This document shows positions 1 to 58,660 of a DNA stretch of 58,660 nucleotides, in pieces. The notes beneath the pieces were generated by a model, which saw only the letters and a program-made list of their open reading frames with translations, did no database searches and was not told the origin of the DNA. Both the position numbers and the translations under genes were made by a program. The DNA is taken from contig PMAT01000093.1 of the NCBI GenBank assembly GCA_003152695.1, forward strand, positions 66,001-124,660. The letters run 5' to 3'. Source of the stretch: Acidobacteriaceae bacterium. GTDB taxonomy: Bacteria; Acidobacteriota; Terriglobia; Terriglobales; Acidobacteriaceae. Each line of letters opens with the position of its first letter. Position 1 is the stretch's first letter.

Positions 1-405
1 CAGGCCAACAAGCCAGCACAGCAGGCGCCACAGACCAAGCAGGCAAAACAGGAACCCGGTAAGCCCGCGGGGCAGCAACCTGCTCATCAGCGAAGCGCGG
101 CCGAAGAGCAGAGGCAACGCGCCGTGCCGGCACTGCGGCTGAGTGCCAGAAGCAGCGGTCGCATACCTGACGATCGGTTCCGTGCCAGTTTTGGTGAAGG
201 GCACCGGTTCGCGATCAACCAACCAGTGATGGTCGGCGGGTACTCTCGCTTCCAGTACGGCGGCTATTGGTTCGGATTTGTTGAGCCGTGGCCGGTGGGC
301 TGGTATTACACCGATCAGGTTTACGTTGACTACATCGATGGCGAGTATTTCCTGTTTAACCCGTTTTATCCCGGGGTTCGCGTCGCGATCACTTTCGTGC
401 CGTAA
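1..405 (+). CDS. Conserved hypothetical protein, 5' end outside window
   Basis: The frame is open from the first base, so the start lies upstream; 134 residues are visible. The first 40 or so are rich in Q, A, P and K (low complexity, probably a periplasmic linker). The C-terminal part is a compact aromatic domain with the strings FRASFG, RFQYGGYWFGF and VYVDYIDGEYFLF. Similar Tyr/Gly-rich C-termini occur in secreted acidobacterial proteins of unknown function (from memory). It is followed after 82 bases by a lipoprotein gene on the same strand. No enzymatic motif is visible and I give no function. Confidence 0.7.
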   Translation, partial: QANKPAQQAPQTKQAKQEPGKPAGQQPAHQRSAAEEQRQRAVPALRLSARSSGRIPDDRFRASFGEGHRFAINQPVMVGGYSRFQYGGYWFGFVEPWPVGWYYTDQVYVDYIDGEYFLFNPFYPGVRVAITFVP

Positions 406-487
406 CGCCCGCACGCCAATCGTGAATCCTCTGGCGTCGGCGGCAGAGGGCCGGCATCACTGAAGCACGCGCGAAAGAGGGTCAACT

Positions 488-1333
488 ATGCTCAAGTCAG
501 GCTCAGGCCCACTGGCTCGCGCCGGACGGATTCCGGTGCTGATGCTGGTGTTGGTAGTAGCGGCCATCCTTTCGGGATGCAGTTCCAAGCAGGAACAGGC
601 CCGGGATCAGGCCAAGAAGCAGGCGGCTGCAACTGGCCAGGCGCAGCAGGTGGTTTCTGTGGACAAGGATGGGACCACGACGACGACGGTGGTGCAGCCT
701 CCGGCGGCCGGCCAGACCAGCGGAGAGATAACGACTACGGTGACACCGCTCGCGGCTGGGGCACCGGTTCCAGCAGCCTCGGGGCCGACGGTTTCCGCGG
801 TGCCGCAACCGGTCAGCGTGAGTATTCCGGCGGGCGCGATGCTGACGATCCGGATCGATCAGCGCATCAGCGTAAAAACCAGCCGCGCCGGGGACACGTT
901 TACCGGCGAGGTGGTGGACCCAGTGCTGGCCGGCGACAACAGTGTGCTGGTGCCGAAGGGTGCGCTGGTGGGTGGCGCGGTGGATGTGGCGCATCGTCGG
1001 GGACACTTCAAAGGCAGATCGCTGCTGGAACTGCGGTTGACCTCATTGACGTTGAATGGGACACAGTATCCGCTGACCACGCGGGACCTGGCGCGCAGCA
1101 AGAAGGGCAAGGGCAGACGTTCCACGGCCTTGATTGCCGGAGGGTCGGGACTGGGCATGCTGGTGGGTGGCGTGGCCAGCGGCGGCGTAGGCCTGGTGGT
1201 GGGCGGCCTGGTGGGTGGTGGCGCTGGAACCGCCGCCGCGGGATTGACCGGCAACCGGGACATCGACATACCGGCGGAGGCGATTGTGCGCTTCAAGCTG
1301 GCGGACGATCTGGTGGTGCAGCCGGAGCAGTAG
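488..1333 (+). CDS. Putative lipoprotein with glycine-zipper C-terminus
   Basis: 281 residues. A basic N-terminus is followed by a hydrophobic stretch and the lipobox LSGC at about residues 28-31, so the protein is probably lipidated and envelope-attached. A Lys/Gln/Ala and Thr/Pro-rich linker follows to about residue 110. A beta-rich domain comes next (AGAMLTIRIDQRISVKTSRAG, then VLVPKGALVGG), and then a very Gly-rich hydrophobic segment (about 215-255) of the glycine-zipper kind found in outer-membrane-associated proteins. An AGAGGG-type site, AAAGAGGGTCAACT, precedes the ATG. Function unknown. Confidence 0.8.
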   Translation: MLKSGSGPLARAGRIPVLMLVLVVAAILSGCSSKQEQARDQAKKQAAATGQAQQVVSVDKDGTTTTTVVQPPAAGQTSGEITTTVTPLAAGAPVPAASGPTVSAVPQPVSVSIPAGAMLTIRIDQRISVKTSRAGDTFTGEVVDPVLAGDNSVLVPKGALVGGAVDVAHRRGHFKGRSLLELRLTSLTLNGTQYPLTTRDLARSKKGKGRRSTALIAGGSGLGMLVGGVASGGVGLVVGGLVGGGAGTAAAGLTGNRDIDIPAEAIVRFKLADDLVVQPEQ

Positions 1334-1434
1334 TGTGAACAGGCCCTGGCAACTGGAGCTCTGGATTGAGATCAAGCCATTCCATCATTGCAGAGGCTGA
1401 TTGCGCCTTCGCTGCATCTATATGAGTAACAATC

Positions 1435-2187
1435 ATGGAAACCCAAGTTCAGGAGCGCCCGACCGTCGCGCGGCAGATGTTCACCGCCCGCGTGAGCCGT
1501 TCGGTTCTGCTGTCGCCGCAGACCAAGCATCTCGAGCTTAGCGTCGAGGGGGTGGAAGAATTCCGCTTCGTTCCGGGGCAGTTCGTCTCGATTAAGCAGC
1601 CCCGGCCCGATGGCAAAGAGCACACCCGTGCGTACTCCATCGCTTCGCCGCCGCGCCCGAACCCCACGTTCGATCTGTGCCTCAATCGCGTGGAGGAGGG
1701 CTTCCTTTCCAACTGGCTGTGCGATCTGCCGGAAGGCGCGACCGTCCAGTTTCACGGGCCGCACGGCCTCTTCACCTTGCGCGAGCCGCGCAAGGACGCG
1801 GTCTTCATCGCCACCGGAACCGGCATTGCGCCGATTCGCGGCATCATTCATTGGCTGTTCGAGAAGCCGGAGCGCAATCGCGGCCACGAATACTGGCTGG
1901 TCTTCGGCACGCGCTACGACCACAGCCTCTACTATCGCGACGAGTTCGAGCGCATCGCGCGCGACAACCCGAACTTCCACTACGTGCCGACGCTCAGCCG
2001 CTGCGGCGACCTGTGGACCGGCTGCCGTGGCTATGTGCAAGACCACGTGCGCGAGATCGTCGCCGGCCGTAGCGACATGCAGGCCTACATCTGCGGCCTG
2101 CATCAGATGGTGGACGCCAATCGCAAGCTGCTTAAAGAAGAGCTCGGCTGGGACCGCAAGCAGATCGTGTTCGAGCGGTATGACTGA
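1435..2187 (+). CDS. Ferredoxin--NADP reductase-type flavin oxidoreductase
   Basis: 250 residues, the usual size for a stand-alone FNR-like FAD/NAD(P)H oxidoreductase. The N-terminal beta-barrel (about 10-105) carries the FAD-binding RxYSxxS motif as RAYSIAS, with PGQFVSI upstream. The C-terminal nucleotide-binding half begins with GTGIAPIRG (about 127-135), and there is a terminal CGL element (YICGLHQMVD). It probably moves electrons between NAD(P)H and a carrier protein or oxygenase; the partner cannot be named because no ferredoxin or oxygenase gene is adjacent. Monocistronic in appearance. Confidence 0.88.
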   Translation: METQVQERPTVARQMFTARVSRSVLLSPQTKHLELSVEGVEEFRFVPGQFVSIKQPRPDGKEHTRAYSIASPPRPNPTFDLCLNRVEEGFLSNWLCDLPEGATVQFHGPHGLFTLREPRKDAVFIATGTGIAPIRGIIHWLFEKPERNRGHEYWLVFGTRYDHSLYYRDEFERIARDNPNFHYVPTLSRCGDLWTGCRGYVQDHVREIVAGRSDMQAYICGLHQMVDANRKLLKEELGWDRKQIVFERYD

Positions 2188-2191
2188 AAGA

Positions 2192-2212
2192 AGCAATTAG
2201 CAATTAGCAATT
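2192..2212. repeat. Short heptamer array (AGCAATT)x3
   Basis: Three perfect tandem copies of the 7-base unit AGCAATT directly behind the oxidoreductase stop codon. It belongs with the other 7-base arrays of the window (21.5, 46.2, 47.6 and 53.0 kb). Confidence 0.75.
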
Positions 2213-2288
2213 GGCACGTTGACTTCTTGTCATGACCGACAAGCTTAGCGCTTGCCCGGTTCGTATCTCTGGGGCATCATCATCTGTC

Positions 2289-2819
2289 ATGCGTCTCCGT
2301 GCCGCTATCGTCCTGTGCTGCCTGGTGTGTTCGACAATCGCCTTCACTCAAGACTGGAAACAGGTGCGCAGGGCCGACGAGATCAAGTGGGCGAAAACCA
2401 CCAGGCTCGATCCCAGAACCATCCATAAGCTGTGGCGCCAGGCCTCGCGCGCCGTCAATGAGAACGACGATGAGTCGCGCATCGCCGACCTGGACGTCGA
2501 GGGTCTCGCCGAGCGAAACCAGGTCCTGCTGGTCACCTACACGGGAGAGAAAAATTGCCTGACTCTCACCGTCTTCCGGCAATACTCGGCAACGACATTT
2601 TCCAAGGTGTGGTCAGTGGGGCAAGGTCCCGATGGCCAGGGATTCTGCGATAGTGCGTTCGGCAACGCCGGCGCCGACGTCGTGAAGGGGGTGATCCAGG
2701 TGCGCGTGCCGCAGGCCCCGGACGCCTCCAACGGATACGCTAACTACGTGGTTTTCGATTACGAATGGAACGGCCTCACCTACCGCTTCACCGGCAAGCG
2801 AGCCGAGCAGGGGCGGTAA
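2289..2819 (+). CDS. Secreted hypothetical protein
   Basis: 176 residues from the ATG at 2289, where a clear signal peptide begins (MRLRAAIVLCCLVCSTIAFTQ). An upstream in-frame ATG at 2232 would add 19 residues and bury the signal sequence, so I prefer 2289. The mature part has two cysteines (KNCLTLTVF and GFCDSAFGN) that could form a disulphide. I recognise no family. It converges on the next gene across a hairpin at 2824-2854. Confidence 0.72.
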   Translation: MRLRAAIVLCCLVCSTIAFTQDWKQVRRADEIKWAKTTRLDPRTIHKLWRQASRAVNENDDESRIADLDVEGLAERNQVLLVTYTGEKNCLTLTVFRQYSATTFSKVWSVGQGPDGQGFCDSAFGNAGADVVKGVIQVRVPQAPDASNGYANYVVFDYEWNGLTYRFTGKRAEQGR

Positions 2820-2823
2820 CTAC

Positions 2824-2854
2824 CTCCACCCAAGCAAAGGAAGCTTGGTTGGAG
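2824..2854. terminator. Hairpin between convergent genes, CCACCCAAGC repeat family
   Basis: The arm CTCCACCCAAGC, a 7-base loop and the arm GCTTGGTTGGAG give a nearly perfect 12-bp stem with one mismatch. It sits between two convergent genes and may terminate transcription in both directions, although no T-run follows. The same core recurs at 13279-13309 and in part at 15117-15160, so it is also a dispersed repeat. Confidence 0.5.
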
Positions 2855-2868
2855 CACCCGGCAGCTAA

Positions 2869-3348
2869 TCAAAGCGGCGTGCGACAGCCCGTTTTCATAA
2901 GGGATGTTTCGGGTTCTCCGACATGGAAGATAACAGCACATACCTCTCTCGTTCGGGCATTCTTCGGCAGAACTACGTCTCTCCCGAACCGCTTATCTTC
3001 TAGGTCGATGTCCCAAGGCCCAGCGAAGAAGCCAGCGAGAATTGAAGACAGGTAGATCTTGTTCCTCGCCACCTGAAAGAGAACATCAACGCTTTTCTCG
3101 TTGAGCACATCGGGGGGCACTCTGAAGCATCCCCCTTCTAGGGACACCGCCTTCTCGGTCGTTTTGGTCTTGAAGGTCACTGTCTGTGGACCATCGACCA
3201 ACTTCCCATTGAGGCGAACATGAATGGCGAAGCAAGAGGTTTCACCATTCCCACTCGTTGCTTGCCCATGTAGGTTCGCCGCGCTCGTGCAAAGCAGGAG
3301 CGCAACGCCACAGATCATCGACTTATGGCATGCTCCGCGGGTTTTCAC
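2869..3348 (-). CDS. Secreted hypothetical protein
   Basis: 159 residues. A positively charged N-terminus and hydrophobic core (MICGVALLLCTSAANLHGQ) form a signal peptide. The ATG at 3348 overlaps the stop of the thioesterase gene by four bases (ATGA), which supports translational coupling and this start. The mature domain is beta-rich, without a motif I recognise, and has a few scattered cysteines. Its job is unknown; the only context is co-transcription with the thioesterase. Confidence 0.7.
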   Translation of the reverse strand: MKTRGACHKSMICGVALLLCTSAANLHGQATSGNGETSCFAIHVRLNGKLVDGPQTVTFKTKTTEKAVSLEGGCFRVPPDVLNEKSVDVLFQVARNKIYLSSILAGFFAGPWDIDLEDKRFGRDVVLPKNARTREVCAVIFHVGEPETSLMKTGCRTPL

Positions 3349-3857
3349 TCGGCCCCTCTGTCCGCCTTGCGGCGCTCGCGCTCGGCTTGCGAAGCTTCAC
3401 GCCGGCGGAGAGCGCCATCGTAACGCCGCTTTTCCTCCTCGGTTTCAGGGACCACGGGCGCGACCTTCAGCCTTCTGCCGTGCCGGTCCACGGCCACGAA
3501 CGTCAGATAGGCGGTGGCGACCTTCTGGCGCGAGGCGGAGATGTAGTTCTCCACCAGCACCCGGACGCCAACTTCCATTGAAGTATTGAAGGCGCGATTG
3601 ACCGACGATTGCAGCAGCACCATGTCGCCCACATGTACCGGCACCAGAAAGTCGATGTGGTCCATGGAAGCGGTCACGGCGTAGGAGTGCGAGTGGCGAT
3701 GCGCCGCCAGCGCCCCGGCTAGATCGATCCAGTGCATCAAGCGGCCGCCCAACAGCGCGCCCAGCGGGTTGGTGTCATTGGGCAACACGAGTTCGATCAT
3801 TTCTGATTTCGAGTCGCTCACCGGTCTCGGTCGCAGATTGCCGTCGTTCTGTTCCAT
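3345..3857 (-). CDS. Acyl-CoA thioesterase, hotdog fold (YciA/BACH-like)
   Basis: 170 residues. A single hotdog domain covers about residues 15-135: NPLGALLGGRLMHWIDLAGALAA holds the usual Gly-rich turn and the acidic residue of the long helix. DHIDFLVPVHVGDMV follows, then a beta strand pair ending in TFVAVDRHGR. The family hydrolyses acyl-CoA thioesters in the cytoplasm. The last 35 residues are highly charged (EEEKRRYDGALRRRE...) and probably helical. First gene of a two-gene unit with the overlapping secreted protein. Confidence 0.88.
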   Translation of the reverse strand: MEQNDGNLRPRPVSDSKSEMIELVLPNDTNPLGALLGGRLMHWIDLAGALAAHRHSHSYAVTASMDHIDFLVPVHVGDMVLLQSSVNRAFNTSMEVGVRVLVENYISASRQKVATAYLTFVAVDRHGRRLKVAPVVPETEEEKRRYDGALRRREASQAERERRKADRGAE

Positions 3858-3897
3858 GGCGTTCCTTGTGGGTTGCGGTAATTATTGAATTGTAATT

Positions 3898-3975
3898 CTC
3901 ACCACGGAGGCACGGAGATCACGGAGAAGATTCGATACAAACAAAAAAACTCCGTGTGCTCCGTGTCTCAGTGGT
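3898..3975. repeat. Inverted repeat, CACCACGGAGGCACGGAG family
   Basis: The left part CACCACGGAGGCACGGAG and the right part CTCCGTGTCTCAGTGGT are roughly inverted copies around an A-rich centre. The sequence is the diverged sister of the CACCACAGAGACAC element at 46166-46295 and 53121-53155. It fills the space between the thioesterase start and the next gene on the minus strand. Confidence 0.65.
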
Positions 3976-4009
3976 AAATAATCTTCGAGGTCGAGGGACC
4001 TGCTGTTGC

Positions 4010-4474
4010 TCACAAGCCGCAACTTCCCCGGCGCGCCCTTTGCGCCTGCACGTAACACTCGGCCATGCGTTGCACCCGCGGGTCGTCGTGCGGCCGGAGC
4101 CACGAAGCGCTCACCGTTTCGTACAGCAACTCTCCGTGACCGGCCGGCAGGTAGTCGCGCTCGCAAACGAAGAGCACGCGCAGAATGCCGTCGCGCTCCT
4201 CGCCCAAGACAAACCGCACGGCATCGGCATGGCGCTCGGCGGGAAGCCGGCTGCAGGCGTTGGCGTAACCAAGATTGCAGCCCGACTTCAGTTCTTCGTC
4301 ACTGGGCCGCGCGCCCTCGTGACCAGGCGCGGTGCATGTGCCCGCCCATCCCGCGCCCAGGGGAAGCCGCTGCGGAAACGGCCAGTCTGATTCGAATCGT
4401 TGTTCTGGCATGAAGAAGGGGCAGGCCACAAAATCCTCGTCCGCTGCGGCGGGCTGGTAAGAGTGCAACGCCAT
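4010..4474 (-). CDS. Conserved hypothetical with four-cysteine motif
   Basis: 154 residues from the ATG at 4474; an upstream in-frame start at 4552 would run into the neighbouring divergent promoter region. Cysteines C18, C47, C66 and C74 lie in ordered motifs (VACPFFMP, GWAGTC, GCNLGYANAC), a spacing that could bind a metal or an Fe-S cluster. I recall similar CPFF...CNLGYA...C proteins in acidobacteria but know no function. No signal peptide, so probably cytoplasmic. Divergent from the next gene. Confidence 0.68.
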   Translation of the reverse strand: MALHSYQPAAADEDFVACPFFMPEQRFESDWPFPQRLPLGAGWAGTCTAPGHEGARPSDEELKSGCNLGYANACSRLPAERHADAVRFVLGEERDGILRVLFVCERDYLPAGHGELLYETVSASWLRPHDDPRVQRMAECYVQAQRARRGSCGL

Positions 4475-4608
4475 TGTACTGGCGACACAGCATTGCTTCC
4501 AGTGGAGCACAGCGTCACGCCAAGCTGCCGCACCGATCACTGACGTGCTCATTGTATGCGGCTATTATGTACAACGTGCGTGTCACTCTCTCAGTAACCA
4601 ATGATGTT

Positions 4609-5238
4609 ATGAGAAGGTGTGTTCTCGGCCTCCTTCTGACAGGGGCTGTAAGCGCTTGGCCGCAGGCTGTCATCAAGGCCGCGCAAGCAATTGAGCGTTT
4701 CGATGGCGAATGGTGGTTGAAGACAAGTGCCGACGAACACTCCGGCTTCATCAACGGAGCTGATGATTGCCTAACATGGGCTGCACATAAACAAGTTTCG
4801 ACTGCTCGTCAGAAAAATTTTACCGTAACTTGGATGCAGCTCAACGACATGATCGGAAAGTTCTATGAAAGCCATCCGGAAACACGCGATCTAACTGTTG
4901 TCGATGTCTGGACAAAAGTAATGGAAAATCCTAATCCGAACCATGTGCCAGATTCGGAGCACGCAGAGACTTGGAAGAATCCCCACTGGTATCTTGATGG
5001 ATTCTGGTGGCTGGGCGATACTCTAGACGAAAAGAAGGGCTTCGTCGAGGGGTATCTCTGGTGCATACGGACGCAGGTTCCCGCTCCTTCGGAAACGTAC
5101 TCTAAGCCGGTCGGCTTCTACATCGAGAAAATAGACGCGTTCACAAAAGCCAATGGTGACTCGAAAGCCAACCGCGAGAAGGTCGCCTTGATCCTCAGGC
5201 GCTACAAAGACAAGGAGTCTGCTGCTCCTCCCAAATGA
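4609..5238 (+). CDS. Secreted hypothetical with a duplicated W-x-G-C motif
   Basis: 209 residues from the ATG at 4609, where MRRCVLGLLLTGAVSAWPQ forms a signal peptide. ATGs at 4567 and further upstream would only lengthen the N-terminus. The mature protein contains two similar halves: WWLKTSADEHSGFINGADDC (about 35-54) and WWLGDTLDEKKGFVEGYLWC (about 135-154). The W...GF(I/V)xG...C pattern recalls small periplasmic Rap1a-type proteins, but the match is by eye only. The stop overlaps the start of the VWA gene by four bases, so the two are probably co-translated. Confidence 0.72.
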   Translation: MRRCVLGLLLTGAVSAWPQAVIKAAQAIERFDGEWWLKTSADEHSGFINGADDCLTWAAHKQVSTARQKNFTVTWMQLNDMIGKFYESHPETRDLTVVDVWTKVMENPNPNHVPDSEHAETWKNPHWYLDGFWWLGDTLDEKKGFVEGYLWCIRTQVPAPSETYSKPVGFYIEKIDAFTKANGDSKANREKVALILRRYKDKESAAPPK

Positions 5239-6191
5239 CTTTCCCTGCCAGTTCACGCATAGTGCTGCCCTTGCTGGCCGCCTCTCTGCTCATGGCCCAG
5301 CAATCTGTTGTCCCCGGCATGGCCGACGCTGCCAGCTCGCCTGATCCCTGTTTGCGACGGAGCATTCCTGTCACTTTCATCAAGAACATCCAAACTGTGC
5401 CTCCAGTGCGACTACAGGATCTCCAAGTTGCGGTTAAGGGAACCCCAGCTTCAATCATTTCCGTCGTGCAGGAGAAGCATGCTCCGCAAGTCATCCTGCT
5501 GATCGACGCCAGCGGCAGCATGGGGCCCTCGTTGCAAGGATCTGGCTGGGGAATCGGTCTGCCGGCGGCGAAATTTGCCGCCGACGCAATTCCTCCTGAA
5601 GCCTCTGTCGCCTTCGGCACATTCGGTGAGCACTTGCAGATTTCCGAGTTTCAGGATGCGACCAGTCTCACTCAGCTAGTTCTTGCTTTGGGGAAGACGC
5701 AACCAAAACTTAGGACCGCGTTGTACGACGCGGTCAGCAACGCATCTTCCCGGTTCAAAACTCCGCAGTTCGGAGACACCATTTATGTCGTGACGGACGG
5801 CGGCAATAATCGCAGTTCGATTGGACTGCATCAATTGGAGGACGAATTAATCGCGCGCGGGGTTCGGGTATTCGTTTTCCTGGTAGCGCATCCGGGATTT
5901 CTCACCCCAGAAGAACGCGAAGGCCCAACTAATATGGAAGAGTTGGCACAAAAAACGGGCGGCGGCCTTGTCACGTTATCGTCCAACGAATGGTTCACCA
6001 AGCCAGAGGCCGCGTCGATGGCGAAAAGCATCAGGGAGCAAGTAGCGGCTCCCAACCGAATGGAATTGCAACTAACCAGTCCGCTGAGCAAGCCAGCCAA
6101 ATTGTCTGTCACCCTCCCGCGGGAACCAAAGGCATACACAATCGTTTATCCTCGACTCCTTGAGCCGTGCGCGAAGAGTGCGGGGCAGTAA
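5235..6191 (+). CDS. Secreted VWA-domain protein
   Basis: 318 residues. A signal peptide covers about residues 1-30. A von Willebrand A domain runs from about 85 to 265 with an intact MIDAS motif DASGS (in LLIDASGSMGPS, near residue 92) and a later VVTDGGNN that fits the third metal-site loop. Such VWFA-related proteins are abundant in acidobacteria. The domain normally binds Mg2+ and a protein partner outside the membrane; the partner here is unknown. Coupled by ATGA overlap to the upstream secreted protein. Confidence 0.82.
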   Translation: MTFPASSRIVLPLLAASLLMAQQSVVPGMADAASSPDPCLRRSIPVTFIKNIQTVPPVRLQDLQVAVKGTPASIISVVQEKHAPQVILLIDASGSMGPSLQGSGWGIGLPAAKFAADAIPPEASVAFGTFGEHLQISEFQDATSLTQLVLALGKTQPKLRTALYDAVSNASSRFKTPQFGDTIYVVTDGGNNRSSIGLHQLEDELIARGVRVFVFLVAHPGFLTPEEREGPTNMEELAQKTGGGLVTLSSNEWFTKPEAASMAKSIREQVAAPNRMELQLTSPLSKPAKLSVTLPREPKAYTIVYPRLLEPCAKSAGQ

Positions 6192-6217
6192 ACGGTGCAG
6201 ATAAGGAGATTGGACCC

Positions 6218-6541
6218 ATGCCCGACGAGGGCCGCGTGGCGGCGCTGAAAGAAATACTGGACGCCAATCCCGATGACGCCTTTGCGCGCTACGCTCTGGG
6301 GTTGGAGTACTCCGGCGCGGGCGAGACCGACGCTGCGCTGGCCGAGTTCCAGAGCTTGCTGGCGGCGCATCCCGATTACACCAACGGATACTTTATGGCG
6401 GCGCAGGCGCTGGCGCGCGCCGAGCGCAAAGAGGAAGCGCAGTCGCTGTTGCAGCAGGGCATCGAATGCGCCCGTCGCACCCGAAATCAGCACGCCCTGG
6501 CGGAGATGGAAGCCATGCTCGACGAGCTGGAGCGGGAGTAG
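6218..6541 (+). CDS. TPR-repeat protein
   Basis: 107 residues from the ATG at 6218, chosen because AAGGAGA stands about eight bases upstream; an earlier in-frame start at 6167 lies inside the preceding gene. Two to three tetratricopeptide units are visible (DDAFARYALGLEYSGAGETDAALAEFQ, then YTNGYFMAAQALARAERKEEAQSLLQ). Probably a small cytoplasmic scaffold. No enzymatic part. Confidence 0.8.
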   Translation: MPDEGRVAALKEILDANPDDAFARYALGLEYSGAGETDAALAEFQSLLAAHPDYTNGYFMAAQALARAERKEEAQSLLQQGIECARRTRNQHALAEMEAMLDELERE

Positions 6542-6588
6542 TGCTGGGCGGAACAGGCAGCGGAAAACTTAAGTAAGCACACCCACTG

Positions 6589-6718
6589 TGTCATGCTGAG
6601 CGAGCGCGGCAGTAGTTGGCCGCGCGAGTCGAAGCACCCCTACTGGATCCATGAGATCAGGGCGATCATAGGGACCCTTCGACTCGCGGCAAAAGCAGCC
6701 GCTCGCTCAGGGTGACAC
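6589..6718. repeat. Intergenic inverted repeat (TGTCATGCTGAGCGAGCG)
   Basis: The left end TGTCATGCTGAGCGAGCG returns inverted at the right end as CGCTCGCTCAGGGTGACA, and an inner pair (CGCGAGTCGAAG / CTTCGACTCGCGG) strengthens it. The 130-base unit can fold into a long cruciform. It stands alone between the TPR gene and gatA. Repeats of the GTCATxCTGAGCGA type are common between genes of acidobacteria (recollection, not searched). Confidence 0.7.
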
Positions 6719-6784
6719 CACAAGAACTTCTTCAGCAGCCGTGAAACTGTGCCTCTTCCTCAGCGACTTGTAAGATAGCTTCAG

Positions 6785-8236
<1,452 letters not shown>

Positions 8237-8252
8237 GCCACCTCCAACTTCT

Positions 8253-8837
8253 CTACGGAATCTCTTCGTAATAACGCTCTCCGGCACAAGCGCGGCACAG
8301 GATTTTTCCCTCACGCCGCACTTCGCGCTGGAAGTTGATGCCTTCGCCGCATTGCTCGCACACGATGCGTTCGCCTTTGTAGCCGGGCAACTCCTCGGGC
8401 GGCAACGCGACCTTTACCCACTGCACCGTGAACAGGTCGTCATTCGATATCTCGCGATAGGCCAGCATCTGCTGCTGGTTCTTGTTCTCGATTTCGGGGT
8501 GCATTTGCCGCGCCAGCGCCTTCGAGCTTTCGCGGGCGCAGACCCGCACCGCTCGCTGCGAGGCGAGATCGACAAACGTCGCGGCCACTTTACCCCAGTC
8601 CCGGAACTTGAGCGCCCGCTTGCCCAACCGGCATCCGGTTACGACGGCAACGGCGTCGGTGGCGCAGCGGTCAATCTCCACAAAGGTGATGAGACGCTTG
8701 CGATCTTTGCCGCGCGGATCGTCGATGCCCAGCAGTTCCAGCCCGAGCATGGCCAGTCGGACCCCCAGCACCTGCCCGGCACACAGATGTCCGTGGGCTA
8801 GCTCGGCTTCGCGCAGTAGTTCGTCAAAGGTCTTCAA
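8253..8837 (-). CDS. FmdE-family protein with C-terminal zinc ribbon
   Basis: 194 residues. The N-terminal part matches the FmdE family (formylmethanofuran dehydrogenase subunit E-like): AHGHLCAGQVLGVRLAMLG near residue 15, then VEIDRCATDAV and TGCRLGKRALKFRDWGK. The C-terminal 35 residues carry CEQCGEGI and CRACAGERYY, a CxxC-CxxC zinc ribbon of the DksA/TraR type. In other bacteria the family sits near molybdenum enzymes, but no such gene is next to it here. It is convergent with gatA and leaves only 16 bases between the stops. The precise role is unknown. Confidence 0.8.
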   Translation of the reverse strand: MKTFDELLREAELAHGHLCAGQVLGVRLAMLGLELLGIDDPRGKDRKRLITFVEIDRCATDAVAVVTGCRLGKRALKFRDWGKVAATFVDLASQRAVRVCARESSKALARQMHPEIENKNQQQMLAYREISNDDLFTVQWVKVALPPEELPGYKGERIVCEQCGEGINFQREVRREGKILCRACAGERYYEEIP

Positions 8838-8878
8838 GGGAAACTTGTGCTCCGTCTCAAAGTTGATCTGAATTAAGG

Positions 8879-9538
8879 TTAGTCGGAATCGTCGTCGGCC
8901 ACTTCGTCAACAAAGTGGCCCCGCACGGTCACGCTGAGCTTGTCACCAACTTTGGGAAGAAAGGTCACGCGCGCGGGTTGACGATCCCAGTGCGGGGCGG
9001 CGCAATCGGAGTCGGGCTGGTCGCCGCTATTGGCCTTCCCCAGTTCTTTACGATACAGCGGCTTCTTGACGCCAATTTGCACGACTACGGCGTCGAGTTT
9101 TTCGCCATTGGCGGTGATGCCGCAGTACGCCGCATAGTCACGGTACCAACTTACCTCCGAGTAGAACGGATCGAAATCGGGCAACTTGATTGGCGTGATC
9201 TTCCCGGAACTGCGGTCCACCAGCAGCCACCCGCCCAGTTGCCAAAGCCATTTCGGAGACTTGCGCGCCTCCTCGGGCAGCGCGTCGTTGGTACGAAATA
9301 CCCGCCGCACCACGAACTGCCGATCGGTGACGTCGTGTGACGTGCCGGTCGTAAACTCCTTCAGCTTGGCGTCCACAAACAGCGGACGGACCGCGATATC
9401 CATCGTCTTGGTTTCCGCAGCGCCGATGAACAACTTGACTGGCAGCGGCTTTCCCAGGCTCACCACGTGGGGCTTGGAAGCAGCGCTGACGGCAACATTC
9501 AACAATAGCAGGACGCCGAGTAGGTGAGCGGTGCGCAT
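8879..9538 (-). CDS. Secreted hypothetical protein
   Basis: 219 residues from the ATG at 9538, where MRTAHLLGVLLLLNVAVSAAS is a clean signal peptide; the frame extends upstream to 9661 but that would bury it. The mature protein is beta-rich with no recognised motif. The C-terminus is acidic (DEVADDDSD). It follows the FmdE-like gene's strand but is upstream of it with a 41-base gap, so the two may share a transcript. Function unknown. Confidence 0.7.
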   Translation of the reverse strand: MRTAHLLGVLLLLNVAVSAASKPHVVSLGKPLPVKLFIGAAETKTMDIAVRPLFVDAKLKEFTTGTSHDVTDRQFVVRRVFRTNDALPEEARKSPKWLWQLGGWLLVDRSSGKITPIKLPDFDPFYSEVSWYRDYAAYCGITANGEKLDAVVVQIGVKKPLYRKELGKANSGDQPDSDCAAPHWDRQPARVTFLPKVGDKLSVTVRGHFVDEVADDDSD

Positions 9539-9648
9539 CGCTAAGGAAAGGCTAATCCCCGCTTGCAGCCGCTGCAAGTCCCGTCCACAAGAAACGAGCT
9601 TGGCCTTCGGATCGGCTGGCGTAAAATCAGAAAACAGAAGCCTGAGGT

Positions 9649-9990
9649 GTGGACATGACATTCATCGATACCAACAAACTGCCAACCATCGAACGCTTGC
9701 CGGGCTGGAGAGGCCGCTATTTCGATTCCGCCAACCTGACGTTCGGACACTACGAGTTCGACGCTGGGGCCTCGATCCATGAGCATTCCCACCCCCAGGA
9801 AGAAGTTTGGGAAATCCTGGAAGGAAAACTGGAAATCACCATCGCTGGGGTCGCCCAGCGCGCAGGTCCCGGCTCGGTCGGAATCATTCCACCTAATGCG
9901 CTACATGCCGTAAAGGCCGTCTCACCCGGGAAGGCAATCGTCATAGACTATCCTTTGCGGAAGGATATTTCCCACTCAACGCACGATTAG
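9649..9990 (+). CDS. Small cupin-domain protein
   Basis: 113 residues, one cupin barrel. Motif 1 is GASIHEHSHPQEEVWEILEG, with His residues and a Glu placed as metal ligands, and motif 2 is PGSVGIIPPNALHAV. Small single-cupin proteins of this kind bind a divalent metal and may be enzymes or sensors; nothing nearby shows the substrate. Two starts (9649, 9655) are two codons apart and cannot be separated. Divergent from the secreted protein at 8879-9538. Confidence 0.82.
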   Translation: MDMTFIDTNKLPTIERLPGWRGRYFDSANLTFGHYEFDAGASIHEHSHPQEEVWEILEGKLEITIAGVAQRAGPGSVGIIPPNALHAVKAVSPGKAIVIDYPLRKDISHSTHD

Positions 9991-10061
9991 ATAGCGACTC
10001 CCCAGAGCAAACTTTTCCTCTCTGACAACTGGAATACAATAAGCCAGCGTCTAAGGTGCAG

Positions 10062-10844
10062 ATGTATTACAGCTTCATCATCCCGGCTTACAACGAGAGC
10101 GAACGGCTGGCTACTTCGCTCCCCAAAGTTTTTGCCTACATCCGGGAACGGCGGATGCAGGCTGAGGTGATCGTCGTAAACGACGGTTCCAGCGACGGCA
10201 CCGCCGAAGTCGCGCGCAGCTTTGCCAGCCGATGTCCCGAGATTCGATTGCTGGAGAACCCCGGTAATCGCGGCAAAGGCTACAGCGTGCGCAACGGCAT
10301 GTTGCACGCCAACGGCGACGTTCTGCTGTTTACCGACGCGGACTTGTCGTCGCCAATTTACGAAGCGACCAAGCTGTTCGCGGCGATTGAGGGGGGCGCG
10401 GATGTCGCCATTGGCTCGCGCTGGCTGCGGGCTGACCTGCAAACCGAGCGCCAGCCCTGGCACCGCCAGTTGTACGGACGGCTTTTCAATCTGGCGCTGC
10501 GCATCGTGCTGGGATTGAAGTATCGCGACACGCAATGCGGCTTCAAGGCGTTTACCCGGGCGGCGGCCCAGACCGTCTTCTCGCGGCAACGTGTCGAGCG
10601 CTGGGGATTCGATCCCGAGCTGCTCTTTCTGGCCAACAAGTTCAAGCTGCGCACCGTCGAGGTCGCGGTGGAGTGGGCGCACGATCACCGTTCCAAGATC
10701 AGTCCTATTCGCGACGGGTTGAAGATGGGCGTGGAGATGCTGGCGGTCCGCTGGAACGATCTGCGGGGCCTATACGAGCATCCTTCCACGACCATCGAAG
10801 AGCCGCAAGTTCAGCCCGCCGCCCCCGCCGAAATCGCAAAATAG
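10062..10844 (+). CDS. Glycosyltransferase family 2 (polyprenyl-phosphate type)
   Basis: 260 residues. The GT-A signature is complete: IPAYNESERL at the N-terminus, VIVVNDGSSDGT near residue 35, and the metal-binding acidic motif in FTDADLSSP near 90. The later RDTQCGFKAFTR and the RWGFDPELLFLA block are typical of dolichyl/undecaprenyl-phosphate sugar transferases (DPM1/ALG5 type). There is no membrane domain. I chose ATG 10062, because AAGG stands five bases upstream; GTG 10056 is the alternative. It probably makes a lipid-linked sugar, with the sugar unknown. Confidence 0.86.
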   Translation: MYYSFIIPAYNESERLATSLPKVFAYIRERRMQAEVIVVNDGSSDGTAEVARSFASRCPEIRLLENPGNRGKGYSVRNGMLHANGDVLLFTDADLSSPIYEATKLFAAIEGGADVAIGSRWLRADLQTERQPWHRQLYGRLFNLALRIVLGLKYRDTQCGFKAFTRAAAQTVFSRQRVERWGFDPELLFLANKFKLRTVEVAVEWAHDHRSKISPIRDGLKMGVEMLAVRWNDLRGLYEHPSTTIEEPQVQPAAPAEIAK

Positions 10845-10996
10845 CGCCCCGTCTTGCCCTGCCTTAAATTTTGTAGCCTTCGCGCAATCTCCGCATCTGC
10901 TCTAGGGGCGGCAACGTGGCACCACGCCCCGAAGCGTGGCGCAGCCGCAACGTTCGCTTTCTGCATCTCAAGTACGATTCACGATTGCAGCCTGTT

Positions 10997-12304
10997 ATGC
11001 ACAGCACCATCCCAATTCGCGATCTGCCGATGCCGGCGCCTCAAGCTGAGGTCTCGTTGCTGGAAAAATATCTGGCGGTGCGCGAGACTTCTCTCCACAT
11101 CTGTGCTCCCTTGAGCGTGGAAGATCACGGCCTGCAGCCCATGCCCGACGCCAGTCCGGCCAAGTGGCACTTGGCGCACACCACCTGGTTCTTCGAGACT
11201 TTTCTTCTGGCCAAGCACCTGTGCGACTATCGCCCCTCCCATCCCGCGTTTCGCAATCTATTTAATTCGTATTACAACGCCGTGGGCGATCGCCCGTTGC
11301 GGGCCATGCGGCACATCTTGTCGCGCCCTGGATTGGACGAAGTACATGCTTATCGCGCGTATGTGGACGATGCCATCGTGCACATCCTCACAACCGAGCC
11401 TGCGCCCGAACTGGTCGCGCTGATTACGCTCGGAATCAACCATGAGCAGCAGCACCAGGAGCTGATCGTCACCGACGTGAAGAACGGGCTGTGGACGAAT
11501 CCGCTGCGGCCGGCCTTTCGCCCAACGCCAGAAAGTCACCGGGCACCGAGTGCCTCTGCGGCCGTCCCGCCCATCGAGTGGCGCAGTTTCGACGAAGGCA
11601 TTTACAGCGCAGGTTTTGCGGGCGAAGGCTTCGCGTTCGACAACGAAGGCCCGCGTCACAACGTTTATCTCGAACGATTTCGCCTGGCCTCGCGGCTGGT
11701 GACCAACGGCGAGTATCTGGAATTCATGCGCGACAACGGTTACGGCACCGCCGAGCTGTGGCTGTCCGACGGCTGGGACTGCGTTCGCAGCAATCAGTGG
11801 AGCGCGCCGTTGTACTGGGAGCAGCGCGCTGGCGATTGGTGGCATTACACCATCGAAGGCATGAAGCCGTTGGAACTGAGCGAACCGGTTTGTCACGTCA
11901 GCTACTACGAGGCCGACGCCTTCGCTCGCTGGGCGGGAGCGCGGCTCGCAACGGAATTCGAGTGGGAGGTTGCCGCGCGGTCGTGCCGGGTGGCAGGCAA
12001 TCTGCTGGAGAGCGGGCATCTGCATCCGCGCGCGCTGACGGAAGAGGCGGTGGCGCCGTTGTCGCAGATGTTCGGCGACGTTTGGGAATGGACGGCCAGC
12101 CCGTACGCACCCTATCCCGGCTTCAAGCCGGCTGCGGGAGCCGTCGGCGAGTACAACGGCAAGTTCATGTGCAATCAGATGGTGTTGCGCGGCGGCTCGT
12201 GCGCTACGCCGCAGTCGCACATTCGCGCCACCTATCGCAACTTCTTTCCGCCCCATGTGCGCTGGCAATTTATGGGCATACGGTTGGCCAATGGCAACAA
12301 CTAG
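10997..12304 (+). CDS. egtB: Ergothioneine synthase EgtB-type sulfoxide synthase
   Basis: 435 residues. The N-terminal DinB-like part carries the iron ligands: WHLAHTTWFFE, then HEQQHQE (HxxxHxE). The C-terminal FGE-sulfatase domain shows EGPRHNVYLERFRLASRLVTNGEY, WEWTASPY and the terminal RGGSCATPQSHIRATYRNFF block. EgtB joins hercynine and a thiol donor with oxygen. The ATG at 10997 gives the expected length; the frame is open further upstream. It overlaps egtD by 14 bases. No egtA, egtC or egtE is visible, so the donor (gamma-glutamyl-cysteine or cysteine) cannot be told. Confidence 0.9.
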   Translation: MHSTIPIRDLPMPAPQAEVSLLEKYLAVRETSLHICAPLSVEDHGLQPMPDASPAKWHLAHTTWFFETFLLAKHLCDYRPSHPAFRNLFNSYYNAVGDRPLRAMRHILSRPGLDEVHAYRAYVDDAIVHILTTEPAPELVALITLGINHEQQHQELIVTDVKNGLWTNPLRPAFRPTPESHRAPSASAAVPPIEWRSFDEGIYSAGFAGEGFAFDNEGPRHNVYLERFRLASRLVTNGEYLEFMRDNGYGTAELWLSDGWDCVRSNQWSAPLYWEQRAGDWWHYTIEGMKPLELSEPVCHVSYYEADAFARWAGARLATEFEWEVAARSCRVAGNLLESGHLHPRALTEEAVAPLSQMFGDVWEWTASPYAPYPGFKPAAGAVGEYNGKFMCNQMVLRGGSCATPQSHIRATYRNFFPPHVRWQFMGIRLANGNN

Positions 12305-13256
12305 CAAGCAACTTCAGTTCCTGGCGAACGACGCCATCGCCTTGGAAGCACTCGAGGGTCTGAGTGCGACACCCAAGCGGCTGCCGTCGAAGCTGTTTTA
12401 CGACCACATCGGCTCGGCCCTCTTCGAGCAGATCACCGAGTTGCCGGAGTACTACCTGACGCGCACCGAGCGCTCGATCCTTGAGACGTACGCGGGCGAG
12501 ATCCTGCAACATGCCGGAACGTCGCTGACGCTGGTCGAACTCGGCGCCGGCACCGCCAGCAAGACCTGCATTCTGATTGAGGAGTTGCTGCGCCGGCAAA
12601 GCCGCGCCCTGTTTTATCCCATTGACGTTTCGCCTTCCGCGTTGCAGGAAGCGGAAGCGCAACTCGGACGGCAATTTCCCGGACTGCGGGTCAATCCCAT
12701 CGTCGCCGACTACACCGGAGGCGTGCCCGCGCTCAGTCGCATCAGCGGGCGCAAGCTGGTGCTCTACATCGGATCGAGTATTGGGAATTTCGAGCCCGAC
12801 GAGTCGGTGCGGATTTTGCGCCGCATCCGCCGGACGCTGCGCGCGGGCGACGCTCTGCTGCTGGGCGCCGATTTCGCCAAGAGTCCGAAGATCCTGCTGC
12901 CCGCCTACGACGATTCGCAGGGAGTTACGGCGGCGTTTAACAAGAACATTCTGGCGCGCCTGAATCGCGAGTTGGATGCCGACTTCGAGGTCGATCGCTT
13001 CCGCCACGTCGCGCTGTGGAACCGCCGCCAGTCGCGCATCGAGGCGTATCTCGAGAGCACAACCGCGCAAACGGCATTCATCCCGGCGCTCGACCTGGAC
13101 CTGTCGTTCGCGCCCGGCGAACGCATCCACACTGAGAACAGCTACAAGTACACCGACGCCATGATCGAATCGATCCTGCGCGACAGCGGCTTCACCCTGG
13201 AGCACACCTGGTGCGACCGAAAGAAATGGTTTGGGGTGCACCTGGCGCGGGTGTAG
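12291..13256 (+). CDS. egtD: L-histidine N-alpha-methyltransferase EgtD
   Basis: 321 residues, normal length. The SAM-binding motif VELGAGTASKT stands near residue 80, followed by FYPIDVSPSALQEA and LYIGSSIGNFEPDE, all hallmarks of the EgtD (DUF2260) family. The C-terminal substrate-binding block reads IHTENSYKYT, as in EgtD. It trimethylates histidine to hercynine, the substrate of EgtB. Its start lies inside the end of egtB, so the two are probably translated in a fixed ratio as an ergothioneine operon. Confidence 0.93.
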   Translation: MATTSKQLQFLANDAIALEALEGLSATPKRLPSKLFYDHIGSALFEQITELPEYYLTRTERSILETYAGEILQHAGTSLTLVELGAGTASKTCILIEELLRRQSRALFYPIDVSPSALQEAEAQLGRQFPGLRVNPIVADYTGGVPALSRISGRKLVLYIGSSIGNFEPDESVRILRRIRRTLRAGDALLLGADFAKSPKILLPAYDDSQGVTAAFNKNILARLNRELDADFEVDRFRHVALWNRRQSRIEAYLESTTAQTAFIPALDLDLSFAPGERIHTENSYKYTDAMIESILRDSGFTLEHTWCDRKKWFGVHLARV

Positions 13257-13557
13257 GGCTGTGATCGGAAGACAAAGTCCCCACCCAAGCAAAATCAGCT
13301 TGGGTGGGGCACCCTGATGGTTGGCTGGGCCACCCGCCCCATGGCGAAAGGGGGGCGACGGTCGCTTCGGAGGTTTTGGACACTCCACGGGCCCTTAGAG
13401 TCTTTCCGACGAACACCGCTCACAACCGAATACGTGACCCTAGTCGGGCAGCAGTCAGTCTCGATAGGGGGCAATATTTACAGAGCCGCGCCAGCGTCGG
13501 GCGGTCCCCGACATGAAACAGCAACTCTCAACGAACGCGGTCAGGGGAGAAGCAGAC
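13257..13557. repeat. Repeat-bearing spacer, CCACCCAAGC element at 13279-13340
   Basis: The 301-base spacer behind egtD holds a perfect hairpin, CCCCACCCAAGC, loop AAAATCA, GCTTGGGTGGGG (13279-13309), which may end the egt transcript. It is followed by a conserved tail GGCACCCTGATGGTTGGCTG to about 13340. The loop, right arm and tail recur at 15115-15162. I see no gene in the rest. Confidence 0.7.
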
Positions 13558-13752
13558 CTACCGTCTGGAAAGAATCAATTTGACTACTTGTCCAAGTGTC
13601 CAACCAATTCCTTTTAGGCTCTCAAGAGCAAGCGGCGTCGTATGCACAGTGCATGTGGATTCTGCGTTGCGCTGTAGTACCCGCTGAAAGCGGTCATCCT
13701 CGCCCGACGTCGATTTCGGTGGTTCGTGCAAAAGGATTGTGTCGTGCATCAT
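13558..13752 (-). CDS. Small hypothetical protein
   Basis: 64 residues (or 63 from the second ATG at 13749). A strong ribosome site, AAAGGAG, stands about six bases before the ATG pair, which is the main reason to accept it. The product (LLHEPPKSTSGEDDRFQRVLQ...) has no signal peptide or known motif. It lies 57 bases behind the membrane protein gene on the same strand and may be co-transcribed with it. It could still be a chance frame. Confidence 0.5.
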   Translation of the reverse strand: MMHDTILLHEPPKSTSGEDDRFQRVLQRNAESTCTVHTTPLALESLKGIGWTLGQVVKLILSRR

Positions 13753-13809
13753 AGCTCCTTTATTGTACTCCGTTCACGGTTCACTGTAATGAGATTGCAT
13801 GGGTTAGTT

Positions 13810-14928
13810 TCAAGATGCCCCGTTCTGAGTTGGCACGAGATCCCGTTTTGGGCTTGCAAGGAGCATTCCTACAAAGCTCGCAACCACTTGCAGTGCGTGG
13901 AACTCTAGTTGCCCCATACAGCTTCGCTTGTCGGCATCCAACGATAGTACATAACGGCTCTGCTCGTTAGGGTTTGTTGGAATTTGGACACACGCATGAC
14001 AGAGCGGCACATACCCCGTTTGCAGCGGTTTAAAAACGTTGGACAACAACGACATACGAGAGTAACGAGGGGTTACGGTTTCAACTGCGGTCAACAGAAT
14101 CCCGTGTTGTACTTTCGTAAATGGAACATAAATGACGCCTTTCGATTCTGCCTTAAGCGCTTCGTCCGCAGCGCTTCCCGAGGGCAGACCTTGCGGCGGA
14201 AAATTGTACGTGTTATCCGGATACTGCAACAACAGGCCAAAATTGTCTGTCGTCTTGTGCCGCAATAGGACCGTCGCATCCAGTTTAGGGCTCTTGGGGT
14301 TCGCCTTTTCTAACGAGAAGGTCAGCGCTTGCAGGATGCGTCTGAGGAGCTCTGCTTCGGCGGCGGTCGCGTGACTCGACGTAGCTAAACGCATTGCTTC
14401 TACAGCAACATCACGAAGCGAACTTAGCAATATGTTATGGCGCTCCACGCGGCGCAGCATTCGGTGATGATGGTATACCATGCTCAGAGTAACGGGAATG
14501 GAGATCAGGGATAGCCAAAACATCGTGCGCCCGCTCTCTTTCAACAAACCCATCGTATGGATTGATAACCAGATTGCCGCGGTACTTGTTTGGCCCGTAA
14601 GACGTCCTACAGCTAAATGCAAAAGCGTCTCGCCGACCTCAAAGAGGGAGAACATACCGACTACGTATGCGAGATATGGTGCAACATGCAGACGGAAGCT
14701 GTAGCTGAGACACCATCCCAACATATACCCATAAGCGCCCAGTTTCTCCCAGAGCTGCCAAATTTGAGCTCGCAACTCGGGAATTGCCGACTTGTCTGGA
14801 GTAGGGCTGTCGGGCAAGATGCCGGGCCCCGATTGTGGCTCCTGGGTCATGGATGGATGAGGGCTACCATTACTGCCTATTTCTTTCCTATTGTCAAGGA
14901 AACTCGGCGTTGGGCACCCGGAATGCAA
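13810..14928 (-). CDS. Membrane protein with cytoplasmic GAF-like domain
   Basis: Up to 372 residues; the ATG at 14850 (MTQEPQSGP) is an equally good start and would give 346. Two or three membrane segments lie at about 75-160 (VAPYLAYVVGMFSLF, MFWLSLISIPVTLSMVY). A helical linker follows with RDVAVEAMRL, and then a domain (about 205-350) with alternating strands (TVLLRHKTTDNFGLLLQYP, IYVPFTKVQHGILLTAVE) that resembles a GAF sensor. No output domain is seen. AT content is higher than in the neighbouring housekeeping genes, which may indicate transfer. Confidence 0.7.
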   Translation of the reverse strand: MHSGCPTPSFLDNRKEIGSNGSPHPSMTQEPQSGPGILPDSPTPDKSAIPELRAQIWQLWEKLGAYGYMLGWCLSYSFRLHVAPYLAYVVGMFSLFEVGETLLHLAVGRLTGQTSTAAIWLSIHTMGLLKESGRTMFWLSLISIPVTLSMVYHHHRMLRRVERHNILLSSLRDVAVEAMRLATSSHATAAEAELLRRILQALTFSLEKANPKSPKLDATVLLRHKTTDNFGLLLQYPDNTYNFPPQGLPSGSAADEALKAESKGVIYVPFTKVQHGILLTAVETVTPRYSRMSLLSNVFKPLQTGYVPLCHACVQIPTNPNEQSRYVLSLDADKRSCMGQLEFHALQVVASFVGMLLASPKRDLVPTQNGAS

Positions 14929-14958
14929 TGAATTGCGAAGGTTCCTCTTCTGCCTGAT

Positions 14959-15075
14959 GCCCCGGTTCGCGTCCGTCTTTTGGACGCGAACCGGGGCAGA
15001 GGAAGGTTCGGGCCGGGCGACTGAACATTTTCAACTCATGATTCCTGGACGTCCACTCCGATTCGCGAGCCTCTA
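14959..15075. repeat. Dispersed repeat R1 (hairpin plus AACATTTTCAACTCA)
   Basis: Starts with a perfect 16-bp stem, GCCCCGGTTCGCGTCC, loop GTCTTTT, and the exact reverse complement (14959-14997). A conserved tail follows (AGGTTCGGGCCGG, GAACATTTTCAACTCA, GTCCACTCCGATTCG). Related copies lie near 16681, 17241, 18642 and 20263. Confidence 0.8.
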
Positions 15076-15083
15076 ACTCATAT

Positions 15084-15287
15084 CTATCGGGGGTCGTGTG
15101 TAGTGGTCCCAGGCAAAATCAGCTTGGGTGGGGCACCCTGATGGTTGGCTGGGCCACCCGCCTTTCCGCTTCTGGGCTGTGGCCGTGGGACTTCATCTTT
15201 CGGAACCCGGAAGATCGCGGTCATAGCCCCTTCAAAGTTTTCCCTTGCTTTCCGGCCCTCGATGTATTCGTATTTCCTTTTCATCAT
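15084..15287 (-). CDS. Small acidobacterial-type protein, tail read from a repeat
   Basis: 67 residues from ATG 15287; the next codon is also ATG, and a TTG two codons upstream is possible. The first 40 residues (MKRKYEYIEGRKARENFEGA, then MTAIFRVPKDEV) look like a small protein type I recall from acidobacteria (EGxxAxxNFExAMxxxFxVPK). The rest, GGPANHQGAPPKLIL, is encoded by the dispersed CCACCCAAGC/TGATGGTTGGCTG repeat, so the original C-terminus has apparently been replaced. No ribosome site is evident. Function unknown. Confidence 0.55.
   Translation of the reverse strand: MMKRKYEYIEGRKARENFEGAMTAIFRVPKDEVPRPQPRSGKAGGPANHQGAPPKLILPGTTTHDPR
15115..15162. repeat. Second copy of the CCACCCAAGC/TGATGGTTGGCTG element
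   Basis: From GCAAAATCAGCTTGGGTGGG to GGCTGGGCCACCCGCC it is identical to 13289-13338, but the left hairpin arm is missing. It overlaps the 3' end of the small minus-strand gene. Confidence 0.8.
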
Positions 15288-15320
15288 CTGCAATTAAATA
15301 CCAAATGCCATACCTGCGCC

Positions 15321-16529
15321 ATGACAGATAAGAAACACGGCGATGACCCATCCGGGAAGCCCGACACTCAGCCTTCGCCGCAACGTCCAGTTCCAATGCC
15401 TCCACAGCAGAGCCAAATGGGAGAAGCCAGCAATGGCGATTCCACAGCAAAGCAGGGCGTAGCCAGCGAGCTTTCGCGAGAATTCAAATGGGTAGAGATC
15501 GCACAAATTGCCTCGAATGTCGTACTCGCTATCGTTGGCATCATTGCCCTGTGTATTTATAACGGACAACTTTCCGTGATGAAGGGCCAGCTTAAGCAGA
15601 TGCAATCTAGCGGCCAGCAAACCGACCAAACTATCGTCCTGCTGCGCCAGCAAGCTACTGACACCCATGCACTCGCCGAGGCCGCTAAAGCGCAGGCCGA
15701 CCAAGCGAAGGCTCAGACCGACAAGATGGCGGAATCTTTGAGCAAGAGCGATGAACTCATCCGAGAAGCTTCCGCGCAGGCCAAGGCAGCCCAGGATTCT
15801 GTTAAGTTGGCTACCGAGGAATCCGCGCGTAGCGGTATCCGAACCGAAAAACAGCTGAACATTCTGCAAGACCAAGTAGTGGCCAGCCGCGACCAAGCTA
15901 ATGCGGCGCTCAACTCTGCCCTCGCGATTCAAAAGCAAACGGAAATCTCCGAGCGCCCGTGGATTTCCGTGGAGGCCACAGCGGAGCGACTCATATTCGT
16001 TAATGGCCGGCAGGCAGCTTTGGTGCTTAAACTGTCGATTAAGAATGTCGGCAAGTCTGTTGCGAAGAACGTTCAAGCCGACGCTAAAATGTTCGCTGCG
16101 CCACCGGGACTTCCCATCGCCGTCGAATCGCCCACGAAGCAGCGGGAGCTTTGCGACCATCCCAAGCTCTCCCAAATGTTCAGTACTGACTTGTTCCCCT
16201 CCGGCCATCCTGTGGAGCGAGAATTGGACATCAGCGTTCTGCCGAGCGACATAGCTGCCCAATCGTCTTCCACGGCCGACAAGTCCCACAGTTTTGTCGG
16301 GTTTTACGTCGTTGGCTGTCTGACCTACCTCTTCAGTTTCGACAACAAAGTTGGCCAAACCCGTTTTGCCTATCACGTCATTGGGCCAGCGGGATTCACT
16401 TCCGGTGGTCAACCTGTAAACTTGCCCAATGGGACGATTCCGATGATGAGTTTCGAGGTAGGGGTTGATGTACCCAAAGACAAGATTAGCTTGATGCAAG
16501 AAGCTCTTGCGAGTAACGATGCTCGCTAG
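15321..16529 (+). CDS. Membrane-anchored coiled-coil protein
   Basis: 402 residues from the ATG at 15321; the frame is open upstream but only through repeat DNA. A hydrophilic Pro/Gln-rich N-terminus (about 1-50) is followed by one membrane helix (IASNVVLAIVGIIALCIYNG, about 65-85). A long Ala/Gln/Lys coiled coil spans about 90-205 (LAEAAKAQADQAKAQTDKMAES...). The C-terminal domain (about 215-400) starts RPWISVEATAERLIF and is beta-rich, as in bacterial proteins with an unnamed domain after a SERPWI motif. Topology suggests a C-terminal domain outside the cytoplasm or a membrane-bound sensor. No known function. Confidence 0.75.
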   Translation: MTDKKHGDDPSGKPDTQPSPQRPVPMPPQQSQMGEASNGDSTAKQGVASELSREFKWVEIAQIASNVVLAIVGIIALCIYNGQLSVMKGQLKQMQSSGQQTDQTIVLLRQQATDTHALAEAAKAQADQAKAQTDKMAESLSKSDELIREASAQAKAAQDSVKLATEESARSGIRTEKQLNILQDQVVASRDQANAALNSALAIQKQTEISERPWISVEATAERLIFVNGRQAALVLKLSIKNVGKSVAKNVQADAKMFAAPPGLPIAVESPTKQRELCDHPKLSQMFSTDLFPSGHPVERELDISVLPSDIAAQSSSTADKSHSFVGFYVVGCLTYLFSFDNKVGQTRFAYHVIGPAGFTSGGQPVNLPNGTIPMMSFEVGVDVPKDKISLMQEALASNDAR

Positions 16530-17328
16530 TCCTGTCACGGCAATCAATATGATAGCCAGAATTGTGTGCCAAGTATATTGTTGCCGGATGTTGACCAAAT
16601 GTTTTCAATACTTTACTGGCATGAGGAGGAGGAGGGTATACCCGTTGCTCATATCCCCGCTCTTGAGAAGCGAGAAGCCTGGTGCCCAGGTTCGCCTCTG
16701 TCTTTGGGACGCTACCTGGGCAGGGGAAGGTTTGGGACGATCCACCGAACATTTTCAACTCACGACCTCTTGGCTGTCCAATCCGATTCGATCTCCGCGA
16801 CTCCCAGCGCCGCAGGCGAAAAATCTTAGCCCACCCCTCAGGGCGGGGTAATCGTAGATAGGAGAGTCGAGTCCCGCTGGCCCATTTATGTACTTTCGTA
16901 ATCTTGACAGCCCGGCAAAGTGCGTTAGGCTGATAAGTTGGGCATAGTGTGCCCAAGGGCTTCGCAGGCGGTCTGAACAACGTCTGCGATGCCGGGAGTT
17001 CTTTGACAATTCGTGGTCTCGTACAGACGGAGGGTACATCGCATTTTCGGGTCCGCTCCGGGCTCCAGGCTGAGGTAAGTCCTACTGGCTCAAGATTTTG
17101 CCAATAAGTCCTTGCGGCTCAAGATTTTGCGCGGATTTCTTGGTGCTGGCCCAATATTTTCAATATTTTACAGGCATGAGGGGGAGGGGGGTATACCCGT
17201 TGTTTGTTCGTGTGACCCCGCTCTTAAGAAGCGAGAAGCCCGGCGCCCAGGTTCGCGTCCGTCTTCTTAGACGCTAAACCTGGTGAGCAAACCAATCTCA
17301 GGCGCCAGGCTCCGGCATTGTGCTCTTG
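16530..17328. repeat. 800-base gene-free stretch made largely of repeats
   Basis: Unit A (16602-16805): TTTTCAATACTTTACTGGCATGAGG..., GGTATACCCGTTG, then CTCTTGAGAAGCGAGAAGCC and a full R-family copy (R2, from about 16681). Unit B (17155-17290): the same start, then a short R copy (R3). Between them lies a near-perfect tandem pair of TAAGTCCTxxxGGCTCAAGA (17076-17102 and 17105-17131). I see no credible gene; minus-strand frames here read only through repeat sequence. Confidence 0.75.
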
Positions 17329-17871
17329 TTAGCTGCGCGCCAGACGCCTTACAGCCAGGCTCAGCATCAGACGCGTCATCCCGGTGAAGATCATGCTGAT
17401 TCCGACCAGCGTGCCGATCACCCATAACGAGCTGGAGGGCCACTGGCGCCAGACCAGCACGCCGAGGATCAAGGTGACGATGCCGTCGAACAGAATCCAG
17501 CCTGATCCCGGGATAGCGCGGGCGGGGAAGTAAGCCACTAGGTCGAACACTCCCTCCACCACAAAGAAAATCGCCAGCGCCAGAGTGAATGCGGCAACCC
17601 CCAACACGGGATGCAGCAGAAAATAGCAACCGGCGATCAGATACAGAACCGCGACCAGGAGCTTCCAGAGTATGTGCCCGACGCCTTTCGACTGGAAGGC
17701 GTGGATGAACTGAAATATGCCGCTGAAGACGATCAGCCAGGCGATGACCAAAACCACACCCCACGAGGTGGCGAACGGGATCGCGATGGCCAGGAAACCG
17801 AAGACGATGAGCAGAATCGCCCACACAATTGACATTCCGGAGCCGGGGTTGGAGAGTCCTGTTTGTGTCAT
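17329..17871 (-). CDS. HdeD-family (DUF308) membrane protein
   Basis: 180 residues and six predicted membrane helices in three pairs (IVWAILLIVFGFLAIAIPF, VVLVIAWLIVFSGIFQFIHA, LLVAVLYLIAGCYFLLHP, AFTLALAIFFVVEGVFDLVA, WILFDGIVTLILGVLVW, LWVIGTLVGISMIFTGMTRL). The repeated G(I/V)xxLxxG pattern and the loop PGSGWILFDGIVTLILG are typical of HdeD-like proteins, linked in E. coli to acid resistance. AAGGAGG stands about ten bases before the ATG at 17871. Monocistronic. Confidence 0.87.
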   Translation of the reverse strand: MTQTGLSNPGSGMSIVWAILLIVFGFLAIAIPFATSWGVVLVIAWLIVFSGIFQFIHAFQSKGVGHILWKLLVAVLYLIAGCYFLLHPVLGVAAFTLALAIFFVVEGVFDLVAYFPARAIPGSGWILFDGIVTLILGVLVWRQWPSSSLWVIGTLVGISMIFTGMTRLMLSLAVRRLARS

Positions 17872-17994
17872 GTTCTGAATTCCTCCTTGCAGCCGACCTC
17901 ATGTTAGCAGCTTGGCGCTGGGGCACGACGCAGCAGAGATGTGTGTCTGCCTGTTACAAGTTCCTGCCAAGGAATGCGGACGCAGCAGTCCCGG

Positions 17995-18609
17995 CTAGGC
18001 TCGCCCAGCGCGCTGGCGCGTGATCTTCGTATATCGGGCGGTGAAAACTCCGGTGCCACCCATAATGAGTAGAGGGACGAGGACGCCAACCACTAGAGGT
18101 TTATTGCGCGGATTCAGTGCGATGGACGCCAAGACGATGTTGACGGAGAACGCAAGCCCCCAAACCATGCTGATGACCCAGTTGGCGTGGAGGAAGCCGA
18201 GCGTATTCCAGCTCTCAGGCGGCGCCGATTCGCGCGCATATTGCAGGGAGAATGGAACTCCTACAATGATCGATACCCAAGTCACACCGGCGTATAGCGC
18301 CCAGATGACCACCGAACTGTAGGCTGGAAACGCGGCCGACCGAATTAGAAAGGTCGCGATCGCCGCGATGACAAAGTAGCCCAACAAAACCCAGTCCAGC
18401 AGCTTGACTTTAATATGACGGCTGGCTTCCAGCGACAACAAGCCTATGCTGGCGAGAACTCCGAAAGCTACTCCCGCCGGCCAATGTCGCAGGGCCGCAA
18501 GAAAGCCGTAAACCACCCACACGACAAACTGCATGCCCAGAAGCAGGTGCGAAAACCGATCGGCGCTCATGCCCGCATTATAGGCCTCCACAAGTAAGAA
18601 TAGCGGCAT
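17995..18609 (-). CDS. Multi-pass membrane protein, unknown family
   Basis: 204 residues from ATG 18609; ATG 18570 (MSADRFSHLLL) is an alternative, and the frame is open upstream only through the R4 repeat. Six hydrophobic segments (LLLGMQFVVWVVYGFLAAL, GVAFGVLASIGLLSLEA, LLDWVLLGYFVIAAIATFLI, VVIWALYAGVTWVSIIVG, WVISMVWGLAFSVNIVLAS, LVVGVLVPLLIMGGTGVF). A conserved-looking RPxxK-like end (YTKITRQRAGRA) is basic. I do not recognise the family. Confidence 0.7.
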   Translation of the reverse strand: MPLFLLVEAYNAGMSADRFSHLLLGMQFVVWVVYGFLAALRHWPAGVAFGVLASIGLLSLEASRHIKVKLLDWVLLGYFVIAAIATFLIRSAAFPAYSSVVIWALYAGVTWVSIIVGVPFSLQYARESAPPESWNTLGFLHANWVISMVWGLAFSVNIVLASIALNPRNKPLVVGVLVPLLIMGGTGVFTARYTKITRQRAGRA

Positions 18610-18641
18610 GTCGTGCAACGTAACGGTAGCATGGCCTGGCG

Positions 18642-18705
18642 CTCCAGTTCGCGTCCATATTCTGGACGCTAACCGGGGTAGAGCAGAGTCCGGGCCGGCC
18701 CCGCC
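18642..18705. repeat. Dispersed repeat R4
   Basis: CAGTTCGCGTCCATATTCTGGACGCTAACC... followed by TCCGGGCCGG and CCGAACC, a short and diverged copy of the R family, lying between the membrane protein start and the RelB-type promoter. Confidence 0.65.
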
Positions 18706-18722
18706 GAACCTTCCGCAGTGAG

Positions 18723-18735
18723 GTATACAATGTAT
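18723..18735. promoter_or_regulatory. Operator-like near-palindrome before the RelB/YafQ-type pair
   Basis: TATACAATGTATA is a near-perfect palindrome (one central mismatch pair), with more TATATA behind it and the ribosome site GGAGGAG at 18743-18749 just before the ATG at 18758. RelB-type antitoxins repress their own promoter through such sites; binding here is inferred. Confidence 0.5.
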
Positions 18736-18757
18736 ATATATCGGAGGAGGCGTTCTC

Positions 18758-19018
18758 ATGGCAACCAGCATGGTTCATATCCGGGTGGACGAAAAGGTGA
18801 AGGCTAAAGCCGCAAAGACCTTGGCCGCGATGGGGTTGACGGTATCCGATGCCGTCCGTCTGTTGCTGACGCGGGTGGCCGCAGAAAAAGCCCTGCCGTT
18901 TGATGTGCGGGTTCCCAACCGCGAGACCCTTGCCGCGATGGAGGCCGGAGAGCGGGGCGAGGTGCATAAAGCGGCCAGTGTCGCCGCCATGATGGCCGAG
19001 TTGAATGCGCACCGTTGA
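18758..19018 (+). CDS. RelB/DinJ-family antitoxin
   Basis: 86 residues. The N-terminal half is a ribbon-helix-helix DNA-binding unit (MVHIRVDEKVKAKAAKTLAA, then MGLTVSDAVRLLLTRVAAEKALPF), the exact layout of DinJ/RelB. The C-terminal half (RETLAAMEAGERGEVHKA...) should wrap the toxin. GGAGGAG lies eight bases upstream. It overlaps the toxin gene by 14 bases and should repress the pair through the palindrome at 18723-18735. Confidence 0.9.
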   Translation: MATSMVHIRVDEKVKAKAAKTLAAMGLTVSDAVRLLLTRVAAEKALPFDVRVPNRETLAAMEAGERGEVHKAASVAAMMAELNAHR

Positions 19019-19289
19019 ATGGACTACGGCCTTCAGCCGCGATTACAAACGCACCCGAGCGACGCCACGGCACAGAGATGTCGGGACTTTACTCGCGGAC
19101 ATCGGTGTGCTGTTGGCCGATGACCAACCGCTGAAGGAGAAACACCGCGACCATGCCCTGTCGGGCAACTGGAAGGACCATCGCAAGTGTCATCTGAAGC
19201 CGGACCTCTTGCTGATCTACAAAAAGCCGGACGACAAAACCTTGCGATTTGTCCGCATGGGCTCGCACAGCGAACTTTTCAACCAGTAG
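19005..19289 (+). CDS. YafQ-family mRNA interferase toxin
   Basis: 94 residues, typical size. The RelE-fold catalytic set known for E. coli YafQ is present at the same places: His50, His63, Asp67, a late His (His88 here, against His87) and Phe92. The flanking strings KEKHRDHALSGNWKDHRKCH and PDLLLIYKKPDD are family hallmarks. It would cut mRNA on the ribosome. Its start lies within the antitoxin gene, so the two are translationally coupled. It appears intact. Confidence 0.92.
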   Translation: MRTVEWTTAFSRDYKRTRATPRHRDVGTLLADIGVLLADDQPLKEKHRDHALSGNWKDHRKCHLKPDLLLIYKKPDDKTLRFVRMGSHSELFNQ

Positions 19290-19349
19290 CGAGGGGACAA
19301 CCCCGCGCTCTGTGCCCTGTTCATGGTGAAGCGTTGGGTCCTTGCGGGA

Positions 19350-20138
19350 TCACTTACCCGGTCTGGCCATCTGCTGGTAAACGCGCTCAAAGGGCGCCGG
19401 ACTGACGCTAACCTCTCCACGATAGGGATTATCGAGGGTCGCCACCATGAAGACCATCAGCCCGAGAAGAGCTGCGATGAGCCCCGTCATCCAGATATGC
19501 ATTTTCAGGCTCTCGGTGTGGAAGAACCAGGTAGCAACAATGCAGATCAACGCTCCTAGCAGGATCAACGCCCACAGCGGTGGCGGCAATTCCTCATTCA
19601 CGGTGTCCAGACGAATACTTCGCGACTCTTCCAGAGCGTCGAATTCCCGCGAAATGTCCGCCATTAGAATCTTCTGCTCTTCGGTGACGGGCTCAAAAGT
19701 CTCAAAATCCGTTTGGAATTTATCCAGAGTCGCGCTGTTCTCGGTTGCTATTTCGCCGCGCTGTTGCGCCGGCCAGCCTACGTCGATCACCTTCCGCGTA
19801 TATTCGCGGAGATCATTCTGCAGCAAACCGCGTGTTGGCTCCGGAAGACCGCTAACGCTGCCATAGAGTCCGGATAGAGCTGCTGCCTCTTGTGCCACTT
19901 TGGCTTCCGTCTCCGTGTAGATGGTCCAGGCCCCGACAGCGAGCAAACCCAGCGAGACCCCGTAGAGCACGGTTAACCCTGCCAAGTAAAAGCCGACAAT
20001 ATCGTTGTGGGAGAGCTGGACGTGCATGCGACGAATCCATGACCGGGTGCAAAAGATCCCTGCCAGGCTGAAGCCCACAAAAACGCCGACAGTGAGCACT
20101 CCAAAAAGCCAGTTGGGTAGGTTATAAACCCAATACAT
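19350..20138 (-). CDS. DUF4239-family membrane protein
   Basis: 262 residues. Two membrane helices near the N-terminus (about 10-30 and 47-75), a soluble helical middle (EAKVAQEAAALSGLYGSVSG..., about 78-185), and two helices at the C-terminus (about 187-205 and 212-235) ending in LDNPYRGEVSVSPAPFE. This 2+2 layout and the closing motif fit DUF4239 (bestrophin-like). Function unknown. AAAGAGG stands about 11 bases before the ATG at 20138. Confidence 0.85.
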   Translation of the reverse strand: MYWVYNLPNWLFGVLTVGVFVGFSLAGIFCTRSWIRRMHVQLSHNDIVGFYLAGLTVLYGVSLGLLAVGAWTIYTETEAKVAQEAAALSGLYGSVSGLPEPTRGLLQNDLREYTRKVIDVGWPAQQRGEIATENSATLDKFQTDFETFEPVTEEQKILMADISREFDALEESRSIRLDTVNEELPPPLWALILLGALICIVATWFFHTESLKMHIWMTGLIAALLGLMVFMVATLDNPYRGEVSVSPAPFERVYQQMARPGK

Positions 20139-20482
20139 ATTTATTGGCCTCTTTCAGACAGAGAAAGCTGTCCGGGCAGATTCTGCAAAATGGATGTTCG
20201 CATTCCGCAAGCTACGCATGCGTCCGATTTGAGTCCAGGGAAATGACAGTATAGCTGGGTACCCGCAAGTTCGCATCCCTCTCTTGGACGCTAACCGGGG
20301 CGGAGGGAGGTTCGGGCCGGTCTACCGAACATTTTCAACTCACCATTCCTAGCCGTCCACTGCGATTCGATCTCCATCACTCCGTCCTCCCGCGAAGCAT
20401 GCCGGAAACTGCGGCGACCCCAGGCCATCAAGTGTGCGATATTGCGCAGACAACTGAAATCTGATCGTCCTAGTATTGGGGC
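20139..20482. repeat. 344-base spacer containing repeat R5 (20263-20385)
   Basis: R5 starts CAAGTTCGCATCCCTCTCTT, then GGACGCTAACCGGGGCGG, AGGTTCGGGCCGG, GAACATTTTCAACTCA and CGTCCACTGCGATTCGATCTC. Next to R1 it is the most complete copy. Nothing else is recognised in the spacer. Confidence 0.75.
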
Positions 20483-20692
20483 ATGGAAGCGCAATCGGAC
20501 AATCCGTTCGTGCACCGTTTTATCGCCGACGGCGTGATCGAATCGATCTGCATGAAGTGTTTTCTAACGGTATGCCGATGCCGGACGGAAGTAGGGATCG
20601 AAGGAAGAGAGGCCAAGCACGTCTGCCAAGATTATCTTGTCCCCGGTCTTGACTCCCAAACACTCTCAGGTGATACAACTCCCGGACAGTGA
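20483..20692 (+). CDS. Small cysteine-bearing hypothetical protein
   Basis: 69 residues. The string NPFVHRFIADGVIESICMKC with C(x5)C(x)C afterwards resembles short acidobacterial proteins with xHRFxDxGVxESICxxC that I recall but cannot name. Cysteines and the terminal HVC could bind a metal. No strong ribosome site. Downstream 170 bases hold no gene. Confidence 0.55.
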   Translation: MEAQSDNPFVHRFIADGVIESICMKCFLTVCRCRTEVGIEGREAKHVCQDYLVPGLDSQTLSGDTTPGQ

Positions 20693-20863
20693 TCTGCGGT
20701 TCGTGGAAACTGGCCTCGTCTCTCTTTTTGGTAGATCGCCAGCAGGGATTCTCGGAGTGATGAGAAGACGCCTGACGCCTGGTGCCCTGTTCCGCGAGAC
20801 CAGCCCTCTCATTCCATCTAAGCTGGGCAGAGAACGTCCTGCCCGCGGCTTCGAAACCATCCC

Positions 20864-21256
20864 TCAGGACCTCTTCCTCGTGCGCCGTCGGACCCACTCG
20901 GTCCACGCATGTTCCGTAATTTCGGGCGCAGCGGCGCGGAGCACCATCGCGGTTTCTTCGGCCTCGCTGCAACTGAGTTCCCAGCCGTTGAGCTCGAGAA
21001 AAACCACCATCGCCGCCAGCGCGGTGCGCTTGTTTCCATCGAGGAAGGGATGGTTTCGCAGCAGCCCCCAGGCATACGCGGCCGCCAGACTTGCCACCGA
21101 TGTCGTCCGTCCATAGGCCGCCAGGTTCTGAGGCCTGGCCACAGCGGATGCAAGCAGTCCGGCGACGCGCAGGCCGGAGACCTCGCCGTAACGCGCAATC
21201 AGTTGCTCGTGGATGGCCTCGACGGCTTTCGCGGTAAGCCATCGCAGCCGCTTCAC
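20864..21256 (-). CDS. Doc-family (Fic fold) toxin
   Basis: 130 residues. The Fic/Doc core motif HPFLDGNKRTA occupies residues 69-79, with the catalytic His69 and the phosphate-binding Gly-Asn-Lys-Arg. The N-terminal VEAIHEQLIARYGEVSGLR and the middle LAAAYAWGLLRN are normal for Doc proteins, which phosphorylate EF-Tu in the P1 system. Its ATG overlaps the antitoxin stop by four bases. The C-terminus is basic (RRRTRKRS). It appears intact. Confidence 0.9.
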   Translation of the reverse strand: MKRLRWLTAKAVEAIHEQLIARYGEVSGLRVAGLLASAVARPQNLAAYGRTTSVASLAAAYAWGLLRNHPFLDGNKRTALAAMVVFLELNGWELSCSEAEETAMVLRAAAPEITEHAWTEWVRRRTRKRS

Positions 21257-21474
21257 TTCGCCAGTTCTCGATAGCTGTTGCGGTGCCGAGGCTCAGTCCG
21301 GCGAAAGGCTTCAACCTGCTCGGAGAAATCGGCGTCAAAGGGCGACAGTTCGATCCCGGCGCTCGTCTCGGCGAGACTCAATACGCTGCCTTCGGTCAGG
21401 CGAAGGTGTTCGATGACCTGCTTGGGCAGCAGGACCCCATATCCGTTGCCGATCTTGCGGAGTTTGGTCTGCAT
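21253..21474 (-). CDS. AbrB/MazE-type antitoxin
   Basis: 73 residues. The N-terminal swapped-hairpin domain is clear: MQTKLRKIGNGYGVLLPKQV, then IEHLRLTEGSVLSL. The tail (DADFSEQVEAFRRTEPRHRNSYRELAK) is the toxin-binding part, with a motif often seen in antitoxins paired to Doc. It probably represses its own promoter. The TTATAACATTAGTTATAATC stretch just upstream (about 21481-21500) contains an inverted TTATAAC/GTTATAA pair that could be the operator. Confidence 0.88.
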   Translation of the reverse strand: MQTKLRKIGNGYGVLLPKQVIEHLRLTEGSVLSLAETSAGIELSPFDADFSEQVEAFRRTEPRHRNSYRELAK

Positions 21475-21480
21475 GGAGAG

Positions 21481-21500
21481 ATTATAACATTAGTTATAAT
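21481..21500. promoter_or_regulatory. Inverted repeat TTATAAC/GTTATAA before the AbrB/Doc pair
   Basis: TTATAAC ATTA GTTATAA is a perfect inverted repeat of 7 bases about 10 bases upstream of the antitoxin start (minus strand). It is AT-rich in GC-rich DNA and fits an operator overlapping a -10 region. Inferred. Confidence 0.5.
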
Positions 21501-21900
21501 CAGCAGCCAGCAGCCAGTTGCCAGTTGCCAGTGATCACTTGCCAGTACTTGCCAGTAGTCAGTTGCCAGTGGGTTCGTACCAGGGCACGACCTTTAGTCG
21601 TGCCGAACGAAGGCGCAGAAGAGATCGGGGCTTTAGTGAGTGCGTGAGAACTCACTTGCACTGGAAGGATAAATGATGCACAAAGGGGTATGTCACGATT
21701 TCTGGTGTACAACTCCGAGCAAGCGCTGAAAAACTCGCCCTCGACTACATTTGAAGGGGCGTACCTTTAGGTACGCCGTCATAAGTCTTTTATATTTGTC
21801 ATCCCGAACCGACTTTAGTCGGTGAGGGATCTGCGGTTGCGAGTTTTTCAGCAGCCTGTGAAGCCGTGCCCTGATACAAAACGACACTGACAACTGGATA
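21501..21900. repeat. Heptamer array and CTTTAG-loop hairpins in a 470-base spacer
   Basis: 21501-21570 is an irregular array of the 7-base unit CCAGTTG/CCAGTAG. Three hairpins with the same TTTA loop follow: GGCACGAC/GTCGTGCC (21584-21604), GGCGTACC/GGTACGCC (21758-21777), ACCGAC/GTCGGT (21808-21823). A short CTGACAACT pair lies near 21886-21910. No gene is seen. Confidence 0.7.
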
Positions 21901-21944
21901 CTGACAACTAAGATGCGATCACCGATGGCCGTAGCTCGACAAGT

Positions 21945-22487
21945 CTATGGGTTGGTTGGATCCTGGGTTGGAAATTTCGGCTCTTGGCCCGTAGGTCCTT
22001 TGGGAGGGCACAGTAGGCCTACCTGCTTCAGCACCGAGAGCATGCTCCAGGCGTTCCATTCTTCTGAGATCTTTCCCGCCCTGAAGCGGAACAGGGTCAT
22101 TCCTGAAACGTTGATCGGTTTGCCGGTCGCAGGAAGCCCCATTCCCGGCTGAGTGTTCGTGCCCCACGCTGTCCAATGCACCACGACCAGATCTCCCTCG
22201 GCCACCATGTGCTTGACCGCGAATTGCATGTCAGGCATCGCAGTGCGTTCTTCCCGCGCCATCGCCATATCTTCCGCCAGAGTGTAATCGCGCTCAGCGC
22301 TATGGGCCACAAAGTCGGCGGCATGGAAGTCGGAATACCTTTCGAGCTTTCCCTGGCCGAGCACTTCCTCAAAGAACGTCCGCGCCACGGTCTTGTTTTT
22401 CTCCTGCTCGCTTGCTGGTTGAGCTTGACAGGGAAGAGTCATGGCAACGACTAATAGAGATAAGACAAAAGCACACTTTTTCTGCAT
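21945..22487 (-). CDS. Secreted SnoaL-like (ester cyclase family) protein
   Basis: 180 residues from ATG 22487, with GGAGG seven bases upstream. The signal peptide is MQKKCAFVLSLLVVAMTLPC, with AQA following. The mature domain is an NTF2/SnoaL-like fold: VARTFFEEVLGQGKLERYSD, then MPDMQFAVKHMVAEGDLVVVH, and WTAWGTNTQ... ITLFRFRAGKISEEWNAWS-like end. These proteins bind small hydrophobic molecules and some are cyclases. A MerR-type promoter directly upstream suggests induction by a ligand sensed by the neighbouring regulator. Confidence 0.85.
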   Translation of the reverse strand: MQKKCAFVLSLLVVAMTLPCQAQPASEQEKNKTVARTFFEEVLGQGKLERYSDFHAADFVAHSAERDYTLAEDMAMAREERTAMPDMQFAVKHMVAEGDLVVVHWTAWGTNTQPGMGLPATGKPINVSGMTLFRFRAGKISEEWNAWSMLSVLKQVGLLCPPKGPTGQEPKFPTQDPTNP

Positions 22488-22540
22488 ATAAACCTCCTTG
22501 CACAAGTGTCTTGGATCTGCCTCTTATTGCCGGCAAAGTC

Positions 22541-22572
22541 AGTGTCCGGTCTATACCTAGGTATAGAGTCAA
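22541..22572 (-). promoter_or_regulatory. MerR-type promoter with 16-bp perfect palindrome
   Basis: On the minus strand: -35 TTGACT, a 20-bp spacer containing the perfect palindrome CTATACCTAGGTATAG (22551-22566), then a -10-like GACACT. A spacer of 19-20 bp with the operator inside is the signature of promoters under MerR regulators. It drives the SnoaL-like gene and lies directly behind the merR-type gene. Confidence 0.75.
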
Positions 22573-22580
22573 GGAAAAAT

Positions 22581-23042
22581 TTAGGAGGCGGCGATGGCGG
22601 CGGATCTAGAGGACTTAGGCCGATCTGGTCTAATTTTCTGTGGCAGCGGAATGTTGAGTCCAGCGCGGATTTGACTTAATGCCTCTTGCAATTCATCGCG
22701 GAGTTGAATTGACGAGCGGATTTGCTCGTTCATGGCTTGCAGCTTCTGCTCCCCAAGTTTCAAGGCCTCGCGAAGGCATTCTTGTGAGCCTTCGTGATAA
22801 GGAGATGGCGCACCCGTGTCGCTCGGCAAAATCCATAACTGCAACACGTGCCGGATTTCCACCAGCTTGAAACCAAATCGCTGCATCTTCTTGATTACGG
22901 TGACGGTCTCAAGGTCCTTCTCGGTGTAAATGCGATATCCCGCGGGCGTCCGTCGGGGGGTACGCATGAGGCGTCGCCGTTCGTAGAAGCGTATCGCCTG
23001 CACGCTCACACCACCACGCTTTGCAAGTTCGCCGATTCTCAT
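22581..23042 (-). CDS. MerR-family transcriptional regulator
   Basis: 153 residues. The winged-helix domain is intact: MRIGELAKRGGVSVQAIRFYE, RRLMRTPRRTPAGYRIYTEKD, then the helix pair VIKKMQRFGFKLVEIRHVL. A coiled coil (about 85-125) follows. The C-terminal effector region has one cysteine (SQECLREAL) and no CxxxxxxxC metal-binding pair, so the ligand may be organic rather than a metal; this is inference. It should twist the long-spacer promoter next door and so control the SnoaL-like gene. Confidence 0.9.
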   Translation of the reverse strand: MRIGELAKRGGVSVQAIRFYERRRLMRTPRRTPAGYRIYTEKDLETVTVIKKMQRFGFKLVEIRHVLQLWILPSDTGAPSPYHEGSQECLREALKLGEQKLQAMNEQIRSSIQLRDELQEALSQIRAGLNIPLPQKIRPDRPKSSRSAAIAAS

Positions 23043-23078
23043 ACGTTAAATACTGGCACTGGCTACTGACAACTGCCC

Positions 23079-24461
23079 TCAGCTTTCGCCCCGCTTGCGC
23101 AGGAAGGCCGGAATCTCCAGGTCGTCCGAGTCATAGGTGATGTTGGCGCTGCTGCTCACGGTGTCAATCGTGGGCGGCTCCTCTCGACCGGCAGCGGCGG
23201 CCCGTGCCTGCATTTGCGCCTCGTCCATTGGCTCGGCATGGCGCACGATCTCGGAATCGATGTCGTCGAGATTGTCGGGAATGTAGGGCACCGCTCGCGG
23301 CCGTTCCGCCGCCCGCGGCGATTCAGGCTCTGCCGGCTTGACTGGCGTGGGCTGCGGCTCCCGCATGGACGACACCTCGTAGGTTGCGTGAACGCTGGCT
23401 GCGGTGGCGCGCGCCTGGTGCACCACCTCAGCCACTGGATGCGATGCCTCGCGCCGGCGGGAAACTTCCCGGAAGCCGGTTGCGATCACCGTGATCTTGA
23501 CTTCGTCCTTCATCTTCTCGTCGAGCACGGCGCCGAAGATGATGTTGGCGTCTTCATGCGCGGCGCTCTGGATGATAGTGGAGGCTTCGTTCACCTCCGC
23601 CAGCCGCAGCGAACTGGAGCCGGTGATGTTGATGAGGATGCCGCGCGCGCCATCGATGGCGCCGGCCTCGAGCAGAGGAGACGCAATCGCGGCCTGCGCC
23701 GCCAGAGTGGCGCGGCCTTCGCCCCTCGCGGTGGCCGTGCCCATCACGGCGTAACCCATGCCCGCCATGATGGTCTTTACGTCAGCGAAGTCGCGGTTGA
23801 TGATGCCGGGAATGGTGATGATGTCGGAGATGCCCTGCACCGCCTGGCGCAGAATGTCGTCGGCGACGCGAAACGATTCGAAGAAACCTGCGTCCTTGGC
23901 GACCGCCAGCAGCTTTTCGTTGGGGATCACGACCGTGGTGTCAACCGAATCGATCAGCTCCTGCAAGCCACGCTCCGCCTGGTTCTGGCGGCGTTTGCCT
24001 TCGAAGGCGAACGGCTTCGTGACTACCGCGACCGTGAGCGCGCCCATCTCGCTGGCCAGCGACGCAATGATCGGAGCCGCGCCGGTGCCGGTGCCGCCGC
24101 CAAGACCAGTGGTAACGAACACCATGTCCGCACCTTCCAGCGCTTCGATGATTTTGTCGGCATCTTCCAGCGCAGCCTTGCGGCCAACGTCGGGATTGGC
24201 GCCCGCGCCCAGGCCGTTGGTCAGCTTGACCCCAAGCTGGATCTTCACCGGCGCGTTCGACAGCTTGAGCGCCTGCAGATCGGTGTTGGCCACCACGAAT
24301 TCCACGCCTTCCAGGTGCGATTCGATCATGCGATTGACGGCGTTGCCGCCACCGCCGCCGACGCCAATGACCTTGATCTTCGCGGAGTTCAGCAGCTCTT
24401 CGTTGAAGTGAATGCGAATGTCGTTTTCGGGCTGGCTTTTGTCGTTGAAATCTTCGATCAT
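23079..24461 (-). CDS. ftsZ: Cell division GTPase FtsZ
   Basis: 460 residues, somewhat long. The GTPase domain shows [13 protein letters not shown] near the N-terminus, the tubulin signature [10 protein letters not shown] near residue 115, and [11 protein letters not shown]-type T7 loop ([11 protein letters not shown]). A long variable linker rich in Pro, Arg and Glu (about 335-440) follows. It ends in the conserved FtsA-binding tip [11 protein letters not shown]. It forms the Z-ring at midcell. Last gene of the cluster; a spacer of 390 bases with hairpins and a gene fragment separates it from ftsA, so it may have its own promoter. Confidence 0.97.
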
Positions 24462-24489
24462 CTCTACTCCAATATCGCGACTGGCAACT

Positions 24490-24605
24490 CGCGATTGCTT
24501 GTGTCGCCGGCTGAAGCCGGTTCAGATAATCTCTTCGTTCCTACCCAGGGCTTGCGCCCTGGGCTAGTACTATTTCGCCCCTGCGGGGCTCGACTTTGCT
24601 CAATC
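24490..24605. repeat. Cluster of small palindromes (REP-like)
   Basis: Three hairpins in a row: GCCGGCTGAAGCCGG, CCCAGGGCTTGCGCCCTGGG and CGCCCCTGCGGGGCT. They sit in the ftsA-ftsZ spacer, together with a truncated gene. A second cluster of the same style is at 27372-27551. Confidence 0.7.
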
Positions 24606-24627
24606 GTCCCATCGTGGCGACCCAAAC

Positions 24628-24771
24628 TCAGTTCTCACCCACGCTCTTACGCCCTTTCCGCGCATCAATCACCGTCGATGCCAGGACGAATTCCTCCTCC
24701 AGAGCCTGGTATGCCTTCCGGTATTTCGGCTCCTTCATCCACTTCTTGTGCATGTCGGATATGCGCGCCAT
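24628..24771 (-). pseudogene. Truncated HTH (HigA-type) antitoxin remnant
   Basis: 47 codons with a good ribosome site (GGAGGT) before the ATG at 24771. The product, with MKEPKYRKAYQALEEEFVLA followed by STVIDARKG, equals the leader that precedes the helix-turn-helix in many XRE/HigA-type antitoxins (normally ...ARxxAGLTQxxLA). The frame stops right where the HTH should begin. No toxin gene is adjacent. It may be a decayed antitoxin stranded between ftsA and ftsZ. Confidence 0.6.
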
Positions 24772-24851
24772 TGCTAGACCTCCATCATTCAACCGATTTC
24801 GCGCGTGCTAAATCCGAATTCTGCGCTGCCGTTTCCAGCCTCGCTGCAACC

Positions 24852-26072
24852 TTACGCGTTCTGCCGGGCGAACAAGGCTTTGAGCTTTGCTCCCAGTCCG
24901 CGATCGATGTTCATGCGGGCCTGGCGCGCACGATGTCCGTAAAGCACCATCCCGATTGCCGTGGCAAACTCCGGCTCCAACAGATTCGAAGGCAGCTTGG
25001 CGATAGGCACCGGATATCCGAGTCGTACCGGACGACGCAGAATTCCATCCGCAACTTCCAGCAGCGCATTGAGCCGCGAGCCGCCGCCGGTAAACACCAG
25101 TCCCGCGCCCAGCAAATCGTAAACCCCCGCCTGGCGCAGGTGATCGCGCAGCAATTCCATCAGCTCGCGCGCCCTCGGCTCCAGAATTTCTCCCAGCATG
25201 CGCTGCTGCATCAGCCGCGAGGGGCGATCGCCCACCGAAGGCACTTCGATTTCGTTGCCCTCGGGAATACGCGTGACGACAGCGCAGCCGAACATCTTCT
25301 TGATGTTCTCGGCGTCGGGAATCGGCGTGCGGAAGCCCACTCCCACGTCGTTGGTGAAATGATCGCCGCCGATGGGAATGGCACCGCTGTGGATCACGAC
25401 GCCTTCGTAGTACACGATGAGGCTGGTGGAACCGGCTCCAATGTCAACCAGGCAAACACCGAGTTCGCGCTCGTCGGTTTGCAACACCGAGTCGGCGCAA
25501 GCCAGCGCTTCGAAGACGGTGTCGTCCACATGAATGCCGGCGCGGTTCATGGCCGAGACTACGTTCTGGGTCGCCGTGGTTCCCGCCGTCACCACGTGCA
25601 CGCGCACTTCGAGCTTTCTGCCCATCAGCCCGGCGGGATCGTGCACACCGCCTTGCCCATCCAGGATGAATTCCTGCGGCAGCAGGTGCAGCGCCTCGCG
25701 GTCGTCGGGCATGGCGATGCTGCGCGCCTTCTCCACCGCCTGGCGCACATCTTCGCGGGTGATCTCGCGCGAACGCGGTCCCAGCACGATGCCGCCATGA
25801 CTATTTACGCCGCGGATGTGCGAGCCGGCCACTCCGACTACGGCATGCTCCACCGGAGCTTGCGCCACGTTCTCGGCGTCCTCGACCGCCTTTCGGATCG
25901 TGTCGACCGCCTTGTCGAGATCGGCGATCACGCCCTTTCGCATACCGCGGGAATCGGCGACGCCGTGGCCGCGATAACGCAAGGCATAGTCATTCACTTC
26001 GGCGACGATCACGCACGTCTTGGCGCTACCGACGTCAATCACCGTGAGCAGGTTCTCTGTTTGACTTCCCAT
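24852..26072 (-). CDS. ftsA: Cell division protein FtsA
   Basis: 406 residues. Actin-fold phosphate motif TVIDVGSAKTCVIVAEV at the start, LVDIGAGSTSLIVY in the middle (about 205), and GLVFTGGGSRLNALLEV near 330. The 1C subdomain expected for FtsA lies between. The C-terminal amphipathic helix GLGAKLKALFARQ is the membrane anchor. It ties the Z-ring to the membrane. Two bases separate it from ftsQ, so the genes are co-transcribed. Confidence 0.96.
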   Translation of the reverse strand: MGSQTENLLTVIDVGSAKTCVIVAEVNDYALRYRGHGVADSRGMRKGVIADLDKAVDTIRKAVEDAENVAQAPVEHAVVGVAGSHIRGVNSHGGIVLGPRSREITREDVRQAVEKARSIAMPDDREALHLLPQEFILDGQGGVHDPAGLMGRKLEVRVHVVTAGTTATQNVVSAMNRAGIHVDDTVFEALACADSVLQTDERELGVCLVDIGAGSTSLIVYYEGVVIHSGAIPIGGDHFTNDVGVGFRTPIPDAENIKKMFGCAVVTRIPEGNEIEVPSVGDRPSRLMQQRMLGEILEPRARELMELLRDHLRQAGVYDLLGAGLVFTGGGSRLNALLEVADGILRRPVRLGYPVPIAKLPSNLLEPEFATAIGMVLYGHRARQARMNIDRGLGAKLKALFARQNA

Positions 26073-26074
26073 GG

Positions 26075-27178
26075 TTACGAGTGCTTCTTCGTTCTGTGCT
26101 TCACCACCGATTTGCTTGGTACGACTGCGGCCGGCGCGGGTGCGTTCGTCGCGTTCTCCACGCTACCAGGCGCCGGTGCGCTCTTCGCATTCTCCACGCT
26201 GCCCGGCGCGGCAGCGCTCTTGGGGTTACCGCCTGCGGAATCGGGATTCACGATGACCTGGTGATCAAAACGCAAATCCACGGATTCCAGTTTTTGGAAC
26301 TGCGCTCTCCACTCCTGCACGTGGGCCACGTAGATTTTGAAACGCTCCAGAAAGTTCGACGACCCCAGATGCACCAGCACCGCCCCGTTCGGATCGGTGA
26401 CCGTCGCTTTCACATCGTCAGGATCGGAGAGATCGACATCGCTGAGGTCGCGCGAGTAATGCGCGCCACCGGCATCGAGCTCCTTCATCAACTGAACATA
26501 GATCTTCATGCGCGCGGCGCGCGGCGAGACCGGCTCGCTGTCGGGCATTCCGACCACCACCGGGAAGGAATATTTTGCCTGCTGGCCGGCGGAAGGATCC
26601 ATAATCACCCCGTGGGCGTCAATCAGTTCAATGTGCGAATTGACCTCGACAAATGCGACCGGTGTGCGCTCTTTGACCACAATGTTCAGGCGGTCGGGGA
26701 GCAGCCGCTGCACCGCAGCCGTTTGCACCCAGGGAATTTGCTCCAGTTGGCTCTTGCGTAACTCCAGCGGAACGAAAAAGACGTTACGATTGAGGTCGCT
26801 CGCCATCACTTCCATCACCTGCGAGCGGCTGACATTGCTGTTGCCCGAGACCTGGACGTTGTCGCTGGAATCGATGCGAAAGCGCCACGATCGTGTGGCG
26901 TATTGATGAAGCGTGATCCAGATTAAAGCAATGCTCCCCAGCACCAGGATCAGGATGAGCGCGATCTTGAGACGGCTGGCGGCCTTGCGCGGCAGCGCTC
27001 CCCGGCGCACCGGAACGCGCTTCTGTCCGCGCAAAAATGGCGATTCAGCCTCGTCATCGAGATCGAGCATGCGCGCGTCGAGCGGCGATTCGTCGAAGCC
27101 GCGCAACCGCACCGCGGCATCACTGACCCGCGCTTCGAGTTCGTCTTCCGTGGTTGCTGATGAACTTTTCCGAGCCAT
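26075..27178 (-). CDS. ftsQ: Cell division protein FtsQ
   Basis: 367 residues. A long charged cytoplasmic N-terminus (about 1-65) precedes a single membrane helix (IALILILVLGSIALIWITLH). The POTRA domain follows (FRIDSSDNVQVSGNSNVSRS, about 90-160), then the FtsQ domain with VVKERTPVAFVEV and IDAHGVIMDP. The last 45 residues hold a repeat-rich tail (SAPAPGSVENA repeated, then a basic end), outside the conserved domain. It links the ring to septal wall synthesis. Confidence 0.93.
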   Translation of the reverse strand: MARKSSSATTEDELEARVSDAAVRLRGFDESPLDARMLDLDDEAESPFLRGQKRVPVRRGALPRKAASRLKIALILILVLGSIALIWITLHQYATRSWRFRIDSSDNVQVSGNSNVSRSQVMEVMASDLNRNVFFVPLELRKSQLEQIPWVQTAAVQRLLPDRLNIVVKERTPVAFVEVNSHIELIDAHGVIMDPSAGQQAKYSFPVVVGMPDSEPVSPRAARMKIYVQLMKELDAGGAHYSRDLSDVDLSDPDDVKATVTDPNGAVLVHLGSSNFLERFKIYVAHVQEWRAQFQKLESVDLRFDHQVIVNPDSAGGNPKSAAAPGSVENAKSAPAPGSVENATNAPAPAAVVPSKSVVKHRTKKHS

Positions 27179-27551
27179 GAAAACCGGGTGAAACGCCCAG
27201 AACTTCGGCTATTCGCCTCACTATAACTGTTTTCAGTCAGCTTGCGGAAAGAGAGAATCGGAAGCGGCAGATTCGCCGGCAGACTTGAACCAGAAGAGTA
27301 AACTCACGGCCCCAGCGCCAAGAGTCTGCATGAGAACCTCTGCCGGCCCTACGGGACTCCCACCCTTTTATGCACGTTATCCAGCACTCCGCCTGCGGCT
27401 CCGTGCTGGGCTAAACTCTTTCGCGCCTCCGGCGCTGGATTCTCGTGGGCTCACGTTTAGCCGCGCAGCGGCGACATTTGTGTTAGCCGTGGGCGTAAGC
27501 CCGCGGTTGGGTTCGGAAGCTGTAGCTGAGCCGCGTAGCGGCGGCACCTCT
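27179..27551. repeat. REP-like hairpin cluster between murC and ftsQ
   Basis: In 373 bases, several palindromes follow one another from about 27378: CCAGCACTCCGCC/GGCTCCGTGCTGG-like pair, GCGCCTCCGGCGC, GCCGCGCAGCGGC, CCGTGGGCGTAAGCCCGCGG and GCCGCGTAGCGGC. murB and ddl, which stand at this place in many clusters, are absent. No gene is recognised. Confidence 0.7.
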
Positions 27552-28958
27552 CTATCCCACGCTCTTTGCCGCTCTGCTCTCCAACTCTTCCAGCACCTGC
27601 GGCGCGAGATGAGAAACACTGCCCGCGCCCAGCGTCAGAATCACGTCACCTGGCATCGCCGCGCTCGCCGCCAGCTTCACCGCTTCGGCGAACGAAGAAA
27701 CGTAGAGCGCCGCCTGCCTGCCCACTTCCGTGATGCGGTTCGCCAGTATCTCGCCAGTAATTCCTGGGATAGGCGGCTCATGCGCTGGGTAAATATCGAG
27801 CACGATGACCGAATGCGCGTCGCGGAAGGCGGTTGAAAATTCCTCCAGCAGTAGCAGGGTGCGAGTGTAGCGGTGCGGCTGGAAGATGACATGCACCTTG
27901 CCGAATCCGCACTGTCGCGCCGCCGCCAGAGTGGCGCGAATCTCGGTGGGATGGTGCCCATAATCGTCGACCACGGCAACTCCACCGGCGCTGCCGATCA
28001 TCTGAAAGCGACGATCCACTCCGTTGAAGTTTTCCAGCGCCCGCCGAATGTCCTCGACCGGCACGTCGAGGCCGATCCCCACTGCAATCGCGGCGGTCGC
28101 ATTCCTCGCATTGTGTTCTCCGGGGACGCGCAGACGGAATTCGCCCAAGCTCCTCCCGCGATAGCTGACGTGAAAGCTGCTCAAAGCCGCCGAATCTTTG
28201 CGCGGGCCACAATGCACACTCGAAATCAGAAAGTCGGATTGGTCATGCGTTCCATAAGTCTTGATCCGCCGTTGCACCGCGGGCAGCAGCCGGCGCAGAT
28301 CGTCGTTGTCATTGCAGGCGACAACCATCCCGTAGAAGGGCACCAAATCCATGAACTTCAGGAAAGTCTGCTCCACGTCGGCCATATTGCGATAGCAATC
28401 CATGTGTTCACGGTCGAGGTTGGTGACCACGGCTAGAATCGGCGAAAGTTTCAGGAAGGAGCGATCGCTTTCGTCGGCCTCCGCTACCAGGTATTGCGAT
28501 TTCCCCAGTCGCGCATTGGAGCCCATCGCGTCCACCCGGCCGCCCACGACGACCGTGGGATCGAGGCCGCCCGCAGCCAACACCGCTGCGATCATCGACG
28601 TGGTCGTGGTCTTGCCATGCATACCGGCGACGGCGATGCCGTATTTCAGGCGCATCAACTCCGCCAGCATTTCGGCGCGCTGAATGACCGGAATATGCTG
28701 CTGGTGCGCGGCGACGACTTCGGCATTGTCGCGTGTGATGGCCGAACTGGTAATCACAACCTCGGCGCCAACCACATTTTCCGCGCGATGCTCGCCGCAG
28801 ATCACGGCCCCCATTGCAACCAGGCGTTGCGTGACCGCCGACGGCTTCAGGTCGGAGCCGGACACCTTGTAGCCGAGGTTGAGCAGCACCTCGGCAATGC
28901 CGCTCATACCGATGCCGCCGATTCCGACAAAATGGACGCGCTGGATTTTTGCAAACAT
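27552..28958 (-). CDS. murC: UDP-N-acetylmuramate--L-alanine ligase
   Basis: 468 residues. The Rossmann start is VHFVGIGGIGMSGIAEVL, the ATP-binding P-loop GMHGKTTTTSMIA stands near residue 112, and the later DDYGHHPTEIRATL is the MurC-specific motif. It adds L-Ala to UDP-MurNAc in the cytoplasm. It follows murG after 15 bases. Confidence 0.97.
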   Translation of the reverse strand: MFAKIQRVHFVGIGGIGMSGIAEVLLNLGYKVSGSDLKPSAVTQRLVAMGAVICGEHRAENVVGAEVVITSSAITRDNAEVVAAHQQHIPVIQRAEMLAELMRLKYGIAVAGMHGKTTTTSMIAAVLAAGGLDPTVVVGGRVDAMGSNARLGKSQYLVAEADESDRSFLKLSPILAVVTNLDREHMDCYRNMADVEQTFLKFMDLVPFYGMVVACNDNDDLRRLLPAVQRRIKTYGTHDQSDFLISSVHCGPRKDSAALSSFHVSYRGRSLGEFRLRVPGEHNARNATAAIAVGIGLDVPVEDIRRALENFNGVDRRFQMIGSAGGVAVVDDYGHHPTEIRATLAAARQCGFGKVHVIFQPHRYTRTLLLLEEFSTAFRDAHSVIVLDIYPAHEPPIPGITGEILANRITEVGRQAALYVSSFAEAVKLAASAAMPGDVILTLGAGSVSHLAPQVLEELESRAAKSVG

Positions 28959-28973
28959 GGGAGAGACGAGTCT

Positions 28974-30071
28974 CTAGGCTACAGCGCGCTGGCTTTGGAC
29001 GCCAGCGGCGCGGGCCGCCAGCGCTGCGATCCTGGCGGCTGCGTCGGGATGGGCAAAGTGGCGCGTCGCCTCCGCCATCGCCGCCAAGCGCGGGCGGTCG
29101 CGCAACAGCTCGGCAATCTCACTCACCAGGCGATCGCTGGAAAGTTCCGGCTGCCGTAACAAGCGCGCCGCGCGGCCGTTGGCAAGCGTCGCCGCATTCC
29201 GGGTCTGGTGGTCGTCGGCGGCGGTTGGCAAAGGAACGAAGATCGCAGGTTTACCCGCCGCAGTGATTTCGGCGACCGTGCTGGCCCCCGAACGGCAAAC
29301 CAGCAGGTCGGCGCGGGCGAAAGCGCCTGGCATGTCATCGATGAAAGGCGACACGTCCGCCGAGATCATGGTGCGCAAGTAAACTGCCTGGGCGGGAATG
29401 TAATCTGTCTCGCCGGTCTGATGGATGACGTGGATTCCCGGCACCGCCTCCATCAGTTTTGGCAGAGCGTCCAACACGGCCTGGTTGATGGCATGTGCGC
29501 CTTGGCTGCCTCCGAACACCAGCAGCGTAGGGCGGGCATCCTTGGGACTCATGGGGGAACGCGCTGGAACATGGAAGAACTCCTGCCGCACCGGCACGCC
29601 GGTCACATGACAATTGCGAAAAAAGTGACACGTTGCCTCGAAGTGCACCGCCGCCGCACTCACCATGGGAGCAACCATGCGATTGGCGAAACCGGGGACC
29701 ACGTTGGGCTCGAAGGCAATCGTGGGCACGCTCATCATGGCAGCCGTCAGCATCGCCGGGCCCGACGCATAGCCGCCCACGCCAATCATGACATCGGGCC
29801 GAAATTCGCGGACCAGCTTCGCCGACTCCATGAACGCGCGCGGAAGATCCAGCAAGGTCTTGAGCCGGGTCGCAAGGTCCACGCGATTCAGTGCGCCAAC
29901 CTGGATGAGATGCAGCTCGAATCCCGCCGCCGGAACCAGGCGGGTCTCAATGCCGCGCTGGGTGCCGACAAACAGCACCTCCGCGTGGTAGCGCGAACGC
30001 AACTCCTGCGCGATGGCCAGCGCAGGAATAACATGTCCGCCGGTTCCGCCTCCAGCCATAATCACACGCAT
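28974..30071 (-). CDS. murG: Lipid II synthase MurG (UDP-GlcNAc transferase)
   Basis: 365 residues from ATG 30071, which lies two bases behind the ftsW stop; the frame is open far upstream only because of the base composition of ftsW. The GT-B motifs are [15 protein letters not shown] at the N-terminus, [13 protein letters not shown] (about 95), [11 protein letters not shown] and the [11 protein letters not shown] donor site. It adds GlcNAc to lipid I at the inner face of the membrane. Confidence 0.96.
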
Positions 30072-30073
30072 GG

Positions 30074-31165
30074 CTAGTCCGTCTGTTGGGTGATGTTGAG
30101 TAGCACTCCGACACTGGCCAGAGTGATGAACAGCGAAGAACCGCCGTAGGAGATGAACGGCAGCGGGATTCCCTTGGCCGGCATCATGGCAAGCACCACG
30201 CTGATGTTGAACAGCGCCTGCACCACCACCATCGCGGTGAAGCCGGTCGCCAGAAACTTGCCGAACATGTCTTCGGTGCGAAGCGCGGTCCGGATGCCGC
30301 GATACAGGAAAATTCCGAACAGAGTCACCACCAGTAGCGAGCCCCACAAGCCCATCTCTTCCGCGGTGACGGCGAAGATGAAGTCGGTATGCGGCTCCGG
30401 CAAGTAGAAGAGCTTCTGCTTGCCTTCCATCAGCCCCAAGCCGGTCAGACCTCCGGTGCTGACGGCGATCATCGACTGGATAATGTGGAAGCCTTTGCCC
30501 TGCGGATCCTTGAAGGGATCGAGAAATGCCTGCATGCGCGCCCAGCGCCAAGGCACCCGAACCACTAGAAAGTACAGCGGCAGAAGCGACGCGACGAATG
30601 CGTATCCCAGATATTTCATGTTCATCCCGGCCACGAACAACACGGCGGCGGAGATGGCCAGGCAGGCGATGGCGGTGCCCAGGTCGGGCTCCTTCACGAT
30701 GAGCAGCGCGAACAAGATTACCGGAGCGGCGGCCGGCAGAAGCACGTTCTTCCAGTCGGTGATCTGTTGCCAGCGCGACTCCAGAAAGTACGCGAGATAA
30801 AAAATGATTGCAGGTTTCGCCAGCTCCGATGGCTGCAAGGAGAAGCCGCCAAGCTTGATCCAGCGGTGCGTATTGTGGGAATCGCGAAACAGGAAAACCG
30901 CGATCAGCAGCAGCGATGTAAATCCCAGAAAGGTGAAGACCACCGACGCCCGCCGGTATTTGCGGTAGTCGATGTGCATGATGACGATCATGGCCGCCAG
31001 GCCGGCGCCTGCCCACGCCATTTGCCGCAGCAGGAAGCCGTAAGGCGAGCCGAAGCGCTCCTTCGCCATGACCGCCGAAGCGCTGAAGACCATGATCAGT
31101 CCGATGAAGACGAGCAACAGCGTAACCGTGAACAGCCACTTATCCACGCTGACCCGCTTGGCCAT
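30074..31165 (-). CDS. ftsW: SEDS glycosyltransferase FtsW
   Basis: 363 residues with about ten membrane helices. The SEDS signatures [34 protein letters not shown] and [11 protein letters not shown] are all intact. It polymerises septal glycan with FtsI. It overlaps the murD stop by one base (TAATG), which argues for translational coupling. Confidence 0.96.
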
Positions 31166-32589
31166 TACTCGTTGCCTCCGCGCGCCGTGCTGCCCACCTG
31201 CTCGCGCTGCTGATCCCGCGATGCCAACTGGCGAACCAGGTCTTTGAAGATTCGTCCGCGGTGTTCGTAGCTGTCAAATTGATCGAAGCTGGCGCAGGCG
31301 GGAGCCAGCAACACCACATCGCCCGCGCTGGCGGCCTCGCTGGCGCGCTTGACCGCAGCCTCCAGCGTCCCGACACTCGCGATCTCAGTTCCTTGTACCT
31401 GCGACTCGATTTTGGCGGCCGCCGCGCCGATGGTGTACACGCGCTTCACTCGCTCCTTGAGCAACGCATTCAGCACACTGTAGTCGCTGCCCTTGTCCTT
31501 GCCGCCCAGAATAAGGTGAATGCGGCCGGGGAACGACTCCAACGCCTTGATGGTCGCGTCCACATTGGTGGCTTTGGAGTCGTTGTAATACTCAACGCCA
31601 CGGACCGTAGCCACAAACTCCAGGCGATGCTCCACCGCTCTGAACTCAGAAACCGCGCGCCGGATTTGTGCCGGCTCGACTCCGGCCAACATTCCGACGC
31701 AGACTGCCGCCAGCACGTTCTCCAGATTGTGCGCGCCCTTCAGCGAAATATCTTTGGCAGGCATGATCTCGCGATTGCCGTGGCTGTCGCGCCAGACGAT
31801 TTGCCCAGCACGGACGAATGCCCCGCTCGCGACTTCCTTCAATCGGCTGAACCAGTACACCGGGGCCTTCGCAGCGGAAGCCATCTCGACGCAAGGCGCG
31901 TTGTCCGCGTTGAGAACGGCAAAATCATTCGCGCCTTGGTTCTCGAAAATTCGAGTCTTGGCGGCGGCGTAATTTTCAAACGAATGATGCCGGTCAAGGT
32001 GATCGGGAGTGACGTTCAACACGACTGCAATGCGAGGGTGAAAGCTCTCGACGGTCTCCAGTTGAAAGCTGCTGATCTCCAGCACCACCCAAGTGTCTCC
32101 GGTGGAACTCTCGACGAAAGTGATCGCCGGCGTTCCTATGTTCCCGCCAACCAGCGCATGACCACCACCAGCTGCAATAATCTCGCCAGCCAGCGCAGTG
32201 GTCGTGGTCTTCCCATTGGAGCCAGTGATGGCGACGATCCGGCCTTTCAGGAAGCGCGCCGCCAGTTCCACTTCGCCGATGACAGGAATGCCCAGTGCAC
32301 GCGCCTGCACCAGTTGGGGAACATCGAAGGGCACGCCCGGACTGATCACGATCAGGTCCTGATCGCGGAAGGTGCGCTCGCCATGCTGCCCGGTTTCGAC
32401 GGTGATGCCATGATCGAGCAGCAGCGGAATCTCGTGACGAAGCTGATCGGGCGACTTGGCGTCGGAGACGGTAACTCGCGCGCCGCGCTTCTCCAGGAAC
32501 AGCGCGCTGGCCACGCCGGACTTGCCCAGCCCCACCACCAGCACGCGTTTGCCGTTGACGTCCATCACAGATTCTGCTCGCGTCGCCAT
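31165..32589 (-). CDS. murD: UDP-MurNAc-L-Ala--D-glutamate ligase
   Basis: 474 residues, or 466 if the second ATG (32565, MDVNGKRVLVVG) is used; neither has a clear ribosome site. Motifs: VLVVGLGKSGVASA at the start, GSNGKTTTTALAGEI near 127, NVTPDHLDRHHSFENY, and a C-terminal LAPACASFDQFDSYEHRG block specific to MurD. It adds D-Glu to the stem peptide. Confidence 0.96.
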   Translation of the reverse strand: MATRAESVMDVNGKRVLVVGLGKSGVASALFLEKRGARVTVSDAKSPDQLRHEIPLLLDHGITVETGQHGERTFRDQDLIVISPGVPFDVPQLVQARALGIPVIGEVELAARFLKGRIVAITGSNGKTTTTALAGEIIAAGGGHALVGGNIGTPAITFVESSTGDTWVVLEISSFQLETVESFHPRIAVVLNVTPDHLDRHHSFENYAAAKTRIFENQGANDFAVLNADNAPCVEMASAAKAPVYWFSRLKEVASGAFVRAGQIVWRDSHGNREIMPAKDISLKGAHNLENVLAAVCVGMLAGVEPAQIRRAVSEFRAVEHRLEFVATVRGVEYYNDSKATNVDATIKALESFPGRIHLILGGKDKGSDYSVLNALLKERVKRVYTIGAAAAKIESQVQGTEIASVGTLEAAVKRASEAASAGDVVLLAPACASFDQFDSYEHRGRIFKDLVRQLASRDQQREQVGSTARGGNE

Positions 32590-32610
32590 TGTGCCACGTT
32601 TGCCGGGCTT

Positions 32611-33747
32611 CTAGCGCAACTTCAAGGTGGTAAGAGCAAAGAGTGCAAACACCAGCGAGGCAATCCAGAAGCGCACAATCACCTTCGACTCGCTCCAGCC
32701 CATCAGCTCAAAATGGTGGTGGATGGGCGCCATCTTGAAAATGCGCTTCCGGCGCAGCTTGTAGGAGCCCACCTGAAGAATGACCGACAGCGCTTCAATC
32801 ACGAAGATGCCGCCGATGAACGGGAGCAGCAGTTCCTGCTTGATGATGACGGCCACGGTCCCAATCGCGCCGCCCAGCGCCAGCGATCCCACATCGCCCA
32901 TGAAGATTTCGGCGGGATGCGCGTTATACCAGAGAAAACCGATGGCGGAACCGACCATCGAGCCGCAGAAGATGGTCACCTCCGAAACCTGCGGCATCTT
33001 GGAAAGCTCAAGGTAATCGGCAAACACGGCGTGGCCGCTGACATACGTGAGGACAGTAAGCGCTCCGGCAGCAATCACGGTGCAGCCAATCGCCAATCCA
33101 TCCAGACCATCGGTGAGATTCACGGCATTGCTGGAGCCCACCAGGATGATGGCCACGAACGCCAGGAACGGCAGAAATGCGAGTGGCGAAAGGTAGCCGT
33201 GATGTAGCCGGCTGATCACCAAATCTGGCCGGAAATGCTTGAGGAAGGGCACGATCAGGCGGGTGGAGTACAGCCCATGGGTTTCCAGGCCAGCGAAAAT
33301 CGCGCCGATCACAAGCGCCGCCAGAAACTGGTACGACAGCTTGGCGCGCGCGGTTAGGCCGAGGTTACGGCGGTGCACCACCTTCAAGTAGTCGTCGGTG
33401 AAGCCGATGGCGCCAAAGGCCAGCGTCGCCAAAACGGCAATCCACACGAAGCGGTTGCTGAGATCGGCCCACAACAAAGTTGGGACAATCATGCCCACCA
33501 CAATGAGCAAGCCGCCCATAGTTGGGGTGCCCGCTTTCTTCAGGTGGTCCTTGGGGCCGTCTTCGCGGATGTACTGGCCGATCTGGAATTCACGCAGGCG
33601 GCGGACCACCGCCGGGCCAATGATCAGGCCGATGAATAGCGCGGTGAGGCTGGCGAACACAGTGCGGAAGGTCAAATAGCGAAAGATTCGGAACGGGCCG
33701 ACATGAAAGACGAGAAAACCCTTCTGGTAGAGCAACCAATAGAGCAA
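32611..33747 (-). CDS. mraY: Phospho-MurNAc-pentapeptide transferase MraY
   Basis: 378 residues with about ten membrane helices. Active-site motifs: FTDDYLKVVHRRN (Asp pair), VNLTDGLDGLAIG, and the HHHFELMGW loop near the C-terminus. It transfers phospho-MurNAc-pentapeptide to undecaprenyl phosphate, giving lipid I. Confidence 0.97.
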   Translation of the reverse strand: MLYWLLYQKGFLVFHVGPFRIFRYLTFRTVFASLTALFIGLIIGPAVVRRLREFQIGQYIREDGPKDHLKKAGTPTMGGLLIVVGMIVPTLLWADLSNRFVWIAVLATLAFGAIGFTDDYLKVVHRRNLGLTARAKLSYQFLAALVIGAIFAGLETHGLYSTRLIVPFLKHFRPDLVISRLHHGYLSPLAFLPFLAFVAIILVGSSNAVNLTDGLDGLAIGCTVIAAGALTVLTYVSGHAVFADYLELSKMPQVSEVTIFCGSMVGSAIGFLWYNAHPAEIFMGDVGSLALGGAIGTVAVIIKQELLLPFIGGIFVIEALSVILQVGSYKLRRKRIFKMAPIHHHFELMGWSESKVIVRFWIASLVFALFALTTLKLR

Positions 33748-33786
33748 ATTCTTCCCCGTTCTGAAAACTATGCAGGAGCTGCAATC

Positions 33787-35175
33787 CTAATGTGCAGCCT
33801 CCGTCGTTTTGCCGACCCAGGCTTCCAGCGCGCGCTCCAGGCGCACTCCGCGTGACGCCTTGAGCAAAACTACATCGCCGCTTTTGACCTCGCGCCGCAA
33901 CCAGTCGGCGGCCTCTTGCGGCGTGTTGACGAACTCCGCGTTCATCCCCGCTTCCAGTGCGGCTTCCACCATCGACTTCGCCAACCCTCGAACTCCCAGC
34001 AGCCTGTCGATTCCGTGCCGCGCCATGTTTTGTCCGGACTCGCGGTGCATGGCGTCAGCCGGCGGACCGAGTTCCAGCATTTCGCCGGCGACTACGATGC
34101 GGCGCCGGGCAGGAATCTGGGCCAGCGACCGCACCATGTTGTCGAGGGCCCTAGGATTGGAATTGTAGCAATCGTTAATGATAGTCGCGCCCGCGTAGCT
34201 GAGGATTTCTCCGCGCTTGTCTCCAGGCGACAGGGTTGCGAGCGACTCGGCAGCCGTTCGCAGCGGCACTCCATACTGCAATCCAACGGCAACCGCCGCC
34301 AGCGCATTGTAGATGCTGTGCTCGCCCAACAGCGGCAGCATAGCCGGGACATGCTCGCCATCCGCCACAATTTCGAACACCGAGCCCAGCGGGCCACGGG
34401 TTTCAACCTTCCGCGCCGATACGTCCGCCGGCTGATGAATTCCCAATCCGAAAGTGACAACTTTCCCGTGGAAGTCACGCCCGAACTGCGAAACGTACTC
34501 ATCGTCAGCATTCAACACCGCGATACCGCCCACGGGAAGCGACGCGATCAGTTCGTACTTGGCACGCGCGATGGCCGCGATCGACTCAAAAAACTCCAAG
34601 TGCACGGGAGCGACCATGGTCACGACACCGCAATCCGGCTGTGCCAGCCTGGCGAGTGCAGTGATCTCGCCGGCGTGCGACATCCCCATCTCGACCACCG
34701 CAACGTCGTGCTCCGGCTCCAGCTTGAGCAATTGCAGCGGCATGCCGAAATGGTTGTTCAGATTGCCTTGCGATTTCAACACCCGATGCTTTGCCGCCAG
34801 TACGTGCGCGATGGCTTCTTTCGTTGTCGTCTTGCCGGCCGACCCAGTCACCGCGATGAGCGGCTTGCCCCACAATCGGCGGACGGCGGCAGCGAGCTTT
34901 TGCAATGCGAGAAGCGGGTCCTCCACCTTCAAAATCTGATTCTTCTGCGTGAACCGCGCGCGCTGGTCGTTCCTAATGACCGCGGCTACCGCGCCCTTCG
35001 CCAGCGCCGCCTCGACAAAGTCATGGCCGTCCAGCCGCTCGCCGCGGACCGCGAAGAACAGATCGCCCGGCAACAAAGTGCGCGAATCGATGGAATAGCC
35101 GCCGGCCACCGCGGCAGAATCAAATTCGCCGGTGGCCTGCATGAATTCGGCGGCGCGTGACAGACTTAGCTTCAT
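33787..35175 (-). CDS. murF: UDP-MurNAc-tripeptide--D-Ala-D-Ala ligase
   Basis: 462 residues from ATG 35175, which overlaps the murE stop by four bases (ATGA). SIDSRTLLPGDLFFAVRGERLDG is the N-terminal substrate domain; GSAGKTTTKEAIAHVL is the P-loop; NDCYNSNPRAL and VAGEMLELG are MurF hallmarks. It adds D-Ala-D-Ala. The ligase that makes this dipeptide (Ddl) is not in the window. Confidence 0.96.
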   Translation of the reverse strand: MKLSLSRAAEFMQATGEFDSAAVAGGYSIDSRTLLPGDLFFAVRGERLDGHDFVEAALAKGAVAAVIRNDQRARFTQKNQILKVEDPLLALQKLAAAVRRLWGKPLIAVTGSAGKTTTKEAIAHVLAAKHRVLKSQGNLNNHFGMPLQLLKLEPEHDVAVVEMGMSHAGEITALARLAQPDCGVVTMVAPVHLEFFESIAAIARAKYELIASLPVGGIAVLNADDEYVSQFGRDFHGKVVTFGLGIHQPADVSARKVETRGPLGSVFEIVADGEHVPAMLPLLGEHSIYNALAAVAVGLQYGVPLRTAAESLATLSPGDKRGEILSYAGATIINDCYNSNPRALDNMVRSLAQIPARRRIVVAGEMLELGPPADAMHRESGQNMARHGIDRLLGVRGLAKSMVEAALEAGMNAEFVNTPQEAADWLRREVKSGDVVLLKASRGVRLERALEAWVGKTTEAAH

Positions 35176-36680
35176 GACTTTGTTGACTGCGTTGGTTGAG
35201 AGGTTGCGTAACCGGTATTGCGCAGTGCATTCCGCGCCACCTCGATATCGTCGAACGGGATGGCGCCCGCGCCCGAGATCTGAACCTTCTCGTGCCCTTT
35301 GCCGGCGATGAGAACGACATCGCCGGTCAGCGCCTCGTGAATGGCCAAAGCGATGGCTTTGGCTCGATCCGGTTCCAAGGTGTAGCGAGTGCCGGAACGC
35401 TGCAAGCCCGGGAGCGCGTCGTTCATGACGTCGAGAGGATTCTCGCTGCGGGGATTGTCGCTGGTCAGCACCACGAAGTCGCTGCCGGCGCCTGCGGCCT
35501 CGCCCATCAGCGGACGTTTGCTGCGGTCGCGATCGCCGCCGCATCCGAATACGGTGATGACTCGTCCCGGCCCTCCGCGCTGCGCCATGAATTCTCGCGC
35601 AACCGCGGTCAGGTTATGCAGCGCGTCGTCAGTGTGGGCGTAATCCACAATCACCGTGAAGGGTTGGCCGGCATCCACGCGTTCGAAGCGCCCCGGCACC
35701 TGGGCGAGTTCATCAGCCGCCAGGGCCATAGCGCGCGGCTCGACATCGCGTGCATAGGCAGCAGCCGAGGCGGCAATCAGGTTCAGCACGTTGACCCGCC
35801 CCAGCAGAGGGCTCCAAATGGGATATTGGCCGTCAGGCGTCATCAGGGTGAACTTGGTCCCGTTTCTCTCGATGCTGACATCTTTCGCGCGAAAATCGCC
35901 GCCACTGATGCCGTACGTAATCAACTCCTGCTGCTTCTTAAGCAGCTTGATGATGCGCTGACCGTATTTGTCTTCGACGTTGATCACTGCCGCTCTCGGC
36001 GGCTCGGTCCCCAGGCCGGTGAACAGTATCGTCTTCGCAGCGAAATACTGTTCCATGGTGCCGTGGTAATCGAGATGGTCGCGCGTGAGATTGGTGAACA
36101 CGGCAACGTCGAACGGCACTCCGTAAACCCGCTGCTGCTCCAAGGCGTGCGAAGACACCTCCATCACCGCCTCGCTGCAGCCGGCCTCCAGCGCGCGGGC
36201 AAAGAGCTGGTTCAACTCCAGCGCCTCGGGAGTGGTGTGGGGAGCGGGCAGAACTTCGTCGCCAATGCGATATTCCACCGTGCCTACCAGGGCGGCTTTT
36301 CGTCCAGCGGCGCGCAGCATGGCATTTAGGATGAACGCCGTCGTCGTCTTGCCATTGGTGCCGGTGGTTCCGGTAATCGACAGCCGTTCCGCAGGACGAC
36401 CATAGAAATTTGCGCTCAGCCGTGCCAGCGCTCGCCGCCCGTGTGTAACTTGCGCCCAGGCGACATCGGGCCGGGCCGGTAACGAGTCACTGACAACCGC
36501 AACGGCCCCTGCGCTAAGCGCAGCATCGATGTAGCCATTGCCGTCGCTGGTCTCACCGCGCATGGCCACGAAACACCAGCCGGGCCGCACCCGCCGACTG
36601 TCGTAGTCGAGGCCGGCGATCTGCGGATTGCCTTGCTGGGCAAGATATTCAGCGCCATCCAGCAGATCAAGGAAATTCAT
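35172..36680 (-). CDS. murE: UDP-MurNAc-dipeptide--meso-DAP ligase
   Basis: 502 residues from ATG 36680, where the conserved beginning (MNFLDLLDGAEYL) starts; the frame is open further upstream. P-loop GTNGKTTTAFILNAML, then LTRDHLDYHGTMEQYF. The specificity motif reads DNPR (SDNPRSENPLDVM), which marks meso-diaminopimelate-adding enzymes, so the wall is probably DAP type. ATGA overlap with murF. Confidence 0.96.
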   Translation of the reverse strand: MNFLDLLDGAEYLAQQGNPQIAGLDYDSRRVRPGWCFVAMRGETSDGNGYIDAALSAGAVAVVSDSLPARPDVAWAQVTHGRRALARLSANFYGRPAERLSITGTTGTNGKTTTAFILNAMLRAAGRKAALVGTVEYRIGDEVLPAPHTTPEALELNQLFARALEAGCSEAVMEVSSHALEQQRVYGVPFDVAVFTNLTRDHLDYHGTMEQYFAAKTILFTGLGTEPPRAAVINVEDKYGQRIIKLLKKQQELITYGISGGDFRAKDVSIERNGTKFTLMTPDGQYPIWSPLLGRVNVLNLIAASAAAYARDVEPRAMALAADELAQVPGRFERVDAGQPFTVIVDYAHTDDALHNLTAVAREFMAQRGGPGRVITVFGCGGDRDRSKRPLMGEAAGAGSDFVVLTSDNPRSENPLDVMNDALPGLQRSGTRYTLEPDRAKAIALAIHEALTGDVVLIAGKGHEKVQISGAGAIPFDDIEVARNALRNTGYATSQPTQSTKS

Positions 36681-36742
36681 TCTACCCGCATTATAGCTAT
36701 GCTTTGCGCGTGTGGGAGCGCTGGAATCGCCGACGTTCCCAG

Positions 36743-38932
36743 CTAATGTGTGAAGCGCACCGTGATCTTTTGTCCCGACGGCAAACGGCTGCCCGGTGCT
36801 GGCCATTGCTGGCGCGCGACCCCGCTCCCGATGGCGTTGATCTCCAATCCAGATTGCTGAGCGGATTCCACCGCTGACCGCAGCGGTTTACCCAGGAAAG
36901 ACGGCACGATCACTCCGCTGTCCACATCGAGAACCACGGTGCCTTGTGGGGCGGCCTGCTCGGCCGGGCTCGGCGGCTGCGGCGGAGGCGAAGCCTGCGC
37001 TATCTCCGTTCCAGGCGGAGCTTGTGTTTGCTGCTTACCCGAGACTGGCGGAACGCCCGCAGCGGCTCCGCCCGGCGCCTTCACGCCCACCACCTTTGCC
37101 TGCGGACTTGTCTGCGGCCCGGCGTTGCTGGTTGCATCCGCGTCAGCCATCTGCAGGGGCGGACTAAGACGATCGGACGATTCATCGGCCAAATCCTCAT
37201 CCTTTGCCGAGGCTTGCAGGTTCTGTCGCTGCGGATTCTTGACATCGGCATCGTGCGGCACGTGCATGTATTCCAGCACCTGCTCGGCGATGCGCTTGAA
37301 CACCGGGGCGCAAACCTGGCCGCCCTGATGCAGTCCCACGGGCGAATCCAGAATCACGGCTATGGTTATCGCCGGGCTGTTCACCGGGGCAAATCCAATA
37401 AAGGACGCGACATATTTGGTCTTGGAATATGCGCCCGTTGCCGGGTCCACTTTCTGCGCCGTGCCCGTTTTGCCGGCAACGCTGTAGCCGTTCAGGATTG
37501 CTCTCCTGGCCGTGCCGAATAACACGACGCCTTCCATCATCTTCTTCATCTGTGCGGCGGTCATGGTCGAAACCACGCGGTGTTGCAGCGCAGAATGAAA
37601 CACCACCGGCTTGGGTGTTCCGTCGGGAGGCAGCTCGCCGGCCACGATGCGCGGCGGCGTGTAAATTCCGTCGTTCGCGATGGTGGAAACCAGCGAAATG
37701 GTTTGCAGGGGCGTCACGCCAATCTCCTGCCCCATGGAGATGGCGCCGATAGAGACCTTCGACCAGCGGCTGACCGGGCGGGCCATTCCGCGGGTCTCGC
37801 CGGGAAGCTCGATGCCGGTCTGCTGACCGAAGCCGTAGTCGTGAATGTAGTGGTAGAGACGCTCGGCCCCCAATTTCATGCCGGTCTTGATGGCAGCCAC
37901 GTCGCTGGAGTGCGCCAGCGCCTCGGCGATGGTCACCACGCCCAGGCTCTCGTGGTCGTGGATCTTCATGCCGAACACGTCAATCGAGCCATGCTGGCAA
38001 TCGACTTTATCGTCCGGCGTCACCACATGCTGATCGAGCGCTGCGGAATAGGTAACGACCTTGAACACCGAACCCGGCTCGTAAATATCGCTGACGGCGC
38101 GGTTCTTCAGCGCTTCGGCGGGAACACTGTTGAACACGTTGGGATTGAAGGTTGGGCGATTGGCCAGCGCCAGAATCTCGCCGGTCCGGGGATTTTCTAC
38201 GACCACCGTTCCCGCAATCGACTTGGTGTCCTCCATCCCCTGCTGCAGCTCGCGCTCGGCGATGTACTGGATGGTCTGGTCGATGGTCAACACCAGGTTC
38301 TGTCCGGGATCAGGCGGCTTCTCCACCCGGCTGAACCACTTGCCGCGGGCGTCGAGGGAGACTAGTTCTTTGCCGGGAATTCCGCGCAAGTCGTCGTCGA
38401 ATCCCCGCTCCAGGCCGCCCAGCCCGTCACCGTCCATGCCGACATATCCCAGGACCTGCGCCGCCAGGTCGCGCTTGGGATAGAAGCGCTTGGGCTCTTT
38501 GCGAAAGGCGATTCCGCGCAAGTTGAGCTGGCGAATGCGGGTGCTGGTCTCGGCGTCAATGCGGCGCGCGATGAAGACGAAGGGACGCGCCATCTTCAGC
38601 CGCACCAGGATGTCCTGGGGATCGAGGTCCAACACCTTGCCGAGCATCGCCGCCGTGGTTTCTTTGTCGTGGACTTCGCTCGGCACGGCGAACACCGAAT
38701 CGACGTCAATGGACATGGCCAGCGGATGGCCATAGCGGTCGTAGATGTTGCCGCGGCGCGGTTCGACGGGAACGGTGCGGGTACGTTGCCGCTCGGCGAG
38801 ATCTTCGAAGAAGCCGAACTTCACCACCTGCAAGCGGACCAGGCGAAAGCCGATGGCAAATATCCAAACGAAAAGCAGCGCGGCAAAGATGTAAAGCCTT
38901 CGACTTGGCGTCCTGGGAGCGCTGGCCCGCAT
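36743..38932 (-). CDS. ftsI: Septal transpeptidase FtsI (PBP2B/PBP3 type) with PASTA domain
   Basis: 729 residues. One N-terminal membrane helix (LYIFAALLFVWIFAIGFRLV), the PBP dimerisation domain (RRGNIYDRYGHPLA), and the transpeptidase domain with SxxK in AHSSDVAAIKTG and VAGKTGTAQKV. After about residue 580 there is a long Pro/Gln/Ala-rich linker, then a C-terminal PASTA domain (PSFLGKPLRSAVESAQQSG). It crosslinks septal peptidoglycan. A PASTA tail is more familiar from Gram-positive PBPs, but acidobacteria seem to share it. Confidence 0.95.
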   Translation of the reverse strand: MRASAPRTPSRRLYIFAALLFVWIFAIGFRLVRLQVVKFGFFEDLAERQRTRTVPVEPRRGNIYDRYGHPLAMSIDVDSVFAVPSEVHDKETTAAMLGKVLDLDPQDILVRLKMARPFVFIARRIDAETSTRIRQLNLRGIAFRKEPKRFYPKRDLAAQVLGYVGMDGDGLGGLERGFDDDLRGIPGKELVSLDARGKWFSRVEKPPDPGQNLVLTIDQTIQYIAERELQQGMEDTKSIAGTVVVENPRTGEILALANRPTFNPNVFNSVPAEALKNRAVSDIYEPGSVFKVVTYSAALDQHVVTPDDKVDCQHGSIDVFGMKIHDHESLGVVTIAEALAHSSDVAAIKTGMKLGAERLYHYIHDYGFGQQTGIELPGETRGMARPVSRWSKVSIGAISMGQEIGVTPLQTISLVSTIANDGIYTPPRIVAGELPPDGTPKPVVFHSALQHRVVSTMTAAQMKKMMEGVVLFGTARRAILNGYSVAGKTGTAQKVDPATGAYSKTKYVASFIGFAPVNSPAITIAVILDSPVGLHQGGQVCAPVFKRIAEQVLEYMHVPHDADVKNPQRQNLQASAKDEDLADESSDRLSPPLQMADADATSNAGPQTSPQAKVVGVKAPGGAAAGVPPVSGKQQTQAPPGTEIAQASPPPQPPSPAEQAAPQGTVVLDVDSGVIVPSFLGKPLRSAVESAQQSGLEINAIGSGVARQQWPAPGSRLPSGQKITVRFTH

Positions 38933-39103
38933 TCCCTGTTTACTCCGTTCCGCTGTGCTTTGCTCCGGCGTCGCCGAAGCTCAAAGATCATGTCTGCTGC
39001 TGGCGCTTACATACAGAAGGCGGTCCGTTACTAGCGGACCGCCGCTTTGCTTCCACCTGCCTGGTTCAGCCGGTTTCGTGTGGTGTCTTGAGCCGGCCTC
39101 ATT

Positions 39104-39595
39104 TTAGGGTTGCGCCGAAATCACAGTAATTCCGTTGGCCTGCGCCATGACCGGGGTGGAGGGATCGGCGATCGCCGAATCCATGGGCTGCAATTGCCCG
39201 CCCGCCGGCCGCTGCATACCTATCTGTTTGGCCAGCCTGTCGATTCGCGCCGGGTCCTTCAACGAGGCCTCTTCCAGGCTCAGCGCGCGGTTCGACTCGG
39301 TGATGGCGTTACGTTGCACCGTCAACTGCTCGATGCGATAGCCATACTCGATCGCGCTGAAGTGTTGCCACAGATACACCATCACGAAGAGGAAAAGCAC
39401 GCTCAAGGTGATGCCGAACGAAATCATCTCGCGGCGGCGCTTGGGGTCGGCCACCTTGGCCACCCGCGAGTTGTCAATGCGCTTGGCGAAATAGATCTCG
39501 GGCGTGCCAATGAACATGCCGCGCGGTTGCTCCGCCGACGGCCCATTCCACTCGCCAACTTGCGCCATGGTCGGGTAAAGAACTCCGGCTGCCAT
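39104..39595 (-). CDS. ftsL: Cell division protein FtsL-like
   Basis: 163 residues. A cytoplasmic N-terminus of about 60 residues, one membrane helix (ISFGITLSVLFLFVMVYLW), then a coiled coil (GYRIEQLTVQRNAITESNRALSLEEASL), and a Pro/Ala tail. This topology and the place between rsmH and ftsI define FtsL, though the family has little sequence conservation. It would form the FtsQLB-like complex. Confidence 0.85.
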   Translation of the reverse strand: MAAGVLYPTMAQVGEWNGPSAEQPRGMFIGTPEIYFAKRIDNSRVAKVADPKRRREMISFGITLSVLFLFVMVYLWQHFSAIEYGYRIEQLTVQRNAITESNRALSLEEASLKDPARIDRLAKQIGMQRPAGGQLQPMDSAIADPSTPVMAQANGITVISAQP

Positions 39596-39771
39596 TACTC
39601 TCTCCTGCCGAACCGCCTTGCGTCATCGGCCTTGGTCCGGCTGCATTTTCTAGACACCAGCAGAATTTCGGGGCCCGCAGTTATTCACATTCTGCACAGC
39701 TTTTTCCGCAGCCCTCACCAACATCGCTGTAAAGAGTTGCGAACTTTCGAAACCATTTAACTGATCTCGCT

Positions 39772-40731
39772 CTAAATCCGCTCCGCTGCCCGCAGCTTCG
39801 CGCTGCGTGACCGCGGATTGCGATCGACTTCCTCCTCATCAGCCGTCATCGGCTTCTTGGTCAGCACGCGCCAGACCCCGGCGCGCGCTCCGTCTCGCAG
39901 CGCATCTTTCACGATGCGGTCTTCCAGCGAGTGGAAGCTGATGATTACCAACCTGCCGCCCGGCTTGAGCACCTGCGGCGCCGCGCCCGTACTCAGCAGC
40001 TTCCGCAGGTCTTCTAACTCACGGTTCACCAGAATTCGGAGTGCCTGGAAAGTTCGTGTCGCCGGATGAATGCGCCGCTCAGCCTGGTTCATTGGCCGGG
40101 CCGCGGCCGAAATCACCTCCGCAAGTTGTGCGGTAGTGTGAATCGGCCGCGCCCGAACAATGGCTCTGGCGATTCTCCGCGACCTCCTTTCCTCACCGAA
40201 TTCGTAAATCGCGTCGGCCAGCTCGCGCTCGTCGCAGCGATTTACCACTTGTTCGGCAGTCAGCCCGGAATGCGGATCCATCCGCATGTCCAACGGACCA
40301 TCTGCCTGAAAACTGAATCCACGCGCGGCGTTCTCCAATTGCATGGAACTAACGCCCAAGTCGGCCAGCAGCCCGTCTGCGGTCGCCGGCGCCACGTACT
40401 GCGCCACCTCCGCAAACGAGGTATGCACCAACTCCACCTTCGGCCACTCGGAAGCCATCTCCGGCGGCGGGTTGGTCAACCGCTCGCGTGCCCGTTCCAA
40501 CGCTGACGGATCTTTATCGACGCCAATCAAATGACCCTTTGGGCCCAGGAGTTTTGCGATTTCCCAACTGTGCCCGCCTAAGCCGAGGGTTGCATCGATA
40601 TAAGTCCCGCCGCGCCGTACGGCCAGGAATTCGATCGCTAGTTTTAAAAGAACCGGTACATGGCCAAACGCTTTGCTCTCGCCATGTCCACGCCCAGGGG
40701 CGCTGTTCGCGTCTGAAAACCCGTTGTCCAT
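39772..40731 (-). CDS. rsmH: 16S rRNA (cytosine1402-N4)-methyltransferase RsmH (MraW)
   Basis: 319 residues. The MraW signatures are complete: HVPVLLKLAIEFL, YIDATLGLGGHSWEI (SAM site), GLLADLGVSSMQLENAARGFSF, DGPLDMRMD, RIHPATRTFQALRI, and GGRLVIISFHSLEDRIVK. It methylates C1402 of 16S rRNA. It follows mraZ after 47 bases. Confidence 0.97.
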   Translation of the reverse strand: MDNGFSDANSAPGRGHGESKAFGHVPVLLKLAIEFLAVRRGGTYIDATLGLGGHSWEIAKLLGPKGHLIGVDKDPSALERARERLTNPPPEMASEWPKVELVHTSFAEVAQYVAPATADGLLADLGVSSMQLENAARGFSFQADGPLDMRMDPHSGLTAEQVVNRCDERELADAIYEFGEERRSRRIARAIVRARPIHTTAQLAEVISAAARPMNQAERRIHPATRTFQALRILVNRELEDLRKLLSTGAAPQVLKPGGRLVIISFHSLEDRIVKDALRDGARAGVWRVLTKKPMTADEEEVDRNPRSRSAKLRAAERI

Positions 40732-40778
40732 TCACTCCCATTCCGAGATCGCGAATGGAACCCGAAACCTGCGTCGCT

Positions 40779-41219
40779 CTAAATACCCAAGCTGCTGAGG
40801 CTCGCGTCATCTTCCTCGGTAAACGGCTCGGCCGCGATTTCCTTGCGAAGCTCGTCGGCGTTGCGCACCAACAGGTGCTTGAGGCTGCCCATCACCGCCA
40901 CCTCGCCTTTGAGCTTGGCCGTATCGCGCAGCGCGGCGGGAAGCAGCAAACGGCCTTGCCCGTCCATCTCCACCACCTGGCCGTAAAAGTTGGTGACCTT
41001 CAGGAACTTTTTCTTGACCGGATGCGAGTCCGGTGCGGCCGCCAGCTTGCGCTCGATCTCCTCCCATTCCTGCATGGGATAAACTTCGGCAACAGTGCCG
41101 GTGCGGCTGGTGATGTAAAATTGGACGCCATAGTTCTCGTCGATCTGGCGCTTGAAGTCCGCCGGCACCTTGAGGCGACCCTTTTCGTCCAGTCGAGTTG
41201 TGTGCGTGCCGCGAAACAT
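40779..41219 (-). CDS. mraZ: Transcriptional regulator MraZ
   Basis: 146 residues with the two SpoVT/AbrB-like halves of MraZ: MFRGTHTTRLDEKGRLKVPA at the start and GQVVEMDGQGRLLLPAALRD in the middle. MraZ proteins bind direct GTGG repeats before their own gene and repress the dcw cluster. Such repeats are visible (41341-41386). The leader close to the ATG contains a hairpin, GCCCCGCATTTCGGGGC, and no good ribosome site is visible. First gene of the cluster. Confidence 0.96.
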   Translation of the reverse strand: MFRGTHTTRLDEKGRLKVPADFKRQIDENYGVQFYITSRTGTVAEVYPMQEWEEIERKLAAAPDSHPVKKKFLKVTNFYGQVVEMDGQGRLLLPAALRDTAKLKGEVAVMGSLKHLLVRNADELRKEIAAEPFTEEDDASLSSLGI

Positions 41220-41340
41220 AACGTTCGGCCCCGAAATGCGGGGCTTTCACCACGGAGGTAAACATTAACGACCCCAATTGGCAGCTACGATCCGGTTGCA
41301 TGGCGTTTTGGGCGATGAAGCCATTGCGTGCAACGAGCTC

Positions 41341-41422
41341 CCACTAGGGGCAACCTTCATACCACTACTTCCCACTTCGTACCACTTTGGACGTATCCTA
41401 CTCCTAAACCGTTGCATGTCAA
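41341..41422 (-). promoter_or_regulatory. mraZ promoter and MraZ operator repeats
   Basis: Read on the minus strand: -35 TTGACA (41417-41422), a 16-bp spacer, -10 TAGGAT (41395-41400), then AGTGG boxes beginning, in plus coordinates, at 41382, 41372, 41362 and 41341, so three are spaced exactly 10 bp and the fourth 21 bp. This equals a MraZ box array over and behind the transcription start. Binding is inferred from the known family. Confidence 0.8.
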
Positions 41423-41895
41423 GAGGAATTTGGGGATTTTTGCGGCCCGCCCGATTCGGAAGGACCCAATACAATTCCTAGTAGGAGGCGGATTCTCCAG
41501 ACCCAACAATTTGGGTTTACTCGGAAGGTTCGGCGGCGGCGATTTCAGGACAAAACAGGTAAGCAGGCAGGAGCCAGCGGTTGCAAGCCGAAAATCAGGT
41601 TGCCTGCGCGATATGCTGCCCACCGATGACGGACGGCTTCGCCGCCGGCTTATCTCTATTCTCCGAGACTCAGATCACGGGCAAGCCATCCGCGACGGCC
41701 TACGCGCTGGCCTGGGAACCCTCCCGGAGTGGATGCGCGCGAACTGCTCCGGCAGACCGAAGCCACAGAGCTCGCCAGCCACTGGCGCGCACGTCTGCTC
41801 GGCTCACCCCTAATGCGAAACCTCTGGCACTCCTCAAACAATTGCATTCGGTTGTATAATGAACTCAATAGCAGTTCGTTGAGAGGAGGATCGAG
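41423..41895. other. Spacer without a credible gene, with promoter-like TATAAT
   Basis: Between the mraZ promoter and the small bicistron. A TATAAT at 41855-41860 may be the -10 of the bicistron, followed by a small GAACT/AGTTC palindrome (41861-41877). Frames of 90-160 codons exist on the plus strand but show neither a ribosome site nor domain sense. It could be a decayed gene. Confidence 0.4.
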
Positions 41896-42051
41896 ATGAG
41901 CGAGCAGGAACTGAAGAAGTCCGTCGAAGCCATGCAGAACCTCCGCAACGACCTAACCACCTCCAAAGAAAAGGCCTTGGCATTCCTAGTTGAGGCCGGC
42001 ATCGTCACTACCTCCGGGGAGCTCACCAAGCCGTACCGGCAGGGTGCATAG
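41896..42051 (+). CDS. Small protein upstream of ART-like gene, possible antitoxin
   Basis: 51 residues with an excellent ribosome site (GAGAGGAGG) seven bases before the ATG. Sequence: MSEQELKKSVEAMQNLRNDL, then TTSKEKALAFLVEAGIVTTS and a basic end GELTKPYRQGA. Helical with no signal peptide. Its stop overlaps the GTG start of the next gene by eight bases, the layout of antitoxin-toxin pairs. I recall similar 50-60-residue proteins (...ALAFLVEAGIVTxSGxLTxxYR) but no assigned role. Confidence 0.7.
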   Translation: MSEQELKKSVEAMQNLRNDLTTSKEKALAFLVEAGIVTTSGELTKPYRQGA

Positions 42052-42667
42052 CCTTTCCACATCCTTTGTTCTTGGGTACCACGGCTGTGACCGGGAGACG
42101 GGTGAACGTCTCCTTCTGAACGAACCCTTCCGTCCAAGCGAAAACTCCTATGACTGGCTCGGATCGGGAATCTATTTCTGGGAATCAAACCCCGACCGAG
42201 CCCTGGAATGGGCTCAGGACCGCGCAGATCGAATCATGAAAAAAGAGGCCCGGAACGTCGAGCCCTTCGTCGGCGGCGCCGTGATCGATCCCGGATTTTG
42301 CTTGGACCTCATCAGCTCCAATGGAATCCACGCCGTGGAGGAGGCATACGCAAGTTTTCAGTCGGTCGTTGCCGCCTCGGGCGCCCAGATGCCTGAGAAC
42401 GTCAGCGGCAATGACCTTCTTCTCCGCAAGCTCGACTGCGCCGTTATCAACTTCCTCCATCTCGCGCGAGAGAAAGCCGGCCAAGAACCCTTCAATACCG
42501 TTCGCGGCGTCTTCACGGAGGGCGAACACGTCTACCCGAACTCGGGGTTCCGCCGCAAGACCCACATCCAGATTTGTGTCCGGAACCAAGCCAACATACA
42601 CGGGGTCTTCCGCGTGCACGAGCGCTATTTTTCAAATGCAAACACGCCTGCTTCCGGCGATGGATGA
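42044..42667 (+). CDS. ADP-ribosyltransferase-like protein (DUF3990-like), possible toxin
   Basis: 207 residues from GTG 42044, which overlaps the preceding gene; a TTG at 41990 would reach deep into that gene. LGYHGCDRETGERLL and YDWLGSGIYFWESNPDRALEWA form a YHG ... GxGxYFxE ... A..WA pattern like the NAD-binding core of PARP/DUF3990-type ART proteins. A later VFTEGEHVYPNSGF block could supply the acidic catalytic residue. The middle (about 75-140) is helical. The ART assignment is by motif only. Possible substrates are unknown. Confidence 0.65.
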   Translation: MHSLSTSFVLGYHGCDRETGERLLLNEPFRPSENSYDWLGSGIYFWESNPDRALEWAQDRADRIMKKEARNVEPFVGGAVIDPGFCLDLISSNGIHAVEEAYASFQSVVAASGAQMPENVSGNDLLLRKLDCAVINFLHLAREKAGQEPFNTVRGVFTEGEHVYPNSGFRRKTHIQICVRNQANIHGVFRVHERYFSNANTPASGDG

Positions 42668-42760
42668 TTCTTCTTGGCCGCGAGTGTTCGCCTTCTTCGT
42701 CCGTTGCGGCCTGCCAAACCTCTAAGCGTTGTAAACTTGCATTCAACGGAAGGACCTTTC

Positions 42761-42955
42761 ATGCACTCCGCCGATATTTCTGAGCTCGTCAGAAATGCAC
42801 CTCGTAATTGCTGGATCGCTTTCAAAGACGAGGAAACCGAAGTGGTGGGACGCGGGAAGACCGTTGACTCAGCGATTGATGCCGCCAACAAAAGGGGAAT
42901 CGAAAAGCCCATTTTGTTGTGGTCTCCTGAGGAATGGATTCCTACTGTCTATTAA
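42761..42955 (+). CDS. DUF5678-like small protein
   Basis: 64 residues with GGAAGGA eight bases before the ATG. The core NCWIAFKDEETEVVGRGKTV, with DSAIDAANKRGIEKPILLW after it, resembles DUF5678 (a short beta-alpha protein: W(V/I)A, then GxTxxxAxxxAxxxG). Small proteins of this type are often found near toxin-antitoxin genes. It lies 93 bases behind the ART-like gene, so it may or may not belong to the same unit. Confidence 0.65.
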   Translation: MHSADISELVRNAPRNCWIAFKDEETEVVGRGKTVDSAIDAANKRGIEKPILLWSPEEWIPTVY

Positions 42956-43032
42956 GAAAGCCGCGATTGCCGTAGTAAAATCTTGATCAGTTTCGCCGCA
43001 ATCCAGCGTAGTTCCGTAAGGAGGAATGCCAA

Positions 43033-43404
43033 TTGCCTCGCGCGCTTCCCAGGCCATGGGTGTCGATGCTCCTAACTCTTCTTTTGTTGACCGGGCTCTC
43101 GCACCTGGCGTGGGCCCACGCGATCCTGATGGAATCGACGCCCAGACTCCATGCCACGGTCACCGGGCTCGACGTTCCCATTCGCTTGCGTTTCAACGTG
43201 CGCGTAGACGGCAGCCGGTCGCGCCTGCATTTGCTTGCCCCTGACGGCTCTTTACATACCCTTCCTCTGGCCAAACAATCGACTCCCGACGTTCTGCAAT
43301 CGCAGGCCACAGGCCTCAAACCGGGCGCCTACAAACTGAAGTGGAGCGTGCTTGCCTCTGATGGCCATATGAGCAGTGGCGACGTTTCCTTCACGGTGAA
43401 ATAG
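43033..43404 (+). CDS. copC: CopC-domain periplasmic copper-binding protein
   Basis: 123 residues from TTG 43033, chosen because AAGGAGG stands eight bases upstream; the first ATG would be 43066. A signal peptide ends ...LSHLAWA, so the mature protein should begin HAILMESTPR, the N-terminal His of the CopC Cu(II) site. The second part of the site, in SDGHMSSGD, is present. No Met-rich Cu(I) loop is seen. It stands nine bases before the CopD-type gene. Confidence 0.88.
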   Translation: MPRALPRPWVSMLLTLLLLTGLSHLAWAHAILMESTPRLHATVTGLDVPIRLRFNVRVDGSRSRLHLLAPDGSLHTLPLAKQSTPDVLQSQATGLKPGAYKLKWSVLASDGHMSSGDVSFTVK

Positions 43405-43413
43405 TCCAGCCGC

Positions 43414-45051
43414 ATGCAGCAACTAGTTGATCTCTTCGGATTCTTGTCCGTTGTCCTGCGAGCCGGAACGCTCGTCTTCCAATCGTTGTTACTGGGGGGC
43501 ATCGTGTTCGTTCTGTGGATCGCGCGCGGCGCGCCGGGCAATCCCGCATCCATCGAGAAGATGCAATCCGGTTCGTGGACGCTTCTGCGCTTCAGCACAA
43601 TTGGGCTAATCGTCATGCAGGTACTGTACCTGTACGTGAACTCGGCTGTGTTGATGACCACGGCCGAGATCGGCTTCCGCGCCGTGCTCGGAGCAAACTT
43701 CTTTCTCTCGGGGAGTATTGTGCTGGCGGCGGCGGTGGCGGCCCATTTGGTGGCACGCCAGCAGTGGAAGGTCGCACCCTGGCTGTTACCGGTGCTGGCG
43801 ATGACCGTACTGGGCGCATCGGTCATGACGAACCACGCCGCTTCACGCCTTGACGGCCGCCCGCTGCTCATTATTTTGACCACGATCCACGAAGCGGCTA
43901 CGGCGTTCTGGATCGGCGGGCTGCCATTTCTGGTCCTTGCGCTATTTCGCGACAAAGAAGAAGAGGCGCGGTGGCATATAACCGAACGTTTCTCGCGGGT
44001 GGCGCTGGTCAGCGTCGGCGCGATTGTGTTCAGCGGTATGGGCATGAGCATTCGATACATCGCTTCCTGGCGGGCCGTTCTGGGGACCGCCTACGGCGTG
44101 ATGGTAACGGCGAAGGTGTTGATGCTCGCAGCGCTGATGCTGCTCGGCGGCATCAACTTTTGGCTGCTGCGCAGTACCCGCAAAGATCGGGTGATGCCCC
44201 GCTTGCGCCGGCTCATCGAAGCGGAAGTTGGGATAGGGATCACGGTGATTCTGACGGCGGCCTCGCTCACCTCACAACCGCCCGCGGTTGACCAGCCCAA
44301 CGACACGGTCACCTTTCACCAGATCATGCAGCGGATGAAACCAACCTTGCCTCGGCTCACCTACCCGCAGGTGGCCGATGCAAGCATCTCCGCTTCCGGA
44401 CAGCAAGCTACCGTCAGCGACGTTCCGAACCAGATTCCGGTTGCCTACAACGCCGACGGTGAGCCGCTCTCGCCACAGAGGACTGCATGGGCGATGGAGT
44501 CGGAGTCGAACCATCACTGGATGGGGCTGGTCGTGCTCGCCATGGGATTGCTGGCGCTGCTGGCCCGCACCGGCAAGGCAGGCTGGGCGGAATACTGGCC
44601 GCTGCTGTTGGTCGGCATCGCCATCTTCATCTTCGTCCAAGCGGATACCGAGTGCTGGCCGGTGGGCGCCAAAGGCTTCTGGGCGTGCTGGGCCAATCCA
44701 GAGGCGTTTCAACACCGGCTGGCCGCGCTGGTATGCGTTGCCTTTGCGGTCTTTGAATTACGAGTCCGCCGGCGCAAATGGGAGAACGATCGCATGGCAC
44801 TCATCTTCCCGCTTATGGTCGCTACCGGTGGAGTAGTATTGCTGACCCACTCCCATGCCATTACCAATGTGAAGGAAAACCTGCTGGTGGAGTTGACCCA
44901 CGTATCCCTGGGCATGTTGGCGGTGTTTGCCGGCTGGGCGCGCTGGCTGGAGATTCGCCTTCCCCCCAAAGATCGCGCTATCCCCGCCTGGATCTGGCCG
45001 GTCTGCTTCGTGCTGATCGGCGTCGGTTTGCTGAACTACCGCGAACTGTAG
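43414..45051 (+). CDS. copD: CopD-domain multi-pass membrane protein
   Basis: 545 residues, about 12 to 14 membrane helices. The CopD part (about 130-285) has EAATAFWIGGLPFLVLALF, FSRVALVSVGAIVFSGMGM and GTAYGVMVTAKVLMLAALM with the usual helix-bound His/Glu. A soluble loop (about 300-360) separates it from a C-terminal membrane half (HHWMGLVVLAMGLLALLARTG...). It is longer than plain CopD (about 300 residues), so it is an extended YcnJ-like form. With CopC it probably brings copper into the cytoplasm. Confidence 0.87.
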   Translation: MQQLVDLFGFLSVVLRAGTLVFQSLLLGGIVFVLWIARGAPGNPASIEKMQSGSWTLLRFSTIGLIVMQVLYLYVNSAVLMTTAEIGFRAVLGANFFLSGSIVLAAAVAAHLVARQQWKVAPWLLPVLAMTVLGASVMTNHAASRLDGRPLLIILTTIHEAATAFWIGGLPFLVLALFRDKEEEARWHITERFSRVALVSVGAIVFSGMGMSIRYIASWRAVLGTAYGVMVTAKVLMLAALMLLGGINFWLLRSTRKDRVMPRLRRLIEAEVGIGITVILTAASLTSQPPAVDQPNDTVTFHQIMQRMKPTLPRLTYPQVADASISASGQQATVSDVPNQIPVAYNADGEPLSPQRTAWAMESESNHHWMGLVVLAMGLLALLARTGKAGWAEYWPLLLVGIAIFIFVQADTECWPVGAKGFWACWANPEAFQHRLAALVCVAFAVFELRVRRRKWENDRMALIFPLMVATGGVVLLTHSHAITNVKENLLVELTHVSLGMLAVFAGWARWLEIRLPPKDRAIPAWIWPVCFVLIGVGLLNYREL

Positions 45052-45073
45052 GCTGGGTGGGTGCCCGATTGCT

Positions 45074-46135
45074 CTAGCCGCGCTGCGCCTTGGCGCCGCA
45101 GGTCGAGGCGATGATGTCCAGCGCCTGCTCACACTGCTCGCGGTTCACGTCGAGATGCGTGACAAAGCGGATGATTTGCTGACTGACTCCGTTGGCCAGC
45201 ACATTGCGCTGCGCCAATTGGCGCGACAGCTCGCTGGATGTCATGTCCGTGCCCGAAATGTCGCAGATTAAAATATTGGTTTGCACTTTGGCGGGATCGA
45301 TTTTGATGCCTGGAATTTGCGCCAGCCCTTCGGCCAGCAAGCGCGCGTTGGCGTGGTCCTGCTTCAGCTTCTGCGGTCCCTGCTCCAGCGCGATGATGCC
45401 GGCGGCGGCCAAAATTCCCGCTTGCCGCATCCCGCCGCCCAGCGCCTTGCGATAGATGCGGCCGCGGTCCATCAACTCCGCGCTGCCCACCAGCAGCGAG
45501 CCCACCGGCGCGCCCAGTCCTTTGGACAGGCAGAACATGACCGTGTCGGCCTTGGCCGTCAGTTGCGCCACCGGAATGCCGAGGGCGACGGAAGCGTTGA
45601 AGACGCGCGCCCCATCGAGGTGCACCGGCAGGCCGGCGGCATGTACCTGGTCGCAGACTTCGTCGAAAATGTCAGGCGGCGTAATCGTCCCGCCGGCCAT
45701 GTTGTGCGTATTCTCCAACGTCACCAGGCCCGTCTGGGCGGCATGGTAGCTTTTGGTCTTGAGTTTGGACTGCACATGCCGCCAGGTGAGAATGCCGTCT
45801 TCCGCCCACACCGTGCGCGGCACCACGCCGGAGAAGTGCGCCATCATCGCCATCTCGTAGTTGAAGACGTGGCCACGCTCCTCGCAAATCACCTCCTGGC
45901 CATGATGAGTGTGCAGCTTGATCGCGATCTGGTTGCCCATGGTGCCGCTGGGAACAAACAGCGCGGCCTCGCGTCCGAAAGTAGTGGCCGCCATCGCTTC
46001 CAGACGATTGATGGTCGGGTCTTCGCCGTACACGTCGTCGCCGACTTCGGCCTCGAACATGGCCCGCCGCATCTCGGGCGAAGGCTTGGTGACGGTGTCA
46101 CTGCGCAGGTCAATGGCAGTAGCGGAGGTGTGCAT
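45074..46135 (-). CDS. Low-specificity threonine aldolase
   Basis: 353 residues from ATG 46135; the frame runs on upstream through a dispersed repeat. Fold-type I PLP enzyme: [19 protein letters not shown] at the N-terminus, [27 protein letters not shown] and the PLP lysine in [12 protein letters not shown]. It splits threonine or allo-threonine to glycine and acetaldehyde. Convergent with copD. Confidence 0.93.
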
Positions 46136-46165
46136 GGTCTTAGTGTAACGAGGCAAGAACGAATT

Positions 46166-46295
46166 CACCACAGAGACACCGAGCCACAGAGAATTCTTTA
46201 GTTTTGAATGGTCCAACGCCACCACTTGAAACTCGAAACTTGAAACTTGAAACTAAATGCTTCTCTGTGCCTCTGTGTCTCTGTGGTGAATCGTC
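46166..46295. repeat. Composite repeat: inverted CACCACAGAGACAC ends around a heptamer array
   Basis: Left end CACCACAGAGACACCGAG (46167...), right end CTCTGTGTCTCTGTGGTG (to 46292), and between them an array of the 7-base unit GAAACTT/GAAACTC (46223-46254). The right end forms the last codons of hemW. A second composite is at 53008-53205. Confidence 0.8.
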
Positions 46296-47548
46296 TCTTC
46301 GCGCAAGAATCGCGCGAAGACTTCATTCGATAGCAGCCGGCCTCGCGAGGTGAGGCGCAGACCATCGCCAGCCTCTTCCAGCAAACCATCCTGTACAAGT
46401 TCGGCGATCACTGCGTCGTAGGTGCTGATCGCCGCGTCGCCGAACTGAGCCTTCAACGTCGCCAGCGAAATCCCGCGGTTCAGCCGCAGTCCCAGGAAGA
46501 ATGATTCCTCGAGTGCAGCCTGCGCATTGACGAGGGTGCGCGACGCCAGAAGTTGTTCTGCGCGAGCAGCGGCGCCGTTCGCTGCCGAGTAACCCTCCAG
46601 CGAATCCGGAGTGGCAAAGCGCACCGCCTCAATTCCCGTCGAGCGCAGATCATCTCCCGCCACCAGCATGGAGTGCGCGTCCACGCCAAATCCGAGATAT
46701 GGCTGCCGCGTCCAGTACTTCAGATTATGTTTGGAGTCGCGCAGCCCGATGCCGTGCGTGACGGGCCGCGCAAAGTTCGAGATCTCGTATTGCTGCACTC
46801 CGCCCTGCTCCAGGCGCTCGCAAGCCGCGAGGTAGAGGTCGGCGGTGCGATCGTCGTCGGGAACAAAGTGGGCATGATAGCGGCTGCCCCCGGCGAGCAG
46901 CTCCGTGCCCAGCCGCGAGTCCTCATCCACCTCCAGCATGTACACGCTGACGTGCGACACGCCGCTGGCGAGTGTCTCGCTTAGCGAGAGCTGCCAACTC
47001 TCCTCGGTCTGGTGCGGCAGGCCCGCGATCAGGTCAACACTGATGTTGCCGATGCCGCTGGAGCGCAGCCGCGCTATGTCATCCAGCGTGATGGCCCGCG
47101 TGTGCAGGCGGCCGACCGAGGACGACTCCTTGTCCACGAACGACTGCACGCCCAGGCTCACCCGATTCACGCCGCAGTCCAGCAGGGCGTCGATGACCTC
47201 GCCGGAGATGGTGCCGGGCGCGCACTCGACCGTGATCTCCGCCGCGGGCTCGACCTCAAAGTTCTCGCGGACGCTGTGAAACAAGCGTCGCAACTGATCG
47301 GATGCGAGCACCGACGGCGTGCCTCCGCCGAGGTAAATCGAGTCCACACGGCGGTCCAACTGTCCGCCGAGTTGCCGCGCTATATCGTTGGCGGCCTCAA
47401 TCTCGGCGCACAACTGGGCGACATAGCGGTCAAACAGCGCGCGCGAAAATACCCCGGAAGCAAAGTTGCAGAAGCTGCACTTCGTGCGGCAGAACGGCAC
47501 CGAAATGTAAATTCCTTGTGACAACTGGCTCGCGGAAAGGTCTGTCAC
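46253..47548 (-). CDS. hemW: Radical SAM heme chaperone HemW
   Basis: 431 residues. The radical SAM motif CxxxCxxC is C20-C24-C27 (FCRTKCSFCNF), preceded by YISVPF. Then IYLGGGTPSVL, VNRVSLGVQSF, SVDLIAGLPHQT and the C-terminal HemW domain (YEISNFARP, HNLKYWTRQPYLGFG). HemW delivers heme and is often mistaken for coproporphyrinogen oxidase HemN, which lacks the extra Cys pattern. The final 13 residues (TIHHRDTEAQRSI) come from the composite repeat. Confidence 0.92.
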   Translation of the reverse strand: MTDLSASQLSQGIYISVPFCRTKCSFCNFASGVFSRALFDRYVAQLCAEIEAANDIARQLGGQLDRRVDSIYLGGGTPSVLASDQLRRLFHSVRENFEVEPAAEITVECAPGTISGEVIDALLDCGVNRVSLGVQSFVDKESSSVGRLHTRAITLDDIARLRSSGIGNISVDLIAGLPHQTEESWQLSLSETLASGVSHVSVYMLEVDEDSRLGTELLAGGSRYHAHFVPDDDRTADLYLAACERLEQGGVQQYEISNFARPVTHGIGLRDSKHNLKYWTRQPYLGFGVDAHSMLVAGDDLRSTGIEAVRFATPDSLEGYSAANGAAARAEQLLASRTLVNAQAALEESFFLGLRLNRGISLATLKAQFGDAAISTYDAVIAELVQDGLLEEAGDGLRLTSRGRLLSNEVFARFLREETIHHRDTEAQRSI

Positions 47549-47564
47549 GTACTAGAGTAGCAGG

Positions 47565-47775
47565 AAGGAACTAGTACTTAGCATTTGGCACTTAGCAACT
47601 AGCAACTAGCAATCAGTAACAAGCCTCTAGCTGTTAGCATGGAATGGCTTACAGCCTCTGCGAACAGAACGAGGGTCTCAGACTTTTCCTTTTCGCTTTT
47701 CGCCATTTGCTTTTCGCTTTTCGCTTCTTGCTTCTTGCTTTTTGCTAATTGCTAATTGCTAAGTGCTAGTTGCTC
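47565..47775. repeat. Two heptamer arrays between hemW and the ketoacyl synthase
   Basis: 47565-47640: units AGCAACT/AGCATTT/AGCAATC. 47690-47775: units TTTTCGC, CTTCTTG, AATTGCT. The period is 7 throughout. Nothing gene-like is in the 230-base space. Confidence 0.75.
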
Positions 47776-47778
47776 CTG

Positions 47779-49029
47779 ATGAAACAACGCGTCGTCATCA
47801 CCGGAATGGGCGTAGTCAGCCCCAACGGCATCGGCAACGAAGCCTTCTGCCGCGCTGTTCTGGCGGGAACCAGCGGCGTGAAGCGCATCCGCAGCTTCGA
47901 TCCCAGCGACCTGCCAGTGCAGATCGCCGGCGAGGTGCAGGATTTCGACGAGCTGGCGTGGGTTGACGCGCACGAGCGCAAACACGTCTCGCGCGCGGTG
48001 CCACTGGCGCTGGCCGCATCCACCGAAGCCTTGGCCGCCGCCGGCATCGATCCCACGAAACTCTCGCTGGAACAGCAACGGGAAATCGGTGTGGTGCTGG
48101 GCTCAGGTGGCGGCGCGCAGGAGTTTTCCGAAGAACAGGTCCGGCTGTGGCTGACCGGCAAGGTCAAGCAGGTGAGCCTGTTCTGCATTCCCAGCGGGAC
48201 CATGGGCACGCTCTCCAGCGAAGTCAGCATGCGCTTCGGCCTGCGCGGCATGAGTCACGTCATCACCACCGGTTGCACATCGTCCACCGACGCCTTCGGT
48301 TACGCGCTGCGGCAAATCCAGTTCGGCTTTCTGCCGGTGATGCTCGTCGGTGGCGTGGATGCGCCCATCGCGCCGGGAATCATGAAGGGCTTCACCCTGA
48401 TGAAGATCATGACCTCGTCGTGGAACCACGCACCGGAGCGCGCCTCGCGGCCATTTTCGTTTGATCGTGATGGATTTGTCGTCGCCGAAGGTTCATGGAT
48501 GTTCGTGGTGGAAGAATACGAACATGCGCGCGCGCGCGGGGCGCGAATCCTCGCCGAGGTCGCAGGATATGGTTCCACCTGCGAGGCCTTCCATCGGGTG
48601 CGCTTGCAGGAGTGCGGCGAAGAACCGGCGCGCGCTATTCAGATGGCGATGGAAGATGCCGGTATCGGCGCCGCAGCCGTTGATTACGTCAACCTGCACG
48701 GCACCTCCACGCAGTTGAACGATCGCATCGAGACCCGCGCGCTGAAATTGGCGCTGGGCGAAAAGGCGCGCCAGACGCCGATGTCGAGCCTGAAGTCACA
48801 GATTGGGCATCCCCAGGGCGCCTGCGGCGCAGCCGGCATCGCCGCCACCCTGGTCGCCATGCATCACGGACAAATTCCGCCGACCATCAATTTGGAGAAG
48901 CCTGACCCCGAGTGCGACCTGGATTATGTCCCTGAAGCAGGAAGGCGCGCCGAGATCGAACATGCAGTTTGCAATTGCATCGCCTTTGGATCGAAGAACT
49001 CGGCGCTAGTGCTCCGCAAGCTCCGCTGA
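47779..49029 (+). CDS. fabF: Beta-ketoacyl-ACP synthase II-type enzyme
   Basis: 416 residues from ATG 47779 (an upstream start at 47770 adds three residues). The thiolase fold shows RVVITGMGVVSPNG, the nucleophile Cys166 (TTGCTSSTDAFG), His307 (LHGTSTQLND) and His344 (SQIGHPQGACGAAG), the Cys-His-His triad. It elongates acyl-ACP with malonyl-ACP. No acpP or other fab gene is adjacent, so it could also serve in a dedicated lipid or secondary pathway. The FabF symbol is therefore a best guess. Confidence 0.85.
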   Translation: MKQRVVITGMGVVSPNGIGNEAFCRAVLAGTSGVKRIRSFDPSDLPVQIAGEVQDFDELAWVDAHERKHVSRAVPLALAASTEALAAAGIDPTKLSLEQQREIGVVLGSGGGAQEFSEEQVRLWLTGKVKQVSLFCIPSGTMGTLSSEVSMRFGLRGMSHVITTGCTSSTDAFGYALRQIQFGFLPVMLVGGVDAPIAPGIMKGFTLMKIMTSSWNHAPERASRPFSFDRDGFVVAEGSWMFVVEEYEHARARGARILAEVAGYGSTCEAFHRVRLQECGEEPARAIQMAMEDAGIGAAAVDYVNLHGTSTQLNDRIETRALKLALGEKARQTPMSSLKSQIGHPQGACGAAGIAATLVAMHHGQIPPTINLEKPDPECDLDYVPEAGRRAEIEHAVCNCIAFGSKNSALVLRKLR

Positions 49030-49118
49030 GATCGGCCCACTCTCCAACTTTTCCATCCCGCCCCCGCCCCTTCTCGTCTATATGACTTCCGGCATTTGTT
49101 TACAATCGCATAAGGGAC

Positions 49119-51152
49119 ATGGCTTCCATCCACGACGAAGAGGTCTTAGGCAAGGCATATGACAGCAGGCTGATGAAGCGCCTGCTGACCTATCTGCGCC
49201 CCTATCGGATGCAGGTCGTCATCGCCCTGATCGCCATCGTGCTGAAGGCGGGCGCCGACGTGCTCGGCCCCTATCTCACCAAGGTCGCAATCGATAAATA
49301 TCTTGCCAGCCACACCGAATCGTACTCCCTGCTGGACCGCTTTCTCAGCCCCCGGCCGCTGACCGGTATCGCGCAGATCGCCGGCATCTACGTCGGTCTG
49401 CTGCTGTTCAGCTTTCTGCTCGAATTTACCCAGACCTACATCATGCAGTGGACGGGACAGAAGGTGATGTTCGATCTGCGGGCGCAGATTTTCCGCCACT
49501 TGCAGGGCCTGCACATTGCCTTCTTCGACCGCAACCCGGTCGGACGGCTGGTCACCCGCGTCACCAGCGACGTGGACGCGCTGAACGAGATGTTCACCGC
49601 CGGCGTGGTCTCCATCTTCGAAGACATCTTCGTGCTCGTTTTCATTTTGGCGATCATGCTCAACATGAATTGGAAGCTCGCACTGGTAACTTTCGCCGTT
49701 CTTCCGCTAATTGCGGTCGCGACAAAGTTCTTTCGTGACAAAGTTCGTGATTCTTACCGGCGCATTCGCGTCGCCATAGCCAGGATCAACGCCTTTATCC
49801 AAGAGAACGTAACCGGGGTTGTTGTTCTACAGCTCTTTAATCGCGAGAGGAAATCCTACGAGCGTTTCGAGAAGATCAACCGCACCCACATGGACGCCTT
49901 CAAGGACGCGATCATGGCCCACGCCGTGTACTACCCGGTGGTGGAAGTCCTCACGGCAACAGCAATCGCGTGTGTCATCTGGTTCGGCGGGAATCAAACG
50001 ATACGGCACGCCAGTGCTGTTAGCTTGGATATAACTTCTTCGCCGAAGCATTTTTTCGCGATGCACCTTGTGCTTGCGACGATGACCCTGGGTGTGCTGG
50101 TGGCGTTCATGCAATACGCGCAGCGCTTCTTCCGGCCCATTCAGGACCTCAGCGAGAAATACAACATTCTGCAGTCGGCGATGGCCTCAAGCGAGCGCAT
50201 CTTCAAGCTCCTGGATACCACACCGGAGATCGTCACCCCGGCGTCGCCGAAGGTGCCCGCCGGACCGGGCCGCATCGAGTTCGATGGCGTGTGGTTCGCC
50301 TATCGCACCATGGCGCAAGCCGCGGAAGAAGCCGCCAGCAAGGGGGAAAAACTCAAGACCGCCGTCGAAGCACACGTCGATCTTGCCCTGGAGTACGACT
50401 GGGTGCTGCGCGATGTGTCGTTCACCATCGAGCCGGGCGAGACGGTTGCCATCGTCGGCCACACCGGCGCCGGAAAAACCACGATCATCTCGTTGCTGCT
50501 GCGCTTCTATGACGTGCAGAAGGGCGCCATCCGCATTGACGGCGTCGATATCCGCGACATGAACTTGAACGATCTGCGGCGGCGTTACGGCGTGGTGCTG
50601 CAAGACCCGTTCCTGTTCTCCGGCACGGTTGCCGACAACATTCGCCTGGGCTCGCACTGGATTGAAGACCACGCGGTCGAGAATGCCGCCGAGCAAGTCA
50701 ATGTTGCCGACTTCATTCGCTCGCTGCCGGGCGGCTTCGGCGAAGAAGTGCGCGAGCGCGGCAGCACGCTATCCACCGGGCAAAAACAGCTGATCTCGTT
50801 TGCGCGCGCGTTGGCGCACAATCCCAGGATCCTCATCCTCGACGAGGCCACCTCGAGCGTGGACACCGAAACCGAGTTCCGCGTCCGCGAGGCGCTCACG
50901 CGCATGGTGGAAGGCCGCACCTCGATCATCATCGCCCATCGCCTGAGCACCATTCAGCGCGCCCACAAGATCATCGTCATGCACAAAGGCAAGGTGCGCG
51001 AGGTCGGATCGCATCAGCAGTTGCTGGCCAATCGCGGCATCTATTGGAAGCTGTATCAACTGCAATACAAGGATCAGGAGATCCCCACGCCCGCAGCAAT
51101 TGCGGCGAACGAATACTCCGCAACCGGCGTCAACGTCTCGGCCGACGACTAG
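49119..51152 (+). CDS. ABC exporter, fused membrane and ATPase domains
   Basis: 677 residues. Six membrane helices over about 20-340 (VVIALIAIVLKAGADVL, LLLFSFLLEFTQ, DIFVLVFILAIML...). ATPase domain with Walker A GHTGAGKTT (about 447-455), the signature LSTGQKQ (about 551), Walker B ILILDEA and the HRLST switch. Two insertions are visible: about 20 residues between helices 5 and 6 (SAVSLDITSSPKHF) and about 25 charged residues within the ATPase domain before WVLRDVSF. It is a MsbA/BmrA-type half-transporter, so a homodimer is likely. lpxB lies downstream, and lipid A or a lipid could be the cargo. Confidence 0.92.
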   Translation: MASIHDEEVLGKAYDSRLMKRLLTYLRPYRMQVVIALIAIVLKAGADVLGPYLTKVAIDKYLASHTESYSLLDRFLSPRPLTGIAQIAGIYVGLLLFSFLLEFTQTYIMQWTGQKVMFDLRAQIFRHLQGLHIAFFDRNPVGRLVTRVTSDVDALNEMFTAGVVSIFEDIFVLVFILAIMLNMNWKLALVTFAVLPLIAVATKFFRDKVRDSYRRIRVAIARINAFIQENVTGVVVLQLFNRERKSYERFEKINRTHMDAFKDAIMAHAVYYPVVEVLTATAIACVIWFGGNQTIRHASAVSLDITSSPKHFFAMHLVLATMTLGVLVAFMQYAQRFFRPIQDLSEKYNILQSAMASSERIFKLLDTTPEIVTPASPKVPAGPGRIEFDGVWFAYRTMAQAAEEAASKGEKLKTAVEAHVDLALEYDWVLRDVSFTIEPGETVAIVGHTGAGKTTIISLLLRFYDVQKGAIRIDGVDIRDMNLNDLRRRYGVVLQDPFLFSGTVADNIRLGSHWIEDHAVENAAEQVNVADFIRSLPGGFGEEVRERGSTLSTGQKQLISFARALAHNPRILILDEATSSVDTETEFRVREALTRMVEGRTSIIIAHRLSTIQRAHKIIVMHKGKVREVGSHQQLLANRGIYWKLYQLQYKDQEIPTPAAIAANEYSATGVNVSADD

Positions 51153-51331
51153 AACCTATCTCACAAGCGCCGCGTGGATAGCCCGCCGGATGCCACGGTG
51201 AACTACTGGAGACGCTCCTGCCCTTCGCTCTACCACACATCGGAATGCATTAGACCAGAAGATGCTCCACACCCTTTATGTCGGCAACTAAAAGAGTGGG
51301 AGCAAAGAACCTGGTCTGTGTGGCTGCCGAT

Positions 51332-51664
51332 CTATTGCGGCGGCGGGGTTGTGGTCGTTGTCGTGGTGGTGTTCTTCTGCGCCTCAGGCGCCGGCGTGGT
51401 TGTGCTGGTTGTCGTGTCGGTCTGCTTTACCTTGTGGTGCTTGGACTTGGTAGTGGAACTGGTGGTCTGAGTGGTCTGGGCCGGCGGCGCAGTTGCCGCA
51501 TCCTGCGAAGTCGTGGTGGTGGTGCTCTGCGCCTGAGCGGGAGGTGGATTCTGTGTCGTCGTGGTGGAACTGGATTGTGTTGTGCTCTGTGCCAGTACCG
51601 GCAGGGACAGGGCGAGCACAACCAGCGACCCCAGGATGACAGCAAATAGCTTCTTGAAATTCAT
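51332..51664 (-). CDS. Secreted Thr/Gln/Pro-rich low-complexity protein
   Basis: 110 residues from ATG 51664, with AAGGAG seven bases upstream. The signal peptide is MNFKKLFAVILGSLVVLALS with a cleavage after VLAQ. The mature part consists almost only of Thr, Gln, Ser, Pro and Ala (TTTTTTTTPPPQ at the end), with one basic patch KSKHHKVKQ. It is probably disordered and may be glycosylated. Function unknown. Confidence 0.7.
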   Translation of the reverse strand: MNFKKLFAVILGSLVVLALSLPVLAQSTTQSSSTTTTQNPPPAQAQSTTTTTSQDAATAPPAQTTQTTSSTTKSKHHKVKQTDTTTSTTTPAPEAQKNTTTTTTTTPPPQ

Positions 51665-51858
51665 TCGATTCTCCTTGATTACGTTGGTCAGACCCCATGG
51701 TATGGCTCTCACCGCGACTTAATCTGGTCACAATTGCTCACTGCCCGCGAAACCACAGCGAAGTACGCTAGCCGCAAAATTGCTCCTTGATTGAAATCCC
51801 GCTGACCACGGCGGCCGGACAACCGCGCCTGAAAGCTCTCGCCTGTCATAATCCCAGT

Positions 51859-53007
51859 GTGCGAATCCTCATCTCCGCGGGAGAGGCCTCCGGCGAGTTT
51901 TATGGCGCCAAGCTCATGGAAGCTTTGCGCGGCCAACTCTCGCGTCAGACTCCGGCGCCCGAGTTGGGCTTCTTCGGCGTTGGCGGAGATCAGATGCGCG
52001 CCGCCGGTTGCGAGGTTCTGGTGGATGCGCGCGAGATCGCCGAAGTCGGCATCGTCGAGGTGATCAAGCACATTCCGCTCATCTATCGCCGCTTCCGCAA
52101 AGTGGTGCGCGAAACCGAACGGCGAAGGCCAGACGCCGCGGTGCTGATCGACTTTCCCGATTTCAACCTGCGCCTGGCGCGCGAGCTGCACAAGCTTGGG
52201 GTGCCGGTCATTTACTACGTCAGCCCGCAGCTCTGGGCGTGGAAGCAAGGCCGCATCGAGCAGGTGCGCAAATATGTTCGCAAGATGCTGGTGATCTTCC
52301 CCTTCGAGGAGCGCTTCTATCGCGAGCGCGGCATTGAGGCACAGTTTGTCGGCCATCCGCTAGCCGATCTGCCATCGCCGCAGGTGACCCGGGAGCAGTT
52401 TGCCGCGCAACACAAGCTGGATCCGGCGCGGGAATGGATTGCCTTGCTGCCCGGCAGCCGGCGCGGCGAAGTCTCGCGCATTTTCCCCACGCTGTTAGAA
52501 GCAGCGCAACTTCTCGGCCCGGACTACGTTTACATAGTGCCGGTTGCCTCCACGCTTGATGCAGGCTGGGTAGCTTCGTTTTTGCGCGACTATAAGGGCC
52601 CGCAGATTACTTTTACGCGCGACGCCCAGGCCAGTTTGCTGCACGCGCGGGCGGCGGCGGTGGCCAGCGGCACGTCCACGCTGGAGGCGGCCTTGATCGG
52701 CACGCCGTTCACCATGGTGTACCGCGTGGCGCCGCTCACTTGGGGGCTCGGCCGCCGTCTAGTAAAGGTAGATCGCTTCGCGATGGTGAACCTGATCGCG
52801 GAACGTGACGTGGTTCCGGAGCTGGTGCAGAGCGAGTTCACGCCGCAGCGGGTTTGCGCCGAGCTGCGGCGGCTCATTCCTGAGGGCGAAGCGCGAAAGA
52901 CCATGATCGCAGGATTTGGTGAAGTGCGGCGCCGCTTGCGTCCCAGCGATGCGGGCGGTAATGCATCCGAGCGGGCGGCCCAGGCCGTACTGGCAATGCT
53001 GGGGTGA
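51859..53007 (+). CDS. lpxB: Lipid-A-disaccharide synthase
   Basis: 382 residues from GTG 51859; the frame extends upstream, but RILISAGEASGEFYGAKLM is the conserved LpxB beginning. Further hallmarks: FGVGGDQMRAAGCEVL, DFPDFNLRLARELHKLG, YYVSPQLWAWKQGRI, FVGHPLAD, LLPGSRRGEV and SGTSTLEAALIGTPFTMVY. It joins UDP-diacylglucosamine and lipid X. Other lpx genes are not in the window. Confidence 0.95.
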   Translation: MRILISAGEASGEFYGAKLMEALRGQLSRQTPAPELGFFGVGGDQMRAAGCEVLVDAREIAEVGIVEVIKHIPLIYRRFRKVVRETERRRPDAAVLIDFPDFNLRLARELHKLGVPVIYYVSPQLWAWKQGRIEQVRKYVRKMLVIFPFEERFYRERGIEAQFVGHPLADLPSPQVTREQFAAQHKLDPAREWIALLPGSRRGEVSRIFPTLLEAAQLLGPDYVYIVPVASTLDAGWVASFLRDYKGPQITFTRDAQASLLHARAAAVASGTSTLEAALIGTPFTMVYRVAPLTWGLGRRLVKVDRFAMVNLIAERDVVPELVQSEFTPQRVCAELRRLIPEGEARKTMIAGFGEVRRRLRPSDAGGNASERAAQAVLAMLG

Positions 53008-53205
53008 AGTTTCGAGTTTTGAGTTTCAAGTTTCGGACCGTCGGGGTGAAGAGAAGTTTCGAGTTTCGAGTTTCGAGTTTCGAGTTTCAAGTTGTGAACC
53101 GGAGCGATTCAAACCTATAGAATTCTCTGCGTCTCTGTGTCTCTGTGGTAAATGTTTTCAGAATTGAACGGTTCACCCTAAACGTCCGAAACTCGAAACT
53201 GCTCT
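53008..53205. repeat. Composite repeat: heptamer array GAGTTTC plus GTCTCTGTGTCTCTGTGGT
   Basis: A long array of GAGTTTC/GAGTTTT/AAGTTTC units (53009-53092) is followed by GAATTCTCTGCGTCTCTGTG and TCTCTGTGGT (to about 53153), then CGAAACTCGAAACT (to about 53200). It has the same two parts as the composite at 46166-46295, in inverted orientation to each other. Confidence 0.8.
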
Positions 53206-53283
53206 GTGGTGCAGCTCGTGCGTCCCTTTGCGGCGGGTTTTTCATCATTTATAGTGAGCAGAAGAGCAGGAGCAGCCTCCCTA

Positions 53284-55341
53284 ATGCAAATTGCAGCGCG
53301 ATCTATTGTGCGCGTCGTTCTGGTGCTGTTGGCTATCGGTCTGGTTTTGCCGTGCTTCGCGGCGGAGAAGCAGCGCCTGCAGGTCAACGACTACGCCATC
53401 CAGGCCGTCGTCTCGCCGCAGACCCATCAGATCAAGGCACAGGCTCGCGTGCGCTTTACGGCGCTCGACGACATCACCATCGCCATCTTCGAATTGCACA
53501 ATGCGCTGCGGCCGACGCTCGTACTCGATGCCAGCGGCCAGCCCCTGTCGGTGGAGCGGGTCAGCCAGGACTCGACCATCCGCATCTCCTTCCCCAATGG
53601 CTTGACCAAGGGCAGCAGCGACACTCTGACCTTCGAGTACGAAGGGGCGATCCAGTCGGGAGACGACAGCCCGGTGCCGGGACTGAAGCTGGCCTACATT
53701 GGCGATCCCATCACGTACTTGCTCTACTCGGGACGATGGTTCCCGATGGTCGGCTATGGTGTCGATCGCTTCACTTCGACCATCAGCATCAGCGCCCCCT
53801 CCAACTACACCGTGATTGGCAGCGGCAAGCAGAGCTCCGGCACGGCTGCGGAAATTGCAACAGAACCCGCCGGCCGCAAAGGCGGCGCAACGCATGAGAC
53901 GCTTAGCAAGCTGGCTGTTCCCGCCGGATACAAGACCGTCACCTTCAGCTATGAAGATAAGCCCAGCTTTCCAGGGACCATTTTGATCGGCAAGTGGGAG
54001 CCGACCAAGAGCACCGAAGGCGGATTGAATGTGACGGTGTACACCACACCCGAGCACAAGGCGCTCGCCACCCAGTACGCCGACACCGCAGTGAAGGAAT
54101 TTTTCTTCTACACCTCGACCTATAGTCCTCCGTTCAGCAGCACCCTGAACGTGGTCGAGTTGCCCGATGACACCGTCCCTTCCGCCTGGGCGCCGGAGAT
54201 CGCGGCGCTGGCCTCGCGCGCCTTCGCCAGCAAGATCAACTACCGGCTGCTGGCCAACAGCATTGCGCATCAGTGGTTCGGGACCATGGTGAGCCCGGCG
54301 ACCAAGAATGATTGGTGGCTGAACGACGGCTGCGCCCGCTATTCCGAGGCGCTCTACGTGGAGCACGTTGCCGGCCGGGCCGGTTTCCAGGAAGTTACCA
54401 AGGACATGTCGGTGGGGGCGCTGGCTTACCTGTCGGTCCCGCTGGCGGATGTCGGAAAGCTGGATACGTTCTCGCCCGAGTTCCAATCGCTGGTGGCCGA
54501 CAAGGGCGGCATGATCCTGCAGATGCTGCGCTGGGTGATTGGCGACAATCCCTTCGACAAGACCATGCGCACCTTTGTTACGCAGTACGCGGGCAAATCG
54601 GCCTCGGTGGACGATTTTCGCAGGATCGCGGAGCAGAGTTCGGGACAGCAGCTTACCTGGTTCTTCACCCAGTGGCTGGACTCGACCGGCGCGCCTGAGT
54701 TCAAGAACAAATATACGGTGTACCGCACGCAGAAGGGCTTTCGCGTGGTCGGCGAGATACAACAGGACATGGACCTCTTCCGCATGCCGGTGGAGTTAAG
54801 GATCGACACGGATGGCAAGACCGAGACCAAGCGCGTGGAAGTTTCAGGCACCAACTCCGCCTATGCGGTGGAAACCTTCGGCAAGCCGCGGCGGATCTCG
54901 ATCGACCCCAACAACGATGTCCTACAGAATTCGCAGGAATTGCAGGTGCGCACCTCCATTATGCGCGGCCAGCAAGACGTGGAACAGGGCGACCTGACCG
55001 AAGCGCTGAAGGAGTTCCAGAAGGCGCTCGACATCAACAAGAACAGCTCGCTGGCCCACTACCGCATCGCCGAGGTGTTCTTCCTGCAGCACAACTACCA
55101 GTCCTCCGCCAACGCTTATCGCGAATCGCTCAACGGCGATGGCGAGCCGCGCTGGACCGAGGTTTGGAGCCATATCCAACTGGGCAAGATCTTTGACTTG
55201 ACGCAGCAGCGCGAGCGCGCCACCAACGAGTATCGCCAGGCCCTGCAGACCAACGACAATACGCAGAATGCGCTCGATGAGGCGCGTAAATATTTGCAAT
55301 CCCCCTACCAGCCCCCGAGCAGCGATAAGCCCGGCTTGTAG
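53284..55341 (+). CDS. M1-aminopeptidase-like protein, catalytically altered, with TPR tail
   Basis: 685 residues from ATG 53284 (signal peptide ...VVLVLLAIGLVLPCFAA). The M1 domain covers about 30-520. The zinc motif HExxH-x18-E is changed: Asn325-Ser326-Ile-Ala-His329 stands where HExxH should be, and Asp348 replaces the third ligand in LNDGCA; the sequence around it (AHQWFGTMV) is otherwise standard. So it probably lacks peptidase activity. A TPR domain follows from about 560 (ALKEFQKALDINKNSSLAHYRIAEVFF). It may be a binding or scaffold protein of the envelope. Confidence 0.85.
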   Translation: MQIAARSIVRVVLVLLAIGLVLPCFAAEKQRLQVNDYAIQAVVSPQTHQIKAQARVRFTALDDITIAIFELHNALRPTLVLDASGQPLSVERVSQDSTIRISFPNGLTKGSSDTLTFEYEGAIQSGDDSPVPGLKLAYIGDPITYLLYSGRWFPMVGYGVDRFTSTISISAPSNYTVIGSGKQSSGTAAEIATEPAGRKGGATHETLSKLAVPAGYKTVTFSYEDKPSFPGTILIGKWEPTKSTEGGLNVTVYTTPEHKALATQYADTAVKEFFFYTSTYSPPFSSTLNVVELPDDTVPSAWAPEIAALASRAFASKINYRLLANSIAHQWFGTMVSPATKNDWWLNDGCARYSEALYVEHVAGRAGFQEVTKDMSVGALAYLSVPLADVGKLDTFSPEFQSLVADKGGMILQMLRWVIGDNPFDKTMRTFVTQYAGKSASVDDFRRIAEQSSGQQLTWFFTQWLDSTGAPEFKNKYTVYRTQKGFRVVGEIQQDMDLFRMPVELRIDTDGKTETKRVEVSGTNSAYAVETFGKPRRISIDPNNDVLQNSQELQVRTSIMRGQQDVEQGDLTEALKEFQKALDINKNSSLAHYRIAEVFFLQHNYQSSANAYRESLNGDGEPRWTEVWSHIQLGKIFDLTQQRERATNEYRQALQTNDNTQNALDEARKYLQSPYQPPSSDKPGL

Positions 55342-55433
55342 CAATGCGGGCTCAACAGCTATCTAGCCATCTCATAAAATGCTCGGCCAATAGTTTGTTT
55401 CAAGCCGAAGATTCTAAAGGCATTTAATATGTT

Positions 55434-55491
55434 GTACGGCTAACAGACGTACGTTTCAGTCGAAGTGTCCGGCTAATCGCCGTACACTTCG
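55434..55491. promoter_or_regulatory. Operator-like direct repeats and hairpin before the TacA-type gene
   Basis: GTACGGCTAACAGACGTAC (55434-55452) and GTCCGGCTAATCGCCGTAC (55467-55485) match in 14 of 19 bases, their starts 33 bp apart, about three helical turns. CGAAGTGT ... ACACTTCG (55461-55491) forms an inverted repeat around the second. DUF1778 antitoxins bind such sites; inferred. Confidence 0.6.
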
Positions 55492-55506
55492 TATGGAGGA
55501 GGAGTT

Positions 55507-55806
55507 ATGGCACACGCATTGAGGCGCCATCCACGCTCGCGTAAGCAGGAACGGTTGGAGGCCAGAGTAACTCCGGACCAGAAGCGATTGATCGAACGTG
55601 CCGCTGAGCTGCGGGGCACGACGATTACGGAATTTGTGGTGGTGAGTGCGCTACAGGCTGCGGCCAACACAATTAAAGATTTCGAGACGCTAACGATCCG
55701 GGATGAGGCCCGCGAAGTTTTCATCCGTGCGGTCCTCAATCCTCCTGCTCCGAACCAAGCTGCTCGTGCCGCTGCTGCGCGCTACCGAGCACAAATGGGA
55801 TTGTAA
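55507..55806 (+). CDS. TacA-type (DUF1778) antitoxin
   Basis: 99 residues; GGAGGAGG lies about six bases upstream. An N-terminal ribbon-helix-helix (RLEARVTPDQKRLIERAAEL, RGTTITEFVVVSALQAA) and a toxin-binding tail (FETLTIRDEAREVFIRAVLNPP), exactly the DUF1778 layout. It neutralises the acetyltransferase encoded next and should repress the operon through the repeats upstream. Confidence 0.92.
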   Translation: MAHALRRHPRSRKQERLEARVTPDQKRLIERAAELRGTTITEFVVVSALQAAANTIKDFETLTIRDEAREVFIRAVLNPPAPNQAARAAAARYRAQMGL

Positions 55807-56337
55807 TTGGCTGACGAAAGTCAGGGACCCAAATTCGTCATTGAGCCGCTCGGGGCCAAACATGACCGGGCGGCTTTTTCTTGCGGTAGCAAAGAACTGG
55901 ATTCGTACCTGCAAAAGCAAGCGGGGCAAGACTTGAAAAAACGAGTGGCGGTCCCGTTTGTAATCACCCCTGATCACAGGACGATTGCAGGTTTTTACAC
56001 GCTTTCGCAGTACGCCATTGATCTGGGAAGTGTTCCGGAGGAGGTCGCCAAACGGCTCCCCAAGTATCCAATAGTGTCGGCCACGCTGCTCGGACGTCTT
56101 GCGGTAAGTAGCGATTTTCGCGGCCGGGGATTGGGGGAGCGATTGCTGATGGACGCTTTGCATCGTGCCCTCGATTCGAGCCAACAGATTGCATCCGCTG
56201 CCGTGGTGGTAGACGCGAAGGATGAACCAGCGATCACGTTCTACACGAAGTATGGCTTCATCGAACTTCCGGGGGGAAGCAAGCGCCTTTTCCTGCCAAT
56301 GGGAACTATCGAACAGCTCTTTGCGAGGGGCGAGTGA
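55807..56337 (+). CDS. TacT-type GNAT acetyltransferase toxin
   Basis: 176 residues from TTG 55807, the codon directly after the antitoxin stop. The GNAT fold is typical of TacT: FSCGSKELDSYLQKQAGQDL, TIAGFYTLSQYAIDL, the acetyl-CoA loop DFRGRGLGERLL, and the catalytic Tyr near FYTKYGFIELPG. Family members acetylate aminoacyl-tRNA and stop translation. Appears intact. Confidence 0.93.
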   Translation: MADESQGPKFVIEPLGAKHDRAAFSCGSKELDSYLQKQAGQDLKKRVAVPFVITPDHRTIAGFYTLSQYAIDLGSVPEEVAKRLPKYPIVSATLLGRLAVSSDFRGRGLGERLLMDALHRALDSSQQIASAAVVVDAKDEPAITFYTKYGFIELPGGSKRLFLPMGTIEQLFARGE

Positions 56338-56408
56338 GAATGGCAGACAGAGACATTAGGTTCCCACCAATCTTCAAAGACGGCACAGTCCACTGAAGCC
56401 GGGAAGCA

Positions 56409-57593
56409 TTAACCGAGAATCCGCCCCAGTTTCAATCCGCTCAACCCAGTGGCCTTTTCTTTTGCCACTCCCGCCGACATCAGCAGCACCTGAAACGTTT
56501 CACCCATGCCGGTGGGCGAAATCAAGTGTTTCAGTTGCAACGCCACCTTGGCGTGCTCTTGAGGGAGTTTGCAATCCTGAAATGCATCCGCGAATTGCGT
56601 ATCTTCGCCGATACCGAGGAGGAATTGCGACTGGGTAAGCAGTGCCACCGGATCGAGTCCGCGCTGCAAGCCTCTCTCGCGTATCGCCGTGAAGTTTACG
56701 TGGGCGGTGATGTCCTGCTCGCCCGGGGCTTCGTAGGGCGACGCGCTGGCGGTATGCTGGCGGTAGCTCATGATGGTGTCGCGATGGCGTCCCGCCAGTT
56801 GCTCCTCGCGCGTGTAGCCGTAGTCGATCACGACAAGGAAGCCGCGCTTACCGCGAAATGCCTCCGCGATGCGTTCCATCCATTCCAATGCCACTAGCGT
56901 GGCTTCCACGCGTTCGCTCTCTTCCGGATGAATGCTGTAGCGGTCGAGAAACTCGGCTTCGGATCTGGTTGGCGGAACGAACGTCTCCACGAATTTCCCG
57001 TTCTCCAGGCCAATCCGCAACGCGCCGCGATAGTCCACCACTTCGACCGAAAGTGCATCGAAGAACTCGTTGCCAAAGACGATAATGTTTTCGCCCGCGC
57101 TCGAAGCCGCCGCTTCGAGCGACTCGAAGACTCCCGCTCTTTCCGCCGCGATGTGCTCGGCCAGCCGTTCCTGCAATCGATCGCGCAAATGCGCCGACTG
57201 CTCCACCAGCGCATAACGGAGAGCGCGCGCGAATTCCGGGAACTGCTTCGCCGACCAATCCAGCACATCGCGCGCGAACAGGCCGCGTCCGGGTCCCAGT
57301 TCGATGACGTCGATGCGCCGCGGAGAATCCAGTGCGCGCCACATCTCCTCGAACTGCCGCGCCAGCAGGCGCCCAAAGACGGCATGAACGTCGCTCGAAG
57401 TATAAAAGTCTCCGGCTTTGCCGAATTGCTCGCGTGAGCGCGAATAGTAGCCTAGCTCGGGCTCGTAGAGGCACATCTGCATGTAGCGTGAGAACGGAAT
57501 TGGGCCGTGGCCGCGAATCTCGTCGGCAATACGCTGGCGCAGGTGCGATTCGCCGCCAGCGCCGCTCTCCGGCCGGTTGGGGCTGATGGTCAC
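56409..57593 (-). CDS. SAM-dependent methyltransferase, MidA/NDUFAF7 family
   Basis: 394 residues from GTG 57593, overlapping the upstream stop by four bases (GTGA). ELGPGRGLFARDVLD is the SAM site (about 100), preceded by IPFSRYMQMCLYEPELGYYS, the DUF185 hallmark, and followed by VFGNEFFDALSVEVV and LVVIDYGYTREEQL. In eukaryotes it methylates an arginine of complex I subunit NDUFS2; the bacterial substrate is not established. No complex I gene is near. Confidence 0.9.
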   Translation of the reverse strand: MTISPNRPESGAGGESHLRQRIADEIRGHGPIPFSRYMQMCLYEPELGYYSRSREQFGKAGDFYTSSDVHAVFGRLLARQFEEMWRALDSPRRIDVIELGPGRGLFARDVLDWSAKQFPEFARALRYALVEQSAHLRDRLQERLAEHIAAERAGVFESLEAAASSAGENIIVFGNEFFDALSVEVVDYRGALRIGLENGKFVETFVPPTRSEAEFLDRYSIHPEESERVEATLVALEWMERIAEAFRGKRGFLVVIDYGYTREEQLAGRHRDTIMSYRQHTASASPYEAPGEQDITAHVNFTAIRERGLQRGLDPVALLTQSQFLLGIGEDTQFADAFQDCKLPQEHAKVALQLKHLISPTGMGETFQVLLMSAGVAKEKATGLSGLKLGRILG

Positions 57594-57895
57594 AGCTTGC
57601 CTTCGCGCTCCATCTGCTGGTTCTCTTTGCGGTGCTGCGGCGTGCGCAGGAACATCTCCACCAGGTAATCGTGCAGGCAGTCGAAGAGCTGGCGCTGAAA
57701 GGCCCACTCGAATTGCGGGTCGTCCAGATCGCGGGGATGCAGCTCGAAGTAATAGGTGTGGACCGGCGGGTCGCTAAAGCGCGGCCGGATGATCACCTCC
57801 ACCGCTTCGCCCTTGCGGCGCGCGTCGAACTCCACCAGGGGATGCTCGTACAGCCGCAACTGCTCCCGCACCCGTTCCAGGCGATCGGAGGTCAT
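57590..57895 (-). CDS. Conserved hypothetical, coupled to MidA-type gene
   Basis: 101 residues. Begins MTSDRLERVREQLRLYEHPL, then an alpha/beta core (VEVIIRPRFSDPPVHTYYFELHPRDL, FEWAFQRQLFDCLHDYLVEMF) and a charged tail. No signal peptide. The overlap with the methyltransferase start implies joint translation. I do not know the family; a role together with the methyltransferase is an inference from coupling. Confidence 0.75.
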   Translation of the reverse strand: MTSDRLERVREQLRLYEHPLVEFDARRKGEAVEVIIRPRFSDPPVHTYYFELHPRDLDDPQFEWAFQRQLFDCLHDYLVEMFLRTPQHRKENQQMEREGKL

Positions 57896-58196
57896 CGGGC
57901 GATTGTAGCCGACGGCAGCCGAGCGTGCAGGTAATCCGCGGTGAGGGTAGTTAGCAGATTGGTCGAGCCGACACCCCCGAAAATCGGCTTCCGTTCAGCG
58001 CCGTGAGAGACCCAATGGCTGCGCATTCCCCCCGTTCACTGCGCACCTGCTTCACTCCTGGGAGTGAGGCGCGACACAGCGCCGCAGCGGCCTTCGGCGC
58101 GACAATCATGGATGAGGCGGCGCGATGGGGTGTTGTCTCTTGCTCATCTTTCTCCTTTGCCCATCGCGCTGCCTCGATTCCGAGGTGAATACCCAA
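57896..58196. other. Spacer of 301 bases between divergent genes
   Basis: No gene supported. It contains the divergent promoters of the hypothetical gene and of the radical SAM gene, but I cannot place them. GAGGTGA at 58182-58188 is the ribosome site for the next gene. Confidence 0.4.
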
Positions 58197-58660
58197 GTGA
58201 GCACTCAGACGTTGTCGCCAGAAGTTACTATCCCAAACTTCCCATCTAACCTGGATCGGCCGAAGAAGCCTTCTCCGACCAAGCGGCCCACTCTGCGCAT
58301 CCTGCAACCCGACGTGACTTACACCGGCTCGCCTATCCAGCCTCTGCAGAAAGGCTTGCCCAAGCAGACTGAGTCACTGTGTCCGGAATGCAATAAGGTC
58401 ATCCGGGCAGACATCTTCGCTGACGACGGCCAGGTGGTGATGGAAAAATCCTGCGCCCAGCATGGCAGCTTTCGCGACATCATCTTCAGCGACGTCGAAC
58501 TGTATCTCAAGATGGAGGAGTGGAACTTCGGCGACAATCTGGGCCTCGCCAATCCACAGATCGAAGGCGGAAAGGTATGTCCTGACGATTGCGGCCTGTG
58601 CGGCATGCACACCTCGCACACCGCGCTCGCCAACGTCGATCTCACCAACCGCTGCAACCT
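58197..58660 (+). CDS. Radical SAM protein, tetraether lipid synthase (Tes)-like, 3' end outside window
   Basis: Start GTG 58197 (GAGGTGA eight bases upstream); GTG 58185 and ATG 58125 are in-frame alternatives. The visible 154 residues include an N-terminal metal-binding part (ESLCPECNKVIRADIFADDG, VVMEKSCAQHGSFRDIIF), then CPDDCGLCGMHTSHTALANV, and the beginning of the radical SAM core at LTNRCNL. This order (CPxC, HG, CPxxCGxC, TNRCNL) is the pattern of Tes/GDGT synthase and its bacterial relatives, which couple lipid tails. The rest of the CxxxCxxC core is beyond the window edge. Confidence 0.8.
   Translation, partial: MSTQTLSPEVTIPNFPSNLDRPKKPSPTKRPTLRILQPDVTYTGSPIQPLQKGLPKQTESLCPECNKVIRADIFADDGQVVMEKSCAQHGSFRDIIFSDVELYLKMEEWNFGDNLGLANPQIEGGKVCPDDCGLCGMHTSHTALANVDLTNRCN

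Follow-up and report, generated by a model that had tools for sequence, protein, structure and literature searches.

The archaeal tetraether synthase Tes, or GDGT-MAS (MJ0619, here MjTes; 7TOL/7TOM; model NF045702), has been characterised in M. jannaschii, and its coupling of lipid tails has been shown (PMC9433317). The first-pass annotation of the DNA analysed here had treated MJ0619-type proteins as lacking lipid activity, which was mistaken, MJ0619 being this very synthase. The family has already been put forward, so far as a proposal, as the source of bacterial membrane-spanning lipid synthases (Zeng 2022; Halamka 2023); according to PMC11868695, bacterial Tes is unconfirmed and no bacterial homologue has yet been tested. 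Tes homologues are reported for Koribacter (42% identity), Solibacter (40%) and Edaphobacter aggregans (32%), the last of which makes some branched GDGT (brGDGT) with this single homologue (PMC8941075). S. usitatus, which makes brGDGT with iso-diabolic acid undetectable, carries two homologues of Tes as well as homologues of PlsAR and GrsA/B; condensation of diethers by Tes has been proposed for it (PMC10087280). Cultured members of subdivisions 1 and 3 contain abundant iso-diabolic acid, A. capsulatum makes it and forms no brGDGT at low oxygen, and Koribacter has tetraesters (PMC13274423). According to the same paper, Mss of Thermotogota and Bacillota, which has a Tes-like catalytic architecture, joins bacterial fatty acyl chains by the same coupling; the Bacillota Mss screen described there used >30% identity and E<=1e-30.

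The window, by which we mean the whole stretch of 58,660 nucleotides from an Acidobacteriaceae bacterium (G000:C100:66001-124660, from a contig of 138,533 bases), closes with the 5' part of a gene of this family, at a point where the contig has two Ns. A GTG at 58197 (+) opens a frame that runs to the window end and is already open from an ATG at 58125. The gene probably encodes a working bacterial member of the Tes family that gives a membrane-spanning lipid chain, as judged from sequence and by analogy with the archaeal enzyme. We call its type A and a second Tes-type enzyme of the same class type B. The features are as follows:

58197..58660 (+): 5' part of the Tes-type radical SAM gene (type A), continuing past the window; frame, profile and 7TOL matches
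58359..58487 (+): N-terminal rubredoxin/zinc-ribbon domain with CPEC (C9, C12 of MjTes) and CAQH (C33, H36); PF23545, residues 55-97, 4.1e-18, and MjTes alignment
58578..58610 (+): N-terminal auxiliary [Fe4S4] site CPDDCGLCxxH (C73, C77, C80, H83 of MjTes); 21/21 type A rows, 0/13 type B rows
58635..58660 (+): start of the radical SAM motif, VDLTNRCNL, first Cys at 58653-58655, the other two just past the gap (TCPVC)
57590..57895 (-): small frame of 101 aa, no Pfam family found; neighbour only
56409..57590 (-): MidA-type methyltransferase (PF02636, 3.3e-57), judged an incidental neighbour

The motifs CPEC (58380-58391), CAQHG (from 58452), CPDDCGLC (58578-58601) and LTNRCNL (up to 58660) can be read in the window frame in the order that the first-pass annotation had given. 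That annotation had also called the placement beside a MidA-type methyltransferase pair incidental. The placement does look incidental, the MidA-type gene adjoining type A in just three of six same-genus loci, for which reason it was rejected as a component of the system; the word "pair" is doubtful, as the second, small frame has no Pfam match. At 55507-56337 (+), a 99-aa frame is directly followed by a 176-aa acetyltransferase-like frame, an arrangement that by eye resembles a DUF1778/GNAT toxin-antitoxin unit.

The remainder of the gene lies past the two-N gap (L001:2564-3781), starts with TCPVCF and reaches a stop, so that the gene ends at G000:C100:125,880 (= L001:3781). The CX3CX2C motif spans the gap, with the first Cys before the NN and the remaining two in TCPVC after it; the radical SAM cysteines expected downstream of TNRCNL are thus present. 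In all five congeners examined, identical flanks are separated by one base at this site, and we therefore read the NN as an assembly gap and the CX3CX2C motif as complete. Owing to the gap, automatic searching finds the gene in this genome as two pieces, each below the family cut-off. Taken literally, two Ns within the radical SAM motif would shift the frame, and the gene would be broken in its host with no protein made. This is very improbable indeed: besides the single base in the congeners, the part after the gap has a dN/dS of 0.058-0.080 against four congeners (0.150 against genome G040), placing the gene under purifying selection, and the type B gene of the same genome (G000:C30:7073-9085, L010, minus strand, 670 aa) likewise has two Ns in its radical SAM region, at a site that spans 95 bases in two relatives, an indication of problems in the assembly. 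We infer that such breaks reflect difficulty in assembling conserved DNA. Of 20 further stretches of this genome, four contain any N, one of them being an all-N contig. An intein was also considered, since the NCBI intein-containing Tes model has its insert near the gap (residue 154 = profile 150; residue 160 = 611), and was not supported, given the one-base congener site and the fact that in relatives the interrupted B genes mostly extend to the end of a contig.

Scored as a full protein with X placed at the gap, the gene product reaches 573.9 bits with the Tes equivalog NF045702 (cut-off 450), with which the C-terminal piece alone scores 433.1 and the window piece alone 121.2 bits. By itself the window piece matches Pfam PF23545 (HMPTM zinc ribbon; 4.1e-18), the NCBIfam Tes model (4.5e-35) and 7TOL (6.8e-27), all far beyond chance. 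Residues 2-394 of the C-terminal piece match 7TOL at 2.6e-107, and the two pieces together cover nearly its whole length, bearing out the initial identification of a Tes-like radical SAM gene in an acidobacterium. The TrsS radical SAM (seleno)protein (NF045646) is likewise matched over most of its length, yet at 349.1 bits, under the cut-off of 490. In 14 control genomes, the Tes model at E<=1e-50 has matches in three, all archaea.

Aligned to MjTes, the window gene and 20 type A relatives (21 rows) without exception carry the ligands of four metal sites: the rubredoxin-type Fe site CX2C-X20-CX2H (C9, C12, C33, H36), the N-terminal FeS site (C73, C77, C80, H83), the radical SAM cluster (C98 ahead of the NN, C102 and C105 behind it; the relatives have this motif unbroken) and the C-terminal FeS site (C338, C455, C470 with the labile M439). 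The rubredoxin ligands, C73, C77, C80 and Met439 of MjTes are named in PMC9433317; we take H83 to be its "conserved histidine", and H83, C98, C338, C455 and C470 are put forward as MjTes ligands by our own assignment from motif and conservation. Type B has the N-terminal FeS site in 0/13 rows and keeps the remaining ligands. Among 79 named homologues (acidobacterial, other bacterial and archaeal), only 69-70 retain each N-terminal FeS ligand, so loss of the site is not confined to type B. The window gene thus shares with archaeal Tes its domain order, the ligands of all four metal sites, the labile Met439 and an equivalog score above the cut-off; it differs in its separate place in the tree and in its substrate, which in a bacterial host would be expected to be iso-branched acyl or alkyl chains instead of phytanyl ethers.

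The best 80 named-genome matches run from 97% down to 45% identity in acidobacteria-titled records and from 55% to 44% in Planctomycetota, Deltaproteobacteria, Nitrospirae and Thermoplasmatota/Methanomassiliicoccales. Among congeners, G006 matches at 97% over 405 residues and G002 at 99% over 330, its C-terminal end diverging. Genome G040, which we take to be that of Ca. Koribacter versatilis, carries a type A protein 74% identical over 394 residues. The window gene, from a different species, therefore very likely belongs to the orthologue group of the Koribacter homologue, and likewise of that of Solibacter usitatus (PMC8941075; PMC10087280). In a tree of 118 rows (quick method, midpoint root for drawing only; one of the 80 named loci left out for want of a suitable frame), it falls within a starred group of 40 acidobacterial rows; five more acidobacterial rows, of which one is titled Vicinamibacterales, are joined to it with support of 93-94. 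Another starred group, of 37 rows, holds MjTes and is archaea-titled throughout except for one "bacterium" bin, and types B and C (see below) make up a distant starred group, its branch being 1.35 long. Two acidobacteria-titled rows stand elsewhere, L088 with Planctomycetota and L119 beside B/C. Long branches meet in this tree (D with L080, B with L119), and the fork between the archaeal and the acidobacterial group is an open one, so that we claim no direction of gene transfer.

We surveyed 400 relatives from the class Terriglobia, calling type A at >=798 bits with profile A1 and type B with profile A2 at E<=1e-160. Type A, with its complete cofactor sites, is patchy (45/400, a count that leaves out nine weaker rows, two of type D in G008 and G242 and seven at 388-400 bits read as B). 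Type B is near-universal (343/400, of which a few may be C only, as profile A2 also catches the rarer C form at ~860 bits); full-length type B scores ~308-338 bits on the Tes model, under its cut-off. Type C is a third paralogue of ~660-670 aa (L170 in G144, family f9; L172 in G119, family f10) that adjoins B in the tree and is without the N-terminal FeS site. Type D is a form of ~525 aa (L161:9269-10849 in G008, 345 bits; L197:7346-8917 in G242) that has mostly lost this site, and its two copies share neighbours.

At the strict cut-off, type B is present in 33 of the 45 A carriers, leaving 12 without a full B; one of these, G002, retains a piece of B where a contig stops. Contig ends cut through the type B genes of G002, G005, G006, G007, G081, G163, G217, G328 and G391, several near profile positions 513-542, so that B can look absent. 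Across the whole set, replacement of B by A is weakly indicated (B in 33/45 A carriers versus 310/355 others, Fisher p 0.02); it is clear only in family f2, where, of 14 genomes, six carry A alone and four B alone; no genome has both, and the four with neither are all under 90% complete. In 13 of the 33 genomes having both, A and B lie <=12 kb apart: 12 genomes from eight genera of family f1, where B always precedes A in the same orientation, and G330 (family f12), in which the two are divergent. The other 20, including the host genome, have them on different contigs. Family f6 adds at least two more tandem A-B pairs (G442, G459).

Just downstream of A in G111 (L141:10884-12443), G119 (L143) and G330 (L196), which represent two families, lies a radical SAM/SPASM-type gene of ~500-550 aa, in G330 after an intervening 74-aa frame (neighbour genes were called by a codon-usage caller, which misses and shortens some genes). 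The G111 copy, the only one annotated, reaches no equivalog cut-off among the matches listed (25 families), and the gene is a candidate for another modification of the same lipid. Radical SAM families switch substrate easily. Together with the joint presence of A and B in 33 of 45 carriers, which suggests a division of labour, the downstream gene and this readiness to switch would suit an enzyme that keeps the Tes scaffold and performs a different chemistry on a lipid or other hydrophobic substrate, for instance an intramolecular cross-link as in Gms. We consider this improbable for type A, in which the C-terminal FeS site with Met439 is fully retained, the equivalog score holds over the full length, and the 12 carriers without a full B look as they should for a stand-in enzyme.

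Proteins of the PlsA/Ger type (PF09989), a type associated with the conversion of ester to ether lipids, occur in 151 of the 400 genomes. Their subtype S is mostly ~1,020-1,100 aa long, with two PF01869 stretches plus PF09989 in the two copies scanned. Of 18 S loci examined for gene order, 17 have a conserved gene of ~400-450 aa next after S, and the remaining one breaks off where its contig ends. S (profile A3, E<=1e-200) is present in 42/400 genomes. It accompanies type A: 22/45 A carriers have it versus 20/355 others (Fisher p 7e-13, per genome) and 15/24 genera with A versus 15/128 without (p 4e-7), by statistics that ignore common descent. By family, S is found in 9/25 A carriers of f1, 0/6 of f2 and 13/14 elsewhere. 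A second test covered 60 family f6 genomes outside the first 400, 34 with near-full-length A (among the matches listed) and 26 without A, the latter chosen at >=94% completeness; five genomes with A fragments were left out. Here S was found in 32/34 with A versus 1/26 without (p 2e-13, E<=1e-150, again ignoring common descent), and in 31/34 at 1e-200. The host genome has no S-type match at E<=1e-200 and thus falls outside the brGDGT genotype as defined by a Tes-like gene together with the PlsA/Ger-like two-gene operon. It carries an L-type PlsA/Ger-like protein (G000:C27:86283-89822; L205:6284-9823), longer than S and with two PF01869 stretches plus PF09989, at a locus that shares neighbours with G001. 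G040 and G055 are absent from the PF09989 matches of the 400-genome search. Against the reading of the window gene as a membrane-spanning lipid synthase count the 23 of 45 A carriers without the operon, the host included, and the 20 genomes, eight of them in family f7, with the operon and without A.

The distribution of the two types also bears on which of them does the general coupling of tails. Type B might do so, leaving A an accessory that makes a second bond or serves ether lipids only, as its co-occurrence with the ether operon would suggest. Genome G055, presumably that of A. capsulatum, has B and no A. Type B is in 343/400 genomes, and iso-diabolic acid, a product of A. capsulatum, is widespread in subdivisions 1 and 3 (PMC13274423). 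We nevertheless hold an accessory role to be rather unlikely: in family f2, A may replace B, and A has all Tes cofactor sites whereas B is without the N-terminal FeS site. This alternative overlaps both with our preferred reading of the window gene and with the reading of two distinct synthases given below, so that their probabilities are not exclusive of one another.

Returning to the window gene as a Tes-family synthase, we infer its substrate, chemistry and product by analogy with MjTes. SAM would give a 5'-deoxyadenosyl radical, which would abstract hydrogen at the terminal methyl group of a first lipid tail; an [Fe4S4] cluster, presumably the C-terminal cluster to which the labile methionine belongs, would hold the tail carbon, which would then be joined to the tail of a second lipid to give a membrane-spanning chain. 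In the host, the tails would most likely be iso-C15 and the product an iso-diabolic-type membrane-spanning lipid. Since its genome has A and B and no S operon, our best guess is an ester-linked form. Type A is not the general iso-diabolic acid enzyme, as most genomes of the class lack it, yet subdivisions 1 and 3 commonly contain iso-diabolic acid; nor is it strictly needed for brGDGT, of which E. aggregans makes some with only a 32%-identity homologue (PMC8941075).

The family as makers of bacterial membrane-spanning lipids and the pairing of Tes with PlsAR in one organism are already in print, and in the open-licence literature accessible to us we found no report of the A/B cofactor split or of an association of A with the operon across many genomes. 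New here are the genomic split into A and B in this class and the tendency of A to travel with the ether-lipid gene pair. Tentatively, and with somewhat less than even confidence, we propose that acidobacteria have two non-equivalent Tes-family synthases: B, without the N-terminal FeS site, would lead to ester-bound iso-diabolic lipids, and the complete A would couple ether or ether-bound chains, so that genomes with A and the PlsA/Ger-like operon would be the main brGDGT producers and those with A alone (the host, Koribacter) would make ester-only membrane-spanning lipids. Branched GDGTs are a main proxy for past soil and lake temperature, and knowledge of the organisms and enzymes that make them is incomplete. 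A genomic rule setting A plus the PlsA/Ger-like operon against B or A alone could separate likely makers of ether brGDGT from ester-only makers; it would be usable on metagenomes and could be checked in existing acidobacterial cultures. Our results suggest that type A together with the ether-lipid gene pair is a testable marker for the makers of these climate-proxy lipids.
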